Source of the DNA: Candidatus Hodarchaeota archaeon
Lineage (GTDB): Archaea; Asgardarchaeota; Heimdallarchaeia; Hodarchaeales; Hodarchaeaceae
Length of the DNA: 39,193 bases
Reading direction: 5' to 3'
Assembly: GCA_016839625.1 (NCBI GenBank)
Contig: JAEOTY010000212.1
Location: forward strand, 1-39,193
Under the pieces are notes generated by a model. The model saw only the letters and a program-made list of their open reading frames with translations, was not told where the DNA came from and did not search any database. Positions 1 through 39,193 of this stretch are shown piece by piece. Numbering within the stretch: the first letter of the stretch is position 1; every line of letters begins with the position of its first letter. Both the position numbers and the translations under genes were made by a program.

Positions 1-140
1 AAAAAAAACGAAATAAAAAATATTCTAACAGTAGTATAAAATCCTGCATTAACCTGGAATATTATTCCTTAACATATTGGCAATGTTATCGTATTCGATG
101 TATCTCTAAAAATCTTACGGACTCTTAGCTGCTTTCTTAT

Positions 141-1625
141 TTAATTTCTTAATTCCCAGTCTTTATAAGCTTTTTTTAATAATATGAGAGCAGTTTCTTC
201 AAGATTTTTAGCTTTTAACATAATTTCAGACCCTTTTTCACGTTCTTCCTTTTTCAGCTTCTCTGATTTCTCGAAGTACTTTAACTCGCTTTTATGATCT
301 CCTTTTTTCTTCTTTATCAATTCCCTATAATAAGGAAATTGTATAAGATATTCCTCAAATAAGTTCTTAATTAATCGATATTGTGTACTGGCTTTAAGCA
401 ACGGTTCACCTTGAGCCAATTTAAGTTCACTATATTTTCTCCCTATTCGTTCAAGATATTCCATAGCAACTGATTTTGCGTCATGATAATATCTCCCATA
501 GAAACCATTAGATACTTTCGATATTGTATCGCTATTTAATAGAATATTCGCCCATTCATCATAAGCTTCAAGTCCAAAAACATGTGAAAAACCGTGAATT
601 CTAGTATCAGGAAGTAAATCTATTCCTCGTGTCATGTTTATAGCACGTAGTATAGCTTCTCTCTCTACTTCATCGATCAAAATTTCTTGATCATTCCTAG
701 TGAAATAAAGGAAACGATAAACGCCTCCAATCCATGAAATCTTAGCTGAAATACTATCATAGGGGATTGGAACTTCCTTTTTTCCCTCCTTTCGAAGATA
801 AGAACTAACTAAGTAATTATTCTCATCATATCCCTTTACAATTCCGAAATTAGGCATTGGAATTCCCCACACTACTACAGGAGAATCGTATTTATCGATA
901 ATAAATTTAATTCGTTCAAACATCTCTTTGGCAGGTTCAGAATCTATGTCCACTGGATTAGTTTCGTTTATTACTGTTTGTAAAGACCACTCATTGACTG
1001 TCCATCCAAAACTGTTTGTCCCCTTATATATCTCCTGCCACGTTTTGTCATTTAAAATCCCTTCACCAATATATCCAAACATACCCTTTGAGATTCGAAA
1101 AATAAAACAGTAACCTGTCCTTCCGCTTAAATAATAATGATCATCAGAAACTCCTAATGACTCTAAAACACCAGACACAGCTGCTACATAAGAATTCCAT
1201 CCACTCTGATATAGAGGATTACCACTGATATGATTTCTTGTAGAGGTACATTCTCCTTTTATATAATCAGAAAGGTTTGGAGTTTCTATTGTACTGGTTC
1301 TCTGTCCTTGGGAAACAGCTACTACAGCTTTTAAAAATGTACGACTCTTATCTGTAAGTTCATACATTCCTCGAGATTCTTTCGCTATCAATTCCTCTTC
1401 AATAAGATGATTAAGATGATGAGCAAGAGCAGTTTTACTGGGATTTTTATTTCCACTTGTTTTAATGTTTTCAATTAAGAATGAAAAAGATTCAGACTTG
1501 TTCAGCAATAAGGCCAATATTTGAACTCTTATATCGTGAGCTACAGCTTTTAAAAGTCCACTAATTTTCTGATATGAAGATAAAACTATTTTTTGAAGCT
1601 CTGTATCCTGATTTTTCTCGCTCAT
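141..1625 (-). CDS. ArsR-type wHTH regulator fused to BtrH/C39-peptidase-like domain
   Basis: Probably a one-component transcription regulator with a large sensor domain. Residues ~19-100 form a winged helix of ArsR type (LLKAVAHDIRVQILALL, then an AHHLNHLIEE recognition region and a TDKSRTFLKAV wing/helix). Residues ~135-310 resemble the papain-like BtrH_N/C39 fold: QSGWNSYVAAVSG, then SGRTGYCFIFRI, then a VVVWGIPMPNFGIVKGYD segment like the His-containing strand. The C-terminal helical part (GLEAYDEWANIL, YYHDAKSVAMEYL) matches the helical tail of BtrH/DUF4872-like proteins. Where peptidases of this fold carry the catalytic Cys there is Ser-Tyr, and no His is evident at the second site, so it is probably a binding rather than a cleaving domain. 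ATG start; no signal peptide, so cytosolic. Transcribed away from an upstream region with repeated TTGAATAA sites. The DNA-binding part is secure; the fold of the rest is from remembered motifs. Confidence 0.72.
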   Translation of the reverse strand: MSEKNQDTELQKIVLSSYQKISGLLKAVAHDIRVQILALLLNKSESFSFLIENIKTSGNKNPSKTALAHHLNHLIEEELIAKESRGMYELTDKSRTFLKAVVAVSQGQRTSTIETPNLSDYIKGECTSTRNHISGNPLYQSGWNSYVAAVSGVLESLGVSDDHYYLSGRTGYCFIFRISKGMFGYIGEGILNDKTWQEIYKGTNSFGWTVNEWSLQTVINETNPVDIDSEPAKEMFERIKFIIDKYDSPVVVWGIPMPNFGIVKGYDENNYLVSSYLRKEGKKEVPIPYDSISAKISWIGGVYRFLYFTRNDQEILIDEVEREAILRAINMTRGIDLLPDTRIHGFSHVFGLEAYDEWANILLNSDTISKVSNGFYGRYYHDAKSVAMEYLERIGRKYSELKLAQGEPLLKASTQYRLIKNLFEEYLIQFPYYRELIKKKKGDHKSELKYFEKSEKLKKEEREKGSEIMLKAKNLEETALILLKKAYKDWELRN

Positions 1626-1672
1626 TCACATTTTCACTGTAGAATGAAATAATTTCATTATTTAAAAAATTT

Positions 1673-1777
1673 TTGAATAACTTATTCTGAATACCAATAA
1701 CATAATATTTAAATACTAATTTTATTGAATGATAACTACCTAATAATATTGAATAATAATTTCAAAAAATTGAATAA
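1673..1777. promoter_or_regulatory. Candidate iterated operator upstream of the wHTH regulator
   Basis: The divergent spacer contains a palindrome GAATAA-c-TTATTC (1675-1687) and four copies of TTGAAT(A/G)A starting at 1673, 1725, 1749 and 1770. The palindrome lies ~50 bp upstream of the regulator start at 1625. An imperfect dyad with short centre is typical of ArsR-family operators, so autoregulation is a reasonable inference. The repeats are seen directly; their function is not shown. Confidence 0.4.
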
Positions 1778-1800
1778 CCAATTTAAGCGGTGATTAAATA

Positions 1801-2031
1801 ATGGAAACGCTAATTTATTTGCTGACCGTGCGTGAAAACCAAAGAAAAATGAAAAAACAAACCTTAATGAAACGTAATAACAATATTTCTACGATTTCAA
1901 GCCTCAATCCAGAGATAAAGTCAAAACACAATAATCAATTACAGAGTTCAAAGAAAATTCAGCGAATCAAGCGGTTTGCTACCAATTCAATTAGTAGAAT
2001 TCGACTAATTCATAATACATCCCCTAGATGA
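1801..2031 (+). CDS. Small basic hypothetical protein
   Basis: A 76-residue ORF, ATG start, preceded by GGTGATT seven bases upstream, which fits the archaeal anti-SD. The product is strongly basic and low in complexity (many Lys, Arg, Asn, Ser) with no recognisable domain, membrane segment or metal motif. It is divergent from the wHTH regulator and shares the spacer with repeated TTGAATAA sites, so it might be controlled by that regulator. Basic, Asn/Ser-rich composition also arises by chance in AT-rich noncoding DNA, so the main argument for reality is the ribosome binding site and the location. Confidence 0.35.
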   Translation: METLIYLLTVRENQRKMKKQTLMKRNNNISTISSLNPEIKSKHNNQLQSSKKIQRIKRFATNSISRIRLIHNTSPR

Positions 2032-2145
2032 ATTTTAATTGTTCTATTTTCTTACTTACGGGGATTACTCATGCTGTGCTAAGGCCTAAATAAGATGGTG
2101 TGATTTAGTAGTTAGGAGGACTATTGTAAAACAATAATCTACTCC

Positions 2146-3126
2146 TTATATTGAGTTCATTTTAATGAAATCAACCAATTCCTCTACATAGGTAAAAGCT
2201 AAACAAATAGTAGTGTCTGCTCCACCATAATAAATGGCTATTCTTCCAGTAGTAACATCAGTCAAAGTCGAGCAGGGAAAAACAACGTTTGGAACATCAC
2301 CAACACACTCATAGATTTTCTGAGGAGAAAGAATATATGGTCCAGTTCTGTATTTAACTTTCCAAGGCTTTTCTAAATCCAGAACTGCTGCTCCCATGCT
2401 ATAAAGAAACCCATTACATGACGTTATGACACCGTGATAAATCAGGAGCCAGCCAATATTTGTTTCTATTGGTGTTGGTCCAGCTCCTATTTTTGTAGAT
2501 TGCCAACCAGACGTTGGTGCCATTACGTGCCTATGTTTTCCCCAAAAAATCAAATCAGGGCTTTCACTATAGAATATATCCCCAAATCGTGTGTGGCCTT
2601 GATCACTTGGCCTACTCAACATAGCGAAATTACCACCTATTTTCTTAGGAAAAAGAACACCATTTCGATTATACGGTAAAAAGGCATTTTCAAATTGAAA
2701 AAACTCTTCGAAATCATAAGTGTATGCAACTCCGATAGTGGGACCATGATACCAATTACACCATGTCATGTAAAACCTGTCTTCGATCCAGCACACACGT
2801 GGGTCATATCCATATACAAAATTTGCTAACTCTGGTTCTTCACAGATAAAACTAATTGGATTTTCATCTATTTTCCAATGACAACCATCCAAACTTGATC
2901 CTTTGTGTAATCTCATTCTTCTGTACTTATCATCAACTCTAAAGACTCCGAAAAAATGGTTCTTGAATGATACCACGGCACTATTAAATATACTATTGGA
3001 AGTTGGAAGAGCATCTCTCTTTACGATAGGATTAAGTTTAGATCTCCAAACCACATCTAGAATATCACGAGGTTTATCTTCCCATGGAAGATTGGATTGT
3101 GATTTGCCAATTATTTTGACTTTCAT
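2146..3126 (-). CDS. GH130 family beta-mannoside/oligosaccharide phosphorylase
   Basis: A five-bladed propeller glycosidase/phosphorylase of family GH130, which uses phosphate to cleave beta-1,2- or beta-1,4-mannosidic bonds and release mannose 1-phosphate. Visible family signatures are YGYDPRV near residue 105 (the Asp is the usual general acid), NGVLFPKKIGG (~155-165), WQSTKIGAGPTPI (~208-220) followed by GWLLIYHG, and GDVPNVVFPC with GRIAIYYGGADT near the C-terminus. Its 326 residues match the normal family length. No signal peptide, so it acts on imported or internal oligosaccharides. No sugar transporter is adjacent; the neighbours are an aldo/keto reductase and, further on, an acetyltransferase. 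The exact linkage specificity cannot be read from sequence. Confidence 0.9.
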   Translation of the reverse strand: MKVKIIGKSQSNLPWEDKPRDILDVVWRSKLNPIVKRDALPTSNSIFNSAVVSFKNHFFGVFRVDDKYRRMRLHKGSSLDGCHWKIDENPISFICEEPELANFVYGYDPRVCWIEDRFYMTWCNWYHGPTIGVAYTYDFEEFFQFENAFLPYNRNGVLFPKKIGGNFAMLSRPSDQGHTRFGDIFYSESPDLIFWGKHRHVMAPTSGWQSTKIGAGPTPIETNIGWLLIYHGVITSCNGFLYSMGAAVLDLEKPWKVKYRTGPYILSPQKIYECVGDVPNVVFPCSTLTDVTTGRIAIYYGGADTTICLAFTYVEELVDFIKMNSI

Positions 3127-3445
3127 AAGAGATAATTCCGATCAATCTAGTCGATTACGACTCAATCTCGTTTATGGTTAGATATCTTCGAACAGGATCA
3201 TGTATGAAACAAAACGAGAAAAGCTAGTAGTAATCAAATTGATATGCAAGGATTTACTGTTTCATCCGAAATTGCTTTTTACCCTCAATTCCTTAATTCT
3301 TTAAACATTTTTTTGCCAGCAACCTTTTTTTCAGAATATTTACTATCTTTAGTAATAAAATGGAGAAAAAATGCGTCTCTATCGAAACCAATATTAATCA
3401 GGATATTTGAGAAAGACTGATATCAATTTAATGATGTGAACAATA
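3127..3445. other. Divergent intergenic spacer between GH130 and aldo/keto reductase genes
   Basis: About 320 AT-rich bases holding the promoters of two divergent genes. There are T-runs (3308-3314 and about 3325-3332) but no convincing ORF, RNA gene or long inverted repeat. Confidence 0.5.
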
Positions 3446-4450
3446 ATGACTTCTGTTATGAAAAGAAAAATTGGTAGATCTGGAATTGAAGTTAGTGCTT
3501 TAGGTCTTGGATGTTGGGCAATCGGTGGTCCGTTTTGGACTGGAGATAAACCCCACGGATGGGGAAATATTGACGATAATGAATCAATCAAAGCAATCCA
3601 AAAAGCAATTGATTTAGGAGTAAATTTTTTTGATACTGCTGATATTTATGGAGCAGGTCATAGCGAAACTGTACTGGGTCGAGCTTTAAAAGGATATGAA
3701 AGAAATAATATGGTAATTGCTACCAAATTTGGTAACACATTTGATGAGAATAGCAAACAAATAACTGGAACCAATATTTCCCCAGAATATATCCGCCAAG
3801 CTTGTCAAGCTTCATTAAAAAGGTTAAATACAGATTATATTGATCTTTATCAACTTTATTTGTGGACAATTGAGCTAGAGGATGCAGTTAAGGTTGTAGA
3901 AGTTCTTGAGGCTCTTACGGCAGAGGGTTTAATTCGAACATACGGATGGAGTACTGATGTGACAAAAAATGCTAAATTGTATGCAAAACATGAGAATTGT
4001 TCAGCTATTCAACAGGAGCTAAATGTTCTAGTTGATGGAGCTGAAATTATAGCCATTTGTGAAGAACACAATTTAGCTAGTATTAATCGTACTGCCCTTG
4101 CCATGGGATTGTTAACTGGCAAATATAATAGAGAAACGAGGTTACCTAAAGATGATATACGTGGTAATGAACCAGAATGGATGAAATACTTCAAAGATGG
4201 TTATCCAACTCCAAAGTGGCTTGATAAACTTGATCTTGTGAAAAATCTTCTTACAACTGATGGTAGAACTCTACCTCAAGGTGCGTTATCATGGATCTGG
4301 GGAAGAAGTGAAAAAACAATACCGATACCAGGTTTTAAGACAACAAAACAGATTGAAGACAATATTGGGGCAATGGAATTCGGTCCACTTAAAAAAGAAC
4401 AAATGAATCAAATAGATGAGATTTTAGGAGAACGCTCTTATCGATATTAA
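3446..4450 (+). CDS. Aldo/keto reductase with Tyr in place of the catalytic His
   Basis: A (beta/alpha)8 NADPH-dependent aldo/keto reductase of the YhdN/YajO-like type. The N-terminal strand RKIGRSGIEVSALGLGCW, the FDTADIYG motif (Asp63 and Tyr68), and IATKFG (Lys94) give three of the four catalytic residues. The fourth, normally His in a DLYQLH strand, is Tyr138 (TAT at 3857-3859, one base from CAT). NADPH-binding features near the C-terminus (IPIPGFKTTKQIEDNIGA) are intact. A second ATG four codons in (3458) would give the more usual MKRKIG start. The gene is alone on its strand, between GH130 and a NosD-like gene. Loss of the His often lowers carbonyl reduction and can favour other chemistry (as in AKR1D 5-beta-reductases, where it is Glu), so the substrate may be unusual. 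Confidence 0.9.
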   Translation: MTSVMKRKIGRSGIEVSALGLGCWAIGGPFWTGDKPHGWGNIDDNESIKAIQKAIDLGVNFFDTADIYGAGHSETVLGRALKGYERNNMVIATKFGNTFDENSKQITGTNISPEYIRQACQASLKRLNTDYIDLYQLYLWTIELEDAVKVVEVLEALTAEGLIRTYGWSTDVTKNAKLYAKHENCSAIQQELNVLVDGAEIIAICEEHNLASINRTALAMGLLTGKYNRETRLPKDDIRGNEPEWMKYFKDGYPTPKWLDKLDLVKNLLTTDGRTLPQGALSWIWGRSEKTIPIPGFKTTKQIEDNIGAMEFGPLKKEQMNQIDEILGERSYRY

Positions 4451-4512
4451 AAGAAGCAAATGAAATCTCATGGTTGTCCTAATTAATCAAAGGTGCGTTT
4501 TAACCTTCATCT

Positions 4513-5604
4513 CTACTTTTTCTGTTTTACGACAGCTATTCTAAGCAAAATCAGGACTATCACCAAGAAAAACACACCGAAGTCCGTATTTGTATTTGGC
4601 TTATTCTTGAAATTACCATTAATCGACTTAATAGACTTTATCATATACAAAGTTCTCAATATAGAAAATTGGGGTAGTACGTCCTGATTGCTAGAAAGAC
4701 CATCAATTTCATATGGAGAATCAACAATTCCATCTTTATTATCATCTGGACGAATCCATTCATTCCAAAAATTTTCAGTAAATGAATTACCATTCCCATC
4801 GTCATATGCTTGAGAGCTACCTTTTAGTTTATTTTTAACGAAAACATTCCATGTTACATTGTTATGATTTGAGTTTTCAACACAGACCCCATAATCAGAG
4901 TTATTAAAAATAGAAATCCTAAAGAGTAGATTATTATTAGAGTATCGTAATCTGATCCCGAAAAAATTGTTGCTGCGTACTTGGTTAAGGGTTATGTTAA
5001 CACAATTTGATCTATAAGTTTCGATTCCCACTAATCCGTTTTCAACAATTGTATTTCCAAAAATATCAATATAGTTTGATTCACCAATGTAAATTCCCTC
5101 TTTATTATTTCTCTGAATAGAATTCTCCGTAATGACATTGTTAAACGACTTTTCAATAAAAATTCCGATTCCATCAATGTTTTCTATGGTATTATCTGAG
5201 ACATAGCCATTTGAGACATTAGAAAAGTGTATTCCACATCCAAGCGAAGATGGATGTATTCCACTTAAGAAACAATGACTTATTTGAAAATGTAAATCAG
5301 TGTTGAAAATTGATATTAAACTCCCAGAGTTTATAATTCTAAGTCCATCAATCATATAAGGATTTTGACTGCTTCCATCTCCTCGCCAATTTTCTGCTTC
5401 CGCTGTTGTTCTAAAATCAAATGTACCATTAATCCTAATGGAGTCATACTTATCGTATTGGATGGATAAGTCAGGGGTAACATTTTTCAAATGAGGATAA
5501 GTGGCATCCTTTGAGTAAATCCGGCTGGAAGCATTCACAAACGATCCTGTTGAACAAATAATTAGGAATACCAACATACTAAACTTGAATTGAATACAGC
5601 TCAA
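4513..5604 (-). CDS. NosD-like right-handed beta-helix surface protein
   Basis: An exported protein with a hydrophobic signal peptide (FSMLVFLIICSTGSFVNA), a parallel beta-helix of CASH/NosD type (repeats such as ISDNTIENIDGIGIFI-like turns, NVITENSIQRNNKEGIYI, NYIDIFGNTIVENGLVGI), then FTENFWNEW and a D-x-N-x-D-x-x-x-D loop (DDNKDGIVD) that looks calcium-binding. One C-terminal membrane helix (FGVFFLVIVLILLRIAVV) ends in a Lys-rich tail, so the helix is displayed outside. Translation may begin at TTG 5604 or at ATG 5577; both keep the signal peptide. Such proteins are common as surface or polysaccharide-interacting proteins in archaea. It diverges from the acetyltransferase gene. Confidence 0.82.
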   Translation of the reverse strand: MSCIQFKFSMLVFLIICSTGSFVNASSRIYSKDATYPHLKNVTPDLSIQYDKYDSIRINGTFDFRTTAEAENWRGDGSSQNPYMIDGLRIINSGSLISIFNTDLHFQISHCFLSGIHPSSLGCGIHFSNVSNGYVSDNTIENIDGIGIFIEKSFNNVITENSIQRNNKEGIYIGESNYIDIFGNTIVENGLVGIETYRSNCVNITLNQVRSNNFFGIRLRYSNNNLLFRISIFNNSDYGVCVENSNHNNVTWNVFVKNKLKGSSQAYDDGNGNSFTENFWNEWIRPDDNKDGIVDSPYEIDGLSSNQDVLPQFSILRTLYMIKSIKSINGNFKNKPNTNTDFGVFFLVIVLILLRIAVVKQKK

Positions 5605-5709
5605 CTTGATCAGTATTTAGACGTGATTTTTTGGATATGAAATCTATTTTAGTAATTTAGAATGGACTCTTATTAAAAGGTTATTACATTTTAGACAGAG
5701 GTAACTAAT

Positions 5710-6294
5710 TTGGTCAATTCTGAAAAAACAGAAAAACAAAAAATGCTTGATGGCGAACTATACAATGCTGGAGAGAGCTCCTTAATAAGAGATAGATATA
5801 AAGCACGACAAGTATTAAGACAATTTAATGGTACTTCAGAAGAAGAATATTCTGTAGCTGAACTTTATGAAATACGGACGAAAATCCTCACCAAATTCCT
5901 AGGTAAAATGCAAAATAATTGTTGGATTGAGCCACCATTCTATTGTGATTATGGATATAACATATATCTAGAAGATTGCGTTTATATGAACTTTAATTGT
6001 ACAATTTTAGATCCTAATCAAGTACACATTGGGGAGAAAGTCCAGCTAGGATCAAATGTTCAAATAATTACAGCTACTCATCCGCTTGATGCTGAATTAA
6101 GAACCTCAGGTCTTGAATTAGCTTATGTGATTTCGATTGGGAATCGAGTTTGGATTGGTTCAGGTGCTATAATCCTGCCAGGAGTAACAATTGGCGATGA
6201 TAGTACAATTGGAGCTGGCTCAGTGGTAACAAAAGATATTCCTCCCGAAGTAGTAGCAGTAGGTAATCCCTGTCGGATTATAAAAAAACTCTAA
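5710..6294 (+). CDS. Maltose/galactoside O-acetyltransferase family (left-handed beta-helix)
   Basis: A hexapeptide-repeat acetyl-CoA-dependent O-acetyltransferase of the Maa/LacA/NodL type. The N-terminal helical region has the family signature KMLDGELYNA and the R-Y-K-A-R motif; the beta-helix begins near residue 70, the catalytic His is in TATHP (His124), and the end has the VWIGSGAIILPGVTIGDDSTIGAGSVVTKDIP-type coil ending in VAVGNPCRIIKKL. Length (194) matches the family. It uses a TTG start with AGAGGT upstream. It acetylates a sugar or sugar-like hydroxyl, perhaps in surface glycan or small-molecule modification; the acceptor is unknown. Confidence 0.9.
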   Translation: MVNSEKTEKQKMLDGELYNAGESSLIRDRYKARQVLRQFNGTSEEEYSVAELYEIRTKILTKFLGKMQNNCWIEPPFYCDYGYNIYLEDCVYMNFNCTILDPNQVHIGEKVQLGSNVQIITATHPLDAELRTSGLELAYVISIGNRVWIGSGAIILPGVTIGDDSTIGAGSVVTKDIPPEVVAVGNPCRIIKKL

Positions 6295-6332
6295 AAACCC
6301 ATTAAATAGCAAATAGAAGAAAAAGAATAATT

Positions 6333-6341
6333 AAAAAAAAA
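6333..6341 (-). terminator. Oligo-T terminator of the second aldo/keto reductase gene
   Basis: A run of nine A on the + strand (T9 on the transcribed minus strand RNA-like strand) lies about 25 bases past the stop of the minus-strand aldo/keto reductase gene. Archaeal polymerase terminates at such T-runs. No stable stem precedes it. Confidence 0.4.
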
Positions 6342-6366
6342 TCTATACAAAAACTACTCTGTAAAT

Positions 6367-7359
6367 TTACCATAAAAGGTGAACTGAAGAACGAAGATAT
6401 TCATTATAGATCTGTTCTACCCCAATCATTTGTCTTTCTGTTAATGGGGCAAGATCAGAAGCTTTTACATTCATTTCAACATGAGAAACATTGCTAGCTC
6501 CTGGGATAACACAACTCACTTCATCAAACATTAATATCCAACGAAGAGCATATAAACCTAGCTTTTCTGGTTCAGGAAAAAGTTCTTTTAGTTTTTTGAC
6601 AGCTTTTAATCCAATATTATAATCAACTCCTGAGAAAGTTTCTCCCTTATCAAATGCTTGACCTTCTCTATTAAAAAATCTATGGTCATTTTTTTCAAAT
6701 ACAGTATGTTTTGTGAACTTTCCTGTGAGTAAACCACTAGCCAAGGGGACTCTAACAATAATACCAACATTTCTCTTCTTTGATTCTTTAAAAACCTTCT
6801 CTACAGGTTTTAATCGAAACATATTGAAGATTATCTGGACTGTTGCAACATTTGGGTATTTTATTGCTTCCAATGCTTCTTCTACCTTTTCAACACTAAC
6901 TCCATAATGATGGATCTTATCTTCTTCTTTCAAAGTATCTAATAATTTAAAGACCTCTAAATCATAATAAACCTCTGGAGGAGGGCAATGGAGTTGGAGA
7001 AGATCAATCCTATCTACATGAAGTCTTTTTCTACTGCTATCTACAAATTTTCTAATATTTTCTTCGTTGTACCCTTCAGCTACGTGAGGGTTTAGTAATC
7101 TGCCGCTTTTCGTTGCAACATAGACAGTTTCATTCCTTAAGTTTAACACTTGACCAATTGACCTCTCACTTTGACCAGCTTTTTCACCATACACATCTGC
7201 TGTGTCAATAAAGTTAATTCCTAAAGTTATTGCCTTGTTTAAGATCATTTCAGCGTTTTTGTAATCGAAAGGGTCTCCCCATCTTCCCCCTACTTGCCAC
7301 GTTCCAAGGCCTACTTCAGAGACTTTAAATCCAGTTTTACCAAGAATTCTATATTTCAC
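6367..7359 (-). CDS. Aldo/keto reductase
   Basis: A second aldo/keto reductase, with a complete catalytic set: FIDTADVYG (Asp, Tyr), YVATKSG (Lys) and LLQLHCPP (His). The C-terminal cofactor region (VIPGASNVSHVEMNV) is intact and the length is normal. I place the start at GTG 7359 because AAAGAGGT lies correctly upstream and the product then begins MKYRILGKTG, as in homologues. An ATG 12 codons earlier (7395) is the alternative, but a TATA-like box (about 7399-7408 on the minus strand) would put the transcript start inside that extension. Substrate unknown; it is only distantly similar to the other reductase at 3446-4450. Confidence 0.9.
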   Translation of the reverse strand: MKYRILGKTGFKVSEVGLGTWQVGGRWGDPFDYKNAEMILNKAITLGINFIDTADVYGEKAGQSERSIGQVLNLRNETVYVATKSGRLLNPHVAEGYNEENIRKFVDSSRKRLHVDRIDLLQLHCPPPEVYYDLEVFKLLDTLKEEDKIHHYGVSVEKVEEALEAIKYPNVATVQIIFNMFRLKPVEKVFKESKKRNVGIIVRVPLASGLLTGKFTKHTVFEKNDHRFFNREGQAFDKGETFSGVDYNIGLKAVKKLKELFPEPEKLGLYALRWILMFDEVSCVIPGASNVSHVEMNVKASDLAPLTERQMIGVEQIYNEYLRSSVHLLW

Positions 7360-7612
7360 AATTAAAACCTCTTTACTTATATTCAAAGAACTCATAAGTC
7401 AAATATAGATGGTCTTCCTCCCATTTTCCAAAGGCCACATTAATTATCCCTATGTTTAATTGAATAAAGATGATATTAAGATATGATAACTAGAGAACTT
7501 AAAAATGTGCTCTATAAAGCTTGGATCATTTCAGATTTGAGTCAATCGTGGTATATTTTCTTTTAACGAATTAATGATAGATTTCTATAACGAATTCATT
7601 TTGAGGTGGATT

Positions 7613-7639
7613 AATTGTATTACTTAGAATAATACAATT
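7613..7639. promoter_or_regulatory. Perfect 10-bp inverted repeat (candidate operator)
   Basis: AATTGTATTA (7613-7622) and TAATACAATT (7630-7639) are exact reverse complements separated by seven bases; a further GTATTA half-site follows at 7643-7648. It lies ~225 bp before the sensor kinase start. It is AT-rich, not followed by a T-run, and is more like a dimeric-protein binding site than a terminator. The dyad is seen directly; function is inference. Confidence 0.4.
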
Positions 7640-7774
7640 CTAGTATTATATTCCAAAACCGAAAGATGTTTTAGGTGTTAGTGAGAGAAGGTGAGGGAAT
7701 TAACAAAAGCACACTAATGGGAGGCAATCTCAATTGTTAGTTAATATTAGCTGGAAGGATGAGTTGATAGGATT

Positions 7775-7846
7775 ATGAATAACATTACTCGTATCAAATT
7801 GAGCTTAGAAGAATTAAACTACTTAAACAGTAATAAACAACAGTAA
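7775..7846 (+). CDS. Possible 23-residue RHH-like mini-ORF
   Basis: ATG at 7775 opens a 23-codon frame ending just before the kinase gene. Its sequence MNNITRIKLSLEELNYLNSN resembles the N-terminus of the neighbouring kinase (KKRIQLDIETLKVLNEFKK), sharing R-I-x-L...E-x-L..L-N in register. It could be a truncated duplicate of the RHH-like segment, or coincidence. There is no strong SD. Confidence 0.2.
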   Translation: MNNITRIKLSLEELNYLNSNKQQ

Positions 7847-7864
7847 TGAACATCAAATAATCTG

Positions 7865-9055
7865 ATGATAGTGATGAAGAAAAGAATTCAATTAGATATC
7901 GAGACTTTGAAAGTTCTAAACGAATTCAAGAAACCTCCTCAACAATCGTATGATGAAGTCATTTCTAATTTAATATCTGATTTGAACGATGCTCTCATGG
8001 ATAATATTCTATTTAATGCCCTTATGGATTATCTTCCAGCCTCAGTGTACTTCAAGAACTGTGAAGGACGTCATTTAAAGGTATGTAAAGCCACACAGGA
8101 AGATTACAATGAAATATATTGCAAAAGACTCGGACTAGAACCTCAAGACATGATAGGAAAGACTGATGAAGAATTATATATGCCAGAGCTAGCAAAAATG
8201 AGTTTTAAGGATGATATTCACGTTATAGAATCGAAAAATGTCATTATTAATCGTGAGGAACATACACCACCTGAAGGTAGATATTTCTCGACAACTAAAG
8301 CACCTATATTTAATAAGAAAGGTGATGTGACTGGACTAGTAGGAATCACATATGACATCACAGCTCAAAAAGTCACAGAACAGGAGTTGAGAAAATCAAC
8401 TAAATCGTTGAGAAATTTGAGTGAGTCGTTAATGGTAGTTAATTCTATTTTACGACATGATATTCTCAATTATTTAACACAGGTTATCGGATTTTTGGAT
8501 TTGTATAAGATAAAAGGTGATGAATTCTATTTAGAACGTGTATATAACCCTGTTCAAAGAGCGGTCAGTCTTATAGATAAATTGGGAGAACTAGAGGAAT
8601 TAATTATTCAAGAGGAGCCATTAAAGCCGTATAATCTTAGAGAGGTATCGGAAAATGTTTTGAAGAATCTCTCATCTCCAACAGTGAAATCTAATATTGT
8701 TGGGCAAGGGATTGTCCTTGCAGATCAAGCCCTATTTTCAGTCGTTGAAAATTTAGTTAGAAATGCTATTATTCACGCTCATACAGAATCTATTGATTTA
8801 ATAATTAGTGAAATTGAGGATAAATACTGTGAATTAAAAGTTATCGATTACGGTTTAGGTATAACAGATCATATAAAAAGTAAATTATTCCAACCAGGCC
8901 TGAAATTTGGAAAGACAGGAGGGACTGGGTATGGTCTATATATTGTGAAGAAAATTATTCAACGTTATGAGGGAGAAATCAAAGTAGAAGATAATCTACC
9001 AAGGGGGACTATTTTTTCAGTAAAACTAAAGAAAGCAAACCTTAGTCGTTCCTAG
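7865..9055 (+). CDS. PAS-domain sensor histidine kinase with RHH-like N-terminus
   Basis: A soluble sensor kinase. Residues 1-40 (KKRIQLDIETLKVLNEFKK then SYDEVISNLI) look like the ribbon-helix-helix part of VapB/UPF0330-type antitoxins. A PAS domain with PAC motif covers ~48-170 (LPASVYFKNCEGRHLKVC; PIFNKKGDVTGLVGITYDIT). The dimerisation helix has LRHDILN with phospho-acceptor His198; the ATPase domain shows the N box VENLVRNA (Asn296/300), the D box VIDYGLGI (Asp328) and the G box GGTGYGLYIV (~352). No membrane helices, so it senses a cytoplasmic signal; PAS ligand unknown. No receiver protein is encoded in the window. A second ATG at 7874 is also possible as start. The kinase call is firm; the RHH reading of the N-terminus is tentative. 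Confidence 0.9.
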   Translation: MIVMKKRIQLDIETLKVLNEFKKPPQQSYDEVISNLISDLNDALMDNILFNALMDYLPASVYFKNCEGRHLKVCKATQEDYNEIYCKRLGLEPQDMIGKTDEELYMPELAKMSFKDDIHVIESKNVIINREEHTPPEGRYFSTTKAPIFNKKGDVTGLVGITYDITAQKVTEQELRKSTKSLRNLSESLMVVNSILRHDILNYLTQVIGFLDLYKIKGDEFYLERVYNPVQRAVSLIDKLGELEELIIQEEPLKPYNLREVSENVLKNLSSPTVKSNIVGQGIVLADQALFSVVENLVRNAIIHAHTESIDLIISEIEDKYCELKVIDYGLGITDHIKSKLFQPGLKFGKTGGTGYGLYIVKKIIQRYEGEIKVEDNLPRGTIFSVKLKKANLSRS

Positions 9056-9158
9056 TCAACATATTAATATTGAAAAATTCTAAGTTTTTGCTATAATCCA
9101 TAATTAATTGATTCTCATTTTATCACAAGAGTTGCTGAAAAAAAAGTTGGAGATGCAA

Positions 9159-9695
9159 GTGAAGAATAATCATTTGTTTATCAAACAAATTGCTAAATAC
9201 TCATTTTGGGCAAGTGAAAAGCTTAGTAAAAATCTTGAAAAACTTAGTGACGAGAAATTCAACCAGGATACCGGTTCAAAATTTGTTAACGATACTAAAT
9301 GTCCAACTTCATCTTTAAGATCCATGGTTGAGCACTGTATGATAGGATTGGAGTACGGTAGTTATATAATTAAGTGTTTGGCTTGGGATGAAAACGTTAC
9401 AATTCAGAATTACCGTCTGCTTACGAAAGAACAGTTACTAGGGCGATGGGTAAGGCAATATATAGAATTCAAACAATTAATATCAGATAATATTGGAAAA
9501 ACTGTACTATTTCATCAAGAAGAAATCTATCTAGGTAATGATTTCTTTTTTACCTTTTTCAATCATTTAACATACCATCTCGGCCAGTTCATGATCGCTA
9601 TGAAGATTGTTGGAGAAGATACTGTTGACCTTGATTATATGACATTTTTGAAGGAAATAAATAGTAAATATTTTGTTAGAAATCTCTCCACGTAA
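9159..9695 (+). CDS. DinB/YfiT-fold putative metal-dependent protein
   Basis: A four-helix-bundle protein of the DinB superfamily, whose members use a His triad to bind a divalent metal and include thiol transferases and hydrolases. The first His is in MVEHCMIGLEYG, the other two in NHLTYHLGQF, and the typical IAKYSFWASEKLSKNLEKLS opening helix is present. The start chosen is GTG 9159, with GGAG six bases upstream; an in-frame TTG at 9108 would add 17 residues without SD. It follows the histidine kinase on the same strand after ~100 bases, possibly as an independent unit. The reaction is unknown; archaeal members are poorly characterised. Confidence 0.72.
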   Translation: MKNNHLFIKQIAKYSFWASEKLSKNLEKLSDEKFNQDTGSKFVNDTKCPTSSLRSMVEHCMIGLEYGSYIIKCLAWDENVTIQNYRLLTKEQLLGRWVRQYIEFKQLISDNIGKTVLFHQEEIYLGNDFFFTFFNHLTYHLGQFMIAMKIVGEDTVDLDYMTFLKEINSKYFVRNLST

Positions 9696-10020
9696 TCTTA
9701 AAATGTTATGAGGTGTAACATTTGATATTGAGTGAACTGAGAGAAATTTAATGGAAAGGTCATATTTTAAAATTAAGTGACTACATAAAAGATCCATTAT
9801 TAGATTTACTTTGTTTAGAATTAAATTATGTTTCATTGATAGAGTTAGAGCTAATAAGGAGAAAAATTTGGCATTTAAAGGTGTAGAGAGGTTGTTAATG
9901 ATGCTGAAAGTTGTGAGAGACGAATTTCATGATTTGAAAGTTGTCTAGAGAGAATTCTATTAGAAGCTGATTTTGATAAAATTAGTTTAGCTAAAAATTA
10001 GTTAAAATTAGTTTAGCAAA
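9696..10020. other. Convergent intergenic region with dyad and direct repeat
   Basis: The spacer between two converging genes. An 8-bp perfect dyad (AAATGTTA 9701-9708, TAACATTT 9716-9723) directly follows the DinB stop and may be a 3' hairpin. A 14-base direct repeat AAAATTAGTTTAGC occurs at 9978-9991 and 10004-10017. A 26-codon TTG ORF with GGAG upstream lies at 9868-9948. Nothing else is recognised. Confidence 0.45.
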
Positions 10021-10416
10021 TTATAATGGTTCAGGAATTACTGCGATCACTTCAATCTCAATCTTTATACCCTTAATTGGTGAAAGAGCTTGAATTGTAA
10101 CACGGGCAGGTTTATATCCAGCCTTAAAAAATTCTCGATACACTTGATCCATTTTATTAAATTCTTTAACATCTTTCATAAAGACTGAAACCTTCACGAA
10201 ATCATCCATTGAAATCCCTGAAGATTCCAATAGAAATTTTACATTCTGCAATGTTTTTCGTGTTTGTTGTTCAATCGTTCCAAGAATAATATCACCAGTT
10301 TTCAAATCGCAAGATAATTGGCTAGTAAGAAATAAAAGATCCCCAGCTTTGACAACATGATTAAATGGACTTGTTGGACTCTTAACACCATCAATGGTAA
10401 CGATTTCTTTTCGCAT
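10021..10416 (-). CDS. ridA: RidA/YjgF/UK114 family enamine/imine deaminase
   Basis: A RidA-family trimeric protein that hydrolyses reactive 2-aminoacrylate and related enamines. The family motifs are FLTSQLSCD (residues 29-37), LQNVKFLLESSGISMDDFVKV-type helix, VFMKDVKEF and the closing PARVTIQA with Arg105, the residue that binds the substrate carboxylate, plus Glu122 in IEVIAVIPEP. Length is typical. A strong SD (AGGAGG) precedes ATG 10416. Its neighbour on the same strand is deoC, but a ~150 base gap with a T-run separates them. Confidence 0.93.
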   Translation of the reverse strand: MRKEIVTIDGVKSPTSPFNHVVKAGDLLFLTSQLSCDLKTGDIILGTIEQQTRKTLQNVKFLLESSGISMDDFVKVSVFMKDVKEFNKMDQVYREFFKAGYKPARVTIQALSPIKGIKIEIEVIAVIPEPL

Positions 10417-10543
10417 CCTCTAATCCTCCTTCATTTGAATCTATTCCGTGTTTCTGAAAACAGTCATTCCAGATTTGAAAAATCAAAATCATTTCGATTT
10501 AGAATTACTTTCTTTCTTTGGCGGTTATTCAAGTAAATATTTG

Positions 10544-10553
10544 AAAAAAAAAA
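10544..10553 (-). terminator. Oligo-T terminator downstream of deoC
   Basis: Ten consecutive A on the + strand, hence T10 on the minus strand, 16 bases beyond the deoC stop. It fits archaeal intrinsic termination and separates deoC from ridA. GAGCTTTTTTTTTT contains no evident stem. Confidence 0.5.
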
Positions 10554-10568
10554 GCTCTCAATACCCAT

Positions 10569-11282
10569 TTAAAACCTTTTTTTTGCTTCTTCAAGAATGG
10601 TCTCCGTTGCAGTTGCACCAATTCTTGTTACACCAATATTTTTCACTCTTAAAACATCATCAAGAGTCCGTATATTTCCCGCAGCTTTGACTTGAACCTC
10701 TTTTGAAATAGATTTCATCATCAATTTTAGATCGTAATCAGTAGCTCCTTTGTATGAATATTTACCGTTATCTCCTTTCACAAAACCAAAACCAGTAGAA
10801 GTCTTTACAAAATTGACTTTTAGCTCGCTACAGATCTCACAAAGCTTAATCTTAAAGTAATCAATGGGTAGAAAATCATTCTCAAATATGACTTTAACTT
10901 TCGCTTCAAAATTGTTAGCGACATCAATTATTGCACTTATTTCTTCTTTGACATACTGCCAATCTTCACTTAAAACTTTCCCAATATTTACAACTATATC
11001 TAATTCAGTGGCACCATCTTTACAGGCTTTTTCCGCTTCAAAAGTTTTAACATCTATTTGGCTACTCCCATGGGGAAAGCCAATTACGGTTCCGATACAA
11101 ACATTGGAATCCCTTAGTATCTCAACAGCTAGTTTCACTGAATATGGTTTTATGCAAACGGAAGCAACATCATATTTCTTTGCTAGTTTACATCCTTCAA
11201 TTAATTCTTCGTCTGTTAGCGTTGGATGTAGAAGGGAATGATCAATCATTTTAGCAATTTCTACTACAGTAGTCATTTCCAT
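10569..11282 (-). CDS. deoC: Deoxyribose-phosphate aldolase
   Basis: A class I aldolase (EC 4.1.2.4) that splits 2-deoxyribose 5-phosphate into acetaldehyde and glyceraldehyde 3-phosphate, linking nucleoside breakdown to glycolysis. Key residues counted from ATG 11282: ELDIVVN (Asp95), FVKTSTGFG with the Schiff-base Lys160, and QVKAAGNIRT with Lys199; the usual second Gly of AAGG is Asn here. Other family signatures are IGFPHG and IDHSLLHP. Length ~237 is normal. A TTG codon directly before ATG could also be used. A short ORF lies just upstream on the same strand. Ribokinase and a nucleoside-type deaminase elsewhere in the window fit nucleoside salvage. Confidence 0.95.
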   Translation of the reverse strand: MEMTTVVEIAKMIDHSLLHPTLTDEELIEGCKLAKKYDVASVCIKPYSVKLAVEILRDSNVCIGTVIGFPHGSSQIDVKTFEAEKACKDGATELDIVVNIGKVLSEDWQYVKEEISAIIDVANNFEAKVKVIFENDFLPIDYFKIKLCEICSELKVNFVKTSTGFGFVKGDNGKYSYKGATDYDLKLMMKSISKEVQVKAAGNIRTLDDVLRVKNIGVTRIGATATETILEEAKKRF

Positions 11283-11285
11283 CAA

Positions 11286-11860
11286 TACTCTTAAAATAAA
11301 TCTTTTCTTATATAAGTAGCTTAATCATTCTTTTTAAACGCTTAATAGAGTCTGACAATCCTTTTGGACGATTTCTTTGTAACTCTAGTTCCCGATGACG
11401 TTCAATTAACTCACACAAGGTTTTAGTTGGATTTGATTAAACCTCCAGACACTAATCATTAATCAAAACTCTTTTTTTTTTATTGAGAACCTTACTAATC
11501 TCATAAAGCTTGTTTTAATGATTACAGATTCATTATAAGGCAGGCATTCTAATCACGATAATCAATCAAAAATCAAAAAATTATTATGTTTTTTGAATGG
11601 TTAAAAGTCTTAATTTTAGAAGTACTGACATAAATATTAGTAATACTTAATTCCAACATTGTAAATTTCGACATTAGACTTTGACTAAGCCATTATGGAA
11701 AAACTAAGCAAAAATAAGATTTTCATATTAGATCTTAAATTGAATAACTCACTGCTTCCATATAGATGTATCAATGAGAAAAACATAAATGGTCTTATGA
11801 GAGAGGAATTAGTACAAATTATATAACAATAATAATATGCCTTGTGGATGTTTCGTTTAG
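11286..11860. other. 575-base intergenic region with a short coding-like stretch
   Basis: Between deoC (minus) and a plus-strand gene. It contains a minus-strand coding-like short ORF (11308-11418), a T10 run on the + strand at 11472-11481, and AT-rich remainder. No RNA gene recognised. Confidence 0.45.
11308..11418 (-). CDS. Possible short charged ORF or gene remnant upstream of deoC
   Basis: A 36-codon frame opened by TTG at 11418 (an in-frame stop lies seven codons upstream). The sequence CELIERHRELELQRNRPKG followed by LSDSIKRLKRMIKLLI is rich in Glu, Arg and Leu, unlike the surrounding AT-rich noise, and would form an amphipathic helix. GGAGGT occurs about 25 bases upstream, in the right strand but too far, and a different frame opens right next to it, so a frameshifted remnant of a longer gene is possible. 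It ends 22 bases before deoC on the same strand. Confidence 0.25.
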   Translation of the reverse strand: MCELIERHRELELQRNRPKGLSDSIKRLKRMIKLLI

Positions 11861-12553
11861 ATGGTGAAACTCTTTAAGAAAGCCGCGCACGACCAAAAAA
11901 AATCATTTAAGTTCAATGCCTCCCTAAATTTAAAAGATCTTTCTCTTGAGGAATACGCGCATGTCATTCACGCATTTCAGAAGTCATTCTCTCAGTTAGA
12001 TCAATTATTGAAAGAATCCCTGATAGAACAATATATATCTTACCCTACTTTTGATAGAATTTCTCAAGAATTAAAATTAGTGAAGCTAAAGAAGAGCAAG
12101 ATCCCAGAGGTGCCCTCCATAAAAGCATTGTTTGGCTCCAGACTTACAGTCGACCTTGACACGAAAGAACCTATAGATATTCCTTCAAAAACGATACTAA
12201 AAGCTGCTTCTGCAAAAACATCTCCAGTTTCACCTACATCTCCTCCACCTAAATCCCCTTCTCCTTCCTCTCCAAGTCCGCTACCAGTCTCACAGACGTC
12301 CCCTCCCTCTCGACCACCCTCTCCACCACTCTCTCCCTCTGTGCCTTTACCATCGTCTCCGACCCCTGAGAAGACTGTTCAACCTCAGATTAGTTTTTCT
12401 GATGATGTTTCTGTTCCAGATGCAGTGAGTAGTCCCCTGGGCCATTTTAAACAACTTAGGGAAGATGATCGTGCCACAGGAATAGCTATTCTGCGACAAC
12501 AAATGTCGGAAGAACTCAAAAAAATCAGACAGATGATTCCAGACCAAGACTAG
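11861..12553 (+). CDS. Hypothetical protein with Pro/Ser-rich central linker
   Basis: A 230-residue protein of unknown function. The N-terminal ~95 residues are Lys-rich and helical (LKDLSLEEYAHVIHAFQKSF, LIEQYISYPTF). Residues ~118-170 are almost entirely Pro and Ser (with a few Thr), including many PxxP-type segments such as PPSRPPSPPLSP. The C-terminal ~40 residues form a conserved-looking amphipathic helix (DRATGIAILRQQMSEELKKI). No signal peptide or membrane helix, so cytosolic. The linker probably separates two interaction modules. The coding strand of the linker is strikingly pyrimidine-rich. GTGGATG upstream is a weak ribosome site. It converges on the CxxC protein gene. Confidence 0.75.
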   Translation: MVKLFKKAAHDQKKSFKFNASLNLKDLSLEEYAHVIHAFQKSFSQLDQLLKESLIEQYISYPTFDRISQELKLVKLKKSKIPEVPSIKALFGSRLTVDLDTKEPIDIPSKTILKAASAKTSPVSPTSPPPKSPSPSSPSPLPVSQTSPPSRPPSPPLSPSVPLPSSPTPEKTVQPQISFSDDVSVPDAVSSPLGHFKQLREDDRATGIAILRQQMSEELKKIRQMIPDQD

Positions 12554-12598
12554 TATTCAGTAAACAATTTTCTCTTTTCCGAAGAATTGTATGTTTCT

Positions 12599-12976
12599 TT
12601 ATCTTTTTCCATTTATTATGAGTGGACATTCAGCTAAACTCTGAATTACATCTTGGATTTTTCTTGAATTTTGCACCATTTGAGTAAAAATCTTTTCAAG
12701 ATCTCCTATTGGCATATTTTTCTCTATTGAGATCTGTGTTTCAACTATATCAAAACAATATCTTCTTCTTACTCGTCCTTCGATGTCAATATGCAAAGCA
12801 AGGATATGCTCTTCTTCCGCATGCTGCATGGCTTTGGCAATGAGTTTATGCTCTTGTTTTGCTCTACTAATCTCAGATTCGGATATTAAAATTGATTCTT
12901 CTTTACCACAAAGAGGACATGTAGTTTTAGCTATTATGCCTTTCGATTCTTGGTTCATCATACCGTTTTCCCTCAT
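12599..12976 (-). CDS. Small CPxCG zinc-binding hypothetical protein
   Basis: A 125-residue protein beginning with one CPLCG knuckle (Cys-x2-Cys, residues ~20-23), then helices with EISRAKQEHKLIAKAMQHAEEEH and a strand pair HIDIEGRVRRRYCFDIVET. Only one CxxC pair is visible, so zinc could be completed by the downstream His or by dimerisation. ATG 12961 (sixth residue) with GAGGG ahead may be the true start. No family name recognised. The gene tail-to-tail neighbour is the Pro/Ser-rich protein; both look cytosolic and could be adaptors. Confidence 0.7.
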   Translation of the reverse strand: MRENGMMNQESKGIIAKTTCPLCGKEESILISESEISRAKQEHKLIAKAMQHAEEEHILALHIDIEGRVRRRYCFDIVETQISIEKNMPIGDLEKIFTQMVQNSRKIQDVIQSLAECPLIINGKR

Positions 12977-13167
12977 TTCAATAAGGAAAATTGAATTTAT
13001 GTCAATATTACATCATTCAGAATTCCCCTAGCTTTGTTTCATTTATAGAAACAAGAACTTTTCAATCTAACAAGAAGTTTCAATTTTTCATTTACCATAG
13101 AATATCAGTTTTTATTACGGGTATTTTTATAAATTAACACGCTTCTCAATGAATTTCGGAAATAAAA

Positions 13168-13782
13168 ATGTCACCTTGGTTTTGGATCAGTGTACTGGCC
13201 GAGTTAGCAATACTACCGATTTATTTTTTGTCCCTAGAGCATACAAAATTACAACAAAAATATGGTCTCGAGAAAGGAAATAAGATTGGAGATGCTCTTG
13301 GGCTTATTTCAGGTTGGGGATTTTTTCTTTTCTTATTTGGAATATGGTTGTCACCCCAGCCAAGATTTACAATACCGATCCTTCAAGAATTGTCGTTCAT
13401 AATTCCAATTATTGATTTTCCAATACCGTTGGTTCATCTAATTGTTTTTGTGCCTATTATCGTCGTGGTGTTGTGGATTGCTCTCAAGGGTGTGGCAGAA
13501 GTGACCTTAAAGGTAGCTGAAACACATAGAGCAGAAAAAGTCGTCACAACAGGTATTTATTCGGTCATCAGACATCCACAATATCTTGGTTCATTATTAG
13601 CACACTTGGCGATTTCCATATTACTTTCTGCATTGTATTCATTGCTTTTGACACCATTATTGATAGTATATATTTATCTCATTGCGTGGAAGGAGGAAAA
13701 AGAGTTAGTTAAAGAATTTGGGCAAGAGTATGAAGAATATCAAGGAAGAGTGCCTATGTTCATTCCAAAATTGCGAAAATAA
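13168..13782 (+). CDS. ICMT/NnrU-like membrane methyltransferase family protein
   Basis: A polytopic membrane protein of the isoprenylcysteine carboxyl methyltransferase / phospholipid methyltransferase superfamily. Several membrane segments (residues ~4-22, 47-63, 77-108, 143-172) lead to the conserved cofactor region: VVTTGIYSVIRHPQYLG (RHPxY motif) and, after a helical hairpin, WKEEKELVKEFGQEYEEYQ with the Glu-Glu and Y-x-x-Y features that bind SAM. Substrate could be a lipid, a prenylated protein or a small thiol. A second, shorter member of the superfamily lies at 25514-26029. Confidence 0.85.
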   Translation: MSPWFWISVLAELAILPIYFLSLEHTKLQQKYGLEKGNKIGDALGLISGWGFFLFLFGIWLSPQPRFTIPILQELSFIIPIIDFPIPLVHLIVFVPIIVVVLWIALKGVAEVTLKVAETHRAEKVVTTGIYSVIRHPQYLGSLLAHLAISILLSALYSLLLTPLLIVYIYLIAWKEEKELVKEFGQEYEEYQGRVPMFIPKLRK

Positions 13783-14013
13783 CCTTATAACGGGATTTTC
13801 TAAATTTCTTTTACCAAAGTTAATAACAACCATCTAAGACCAGAGATAAGAATTATTGCATGAAGATTAAATCTTTAAAAAATAGTCAAATTTGATTTCA
13901 CGAAGAATAAAAAGCTTTATCTGCAATCGTCAGTCATCCTGATATTCGAAACACAACCTTTGAGATCGATTTTATCATTAATTATCTTGTGACATCCAAG
14001 AAGGAATGAACCA

Positions 14014-15375
14014 GTGAATGAAAAGAAGTTTGGGTATGTTTGCATCCTTATATTATTAGTAATTTCCTCTTCTTCTCTTCTCCTTACTAGTGTATTTAGT
14101 GATAAGTACAGATTATCCATAGAATTAGAGTACAAAGACGAAGTTCCGTATGGTATCACTTTAATCGGTGCAGATAAGGTTTGGAATAAAACTCGTGGAT
14201 CTCCGGAGATTGTGGTAGCGGTTCTTGATACTGGACTTGACGACAGTCATTCCGATTTAGAGTATGTCCTTTGGAATAACTCAGATGAAAAACAAGATAA
14301 TAGTATTGACGATGATAACAATGGATATATTGATGACTGCCATGGATGGGATTTTATCCAGAACAATACTGATCATTTCAACTTCAGTCTTTATGAAGGA
14401 TCTCAATATGAAACTAGTTTAACCAATCATGGAACTCATGTCACGGGTACGATCGCGGCTCGTTTGAATAATTATGGAGTAGTCGGAGTTGCTCCTAATG
14501 TTACAATTATGACCCTGCGTGTTGTGAATAAAGACAACGAGAACCCTGACATAATCGTCGCAGAAGCCATTCGTTATGCTGCTGATAATGGAGCTCACAT
14601 AATTTCTATGAGTATTGGTATTTACTTTCCTGAGGAGATTACCAATTCTACTTCTTACCAGCTCGTTGAGAATGCTTTAGAATATGCTTTTGGGAAGGGA
14701 ATCCTCATTGTTGCTTCCGCGGGGAATGACCATTCTATAGTTTCTCAACCTGCGAATAATGATTATGTGATCGCAGTCGGTGCAATTGATGGTGCGAAAA
14801 ACATACCATCTTATTCAAATAAAGGTCCAGAATTGGAATTCGTTGCGCCAGGTGTTGGAGTTTATTCTACAATCCCTTATAATATTTATGGTTATTCATC
14901 GGGTACTTCTATGGCCGCTCCACATGTCTCAGGAGCATTAGCGCTTATGATTAGCTATGATCCGACCTTAAACAATACTGAAGTTCGATCTATCCTTCAA
15001 CAGACCGCAGTAGACCTAGGTGATCCTGGCCGTGATGAAGCTTATGGATTTGGTATGATCAATGTTACTCATGCTTTTGAAATCATCGAAGAAATGAATC
15101 ATACAAATTCGACATCGTCTGAAGTCACATCTTTTTCATCGACAATAACTTCCTTGACAACCTCTGAAACAACAACCATATCTTCAAACACTATGGATAC
15201 ATCTCCAACAACGTCAGAATCGATAACTACATCTATTATCACTTCGGAAACCACGGGTATTTCATTAAGCACTTCTGAAACCACTCCAATGGTTGTTTCT
15301 TTATTCTCGATGTTGGTTATCCTTGCTTTTTCCAAAAAAATAGTGAATCAACGCCGAAGAAAAGAAAATCTCTAA
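14014..15375 (+). CDS. Secreted, membrane-anchored subtilisin-like protease (S8)
   Basis: An extracellular serine peptidase. A signal peptide (ILILLVISSSSLLLTSVF) is followed by the subtilase domain with the catalytic triad Asp72 (VLDTGLDDSHSDL), His139 (NHGTHVTGTIAA) and Ser299 (SGTSMAAPHVSGA), plus the oxyanion Asn238 (SAGNDHS). A D-rich loop (DNSIDDDNNGYIDD) looks calcium-binding. After residue ~360 comes a Ser/Thr-rich stalk, then a membrane helix (MVVSLFSMLVILAF) and a basic tail (NQRRRKENL), so the enzyme is displayed on the outer face of the membrane. No clear inhibitor propeptide. GTG start with AAGGA ahead. Roles could be nutrient degradation or processing of surface proteins. Confidence 0.95.
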   Translation: MNEKKFGYVCILILLVISSSSLLLTSVFSDKYRLSIELEYKDEVPYGITLIGADKVWNKTRGSPEIVVAVLDTGLDDSHSDLEYVLWNNSDEKQDNSIDDDNNGYIDDCHGWDFIQNNTDHFNFSLYEGSQYETSLTNHGTHVTGTIAARLNNYGVVGVAPNVTIMTLRVVNKDNENPDIIVAEAIRYAADNGAHIISMSIGIYFPEEITNSTSYQLVENALEYAFGKGILIVASAGNDHSIVSQPANNDYVIAVGAIDGAKNIPSYSNKGPELEFVAPGVGVYSTIPYNIYGYSSGTSMAAPHVSGALALMISYDPTLNNTEVRSILQQTAVDLGDPGRDEAYGFGMINVTHAFEIIEEMNHTNSTSSEVTSFSSTITSLTTSETTTISSNTMDTSPTTSESITTSIITSETTGISLSTSETTPMVVSLFSMLVILAFSKKIVNQRRRKENL

Positions 15376-15450
15376 TCTAACAAAATAAAGAGCATGGGAA
15401 ATTCTGAGAAAATGAGCAGTTTCCATGTAGAATGTGTTACATTCAATCCG

Positions 15451-15762
15451 TTAGCATTTAAGCATTGACACACGAAATTCTTCAAATACTGGTTGAATAA
15501 CGTTCTTCTTGACTGAAGGATCATTCGACATAAGTGTTTTTGCTTCATCTAACGATTTTATATTCAAAATTATGTATCCAGAATCATTGTCAAGATTTCG
15601 GCCAGCCATGATTAACTTTCCTTTTTCCATTAATCCTTGGAGGTAGTCAAAATGGTCTTTCATGATTTTTGTTTCTTCTGCAGTCATGTTTCTGGGAAAG
15701 TCTTCACGACATCCTCGAATTGTTATAAAATAAGCATTGTGTTCAGTTAAAAGATAATGCAC
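15451..15762 (-). CDS. YCII-related domain protein
   Basis: A small alpha/beta barrel protein of the YCII family (103 residues). The family pattern appears as FDYLQGLMEKGKLIMAGR with the upstream KDHF His, then SGYIILNIKSLDEAKTLMSNDP and a final strand VFEEFRVSM. Members act as small dehydrogenase or lyase-like enzymes or as accessory domains to sigma factors; substrate unknown. The start is GTG 15762. It is the last gene of a minus-strand pair with the TrmB-like regulator 40 bases upstream, so it may be co-transcribed with and controlled by it. Confidence 0.82.
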   Translation of the reverse strand: MHYLLTEHNAYFITIRGCREDFPRNMTAEETKIMKDHFDYLQGLMEKGKLIMAGRNLDNDSGYIILNIKSLDEAKTLMSNDPSVKKNVIQPVFEEFRVSMLKC

Positions 15763-15803
15763 CTAATCATATTCAATTTAATTCATTCTTTGATGAATTT
15801 GAC

Positions 15804-16820
15804 TTAATTAATGATTAAATCTTTTCCTTTCGTGGCATAAATTCGGATTTGTTGGCCGAGAAATTGAACCATTGTGGGATTTGTGCTTGTTATCCCCACA
15901 ACTTCTTCTTGTTGCGAAATCTGTGGTAATAATCCTATAAGTACCTCTTCATTATCTCGAATGCATCCCCAGAAATCAACAGATGTTTCCCTCAATTTTA
16001 CCTGTGCTGAAATTGCTTTTTCTAGGATAGTCCGTGGAATTTTCGAGAAATCTCCAATAAATGCTGTTCGTGCGCGGACTTGAAGAGGCAACTTTATTGC
16101 AGTCATTATTGTTTGTATTTCTGGATGTGGCATTAATACAGTTAATGAAGCTTGAGTCCGAGAAGTGATGTCTTTTAGAAGGAGCAAAAAAGTTGTTTCC
16201 CCAAAAATTAAATCAGTGGTTAATCCACTCCAATCTTGTTTTGTTGCTATGTTTAATTTGCGAGATAGATCGAATAGGATTTCCAATCGTCGTTTCATTT
16301 CTTTGATAGTATAATTTAATGCAGATATCTCACTATCAATCTGTTTTTGTTGCTCTTCGAAGCTTGTTTTTATTAGATTATATGCTTCCTGCATCGCAAT
16401 ACGATTCTCATCAGATAGCCTGTCAAATGACCTTTGAATTTGAGCATTAAAATTCTCATCTATAGCTGAAATCTTTTTTTTGGCTGCTTTACGAATGGAT
16501 AATAAGGTAAAAGTATCGTAAGCTAATAAGAATGCTTTTAAAAACGGTTCTCGCGCAAAGTATCTATTAATTTTTCCTGGAGTCCAATCAACATATTCTC
16601 CTCCTACGAGAACCTCCATAGCATCACGGACTTGAATGTAATGTAGTCCAGTTAACTGTGATATTTGGCCCAAGGTTAATGTACCTGCAGATAAAAGGGT
16701 TAAATACACTAAACTCTGGTCTTCATCTAATCCTAAAATATCGAAGATAGTCTGCAGTTCATCCGATGAGAGGGTAATTCCAACCATTTCTAACCACGAA
16801 TTATATTCTACTGATCTCAA
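15804..16820 (-). CDS. TrmB-family transcriptional regulator
   Basis: A sugar-type or general archaeal regulator. Residues ~28-95 are the TrmB winged helix (ILGLDEDQSLVYLTLLSAG, then LGQISQLTGLHYIQVRDAM). Residues ~110-190 form a long coiled coil (FEEQQKQIDSEISALNYTIK) for dimerisation, and ~200-338 an alpha/beta domain resembling the PLD-like effector domain of TrmB but without an HKD motif. The first codon is TTG; ATG 16785 (residue 12) is a credible alternative start. A TATA-like box lies 22-31 bases ahead of the TTG. It is divergent from the QueG-like gene and upstream of the YCII gene, both possible targets. Confidence 0.85.
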   Translation of the reverse strand: MRSVEYNSWLEMVGITLSSDELQTIFDILGLDEDQSLVYLTLLSAGTLTLGQISQLTGLHYIQVRDAMEVLVGGEYVDWTPGKINRYFAREPFLKAFLLAYDTFTLLSIRKAAKKKISAIDENFNAQIQRSFDRLSDENRIAMQEAYNLIKTSFEEQQKQIDSEISALNYTIKEMKRRLEILFDLSRKLNIATKQDWSGLTTDLIFGETTFLLLLKDITSRTQASLTVLMPHPEIQTIMTAIKLPLQVRARTAFIGDFSKIPRTILEKAISAQVKLRETSVDFWGCIRDNEEVLIGLLPQISQQEEVVGITSTNPTMVQFLGQQIRIYATKGKDLIIN

Positions 16821-16841
16821 AAGGAGTAGATAATACTAATG

Positions 16842-16851
16842 TATATAAAAA
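16842..16851 (-). promoter_or_regulatory. TATA-like box of the TrmB-family gene
   Basis: TTTTTATATA on the minus strand, 22-31 bases ahead of the TTG 16820 codon, correct spacing for an archaeal promoter with a leaderless transcript or, if ATG 16785 is used, a short leader. Confidence 0.4.
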
Positions 16852-16985
16852 TTTCATTTAAGAGGGAGAGCATCGTGAGATTTTAGCTTAATCCTATTAG
16901 CTTCACGAGAAAAGAAATGTTTTAGTAAATTGATTTAATTTTTACGTTCAAATTCCTTATTACTTCTAACAGAGGATCGAAAATA

Positions 16986-17723
16986 ATGACTACCAGAACA
17001 GAGCTGGAGGAAATGTTTGAAAGGGGTACCCAGACCTTTAATCGAAAGTGTGATTTGAAAGTTACACGCTTCTCTCTCGTTTTTAACAATGTAATGCCCA
17101 GTCAACAAGAAAAGTTGAAGAATCTTTGTAAGAGTGAATTGCATACCTTTTTAGAGAATGGCTCAATTATAAGTCTCGCTCTTGCCTATTCCGAAGAAGA
17201 AATATCAGTAATTGATCAGGAAAAGAAAAAATGGGAATTCTATGCAAATGCATATAAGGAATTGAATCAACAGCTCGGAATATTATCCGAAAAAATTGCT
17301 GACTTAATACAAGGAATACCATTACTCCCGACGATTGATGGACTAGTTAAAAAAATAAGTCACGTGAGAGAGTTTTTTCCGTTGACAATTTCTCATCGTT
17401 TAATCGGAGAACTAGCTGGAATGGGGTGGCGGGGTAAGAATAATTTGATTATACATCCACAGTTCAGTTGTGCTTTTAGATTTACTTCAGTCTTAACCCC
17501 ACTCGAGTTTGATTATGATCAAAAGTTAAAACAGACTTGTGAGGATTGTATTGCATGTTACCAGGTCTGTTCATTTCTAAAAAAACAAACAGAACTAAAA
17601 GATTATCGCGAAAACTGTCGAAGATATATATTGCATTTGGATTTAGGTGCTGATGTGTGCGGAAAATGCATTAAAGCTTGTTATACAATGTCAAAATTCA
17701 AGAAGAAATTTGATTTGTCTTAG
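16986..17723 (+). CDS. Short QueG-like 4Fe-4S protein
   Basis: Related to epoxyqueuosine reductase (QueG) and reductive dehalogenase-type Fe-S proteins. The middle has the QueG signature SHRLIGELAGMGWRGKNN and a following HPQFSCAFRF stretch. The C-terminus carries eight-iron ferredoxin Cys in the QueG order: Cys185/188/191/195, then Cys211 and Cys225/228/232 (CEDCIACYQVC; CGKCIKAC). At 245 residues it is much shorter than bacterial QueG (~380), lacking the C-terminal HEAT repeats and with a reduced N-terminal half. Archaea usually make archaeosine rather than queuosine, so the substrate is probably different. SD-like GAGGAT precedes the ATG. It stands alone, divergent from the TrmB regulator. 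Confidence 0.8.
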   Translation: MTTRTELEEMFERGTQTFNRKCDLKVTRFSLVFNNVMPSQQEKLKNLCKSELHTFLENGSIISLALAYSEEEISVIDQEKKKWEFYANAYKELNQQLGILSEKIADLIQGIPLLPTIDGLVKKISHVREFFPLTISHRLIGELAGMGWRGKNNLIIHPQFSCAFRFTSVLTPLEFDYDQKLKQTCEDCIACYQVCSFLKKQTELKDYRENCRRYILHLDLGADVCGKCIKACYTMSKFKKKFDLS

Positions 17724-17764
17724 ATAGGTACATTCCTCAAATCTACGTTTTATTCGTTTTCGAA

Positions 17765-19201
17765 TTAATCTTTCACTTTTTTCCATTTTAATCGGTCATG
17801 GTGCATCCAAATGGTGCCATCTTTATCGATTTCAAATTGAATTGGTTCTTTTTCACCAACTTCTGTGATAAAATAGTAATTAAGAGTAATTAGATTATTA
17901 TTCTCGTTTTCAAAGGGGATTATGGGTGTAATAATCCCCCAACCTTCAAAATTATAATACAAACTTCCATCCTTGGAGGTGATTTTCATCTTTGATACTC
18001 CCTTGAATAGTTCATATTCACCTGTAAGTTTTTCTAAATGATTTCGATAACGGAAAAGTGGAAATCTGTCTTCTAAATCAATTCCAAGGAGTAAAGCAAG
18101 GGTACCTAATGCAAGTAATCGCTGACTAGGATGTTTATTAGAGAGAATTATTACGCCTAGCTTCAGCTCAGGTAACATCGCAATCCAAGCACTTGCTCCG
18201 ATTCTGCTACCAGAATGATGAACCATTTTGTAGCCAAAAAAATCCTTATGGATAGCAAATCCGTACCCATACCCACCAACACCAAAATTACCAATCATGG
18301 GGGTATAGACTTGGCAATTTGAGGTTTCTTTGAAATACAATGATTGCATTGAATCAATTGCTTCCATTTTAATCAATCGTTTTCCTTGGAATTCTCCCCG
18401 ATTCAAGTGTAATATGACGTAATTTGCTAATTCTGTAACTGAACTGAATAACCCACCTGGAGCGTACCCAAAAATATTATTTTCAATATTGTATGAAGTG
18501 GAAACAATTTGTTTTTCCTTTTCCGATACTTTATAAGCGACTGAGACATTTTCCAGCTTATCTAATTCTTCTTTCAAGAAAGTTGATCGATTCATCTGTA
18601 AAGGTGAAAGGATTTGATTTTTAATGAAGTTATTCAATGATACTCCTGAAACTACTTCGATAATCCGCCCGAGTATCGTATAGCCATCATTCTGGTAATA
18701 GAGTCTTTTTCCTGGTTTTTCGGTGACAAACTCAGTAGCACCATTAATGTGACGAAAGAAATCATCCCAACTCGTAAAAGGGATTGATGGTTTATCTATG
18801 GATCTTTCTAGATCTTGCAAACCTGCCACAATCTCTGGAATTCCTGAAGTATGTGTCATAAGATGATGGATAGTTATTGGATTGTCTTTAGAACCCAATG
18901 TACACGGAATGTATTCTGAAATAGGATCATCTAAATGTAATTTTCCTTGTTCCTCCAGTTTTAGCAGAGCCAAACAAATAAATGATTTTGTACAACTTGC
19001 AATATTATAAAGAGTATTTGCATCGGATGACAAACGTTGTTTGATGTTTCTTGCTCCAAATCCTTGTGAGTATAGAATTTTATCATTTTTTACTATAGCA
19101 ATGCTTGAACCAGGAACATTTAATCGTGCCATCTCTCGACTGATTAGATCTTCGAGGTTTTCCACGAACTCTTTAGTAATTTCAAGAATCCCATTTTTCA
19201 T
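17765..19201 (-). CDS. Serine hydrolase of the class C beta-lactamase family
   Basis: A penicillin-binding-protein/AmpC-fold hydrolase. The three active-site motifs are complete: S-C-T-K (Ser69-Lys72), Y-Q-N (Tyr169-Asn171) and H-S-G (His329-Gly331). GSSIAIVKND-type entry strand and LMTHTSG are family signatures. After residue ~375 a beta-rich C-terminal domain resembles the DUF3471-like domain found on such enzymes. There is no signal peptide, so it acts in the cytosol as an esterase or peptidase, not on murein, which archaea lack. ATG start with GGTGGA ahead. It follows a gene whose terminator lies between the two. Confidence 0.92.
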   Translation of the reverse strand: MKNGILEITKEFVENLEDLISREMARLNVPGSSIAIVKNDKILYSQGFGARNIKQRLSSDANTLYNIASCTKSFICLALLKLEEQGKLHLDDPISEYIPCTLGSKDNPITIHHLMTHTSGIPEIVAGLQDLERSIDKPSIPFTSWDDFFRHINGATEFVTEKPGKRLYYQNDGYTILGRIIEVVSGVSLNNFIKNQILSPLQMNRSTFLKEELDKLENVSVAYKVSEKEKQIVSTSYNIENNIFGYAPGGLFSSVTELANYVILHLNRGEFQGKRLIKMEAIDSMQSLYFKETSNCQVYTPMIGNFGVGGYGYGFAIHKDFFGYKMVHHSGSRIGASAWIAMLPELKLGVIILSNKHPSQRLLALGTLALLLGIDLEDRFPLFRYRNHLEKLTGEYELFKGVSKMKITSKDGSLYYNFEGWGIITPIIPFENENNNLITLNYYFITEVGEKEPIQFEIDKDGTIWMHHDRLKWKKVKD

Positions 19202-19251
19202 GATTCCACCAGCTCATTAACCGAAGTTCAAAAGCAAAAACAAACAAAACC

Positions 19252-19291
19252 AAAAAAAAAGAACTTTTTGTATCTTTCGAGATACTAAAAA
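19252..19291 (-). terminator. Hairpin plus T-run terminator of the GAF histidine kinase
   Basis: On the minus strand a stem AGATAC/GTATCT-type with a CGAA loop (plus strand GTATCT-TTCG-AGATAC, 19270-19285), flanked by complementary A/T arms with one bulge, is followed by T9 (plus-strand A-run 19252-19260). This looks like an intrinsic terminator just beyond the kinase stop at 19346, about 55 bases downstream. Confidence 0.5.
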
Positions 19292-19345
19292 CTTATTGTT
19301 AAATTGAAAATGACTTACAGTGCAGAGACGAAACTCAATTACTTC

Positions 19346-20707
19346 TCAATTGTTCGAAAGGTAACCAAAGCTAGGTACAGAGAGGATAAACTCAGATCCG
19401 CTTCCAAGGTTGCTATTGACGGAAAGCTTTCCCTGTATTTTCTTTGTTAATTGACGACAAATAATAAGTCCAAGACCTGTACCCTGTTCTCCATCCGTTC
19501 CTCTCCTTTTCTTCTTTGGGTCTAAATTGGAGAAATTTATGAGGTTTTTGTCATCCATTCCAATACCTGTATCTTTCACTGATATTTCAGTAGAAATATC
19601 ATTCTTTATTCCACTCACAGACACTTTTCCTCCTGAATTTGTGAATTTAACGGCATTAGATATTAAGTTTCGAATTATCGTTCTTAAAGCATTTTTATCT
19701 GTGTGAACAATGAAATCTCCTGTGAGTGAGTGATTTAGATCGATTTCTTTCTGTATGGCTCTTTCTGAAAGAACCCCAAAGATCTCGTCGATTATCTCTT
19801 TCAAGTTCAACTCTTCAGGCACTAACAGAAATTTTTCTCGTTGAATAGATGACCAAGTAAATAGGTTATCAAGTAATTCATAGACACCTTTTGAGTTGCG
19901 ATTTAATCGAGCGAGATGTTGCTTAATCTCATCCTGACTTAACTCATGAAAGTGCTGATCTAGAAATTCTAAATAGGTGTTAAGTGTTGAAAACGGGCCA
20001 ATTATGTCGTGTGCAATAATTGAGAAGAGAAAATTTGTTGATTCATGAGCCTCTTGTAATTTAGAAAAAATCATGCTGTTTCTTACTGCTAATCCTATTT
20101 CCTCTCCAATCATTTCCAAAAATTGTATCATTTCTTCATTAAACTTGTCGATTTTCTTGTCATTGAATTGAATAAGTCCAAAGTTTTCCCCCCTAGCCTT
20201 GATAGGAATTAGAGCAACTGATTCATATCCCTGTGAATTGCAGTAATTTCTTGTCGTTCCCTGTCGATCCTCTGTCGTTGTAGAAGCTAGTAATTTTGAA
20301 GTATTATTAGACCAGAAGCTTCCATTTTTTGAGAAAAAGGGCAAGTTAACGTCGAATCGCCCGTGAATAACATTCCCACACATACAATCTAGAATGTACC
20401 CCTTTCCGTCTGGGTTCTTTATCCTTCTGCCTTTGTTATCTCTAGCGCATAAACTGTTCTCTTTTTGAATGAATTTTTTTGGAAACCCTTCATAGACATA
20501 ATATGGATAATCTCCCTCATCATGTAATCGAATACTAATTGCTTGAGTCCCCGTTAGCTCCTTTAAAAATACTATTATTGTTTGTAACGTTGTTTTCAAG
20601 TCAGTAAAATTATTGAGTTCAGAACAAATAGTTTTAGCTATTCTTTCCCGTTCATATAGGGACTCAAATTCTTGTGAGGGTTGTTTAGGTTTCTTACTTT
20701 CAGTCAT
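19346..20707 (-). CDS. GAF-domain sensor histidine kinase
   Basis: A soluble two-component kinase. Residues ~20-210 are a GAF domain of the type that carries a Cys-rich segment (SLCARD; LDCMCGNVIHGRFD with Cys87, 108, 110 and Cys156 in TTRNYCNSQGYESVALIPI), plausibly binding a metal, Fe-S or redox cue. The H box is SIIAHDIIGPFS (His233), the N box RNLISNAVKF (Asn347/351), the D box KDTGIGM (Asp379) and the G box EQGTGLGLII. No membrane helices. No receiver gene is nearby, so the partner is encoded elsewhere. ATG start. It stands alone with its own hairpin terminator. Confidence 0.93.
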   Translation of the reverse strand: MTESKKPKQPSQEFESLYERERIAKTICSELNNFTDLKTTLQTIIVFLKELTGTQAISIRLHDEGDYPYYVYEGFPKKFIQKENSLCARDNKGRRIKNPDGKGYILDCMCGNVIHGRFDVNLPFFSKNGSFWSNNTSKLLASTTTEDRQGTTRNYCNSQGYESVALIPIKARGENFGLIQFNDKKIDKFNEEMIQFLEMIGEEIGLAVRNSMIFSKLQEAHESTNFLFSIIAHDIIGPFSTLNTYLEFLDQHFHELSQDEIKQHLARLNRNSKGVYELLDNLFTWSSIQREKFLLVPEELNLKEIIDEIFGVLSERAIQKEIDLNHSLTGDFIVHTDKNALRTIIRNLISNAVKFTNSGGKVSVSGIKNDISTEISVKDTGIGMDDKNLINFSNLDPKKKRRGTDGEQGTGLGLIICRQLTKKIQGKLSVNSNLGSGSEFILSVPSFGYLSNN

Positions 20708-20845
20708 TTTCTTTGTCGTATAAGACCCCCAACCATTCTATATAAAAATAAGCAAACAATGATGTACACCAAATTAAATAAGTAGATGTTTTACATTAAA
20801 AGATTACAAATCAGTGTAATTACTATGACTTAAAAGGTTGGAAAA

Positions 20846-21247
20846 ATGACCGACTATGAAATCAGCGTTAATTTGAATGAAGATTATGATGTAGTTGTTG
20901 AGAAAACTGTTAAAGCACTAAAAAAAGAGGGATTTGGAGTTATAACAGAAATAGATATCAAAAAAACGCTTAAAGAGAAATTAGATGTAGATTTTGAACG
21001 TTATATAATCCTTGGAGCATGTAATCCAAAATTATCGAAAAAGGCTCTCGATATAGAACGAGAAATAGGACTTTTTTTACCTTGTAACGTCATTGTTCAG
21101 GAATTAAATGAACAGAAAGAAACAAAAGTTGCTGCAATCGATCCTGAGAAAATGTTTAAAATGATTGATAATCCTCTAGTCGAACCAATAGCTAAAGAAG
21201 TGAAAGCTAAACTCCAATGGGTCATCAGCTCATTAAAGGAGAAATAA
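20846..21247 (+). CDS. DUF302 family protein
   Basis: A 133-residue protein of the DUF302 fold, recognised by the pattern YDVVVEKTVKALKKEGFGV at the start, ILGACNPKLSKKALDIE in the middle and GLFLPCNVIVQE. Members occur in bacteria and archaea beside redox or metal genes; function unknown, some bind small ligands. Cys residues at ACNP and LPCN are conserved in the family. It is followed after 37 bases by the phosphoesterase gene on the same strand, so the two may form a unit. ATG start. Confidence 0.9.
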   Translation: MTDYEISVNLNEDYDVVVEKTVKALKKEGFGVITEIDIKKTLKEKLDVDFERYIILGACNPKLSKKALDIEREIGLFLPCNVIVQELNEQKETKVAAIDPEKMFKMIDNPLVEPIAKEVKAKLQWVISSLKEK

Positions 21248-21284
21248 AAAAATGAATACAACTAAAACTAGGAAGTTCTGATTA

Positions 21285-22913
21285 ATGTCTTCGCAAAAGA
21301 ATAGTAAAACTGAAATTATTATATTTTCTGATCTTCATGTTAGTAAATTTTCTGGTTATTTTAATGAGGAAGCGTTCACGAGTGGCATCATGAGTATAGC
21401 ACAGAGAATGAAGGAGAATCCAGAAGCAATTATATTAAACCTAGGGGATATTACTGACCAAGGTACACTTGAAGATTATAATTATGCGAATGCATTGATT
21501 AAAGGAACTTTTGCGACTTATGGGGTGGAGAATCCTATTATTCACTACATCCCTGGAAATCATGACTTTCGGAACATTGGTATGGAAATCTGGCAAGATT
21601 TATACGGTCCTCGTCACTTTTTCATAGATCTCACAAAAAAAGGGAAAAATGTGGTTATTCTTGGGATAGACTCTGTTGAACCCGATGCTAATAGTGGTCG
21701 TATAGGTGCACGAGGACGGGACGAGATTTTTGTGAGACTTTCCTCTTATCCTGATGATGTTGTCAAGATTTTAGCTTTTCATCACCATTTATTACCCATT
21801 CCTAACACAGGTCGAGAAAGAAGTATGATTCGAGATACAGGAGATGTCCTCCCTGTGTTGTGGGACGCTGGAGTCGATATAGTGCTCGTTGGGCATCGCC
21901 ACTTCCCAAATTGTTTTACTATTTCAAATGGAAAGAAAAAGATGTTATTAATTAATAATGGAACCTTTTCAAGCCATAAAACGCGGGGAAAAGCTGGCCA
22001 CGTGTATTTAACTTTAGACATTTCAGATCAAGAAGTGAGAGTACAATGTCTTGGTTTTGACAAGTATTCCATATTTCAGAAGCCTAAAACGCATGTTTTT
22101 CCTTTAAGAGAATTTAATTATCCTTATTCTTTACCTCACCCTTCGGATCAAATTATCACAAGAATTTGTCAAATGAGTTGCATCCATTTCACAGAAGGGA
22201 GCGATTTTCAAGGAAAGATCTTCGAGAAAGGCATTCAAATGATCTTAGAGGAAAAACCATCTGTAATTATTAATTGTGGAGGTGTAACTAATGATTCCTA
22301 CGAAGAGGATTATAGCTTAGCGAAAAAATTCCTAGACGCGTTAAAAGAGAAGAATCAGCCAATTGTTTTAGTACCAGGAACACGTGATCTACAACCTTTC
22401 GGGAGAAAACTGTGGCGTGAAAATATAGGATCCCTGGATCCAATTTTTGATGATGAGGATAAAATTCACGTTTTTGGAATTAATACTGGCTCTAAAGCTG
22501 ATGGCCTTATTGGTAGAAGTAATTTAGAGTTACTAAAGGCTGAATTTGACAAATTTATAGAAAAAAAACTCTTTATTGTGCTAATGCACCACTCATGTAT
22601 GCCAGTCCCTTATACACCTTTTGAACGAGCAATAAAGGATGCTGGAGATGCTCTTGAATTCTTCACCAGTAATAAGTTCCCCTTAATTTTGTCAGGATTA
22701 GGTCACTCTGCAGGAGCTTTACAGGTAGAAGAAAGTGTTTTTGTTAATTCAGGAACTTTTTCCTCTAAAAAAATCCGATCTGAAAAGAGAAATACATTTA
22801 ATGTTCTAAATGTTTATAAGGACAATATTCTTTCTGTGGAGGAAGTAGAGATCCATAGTGGTAAAAGACATCATTTGGGAAGTTTCAGAATACCGATTCC
22901 AAATCTCAATTAA
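21285..22913 (+). CDS. Tandem calcineurin-like phosphoesterase with degenerate second domain
   Basis: Two calcineurin-like metallophosphoesterase domains in tandem. Domain 1 (residues ~8-260) has the full set of metal ligands: Asp16/His18 (FSDLHVS), Asp55 (LGDITD), Asn92/His93 (PGNHD), His166-168, and GHRH (His204/206). Domain 2 (~288-540) aligns to it but has lost most of them: Cys299 for the first Asp, Gly333 in NCGGVTND, Thr366-Arg367 in PGTRD instead of Asn-His, and GHSA instead of GHxH. His435/436 remain. The second half is therefore likely structural or a ligand-binding pseudo-enzyme. No signal peptide. Substrate may be a nucleotide, nucleic acid or phosphoprotein. ATG start; follows DUF302. 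Confidence 0.92.
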   Translation: MSSQKNSKTEIIIFSDLHVSKFSGYFNEEAFTSGIMSIAQRMKENPEAIILNLGDITDQGTLEDYNYANALIKGTFATYGVENPIIHYIPGNHDFRNIGMEIWQDLYGPRHFFIDLTKKGKNVVILGIDSVEPDANSGRIGARGRDEIFVRLSSYPDDVVKILAFHHHLLPIPNTGRERSMIRDTGDVLPVLWDAGVDIVLVGHRHFPNCFTISNGKKKMLLINNGTFSSHKTRGKAGHVYLTLDISDQEVRVQCLGFDKYSIFQKPKTHVFPLREFNYPYSLPHPSDQIITRICQMSCIHFTEGSDFQGKIFEKGIQMILEEKPSVIINCGGVTNDSYEEDYSLAKKFLDALKEKNQPIVLVPGTRDLQPFGRKLWRENIGSLDPIFDDEDKIHVFGINTGSKADGLIGRSNLELLKAEFDKFIEKKLFIVLMHHSCMPVPYTPFERAIKDAGDALEFFTSNKFPLILSGLGHSAGALQVEESVFVNSGTFSSKKIRSEKRNTFNVLNVYKDNILSVEEVEIHSGKRHHLGSFRIPIPNLN

Positions 22914-22922
22914 TGGATTCCA

Positions 22923-23390
22923 TTAAGAACCTCCACCCCACTCAGTATCTTCCCAAGCCCATTTCCAATAATCTTCAGATGTAAAGCTGAGTTTTTCAAC
23001 TAACTCTTTATGAAGCTGTTTGAGAAATTTATGGTGTCGAATTTCGTCTGTTAAGATGAGATGGATAATTGTCTTCTCTTTGTCATCTTCGAGATCCTTC
23101 CATATTTTTTGATACGTTTCAATGGCTTTCTTCTCAAGTCTGATATGGTTCTCTAAATTTTGTTTGAGCTGATCAACTATTTCTTCATCAATTAAAGCAA
23201 ATTTTTCATGAAGACAAATCAGCGTGTTAAGAAGGGATTCGTGTTTGCGTGAATCCATAGCAATTCCTAAAATCAGTTCGCGGATTATGACATTCTCAAT
23301 ATTCTTAACTGAGGTTTCAGCTGCATTAACTATTTGTTTTTCTAGCTCAATTTGAGATTTGAATAATTTAATACGTTCTTCAACTTTCAT
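22923..23390 (-). CDS. Ferritin-like di-iron protein
   Basis: A four-helix ferritin-like/rubrerythrin-type protein of 155 residues. Ligand pattern: Glu17 (IELEKQIV), His50/Glu51 in DSRKHE, Glu86 (RLEKKAI) and E-I-R-H (Glu116/His119) in LTDEIRHH. No rubredoxin-type Cys4 domain, so no bound electron-transfer iron centre. It might scavenge peroxide or store iron. It is convergent with the phosphoesterase gene, with nine bases between the two stops. The start is ATG 23390. Confidence 0.8.
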   Translation of the reverse strand: MKVEERIKLFKSQIELEKQIVNAAETSVKNIENVIIRELILGIAMDSRKHESLLNTLICLHEKFALIDEEIVDQLKQNLENHIRLEKKAIETYQKIWKDLEDDKEKTIIHLILTDEIRHHKFLKQLHKELVEKLSFTSEDYWKWAWEDTEWGGGS

Positions 23391-23505
23391 TTTCTATCCC
23401 ACTAACTCCACTTGTTTTGAAGAAAATTTAAAAAACTCTTTCCTTCAAGTAAACAAAAATATTACGATTTCACACCGACAAATGATTTTTTTGGAGGCTT
23501 TTGAG

Positions 23506-23928
23506 ATGAGTTTGAAAAAATTTACAGATGATCGTTATCTGAAAATGGCTTTCTTCATTGGGGGAATCTATGACATTTTACTTGGGGTACCTATGTTATT
23601 TCTTCCTGATTTAACAGCCACTCTGTTAGACATCACAAAACCAGAACCAATGTTTTGGGCACAAGTAATCGGACTATTTCTCATTGGTATTGGGTATTTT
23701 CTACTAATTGCAACGCAAGATGTACGAAAATTCGTTTTTATTGGAGTGGGTTCTGCTGTGATACGCTTGGGATATGTTACGCTGGTTATTTTATCATGGT
23801 TCACAATAGGAATTGAAATGGGGTATATCTTAGTAGCCACAACCGATATGCTTACAGCCATCATACTTTTAGTACCAATAGTATTAACTGAGGATGTCTC
23901 CTGGAAAAATCTATGGCGAATAGACTAA
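23506..23928 (+). CDS. Small four-helix membrane protein
   Basis: About 140 residues with four hydrophobic helices (FIGGIYDILLGVPMLFL, FWAQVIGLFLIGIGYFLLIA, FVFIGVGSAVIRLGYVTLVI, GYILVATTDMLTAIILLVPI). No catalytic motif or family recognised. I chose ATG 23506 because GGAGG precedes it at proper spacing; an upstream open frame reaches into the ferritin-like gene on the other strand and is probably not translated. Its last 18 bases overlap the end of the convergent phosphoribosyltransferase gene. Possibly a small channel, transporter or membrane scaffold. Confidence 0.75.
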   Translation: MSLKKFTDDRYLKMAFFIGGIYDILLGVPMLFLPDLTATLLDITKPEPMFWAQVIGLFLIGIGYFLLIATQDVRKFVFIGVGSAVIRLGYVTLVILSWFTIGIEMGYILVATTDMLTAIILLVPIVLTEDVSWKNLWRID

Positions 23929-24906
23929 ATTTTGACATCTGCTAATCATTTCGGAAATAAAAGGACTCTCTATTTTTTTTTCTTTTAATGCTTTTAATGT
24001 ATGAATTAACTCACGATAATGTTGGAACGGAGCATTTGTTCGTTTTCCCCAATCTAAAACTGAACATAAATTTCTACCTAGATATTCACCTAATTGTTCG
24101 TGAGCTAATTGCTGTAGTTGAGGTGTGCTGATTGTGTCGGGATGAAGAATAGGCATATCGGTGCCATTTGCTTCCAAACCAAAGTATGCCTCTGTAAAAA
24201 GGCACCAAATTTCAGTTTCAGGGAAGTTTTTTTGAAGTTTCTCTTCCAATTGAACTATACGCTGCGCTCCTATCAATGACCCTGCAATTGAAATTATTAC
24301 AAACGTTAACGGAACTTGGAGTTGAGCTTGAATTATCTGTATGACTTTGGTAATAGTAACTCCTGTTGCAATGGTGTCTCCAATGAAAATTACTTTTAGA
24401 TCCTCATTTAAAGCCTCAAAATTAGTGTATGAGACTTCTGTGTCCCATTTTCCATCTGGTTTTAGAAATCTGCGAATTCCAATAAAATTACGAGCTAATG
24501 AATGATTATAAAGATCATAAAAGGATTTAAGTAAATTGTACGTTAGTGATCCTGATAATGGTACAACTTCAGCCATTTGATGGTATTGAATTGAGCGTTT
24601 CTGTAACGTAAAATAAGCTGAAAGGCAATTCTTGACTGCAGCAGCACATTTTGTGATAAGGGGTAACCCAACAAGAAAATGGTCAGTTAAAATTTGCCTA
24701 GCAGAGCTTGACTCAATTAAAAAACAACGGTCACTTAATTTTGGATTGGTCAGCCGATAAACTTTTACAGAAGTTGAAGTTTCAGTTAATAACTTGATCT
24801 TATCAAGCAACGTTATTTCACTAGTTTTTTTATTAGAAGTTGAGCCTCTATTATAACTATTACCCAAAGGAAAAAAGTTAAATCTAGAGTAACGGATTAT
24901 CTTCAT
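23911..24906 (-). CDS. Orphan phosphoribosyltransferase-like protein
   Basis: A type I phosphoribosyltransferase-fold protein. The PRPP-binding loop is VIFIGDTIATGVTITKVI (residues 172-189), with Gly in place of the first of the two acidic residues normally seen (DDT-type becomes GDT). Earlier, MAEVVPLSGSLTYNLLKSF resembles the substrate-side pyrophosphate loop. The extra N-terminal ~100 and C-terminal ~80 residues (SVLDWGKRTNAPFQHYREL) are not part of standard enzymes. It could be a nucleobase salvage enzyme, a PRPP-sensing regulator or an inactive relative; uracil transferase-like is only a guess. It overlaps the end of the four-helix protein gene. Confidence 0.7.
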   Translation of the reverse strand: MKIIRYSRFNFFPLGNSYNRGSTSNKKTSEITLLDKIKLLTETSTSVKVYRLTNPKLSDRCFLIESSSARQILTDHFLVGLPLITKCAAAVKNCLSAYFTLQKRSIQYHQMAEVVPLSGSLTYNLLKSFYDLYNHSLARNFIGIRRFLKPDGKWDTEVSYTNFEALNEDLKVIFIGDTIATGVTITKVIQIIQAQLQVPLTFVIISIAGSLIGAQRIVQLEEKLQKNFPETEIWCLFTEAYFGLEANGTDMPILHPDTISTPQLQQLAHEQLGEYLGRNLCSVLDWGKRTNAPFQHYRELIHTLKALKEKKIESPFISEMISRCQNLVYSP

Positions 24907-24951
24907 AATCTAAGATTTGTACTCTCTTGGGAATTAGATGGAGTCACAATA

Positions 24952-25500
24952 ATGAAAGCGTTAATTGTGTATGGAACCAGATATGGGGCAACGCGAGGAG
25001 TAGCTGAACGGATGGCTGAATGGTTAAATGAATCTAATATAGATTCCACCGTTATAAACATAAAAAAAGATCAATGGCCAGATTTATCGTCTTATAATGG
25101 TTTAATAATTGGTTCAGGAATTAAGATAGGCCAATGGACTAAAGAAATGAAAAATCTCCTCAATACGAAAAAAGAAGAAATTAACACGTTTAGTGGGCCA
25201 AAAGTATTCTTTGTGTGTTCAGGTTACGCAGCTATTCCAGAAAAATATCAAGAAATTAAAGAAGAATACTGTAAAAAGGCATTAGAAGATATAGGAGTCA
25301 ATGTTGATAATTATGAAGCTTTTGGTGGAATTATGGATGTCTCGAAATCTTCAAAGCAAAGCTGGGTAAATAGGCAAATTTTGAGAGTTGCAGGGAAAGA
25401 AAATCCTGAATTTAATCCTAAAGGAATAAATGATTCTAGAGATTGGGATAAAATAGAAGAGTTCACCCAAGAATTCATTCAGAAATTACAATTAAATTAA
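24952..25500 (+). CDS. Flavodoxin-like (HemG-type) FMN protein
   Basis: A flavodoxin-fold FMN-binding protein of 182 residues. The phosphate loop is YGTRYGATRGVAERMA (residues ~8-23), and the family's middle strand GLIIGSGIKIGQWTKEM and VFFVCSGYAAIP are present. Longer than single-domain flavodoxin and similar to protoporphyrinogen-oxidase-type HemG, though heme synthesis context is absent. It probably shuttles electrons or reduces a membrane-bound substrate. GGAG precedes the ATG. The methyltransferase-like gene begins 13 bases after it, suggesting cotranscription. Confidence 0.9.
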   Translation: MKALIVYGTRYGATRGVAERMAEWLNESNIDSTVINIKKDQWPDLSSYNGLIIGSGIKIGQWTKEMKNLLNTKKEEINTFSGPKVFFVCSGYAAIPEKYQEIKEEYCKKALEDIGVNVDNYEAFGGIMDVSKSSKQSWVNRQILRVAGKENPEFNPKGINDSRDWDKIEEFTQEFIQKLQLN

Positions 25501-25513
25501 TTGGTGATCGAAG

Positions 25514-26029
25514 TTGCCTGAACATGAACATACGCACGGAATTGGAAAGGAGCATCCACGGTCTCATGAAATCCAGTTAATTTGTGTTGCTTTTTTCTTG
25601 GTTGTTTGGGGAGTAGATTCAATTTTATTAAATCTCACTACACAATTATCTAGTGAAATACCATGGCAACTTCGTCTTTTAGTATTTCTTATCTTAGCTC
25701 TTATAGCATATAGATTAGTCAACGGTTCCCATAGATTAGTTCTAGAAGGTGTTGATAATGCTCAACCAAAAGTGGTTGCTGAAGATGTGTATGCCTTGTT
25801 AAGACATCCCATGTATTTTGCTTATATTATTGGATTTATTGCCTTTATTCAGTTAACAATGTCCCTAATATCTGTTATTCCGTTTATAATTGCATTTTTT
25901 CTTTTTAATAAGATAGCGGCCTTTGAAGAAAAGGAATTAATCCAGATTCTCGGTCAAGAGTACTTAGACTATAGGAAAAAGGTTCGTCGTTGGATACCCA
26001 ATCTGCTTATTTTCTTTAGAAAGAAGTAG
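25514..26029 (+). CDS. ICMT-like membrane methyltransferase family protein
   Basis: A polytopic protein of the ICMT/phospholipid methyltransferase superfamily (171 residues). A His-rich N-terminus (EHEHTHGIGKEH) could bind metal. Hydrophobic segments at ~21-41, 50-68, 97-125 surround the conserved AEDVYALLRHPMYFAYI (RHPMY) and FEEKELIQILGQEYLDYRKKV motifs. TTG start. Operonic with the flavodoxin gene, suggesting a shared redox/lipid or thiol pathway. A longer relative lies at 13168-13782. Confidence 0.85.
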   Translation: MPEHEHTHGIGKEHPRSHEIQLICVAFFLVVWGVDSILLNLTTQLSSEIPWQLRLLVFLILALIAYRLVNGSHRLVLEGVDNAQPKVVAEDVYALLRHPMYFAYIIGFIAFIQLTMSLISVIPFIIAFFLFNKIAAFEEKELIQILGQEYLDYRKKVRRWIPNLLIFFRKK

Positions 26030-26046
26030 AACTAGAATCATTGTTC

Positions 26047-27762
26047 TTATTGCTCGTACTGAGAAAGAATTTTTTTTGCTTCTTTTAAGTAGGTTCGAAA
26101 TTCTTCAATTCTCATTAATTCATCAATCGTTTTTGTCGGGACCTCACTTACCTGTTTATATATCATTTTGACAACAAGATTCTCTAGCTGGGCTAACTCA
26201 ATCCTTTGGCTTAAAGCAACATTCTTATCAATATACTCTTCCCATTTTTGTAATTGAGAAAAAAATGAATAATGCTCATAGCCAATAGTGTTAGCTAACG
26301 TCTTCAAGCCTTTCTTATCGGTAATAGCTTGAGCCTGAAGTAATAGCTTCTGTGCTTGTTGAATGTCTAATTTTAAAAGAGCAAGCTTCGATTGGAGCCA
26401 GTAAGTTTGCGCTGATAACGAATGAGAATGTTGTTCCTGAGCAATTTCAAGCAATTGATTACAATAGCGGTCTAATTCATTTAGAATATCTTCATTACCA
26501 GTGGTTTTCAATTCATAAAGGAGCAACTCACACAAATTAATTATTGCTTCAACTGTAATCTTGTAGACAATGTAGGGTTCCTCCGCTATTTCTTGAAAAA
26601 TACGTAGGGCGTCCATTTTATCAGATAATCTTTTACTTGTTTTCAAGACAAGTGCTTTGCCTGCACGGTATATTAAGTCGTGCCAAATACTATTCTCATG
26701 TTCCTTCAGCTGTTCTAAATCTTTTACAAGAGGGATGGCTTGGTTTGGTGAGAGATGGTAGGTGTAAAGACGAATCAGATTGTATAAGCCATCAGCAAGG
26801 TAAAATTTAGCTTTTCTTTTCTTTGCGATATTTAAAGCCTTTTTATAACATTCTAATGAGGTATGAAACTCTCCTCGATCCTGTAGTAGTCTTCCAAGGT
26901 CATAAAAACCAAGAATAATTGAAGAAATATATCCAATTGACTCTGCAAGATCAATTGATTTAGTTATAAATTTTTCAGCTACCTCTAGTTCCCCTTTATA
27001 GTAATAAATTTCGCCTAAATGGAGCAAGTTATGAGAGATATCACACTTATTCTTAATTCTCTCCGCTAGAGTAAGAGCTTTATTTGTGTAGTCTAAAGCC
27101 AAGTTGAATTTGCCTGTAAACAAATAATAATTCCCGAGTGCACGATAAGCTTGGGAAATAAGCTGCCTATTTCCAATTTCTTCTCCAATGGTCAAGCTTT
27201 CTTTAAAAAACTTCATAGCTGCATCGTGGTTTCCTTTATACAAATGATAATAACCCAAACCGAATAAAGACTCACTAATGCTTGCTTTAACTTCAATTTC
27301 TTTTCCAAGTGACAGACTTTCCTGAATCAAAGGCAATTGGTGTTCTAATTCAGCATTAGGGTCGAATGATGTGGCTTTCAAGTAGAGAAAAGTTGCTTTC
27401 CTTTGTTTATATTCTTTCGATGTATTGTCTAATCTTTGATTAAGTAAAGCTTCCCCTTCATCAATCAATTTCTCAGTTTCATCTGTTGTTTCAAGCATCA
27501 TTGAGATCTTGAGTAAAAATAGAATAGCATCAAATTCATATAATGCATTTTTGTATTTCTTACTTTGATTAAGTAATTTCTCAGATGTTTCTTTTGCTTT
27601 AGCTAGTTCTCCAAGATTAATATAACAAAAAATTCTATTAAATAAAATTTTCAGATGATTATTCGCATCTAATTTATTGAATGATCCAATTTTAGCAAGC
27701 TGGTTTAATGCTTCTTCATAGTTCTCCTGATTAATCAAAGAATTAACGCTATTTATAATCAA
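26047..27762 (-). CDS. Tetratricopeptide-repeat protein
   Basis: A 571-residue all-helical protein. At least five TPR-like units are clear, for example AMKFFKESLTIGEEIG, ALDYTNKALTLAERIK, AEKFITKSIDLAESIG and SLECYKKALNIAKKRK, each preceded by a G-x-x-Y/L-x-x-G turn (LGYYHLYKGNHDAA, LGNYYLFTGKFNLA, LGEIYYYKGELEVA). No enzymatic domain visible. Probably a scaffold for a protein complex. Start is TTG 27762. Such archaeal TPR proteins are often accessory and fast-evolving. Confidence 0.9.
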   Translation of the reverse strand: MIINSVNSLINQENYEEALNQLAKIGSFNKLDANNHLKILFNRIFCYINLGELAKAKETSEKLLNQSKKYKNALYEFDAILFLLKISMMLETTDETEKLIDEGEALLNQRLDNTSKEYKQRKATFLYLKATSFDPNAELEHQLPLIQESLSLGKEIEVKASISESLFGLGYYHLYKGNHDAAMKFFKESLTIGEEIGNRQLISQAYRALGNYYLFTGKFNLALDYTNKALTLAERIKNKCDISHNLLHLGEIYYYKGELEVAEKFITKSIDLAESIGYISSIILGFYDLGRLLQDRGEFHTSLECYKKALNIAKKRKAKFYLADGLYNLIRLYTYHLSPNQAIPLVKDLEQLKEHENSIWHDLIYRAGKALVLKTSKRLSDKMDALRIFQEIAEEPYIVYKITVEAIINLCELLLYELKTTGNEDILNELDRYCNQLLEIAQEQHSHSLSAQTYWLQSKLALLKLDIQQAQKLLLQAQAITDKKGLKTLANTIGYEHYSFFSQLQKWEEYIDKNVALSQRIELAQLENLVVKMIYKQVSEVPTKTIDELMRIEEFRTYLKEAKKILSQYEQ

Positions 27763-28155
27763 ATTCAGTTTAATCCACTCTAACTAGTGAATTTAACTTA
27801 ATCTGGTCTTAAGACCAAATTACTTTAGTAGTTTTAGAACTCATTCCATTAGAAGAATTGAAAGAAAATTATTGACTTTGAAAAGAATAACATCAGAGAA
27901 TATTTTTCAGAAACCATTACTGTCAAGAATCATAATTTTTGACTTCTATATTGTATTTTGAACCTAAAATATAATGAAATCTCATGAATATCAAGTAGAA
28001 ATTGATAATAATTCGAAAGTTAATACCGAAACACCTTATAATTCAATTTGGATTGGCCAGGCAATTTCAATACTTGGTTCCTAAATTACTATCACTTTCT
28101 AGTTGGCCAATTTTTTAGGAAAAAAGAAATGATTGATAAAGGAAACAAATCATAA
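27763..28155. other. Intergenic spacer upstream of the TPR gene
   Basis: About 390 AT-rich bases between two minus-strand genes. ATTGGCCA (28052-28059) and TGGCCAAT (28104-28111) form a spaced inverted repeat near the 3' end of the GTPase gene. The TPR promoter must be in the left part. No RNA gene or convincing ORF. Confidence 0.4.
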
Positions 28156-29193
28156 TCATCCTCTCTTTATTGTTATTTCCACAACATCTGTATCCTTCAG
28201 TTCATGCTCCAATCCCACTCTTTGACCTGGAAAATCAACAGATAAACCCCATACTTTTGCATAACGGAAAAACTTAAGGAAATCTTTATGAATTTTTTCT
28301 GCTAATTCACCTACAGTTGTACCTATAGGACAAATAAAAGGGAGTTTATATTCAGCTTCACGTCTTGGGGGTTTGGTATAGATTCTCATGACTTCTAGAA
28401 CGTTATAAAGGTATTCTTTTAGCTTTATGAGGGAATTTTCGTCTTTTATCGTGATTGGATGGATTGGTAGAGAAGTGATTGATTTTAAAATATCAAAGTT
28501 ATGATGTGAACCAGGAAGATCTCCCTTCGTTGCAATAATCGCCAAATTAATAAGCGAATCTTTGATTTCTAGAAGACCTGCATTTTGTAGTTGTTCCAGG
28601 AGGAATTTATATTGCTGATTAATATCTAATGATAGATCTATTACGAGCAGTATAGCATCAGCTGTTCTCGCAACTCGTACAATCTGTTTATTGATTTCCC
28701 AATCCTCTTTAAAATCTAAAAAACCAGGGATATCAATAATTTGGATCTTCAAGCTATTATGTTCACATGTTCCTGCAAGAGCTGTTCGAGTAGTATGAAG
28801 ATAATTTCCAATTTTTACATCTGTGTTAGTAATGGCATTCATCAGAGTACTTTTTCCAACATTGGAAAGACCAAAGAGTACTATCCTCCCATCACCCGAA
28901 CGTGGAATATGGAATGGATCATATTGACGTCCTTTCTGTTTGGGTTTAAATTGGGCTTCTGCTTTGAGACCCTCTAATTGTCGAATCAGAAGTTGAAACA
29001 TTCCAACTTTATTTAATTTTTTGGTTTTGATATCTTCTATAATGTCCTCTAATTCACTGACTAGTTCTTCTCCTTCTAAAATTCTGATTCTTCTTGCAAC
29101 ATTGAATCGGTACCATTTTAACCTTCTTTTATAATTACTCATTTCTTTCAACTCATTTTCAGGGTTATTAAATGTTCGTTTCATTTTTTTCAT
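28156..29193 (-). CDS. DRG/OBG-like GTPase with TGS domain
   Basis: A translation-associated GTPase of the DRG family. The N-terminal ~100 residues are helical and charged; G1 is GLSNVGKST (108-116), G3 DIPGF (154-158), G4 TKGD (222-225) instead of N-K-x-D. The G domain is followed directly by the conserved VMRIYTKPPR segment and a C-terminal TGS domain (LPFICPIGTTVGELAEKIHKDFL, then GQRVGLEHELKDTDVVEITI). Ordinary DRG proteins carry a ~60-residue S5D2L insert between G3 and G4; here the corresponding linker is too short for it. SD GAGG precedes the ATG. It stands alone, divergent from the radical SAM gene. Confidence 0.88.
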   Translation of the reverse strand: MKKMKRTFNNPENELKEMSNYKRRLKWYRFNVARRIRILEGEELVSELEDIIEDIKTKKLNKVGMFQLLIRQLEGLKAEAQFKPKQKGRQYDPFHIPRSGDGRIVLFGLSNVGKSTLMNAITNTDVKIGNYLHTTRTALAGTCEHNSLKIQIIDIPGFLDFKEDWEINKQIVRVARTADAILLVIDLSLDINQQYKFLLEQLQNAGLLEIKDSLINLAIIATKGDLPGSHHNFDILKSITSLPIHPITIKDENSLIKLKEYLYNVLEVMRIYTKPPRREAEYKLPFICPIGTTVGELAEKIHKDFLKFFRYAKVWGLSVDFPGQRVGLEHELKDTDVVEITIKRG

Positions 29194-29743
29194 GTTTTTC
29201 CTCGAAAAGATGGGGAATTTCTAGGGCTTTCATTACCTTTAGAACTCAGAAATGAGCGGAGGTCGTTTAGAAGGAATTGAAGAATGAGTAGTTCCTTATT
29301 AGGAAAAGAAAATAATTATTGCTCATTATATATGAAAAAAAGCAGTTGGTACTACCCACTCTAATAGTCACTAGAAGTAAGTTGCTGTACGAATTTATAC
29401 GTTTACATAAATGCTTGGGAGTAAATGCACTAAGAGTAATGACAGCAGCTGATAGTTCTAACTAAATTAGAGCGCGAGTTTTCCTCGCGCCTCATTATAT
29501 TGTAAGAGTGGAGAGTAACATTATTATCGATTATAATTGCTACTAAGTTTTTATAAAACTTGATATTTAGGTAATCCTAATCGTATCTGTTTAACTAATT
29601 TATTATAACACTGTCTTTCAGAAGAGATTACTAAAAGATCAGTAATGTTAAAAGTAAAAGGTAAGGATGAAAAAATCCTTAATTGGATTAGAAAAAATTA
29701 AACAAGTATCCCTACACCTACCTCACAGAGAGAAAAGGCAAGA
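29194..29743. other. 550-base intergenic region with GC-rich hairpin
   Basis: Divergent spacer. Two adjacent dyads (about 29455-29473, imperfect, and 29472-29490, perfect 7-bp GCGCGAG/CTCGCGC) stand out by their GC content. Short ORFs at 29284-29364, 29645-29704 and 29667-29747 are noted; only the last overlaps the downstream start. No tRNA recognised. Confidence 0.45.
29472..29490. other. GC-rich 7-bp hairpin in an AT-rich spacer
   Basis: GCGCGAG (29472-29478), loop TTTTC, CTCGCGC (29484-29490): a perfect, GC-rich stem in a spacer that is otherwise AT-rich. It could be the core of a small structured RNA or a protein-binding site. There is no T-run after it. Confidence 0.4.
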
Positions 29744-29747
29744 ATGA
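29667..29747 (+). CDS. Possible leader peptide overlapping the radical SAM start
   Basis: A 26-codon frame (ATG 29667, beginning MKKSLIGLEKIKQ) whose stop overlaps the next start as ATGA at 29744. GGTAAG lies just upstream. Such overlap is typical of translational coupling, so it could be a leader or a small gene; chance is also possible. Confidence 0.2.
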   Translation: MKKSLIGLEKIKQVSLHLPHREKRQE

Positions 29748-30559
29748 AAATTAGTTTTCGTGAAGCTAAGAGTATCATCACCAAAAGTAATATTCCATCG
29801 ATTGATTACGTTATTAATCCCTATATTGGTTGCCAGCATGGGTGTATTTATTGTTACGCTGAATTTATGATTAGATTTACTGGTCATAAAGGTGATAGAT
29901 GGGGAGAATTTTTAGACGTAAAGGAATTTAATGCTGATAAGATTAAGCCTGAGAAATATAAGGGAAAGAGGATTTTACTGAGTTCTGTAACAGATCCTTA
30001 TTTGCCTCTTGAGAAAAAGTATCAGAATACCCGACAGATCTTGGAAAAACTCGTTGGGACTGATGCTGAAATTTCTATTCTTACGAAATCTAAATTGGTT
30101 GTCAGGGATATTGATCTGTTTAAGAAATTCAAAAATATTGAGGTCGGAATCTCAATAAGCACATTAGATGAGACTTTTGCAAGAACAATTGAGCGAGGAG
30201 CATCGAAACCTTCGGATCGGTTAGAAGCTTTGAGAACTATCTATGAGGCTGGGATCCAAACCTATACTTTCATCTCCCCGTTTTTTCCAGAGATTACTGA
30301 TTATATAGCAATCATTGAAGAGTCAGTAAGTTATACACACAATTATATGTTCGAGAATTTAAACTTCAGACCTCACAATATCCCGAGAATTATGAGTATT
30401 ATCAAAGAATGCTATCCAGATTTAATAGCTAAATACCAGGAAATTCATAAGGATAGAACACAGTGGGATATTGTTGAAACTGAGATTAGGGATTATTGTG
30501 AGGAAAATCAACTCCGCTATTCAATTGAATTTCATCATGGCGGATTCTCAAAAAGTTGA
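29744..30559 (+). CDS. SPL-family radical SAM protein
   Basis: A radical SAM protein of the spore-photoproduct-lyase/Rv2578c-like family. The iron-sulfur triad is C-QHG-C-IY-C at residues 30, 34 and 37 (NPYIGCQHGCIYCYA); ILLSSVTDPYLPLE and VGISISTLDE match the barrel strands that bind SAM. No DNA-photolesion-specific Cys is recognisable, so the substrate may differ. ATG start, overlapping a possible leader ORF. Ribokinase starts 16 bases downstream, so the two are probably co-transcribed. Confidence 0.9.
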   Translation: MKISFREAKSIITKSNIPSIDYVINPYIGCQHGCIYCYAEFMIRFTGHKGDRWGEFLDVKEFNADKIKPEKYKGKRILLSSVTDPYLPLEKKYQNTRQILEKLVGTDAEISILTKSKLVVRDIDLFKKFKNIEVGISISTLDETFARTIERGASKPSDRLEALRTIYEAGIQTYTFISPFFPEITDYIAIIEESVSYTHNYMFENLNFRPHNIPRIMSIIKECYPDLIAKYQEIHKDRTQWDIVETEIRDYCEENQLRYSIEFHHGGFSKS

Positions 30560-30575
30560 AATTTGAGGGTTATAA

Positions 30576-31535
30576 ATGAAGAATGAAGGAAAGTATGTTC
30601 TTGTCGTTGGTTCTAGTAATATGGATCTCAATATGTATTCGAAAAGATTTCCCACACCTGGAGAAACTGTTACTGGGGGAACCTTTACGCAATCTTTTGG
30701 AGGAAAAGGCGCAAATCAAGCAGTTGCTTCTATTAGATCAGGAAGCAATACTGTTTTCATCGGAAAAGTGGGGAATGATACATTTGGAACCCAAATGCTT
30801 GAACATTTAGCAAATGAGGGAATAGATACTTCAGGTGTGATACTGGATCCAGATATAGTGAGTGGTGTGGCTATTATATTAATAGACTCTAAAGGTCAGA
30901 ATATGATTAGCGTTGCGCCAGGAGCTAATAAAAAATTAGTCAAGGAAGATTTGAAAGACGCTACTGATATAATAGAAAATGCAACTGTTGTAATACTACA
31001 AATGGAAATTCGATTAGAAGTTATTCGAGAGATCTTTGGCATTGCTTCCGAAAAAAAGGTAATATCAATTCTAAATCCTGCACCTTTTAAAGAAATCCCG
31101 TTAGAGGTTTTAAAAAAAGTTGATATCATAACCCCCAATGAAAACGAGCTTTATAAACTTCATAACTCACTTGGATTTAAAGAACAACAAGAAAACCTTC
31201 ATGAAAAAATTTCAAAAGTCGCTAATGATCTCCATACTTGTGGAATAAATACTATTATAGTTACATTAGGGAATAAGGGTTGTTTTGTTTCTGACAGGAA
31301 AAATGGGGAGCAATACCATGTTTCAGCTATTCAGGTTTCTGCTATTGATGCTGTTGGAGCAGGTGATTGTTTTAATGGTGTATTAGCTAGCAGGTTATCC
31401 AAGGGTGACAATCTACGGACAGCTACAAGATATGCCAATGTAGCAGCTTCTATTGCAGTAACAAGAACAGGAGCTCAGAGTTCAATGCCTTTCTGGAATG
31501 AAATCGAAAAAAAATTCATTGAATTATATGAATAG
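30576..31535 (+). CDS. rbsK: Ribokinase (PfkB family)
   Basis: A PfkB-family carbohydrate kinase that phosphorylates ribose (or a related sugar) with ATP. Residues match ribokinase: VGSSNMDLNMYSKRFPTPGE at the start, GGKGANQAVA (42-51) for substrate binding, TPNENEL, and the anion-hole motif DAVGAGDCFNG (258-268) with catalytic Asp264. Length 319 is normal. GAGGG lies upstream. Its operon partner, a radical SAM protein, is unrelated in function; deoC and a nucleoside-type deaminase in the window fit pentose or nucleoside salvage. Ribokinase and closely related nucleoside or deoxyribose kinases cannot be separated from sequence alone. Confidence 0.9.
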   Translation: MKNEGKYVLVVGSSNMDLNMYSKRFPTPGETVTGGTFTQSFGGKGANQAVASIRSGSNTVFIGKVGNDTFGTQMLEHLANEGIDTSGVILDPDIVSGVAIILIDSKGQNMISVAPGANKKLVKEDLKDATDIIENATVVILQMEIRLEVIREIFGIASEKKVISILNPAPFKEIPLEVLKKVDIITPNENELYKLHNSLGFKEQQENLHEKISKVANDLHTCGINTIIVTLGNKGCFVSDRKNGEQYHVSAIQVSAIDAVGAGDCFNGVLASRLSKGDNLRTATRYANVAASIAVTRTGAQSSMPFWNEIEKKFIELYE

Positions 31536-31676
31536 CTAAAGGAGGAGACACGTCTAAGATCTCTGAACTGTTTATCATAAATTATGTCCTTTTCGAAAAA
31601 CTATCATACAACTACTGTAGGAAATGACTTAAGACATGTCATAAGAACTCTGGAATAAAAAATAAGGGGTGATATT

Positions 31677-33500
31677 ATGGATTTATTTGAAAAAATTAAG
31701 CTGATACTTGAAACACAAGGATACATTCCTTATGACATCAGTAGTGTGAATCACTTAGCAGCAGCAGCATTCCTTACTGCTAGTAATGCTTTAATAATAC
31801 ATCTTACGTCCTTAAACCAAGATCCTAATGACCATAAACCGATTTTACCAGAAAATGCGTTTACAATAGACGCGAAATTCTCTCCTGACGATTCTTGGAT
31901 TTCGCTCCCAGTGGATTATACAGGAAAAGAACTAAGTTCTCTTTATCGTTTATCTACTACTTCAACTGATCAGTTACCTCCTTTAGAGCAGATTAGTAGT
32001 AGTGAGGGTAGGCATATATGGTTAGACTGGAGCCCTGATGGGAAGGACATTGCCTGGGCTATATCCCAGGATAAAATAAATAAAATAATGATTTTGTCGA
32101 ATCAACCCAATTCTGAGGAAAAATTAGTATGGGAAGGTACAGTAATCCCTTGGTTTGGGTGTGGACGTTGGGGCCCTAATTTAATAAAATTCACGACAGT
32201 CTTGCCAGGGAAAAATGAATTCAGTGAAATAGTCATAAATCCAAACACTGGAGAAATAGTACAGACTATTCCAATAGCGAGTTCGTATACATTCAATAGC
32301 TACTGGCATCCAACAAAATCAATTTTTCCGTTTCTTTCAAGGGATGATAATAAGCTTAAATTGTTCAATTTAGAGACAAGTGAGACTGTTGCATTACCAA
32401 TTCCAGAGGGAGAAATTGAAACTGTTTGTTGGAGCAAAGATGGAGCAAAGCTCTATTTTGGTGTAACAAAGGATGGAAGAGATCAAATCTACACAATTGA
32501 TTTAGATTCGATGGAATTAGAACCGTTACCTCTTCCAAAAGGTTTGAATAAACTTTTCAAAGTTCAATCCTGGAAAGATAAAGAAATTCTCTACTTTATT
32601 CATTCAGACGCTACTACTAGAATGAATTTATGGAAATTTGATCTAGAGATTCAGAAATACCAACAACTGACACAAAAACGATCTCCTGAAGCTGGAACAT
32701 CAGAATTTCCTCTCGTTAATTCGATAAGTGAATATTGGAAATCGACTGATGGATTAGATATTCATGGGTTTGTATTAATTCCTAGCACTCCTCCACCTGA
32801 AGGAGGATATCCAGCAGTTGTTTATGTTCATGGTGGACCCATGGGTCAATCAGTCGATTCCTTCGTTGGAACATTTCAGGTTATGACTCAAGAAGGATTT
32901 ATCGTATTTCTGCCTAACTTCCGGGGTTCGACAGGATACGGTGAGACGTTTCAAATGGCAAATTTTAGAGAAATAGGCAAAGCAGATTTTCTGGATATCA
33001 CAAGTGGAGTGGAGCATATTATTAGCAAATATGGCGTGAATCCTAACAAGGTAATAATATATGGTGGATCATATGGCGGGTATATGACCTTACGAGCACT
33101 AACTAAACCAGAGATATTTAAATTTACTGCTGGGTGGGCAGAAGCAGCGATTTCAGATTGGGAGTATATGTACGATTACGCTCCTGATGAAGTGTTTCGT
33201 CAATTTGTTGTCTCAATATTCGGATCGATGGAAAACGATGAGAGTAGACCATATTTGAAGGAATCCTCCCCAGTAGCTGACTGGGAAAAGGTTCAAGTAC
33301 CGTTAGGTGTTGTTCAGTATGCCAATGATACTAGGACCCCTTTGAAACCAGTTTGGGATTTTGTACAAAAACTAATTGAACGAGGGGATGATGTAGAATT
33401 TCATGTAAGACCCATGATGGGGCACGCCAACATCCCAAAAGGTTTTCTCGTTCGTTCAATTGCACGACTGATCCAATTTTGTCAGAGAGTAGTAGAATAA
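31677..33500 (+). CDS. S9-family peptidase (acylaminoacyl-peptidase-like)
   Basis: A cytosolic prolyl-oligopeptidase-type enzyme with an N-terminal beta-propeller (residues ~60-345, TolB/DPP-like blades such as ARHIWLDWSPDGKDIAW-type repeats) and a C-terminal alpha/beta hydrolase. The nucleophile elbow is GGSYGGYM with Ser465; Asp551 (NDTRTPLKP) and His583 (MGHANIPKG) complete the triad, and YVHGGPMG provides the oxyanion hole. No signal peptide. SD GGTGAT precedes the ATG. Length 607 is normal for the family. Likely releases N-acyl amino acids or degrades short peptides. Confidence 0.93.
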   Translation: MDLFEKIKLILETQGYIPYDISSVNHLAAAAFLTASNALIIHLTSLNQDPNDHKPILPENAFTIDAKFSPDDSWISLPVDYTGKELSSLYRLSTTSTDQLPPLEQISSSEGRHIWLDWSPDGKDIAWAISQDKINKIMILSNQPNSEEKLVWEGTVIPWFGCGRWGPNLIKFTTVLPGKNEFSEIVINPNTGEIVQTIPIASSYTFNSYWHPTKSIFPFLSRDDNKLKLFNLETSETVALPIPEGEIETVCWSKDGAKLYFGVTKDGRDQIYTIDLDSMELEPLPLPKGLNKLFKVQSWKDKEILYFIHSDATTRMNLWKFDLEIQKYQQLTQKRSPEAGTSEFPLVNSISEYWKSTDGLDIHGFVLIPSTPPPEGGYPAVVYVHGGPMGQSVDSFVGTFQVMTQEGFIVFLPNFRGSTGYGETFQMANFREIGKADFLDITSGVEHIISKYGVNPNKVIIYGGSYGGYMTLRALTKPEIFKFTAGWAEAAISDWEYMYDYAPDEVFRQFVVSIFGSMENDESRPYLKESSPVADWEKVQVPLGVVQYANDTRTPLKPVWDFVQKLIERGDDVEFHVRPMMGHANIPKGFLVRSIARLIQFCQRVVE

Positions 33501-33742
33501 GCCTGTGAAAATTTCTCCCACACATTCAGTAAATAATAATGAAAAGAAAGATTCTAGTCATCAACATTCCCGACTGTAATAATCTAGGAATTGGTTTGAT
33601 TCAAGGCTTTTTCTACATAATGTCCAATGGAATGTTAAACTTAAAAATAATAATAGCGATAAATTGTTTAGGTTCAAAATAAAGGCTAATTACGCACAAT
33701 ATAAGTGTTTCTTAATGTCATTTACTAAAAGGAGCGAGTTTA

Positions 33743-34645
33743 TTGGCTGTTTTGACCATTGATGAGTGGTTAGTTATAATAATCGGATTTATTTCGTTAA
33801 TTCCTTCTTTTATATTACTCAAACAATACATCAAAACATCTATTGTTGATTTCTTATTATTTTCAGGAGTTTTCTTCTCTGTCACTGCTACATGCTTCAG
33901 CTCGATTTTTGCAGACGCTACTAATATTTTATTTTTCTTTCAGCTTCATAGATGGGCTCTTGTCTTCACATTTTTATTCTTCTTTCTTCATGGATCTCGT
34001 ATTCTGTGGACACGAACTCCGACAGTTATTTGGTATATTGGTATCATTTGGTTTGCCATCCTAGTTTTTTTAATTTTATTTTGGGAAATTATACCTCAAG
34101 AAGATACAGCATTTGTATTATTCATGGAAATGCCTCACGGCCCAAATCAATTTCATCCTAAAGGTGCTGGACTCAAGACACCTGGTGGAGTCATTCTTAA
34201 CTCTTCAAGCCATAGGCTCCTTTCAGACTTGTACTCACTTTATACAGCTGGTATTCTTGGATATACTTATATTAAGATCAAACCTATACATCCGACTAAG
34301 AAAATAGTCATTACGAAGAGACTTTGGTTAATTATATGGAGTTTAGTTTTTGTTTATGGGATCCTTGGTCTTCCCTGGGTATTTCATTTTTTGAGTTCCA
34401 TAATATCTTCGTTTTCAACGATTCGTTTCTTATTAATTCTAATTGCTGAAGTTTTATCTGCATTTATTGCAATTATGATACCCGAATCCATGCTCATTTC
34501 TCAAACACAAGTCCTGAGAGCTCAAAAGCTATATAAACAGGTCCAACAGTTTCATTCAAAGCAAGAAATTAAAGAATTTGGAATGGAGTCCTTAGTCGAA
34601 TACCTGAAGCATATTCCAAAAGAGGCAATGGCCGTAGAGAAATAA
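33743..34645 (+). CDS. Seven-helix membrane protein of unknown function
   Basis: A 300-residue hydrophobic protein with seven predicted membrane helices (e.g. VIIIGFISLIPSFILL, FLLFSGVFFSVTATC, WALVFTFLFFFLHGSRIL, VIWYIGIIWFAILVFLILFW, LWLIIWSLVFVYGILGLPWVF, FLLILIAEVLSAFIAIMI) and a charged cytosolic tail (SKQEIKEFGMESLVEYL). An MPHGPNQFHPKG loop sits between helices 4 and 5. It is TTG-initiated with AAAGGAG. No family recognised; the seven-helix plan resembles archaeal 7TM sensor/histidine-kinase-less proteins, but no ligand or kinase motif is present. Confidence 0.75.
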   Translation: MAVLTIDEWLVIIIGFISLIPSFILLKQYIKTSIVDFLLFSGVFFSVTATCFSSIFADATNILFFFQLHRWALVFTFLFFFLHGSRILWTRTPTVIWYIGIIWFAILVFLILFWEIIPQEDTAFVLFMEMPHGPNQFHPKGAGLKTPGGVILNSSSHRLLSDLYSLYTAGILGYTYIKIKPIHPTKKIVITKRLWLIIWSLVFVYGILGLPWVFHFLSSIISSFSTIRFLLILIAEVLSAFIAIMIPESMLISQTQVLRAQKLYKQVQQFHSKQEIKEFGMESLVEYLKHIPKEAMAVEK

Positions 34646-34755
34646 TAAAAGAGTTTAGCGTCTATTCCCATTCAATTTTTGATCTAAAATAGAATACTAC
34701 CGTTTTTAATGGCTCTTTAAAAAAGATTAGGGGAGAGATGCCCTATTTAACTAGT

Positions 34756-36369
34756 TTATCTCCTTTTTTTCTTCACTTTTCCCAGAACAAACGAAAATAT
34801 GGCAAGAACGATAAAGATGTATTCAAATCCTAAAAAATCCGTTGAACCAGTTGTAATCCTTGATTTTACCTCTTCAAGATATGCATCAATAGTTAAGCGA
34901 AAGATAAATCCATCTTCATTTCCACCACAGGTTTGTTGATATGCGTCATCAGAGGTAAAGAAATTTGTTGAAGTAGTGTAACCTACAATATAGAGATAAT
35001 CATCGGAAAGAAATTGACTAAATGGATGATCATTATTTGTTCCTCCAAGGAATGAACAGAATAATGGTTGGCCAATAGAGGATAGGGCCATGACCACGAT
35101 ATCACATGCTCCCTTGTGACCCTCTTGAAAAGCATTGGAAATTGGAAAACCATCAGCTCCACCTACTCCACTTAAGATTATATTGTCATCAGAGTCCACA
35201 TCTACATGATGTAGTGTATCCCATCCTGATGCTCCAAAATAGCTGGAAAAGGTTAATTTCTGACCATCAGGACTGAGCTTCGATACAAATGCATCTACTT
35301 CAACGTCAGAATATTCATCCTGATAAGCATTTGCTACTGGAAAATCAGCTGACCAAGTCCTACCAGAAAAAATGATATTTTTCGAGGAATCGATGGTTAA
35401 TCCGAAAGAATCATCCATATGTGAACCACCAAAGAAAGTGGCATATGTTATTTGACCAGTTGACGTATGTTTTCCTAGGAAGATATCACGTTGAGTTCCA
35501 CTTATTGAATCTTGGAAGGCGTTGTTTGTGATTGGAAAGTTTGAACTGGATGTTGTACCATCAAAAAATATATTGTCTTCTTCATCGATAGCAATCTTAC
35601 CTAGTGAATCATGGTCAGATCCACCAATAAAGGTTGAATACAAGATGGAAGTGCAATTAGGTGTCAGTTTCAGGATAAATCCATCTGATCCTCCTCCAAA
35701 AATTGATTGGCAAGCATCCGTTGTAATAGGGAAATCGGGAGAGGAGGTTCCGCCAGAAATGATTAGATTGTTAGATGAATCTAATTTGAGGTCATCAACA
35801 CCCTCTGAACCGTCAGTTCCCAGATAGCTTGAGTATAACAATGACCCGTTAGGCGCAAATTTCGTTACGAAGAGATCTAAACCTCCTCCATTGAAATTTT
35901 GTTGATAGGCATCCTCTGTGATAGGAAAATCTATTGAGTTTGTCATACCAGCCACATAAATGTTACCAGAATCATCAGTTAGCACACAATGACCACCATC
36001 ACGATTTGATCCTCCCAGAAATGTTGACCAAATAAGATCTCCATTTTGGTTGAATTTACTAACAATAGCGTCTCCGCTGACGGTATGGATTTCTTGATCC
36101 CCTCCTGCAAAAGTCTCTTGAAAACCATTTACTACTGGAAAATTGGTGGATAGAGTTTCACCAGTAACAATAACATTTCCTTCTGAATCAATAACCACGT
36201 CTTTGATATAATCAACATTATTTCCTCCAAAGAAAGTACTATAAGAAAAATCTTCGATTTCGATCTTGTTTAACTTACTTTGGCCTGATACATAAGTAGT
36301 TCTAAAAACAAAAACACATCCGATCAGGAGTAGAATAGTTAATATTCGTTTTTTGCTATTACATTTCAT
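34756..36369 (-). CDS. SBBP-repeat beta-propeller surface protein
   Basis: An exported seven-bladed beta-propeller of the SBBP type. After a signal peptide come seven repeats, each of about 55-60 residues, with the pattern (Y/W/F)STFxGG...D...D..GN.I..GxTxSxxFP (for example WSTFLGGSNRDGGHC, YSTFIGGSDHDSLGK, YATFFGGSHMDDS). The propeller ends in one membrane helix (LGFEYIFIVLAIFSFVLG) with a KVKKKRR tail. Displayed outside the membrane, perhaps for adhesion, glycan or protein binding. GAGGA precedes the ATG. The upstream minus-strand gene encodes a membrane-anchored wHTH regulator. Confidence 0.9.
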   Translation of the reverse strand: MKCNSKKRILTILLLIGCVFVFRTTYVSGQSKLNKIEIEDFSYSTFFGGNNVDYIKDVVIDSEGNVIVTGETLSTNFPVVNGFQETFAGGDQEIHTVSGDAIVSKFNQNGDLIWSTFLGGSNRDGGHCVLTDDSGNIYVAGMTNSIDFPITEDAYQQNFNGGGLDLFVTKFAPNGSLLYSSYLGTDGSEGVDDLKLDSSNNLIISGGTSSPDFPITTDACQSIFGGGSDGFILKLTPNCTSILYSTFIGGSDHDSLGKIAIDEEDNIFFDGTTSSSNFPITNNAFQDSISGTQRDIFLGKHTSTGQITYATFFGGSHMDDSFGLTIDSSKNIIFSGRTWSADFPVANAYQDEYSDVEVDAFVSKLSPDGQKLTFSSYFGASGWDTLHHVDVDSDDNIILSGVGGADGFPISNAFQEGHKGACDIVVMALSSIGQPLFCSFLGGTNNDHPFSQFLSDDYLYIVGYTTSTNFFTSDDAYQQTCGGNEDGFIFRLTIDAYLEEVKSRITTGSTDFLGFEYIFIVLAIFSFVLGKVKKKRR

Positions 36370-36657
36370 ATTGTAGTCCTCGTTATATTTTAAACCTTGT
36401 TTTTGGCTCTATTGTTGAAGTACTCAGACAATTGTAGCCTACAATCTATGTAAAGAGAAAAAGAAATGATTAAAATATTGAAACAGTATTTTCTGTTTGT
36501 GAACTATTTTTTCAATTCTCTACAATAGCTAAACATGGTTCTAGGTATTGTAATTCTCTAACTATTTGAGTAAATTCTTAATTAACTGTTTAAATAGTAA
36601 AAATACATGTGGAATTTAAATCACTATGATTTCGAGATGATAGATTATCTATACTCT

Positions 36658-37818
36658 TCAATTTAGAGAGTATTCATCTAATCCATTTTGCTTTTCTTTG
36701 AGACGATTAATTGTAACTCTTAATGCGTTATTCAATATAGATAGAAAAGAAAAACCTTTTGTTGTTATCTTGAAATTTCTATACCGTCCATCTTGAATAA
36801 CTTGAGTTGATACATATGATTCTACATATTGTAAATCCACAAGCTTCTTAATTTCTTTAGAAAGAGTTGAGGGTGGGATATTCAAACTTTTAGCTAATTT
36901 AATAGGATTAGTTTCGCTAGGATCTTGGTAAGCTATTTCTATCAGTGTTAGAACCGTTCTACCTTTTATTTCAACTCGCAGATCATTTCTTATATCAGAT
37001 GGGAAATACTCTGCCATCGAATTGACCATTGTTGGAGTCTCTAAGCTAGGTAAATCATGTGATTCCTCAATAAATCCATGTCCGATGTTATCCAATCCAA
37101 TAACTACTTTCTCTCTAATAGATTTCAGAAATTCGATTTTTTTGGACTCGAAAAAGTCTATGAAGCTCTTCTCTTTGAATTTAACACTATAGACTAAATA
37201 ACCAAGGCCACCACTAAAGGTTATAGAAAGAAGACCAATAAATGGTAAAAATAAATCCTCCAAGTCAAGATAAATCTCTGAAGGCGTTGAATTAATACTT
37301 CTATTATCAATAGTAAAAGTGCTTTCTGAAATATCCACCTTGTCCTCCCAATTTTTGCTTGTTGCTACAATTTTTATCAAGAAATTAGTTCCAAATGTCT
37401 CATATAACGATGTATTCCAGTTATAGCTTGTCTCAAAAATAGAAAATGCTATTTGAATCCAATTTGATCCAGCATTTGGAGAATAATAAACATTATACAC
37501 AGGAGTATCGTTTATTTGTTCAAGAACAAGAGTCCAATGAATTAGAACCTCTCCTGATAATGTTTCTCCACCATCGGGACTAATTATTTCTAAACCATTT
37601 GATTGCCAAATTTTAAATGATCTTTTCTTTGTAGTTATTCCAAAACTCTTCTGAATGAAATGTGAATCATCTATCGTCACACTAGCATTGTTCTTTTCTA
37701 TTTCTAGAGAAATATTTTCATTTTCATTTAAGGATAAAGCAAAATAACCTATTAAATTTATGTTTCCCAAAAAAAAAGCAAAAACAATACAAAAAAATAA
37801 CTGACTTTGTTTTTTCAT
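36658..37818 (-). CDS. Membrane-anchored winged-helix regulator with Ig-like sensor domain
   Basis: A single-pass membrane protein joining an outside sensor to a DNA-binding domain. An N-terminal hydrophobic signal/anchor (residues ~6-30) is followed by an extracellular beta-sandwich resembling Kre9/KNH-type or fibronectin-like modules (IISPDGGETLSGEVLIHW; VYYSPNAGSNWIQIA). A membrane helix (FLPFIGLLSITFSGGLGYLVY, 190-210) and linker lead to a cytosolic winged helix (285-358; NPIKLAKSLNIPPSTLSKEIKKLV, then GRYRNFKITTKGF). This is a one-component transmembrane regulator of the CadC-like plan, but with a MarR/ArsR-like wHTH. It precedes the SBBP surface-protein gene on the same strand, a likely target. 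A palindromic AGATATATATCT lies ahead of its start. Confidence 0.82.
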   Translation of the reverse strand: MKKQSQLFFCIVFAFFLGNINLIGYFALSLNENENISLEIEKNNASVTIDDSHFIQKSFGITTKKRSFKIWQSNGLEIISPDGGETLSGEVLIHWTLVLEQINDTPVYNVYYSPNAGSNWIQIAFSIFETSYNWNTSLYETFGTNFLIKIVATSKNWEDKVDISESTFTIDNRSINSTPSEIYLDLEDLFLPFIGLLSITFSGGLGYLVYSVKFKEKSFIDFFESKKIEFLKSIREKVVIGLDNIGHGFIEESHDLPSLETPTMVNSMAEYFPSDIRNDLRVEIKGRTVLTLIEIAYQDPSETNPIKLAKSLNIPPSTLSKEIKKLVDLQYVESYVSTQVIQDGRYRNFKITTKGFSFLSILNNALRVTINRLKEKQNGLDEYSLN

Positions 37819-37843
37819 TTAGATTTATATGGATTTTATTCCC

Positions 37844-37855
37844 AGATATATATCT
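37844..37855. promoter_or_regulatory. TATA-like box inside a 12-bp palindrome
   Basis: AGATATATATCT is a perfect 12-bp palindrome, 26-37 bases upstream of the membrane-wHTH start codon. The TATATA centre fits an archaeal TATA box, so the palindrome may also serve as the regulator's own operator. A TA-rich palindrome can also arise by chance. Confidence 0.4.
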
Positions 37856-37970
37856 AGTGTTGTGTGCATAAAAAGCAACGATTAATCTATTAAACCTAAG
37901 GTTAACATTATTTTGACTATACTCAACTAAATTTAGAAACATCTGCAAAATAAATTCAGAGGTGTGTTTT

Positions 37971-39193
37971 TTGACTGGCTTAATAATAAAAAATGGCGTT
38001 GTTTTAACTGTTAACGCAAAAAATGAAGTTATTCCAGATGGGGGAATAGTGATCGAAGATGATAGGATAATTGATATAGGGTCGATGAAACAATTGCAGA
38101 ATTATTCTGTAGATCAAGAAATCGATGCTGGAGGAATGGTCATTATGCCAGGACTCATCAATACACATACCCACTTGGCAATGACATTATTTCGCGGAGT
38201 GGCTGATGACGTCCCAGGTATCAACTGGCTACCAATAATTTGGTCAATTGAAAAAAATATTTCCGCTGATATGTGCCATATTGGAGCACTTTTGGGTTGT
38301 TTAGAGATGATGACAACAGGAACAACGTGTTTTGCTGATCAATATTGGCATATGGAGAAGGTAGTATCAGTAGTCAAAGAGGCTGGAATGCGAGCTAGTC
38401 TTGCCCAAGGAATATTAGAATTGAACGACCCTGATAAGGGAGAACGAGATTTGACAGAAAGTGTTGCTTTTGCTAAGAAATGGGATGGCTCCATTGATGG
38501 CCGTGTTGTATGTAAATTAGGACCTCATTCGATATACACATGTTCACCATCCCTACTTCAGAGAACACGTGAAGCTGCGGATGAGATTAATGTTGGTCTA
38601 CACATTCATGCTGCTGAAGCTCCCAATGAGCCCAAAATGGCTAAGGAAAAACATGGCGAGACATCAATAGAACACTTACTCAATTTAGGAATGTTAAAAG
38701 GCGATGTTTTAGCTGCTCACTGTGTCTTTGTTAACAAACAAGACATGAAGATAATGAAGAAAACAAACACGACAGTCTCTCACTGTCCTACTGCAATGAT
38801 GAAGTACGGGAATGAGATTGCTCCAATACCAGAATTGTTGAAAAATGATGTTACGGTTAGTATTGGGACTGATGGTTGTGGAAGTAACAATAATCTCGAT
38901 ATGATTGAAGAGATGAGAACTACTGCACTTTTACATAAACAGAACAAAAGAAGTGGTACTATACTGCCCGCTGATCAGATCATTCGTATGGCTACAATCA
39001 ATGGGGCAAAAAGTATTGGATTAGAAAAAGAAATTGGATCCTTGGAAGTGGGTAAGAAAGCTGATCTTATTATGCTGGATTTTAAGAAGCCTCATCTAAC
39101 TCCTTTTCATAATTGTCCTTCTCATATAGTATATTCTGCCTTTGGTTCAGATGTGGACACTGTCATTGTTGATGGTAACATCATTATGAAAGA
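37971..39193 (+). CDS. Amidohydrolase of the SAH/MTA/5'-deoxyadenosine deaminase family (3' truncated)
   Basis: A metal-dependent amidohydrolase in the MtaD/SahH-deaminase/DadD family, cut by the window end. It removes the exocyclic amine of S-adenosylhomocysteine, methylthioadenosine, 5'-deoxyadenosine or adenosine. The TTG start has GAGGTG six bases ahead. Visible metal-site motifs are GLINTHTHLAMTLFRG (His66, His68), HIHAAE, AAHCVFVN and IGTDGCGSNNNLDM, and near the end GSLEVGKKADLIMLD. Roughly 407 codons are present and the family is ~420-430 residues, so only a few residues are missing. It diverges from the membrane-wHTH gene. Confidence 0.93.
   Translation, partial: MTGLIIKNGVVLTVNAKNEVIPDGGIVIEDDRIIDIGSMKQLQNYSVDQEIDAGGMVIMPGLINTHTHLAMTLFRGVADDVPGINWLPIIWSIEKNISADMCHIGALLGCLEMMTTGTTCFADQYWHMEKVVSVVKEAGMRASLAQGILELNDPDKGERDLTESVAFAKKWDGSIDGRVVCKLGPHSIYTCSPSLLQRTREAADEINVGLHIHAAEAPNEPKMAKEKHGETSIEHLLNLGMLKGDVLAAHCVFVNKQDMKIMKKTNTTVSHCPTAMMKYGNEIAPIPELLKNDVTVSIGTDGCGSNNNLDMIEEMRTTALLHKQNKRSGTILPADQIIRMATINGAKSIGLEKEIGSLEVGKKADLIMLDFKKPHLTPFHNCPSHIVYSAFGSDVDTVIVDGNIIMK

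Follow-up and report, generated by a model that had tools for sequence, protein, structure and literature searches.

A genus-level family of predicted membrane-bound winged-helix regulators in Asgard archaea, with linked surface-protein genes and a candidate 22-bp operator

Introduction

Could an archaeal cell pass a signal from its surface to its DNA through a single protein that spans the membrane? Asgard archaea are the closest prokaryotic relatives of eukaryotes, and to our knowledge little has been learnt about how they relay outside information to their DNA. The question is raised by a two-gene locus in a 39,193-nucleotide stretch of DNA (hereafter the window) from a 4.8-Mb metagenome-assembled genome of a Hodarchaeales-type member of the Heimdallarchaeia (G000), in which the gene for a predicted membrane-spanning winged-helix (wHTH) regulator lies beside that for a surface protein.

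In the bacterial regulators ToxR and CadC, an N-terminal OmpR-type wHTH lies inside the cell, followed by a single transmembrane (TM) segment and a C-terminal sensor outside, and for ToxR a genetically linked partner, ToxS, is known. Transmembrane transcription regulators (TTRs), which join a DNA-binding domain and a TM segment in one polypeptide, occur in bacteria and archaea, with single-pass forms the commonest (Demey et al., 2023; PMC10269533); that survey does not use the word Asgard in its main text. The ArnR and ArnR1 proteins of Sulfolobus acidocaldarius are membrane-bound one-component regulators of the HTH type that bind to inverted repeats (TCGAC-N5-GTCGA) at a surface-appendage promoter; ArnR begins with its HTH, continues with a putative HAMP and sensing region, and ends in two TM segments (PMC6396743).

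Results

The features of the locus, in which the regulator gene comes first on the minus strand and the surface-protein gene follows after a gap of 288 bp, are these:

36658-37818, minus strand: regulator gene, 386 aa (predicted signal peptide, Fn3/Ig-like ectodomain, TM helix, juxtamembrane helix, MarR-like wHTH)
34756-36369, minus strand: SBBP partner gene, 537 aa (predicted signal peptide, beta-propeller, C-terminal membrane anchor)
36370-36657, minus strand: spacer between regulator and partner, 288 bp (candidate operator, promoter, GAGG)
36486-36507, minus strand: candidate operator, the 22-bp dyad ATAGTTCACAAACAGAAAATAC, at -138 relative to the SBBP start
36469-36479, minus strand: TATA-like, A/T-rich box AATATTTTAAT, a short way downstream of the dyad
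37844-37855, no strand assigned: palindrome AGATATATATCT, centred 31 bp upstream of the ATG of the regulator gene

An earlier note on this DNA had placed an exported SBBP propeller gene directly downstream of the regulator, and this is what we find: both open reading frames have the coordinates listed above and lie on the same strand, and the partner matches Pfam PF06739 in three stretches at 62.7 bits (cut-off 20.5), which makes it an SBBP-repeat protein. Proteins 45–55% identical to it adjoin orthologous regulators. The spacer also holds a GAGG ribosome-binding-like site at 36378-36381, and the A/T-rich box is the probable core promoter of the SBBP gene. No Rfam element was found within the window. 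A neighbouring open reading frame on the plus strand (33743-34645; 300 aa, about eight hydrophobic segments, no Pfam match) is, as far as tested, unrelated to the module.

Hydropathy gives the regulator two hydrophobic segments, at residues 7-25 and 191-209. An AlphaFold2 model built from 14 aligned relatives (mean pLDDT 72, pTM 0.43) has an N-terminal helix, a beta-sandwich (76-171), a TM helix (186-214), a juxtamembrane helix (228-246), a wHTH (about 286-351) and, at 353-384, a long C-terminal helix. In Foldseek searches the beta-sandwich matched Fn3-type domains, and the best structural matches of the cytosolic part were MarR proteins such as MepR and ZitR, with probability 1.0 and target TM-scores mostly of 0.50–0.56 (maximum 0.66); matches by sequence in the PDB were also mainly of MarR type. 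Proteins of the MarR family bind palindromic operators. MepR and ZitR are soluble, and the regulator scores below both Pfam MarR cut-offs (18.7 against 24.6 for PF01047, 17.0 against 27 for PF12802), falling short of the curated score for the family. No OmpR-type Pfam match was found in the regulator, its wHTH matches being of MarR type.

Glycosylation sequons number six before the TM segment and none after it in this regulator, and across 14 family members there are 139 in 4904 aa before it versus 10 in 2455 aa after it. Within 15 residues of the TM segment the regulator has no Lys or Arg on the outer side and three on the inner, and these residues are more numerous after the segment than before it in 11 of the 14 members. 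Because of this distribution of sequons, the positive TM flank and the N-terminal signal segment, the wHTH most likely lies inside the cell, a placement resting on computed indicators with which the AlphaFold2 model agrees. The layout that had been proposed, with an Ig-like domain outside, one membrane helix and a cytosolic wHTH, thus survives in its order and topology, but the sandwich resembles fibronectin type III more closely than it does a classical Ig domain. The ectodomain may act as a sensor.

The shared TM and wHTH part defines a family present in 9 of 12 genomes of the same genus; named relatives that carry it are records called Hodarchaeum mangrovi, Heimdallarchaeota and Hodarchaeota. 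It also occurs in a single genome from a different family (G057), where the locus sits on a 4-kb contig that may be contamination. Nothing else close to it was found in the 228 Asgard genomes searched, and we regard the family as a genus-level expansion. In the scan of named genomes, a single regulator protein as query returned nothing and an alignment of the wHTH returned 14 loci. At least six copies of the regulator occur in G010, a single-contig genome. Identity to the window regulator ranges from 42 to 61% across TM and wHTH and from 49 to 75% across the wHTH itself, which is highly conserved, recognition helix included. Ahead of this common part stands a single Fn3-like domain, a NosD-type beta-helix, a beta-helix with an Fn3-like domain (in regulators of up to 1144 aa) or, in forms with two TM segments, almost nothing outside; on the evidence of these sequences, the ectodomains are interchangeable.

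One relative, L054 (141 aa), consists of the wHTH only. At its locus (7648-13481 in G002) two beta-helix/Fn3 membrane proteins of 757 and 908 aa follow, each with a cytosolic domain of about 150 aa after the TM segment, in what looks like a split version of the regulator system. L053 was rejected as a wHTH-only relative, its gene being interrupted by consecutive Ns in the sequence record. Distant matches in other Asgard families were likewise set aside, as they are mostly soluble TPR-wHTH or PAS-wHTH proteins that have only the wHTH in common with the family; the protein at L106 (3156-4484 in G195), for instance, is a PAS-domain protein with a related C-terminal wHTH and no membrane ectodomain. 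Apparently a separate case of the same outside-TM-wHTH plan is L099 (1440-3494, plus strand, in G041, of another Heimdallarchaeia family), a 684-aa protein with an FG-GAP repeat ectodomain, one TM segment and a C-terminal wHTH. In the tree, regulators associated with SBBP and with LVIVD proteins form a supported clade. The regulators of the two-TM LVIVD module at L047, L049 and L050 (G006, G002 and G000) are near-identical, with branches of 0.005–0.06, and the G003 copy lies far from them, a pattern that points to a module either exchanged recently or strongly conserved.

At 17 of the 20 same-genus loci (the window and L036-L054), and also at the G057 locus, the regulator gene is followed on its own strand by a surface-protein gene, immediately or, at L039, after one small membrane protein. 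The two-gene module that the earlier note described is thus a real feature of the genus, with a wider set of partners than the SBBP proteins first named: SBBP propellers at six loci, LVIVD propellers at five, beta-helix proteins at four and other exported proteins without family assignment at two. The exceptions (L040, L043 and L044) have very large beta-helix ectodomains, with neither an adjoining surface partner nor a good dyad nearby. Under a strict automatic rule, by which a surface protein has an N-terminal hydrophobic segment and a C-terminal TM segment, the partners of 10 of 19 regulators pass, versus 15 of 316 other genes (4.7%); by independent groups, counted by hand with L097 added, 9 of 15 pass (binomial p about 5e-9). 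The rule misses partners that are at contig ends, broken or mis-started, such as those of L042, L038 and L037. A frame break divides the SBBP partner at L038 (9567-11159 in G001) into two open reading frames, and its tblastn match contains one TGA.

In the beta-helix modules, the ectodomain of the regulator is homologous to an adjacent surface protein (31–36% identity); at L051 the homologous surface protein is the second gene downstream. No such homology was found in SBBP pairs, unlike the beta-helix modules, and the regulators of SBBP and LVIVD modules have an Fn3-like domain or almost no ectodomain.

The spacers share a 22-bp dyad with the consensus RTASTTTC-N6-GAAASTAY, which in the window lies at 36486-36507, inside the spacer that the earlier note had also named as a possible binding region. 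Because the dyad was first spotted by eye in the spacers, it was tested in three ways. First, de novo discovery of palindromic motifs scored 197 across 13 independent spacers, versus 148±7.5 (maximum 170) in 60 dinucleotide shuffles. Second, when each group was left out in turn, a site was rediscovered with p<0.06 in 11 of the 13 groups (combined p about 2e-14), and with the window held out the best site in its spacer was 36486-36507 (p=0.006). Enrichment of the core TTYC...GRAA is confined to the spacers and to centre lengths of 5 or 6 bp. The window copy is among the weaker ones, with an imperfect left arm, and its offset of -138 from the start of the surface gene recurs at L036 and at the orphan L108. 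By eye, an A/T-rich TATA-like stretch follows some 6–16 bp past the dyad in most related spacers. The L054 group lacks a clear N6 dyad, as does the L052 group, in which a variant with a longer centre can be made out by eye. No dyad was found upstream of the regulator genes themselves. Common ancestry of the paralogous modules could account for part of the conservation of the motif.

The dyad also stands before surface genes with no regulator beside them. In the third test, three close orphan SBBP genes, one in G010 and two in G003, none of them used in the motif search, had sites scoring 18.2, 16.2 and 14.4 at -138, -131 and -74. An orphan LVIVD-like surface gene in G010 has an 18.2 site 78 bp upstream. 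This strong dyad precedes two tandem LVIVD-like surface genes at about 905.0-907.5 kb (L134, L157), near which the family searches reported no wHTH-family match. Five distant SBBP genes had no site above 6, and an orphan LVIVD homologue in G000 had no dyad site. Genome-wide, a strict form of the dyad pattern was hardly commoner than its reversed control (14 sites versus 11). A second pattern, applied to G000, G003 and G010, had its top sites before the SBBP module, two orphan SBBP genes and the orphan LVIVD-like gene, with further top sites before a 12-TM protein and a 114-aa open reading frame, and its intragenic matches scored 13.2 or less. With the strict pattern near background and intragenic scores of the second at that level, a large genome-wide regulon was rejected. 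Since the dyad also precedes surface genes that lack an adjacent regulator, we suggest that regulators of this family probably govern a small regulon of surface proteins, in which the neighbouring gene is the dominant member. At L136 in G010, a site at 1501 (score 18.9) lies 18 bp upstream of the 12-TM gene (1540-2763), a possible further target.

Discussion

We suggest that the locus pairs a membrane-bound one-component regulator with the surface gene that it targets, a reading that we put at about 75% for the link between regulator, dyad and surface gene. Pointing to it are the domain order, the topology indicators, the linkage, the exchange of ectodomains and the presence of the dyad both beside regulators and before orphan genes, all of which can be read in the sequences. 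The Fn3-like ectodomain would lie outside and a single helix would cross the membrane, and the MarR-like wHTH in the cytosol, probably dimeric through its C-terminal helix, would bind the 22-bp dyad before the next gene. Still held in the membrane, the regulator would change transcription of the surface gene directly, perhaps activating it by helping TBP/TFB, with repression also possible. Given the link itself, activation is somewhat the better guess, because the dyad sits just upstream of the A/T-rich promoter box. As to the stimulus, the homology between ectodomain and adjacent surface protein in beta-helix modules hints that the regulator could sense its own partner or related surface proteins, making each module a self-monitoring switch; we consider this a speculative extension.

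The main mechanistic rival is regulated proteolysis, in which a stimulus would lead to cutting of the ectodomain and a soluble wHTH fragment would act on the dyad, both at this locus and at sites far from it. Such a fragment would reach the orphan targets elsewhere in the genome more easily, and in one relative, L054, the wHTH is all there is; membrane regulators of the ArnR type, however, act on several promoters (PMC6396743), and we regard release as unlikely. Less likely again is that another, soluble factor binds the dyad and that the membrane wHTH protein is merely co-located and has a different role. The four orphan genes with a dyad and no regulator beside them, the three close SBBP genes and the LVIVD-like one, would fit it, as would G003, where two SBBP genes bear dyads and no regulator was found other than one of the two-TM LVIVD type. 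Against this, dyad and regulator occur together in 11 of the 13 independent groups, with varied partners, and the wHTH is as conserved, down to its recognition helix, as expected for a shared operator.

Descent without function, by which an ancestral regulator-surface pair was duplicated and spacer and dyad were simply inherited, finds some footing in the near-restriction of the family to one genus and in the clade that unites SBBP- and LVIVD-associated regulators. It is very improbable: outside the dyad the spacers of different groups show no obvious similarity by eye, the partners come from unrelated families, and the symmetry of the dyad is kept, also before orphan surface genes. Weakest of all is the suggestion that the palindromic TATA region at 37844-37855 is an operator for autoregulation of the regulator, for although the palindrome is perfect and near the start codon, the window holds 13 perfect 12-bp palindromes in all, such a palindrome turns up in 12% of shuffled versions of the intergenic region around it (P=0.12), its position suits a TATA box, and related regulators have no matching upstream palindrome by eye. 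With its centre 31 bp before the ATG, as for a leaderless transcript, it is more probably the regulator's own TATA box, and as an operator it was rejected.

The regulator fits the broad TTR class, with a predicted DNA-binding domain (from the AlphaFold2 model and wHTH profiles below cut-off) and a TM segment (from hydropathy) in one protein, the former cytoplasmic by the computed indicators; that it may influence transcription from the membrane is hinted at indirectly by the conserved dyad before the partner gene. It differs from what the TTR survey describes in carrying its wHTH at the C-terminus, after a signal-peptide-like segment and an ectodomain that can be exchanged, in the pairing of its gene with one for a surface protein, and in the candidate operator that the modules share. 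Like ArnR and ArnR1, it is an archaeal regulator proposed to act from the membrane on an inverted repeat at a surface gene, but it does not have the ArnR-family architecture: its order is reversed (ectodomain-TM-wHTH), ArnR has no comparable extracellular domain, and operator and targets differ. With ToxR and CadC it shares a single TM segment, a wHTH predicted to lie inside and a putative sensor outside; it lacks the architecture of that family too, as its orientation is the inverse, with the wHTH C-terminal, and the tests made gave no homology. Its partners carry the repeats of known propeller surface proteins, SBBP (PF06739) and LVIVD (PF08309), but in the literature searched we found no account of their genes being linked to one for a membrane wHTH protein and sharing a dyad. 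Nor did that literature, scant for subscription journals and preprints, hold an earlier description of the family, the partner linkage, the operator or this architecture in Asgard archaea.

The outcome is a defined family of membrane-to-DNA regulators with likely targets and a candidate 22-bp operator, which can be tested in vitro without culture. If the regulators do monitor their own partners, the parallel modules of a genome such as G010 would let the cell choose between a propeller and a beta-helix coat. The finding may also bear on what had to be abandoned in eukaryogenesis, since regulation by a DNA-binding protein tethered in the membrane would be unworkable unchanged once a nucleus parts the membrane from the genome.
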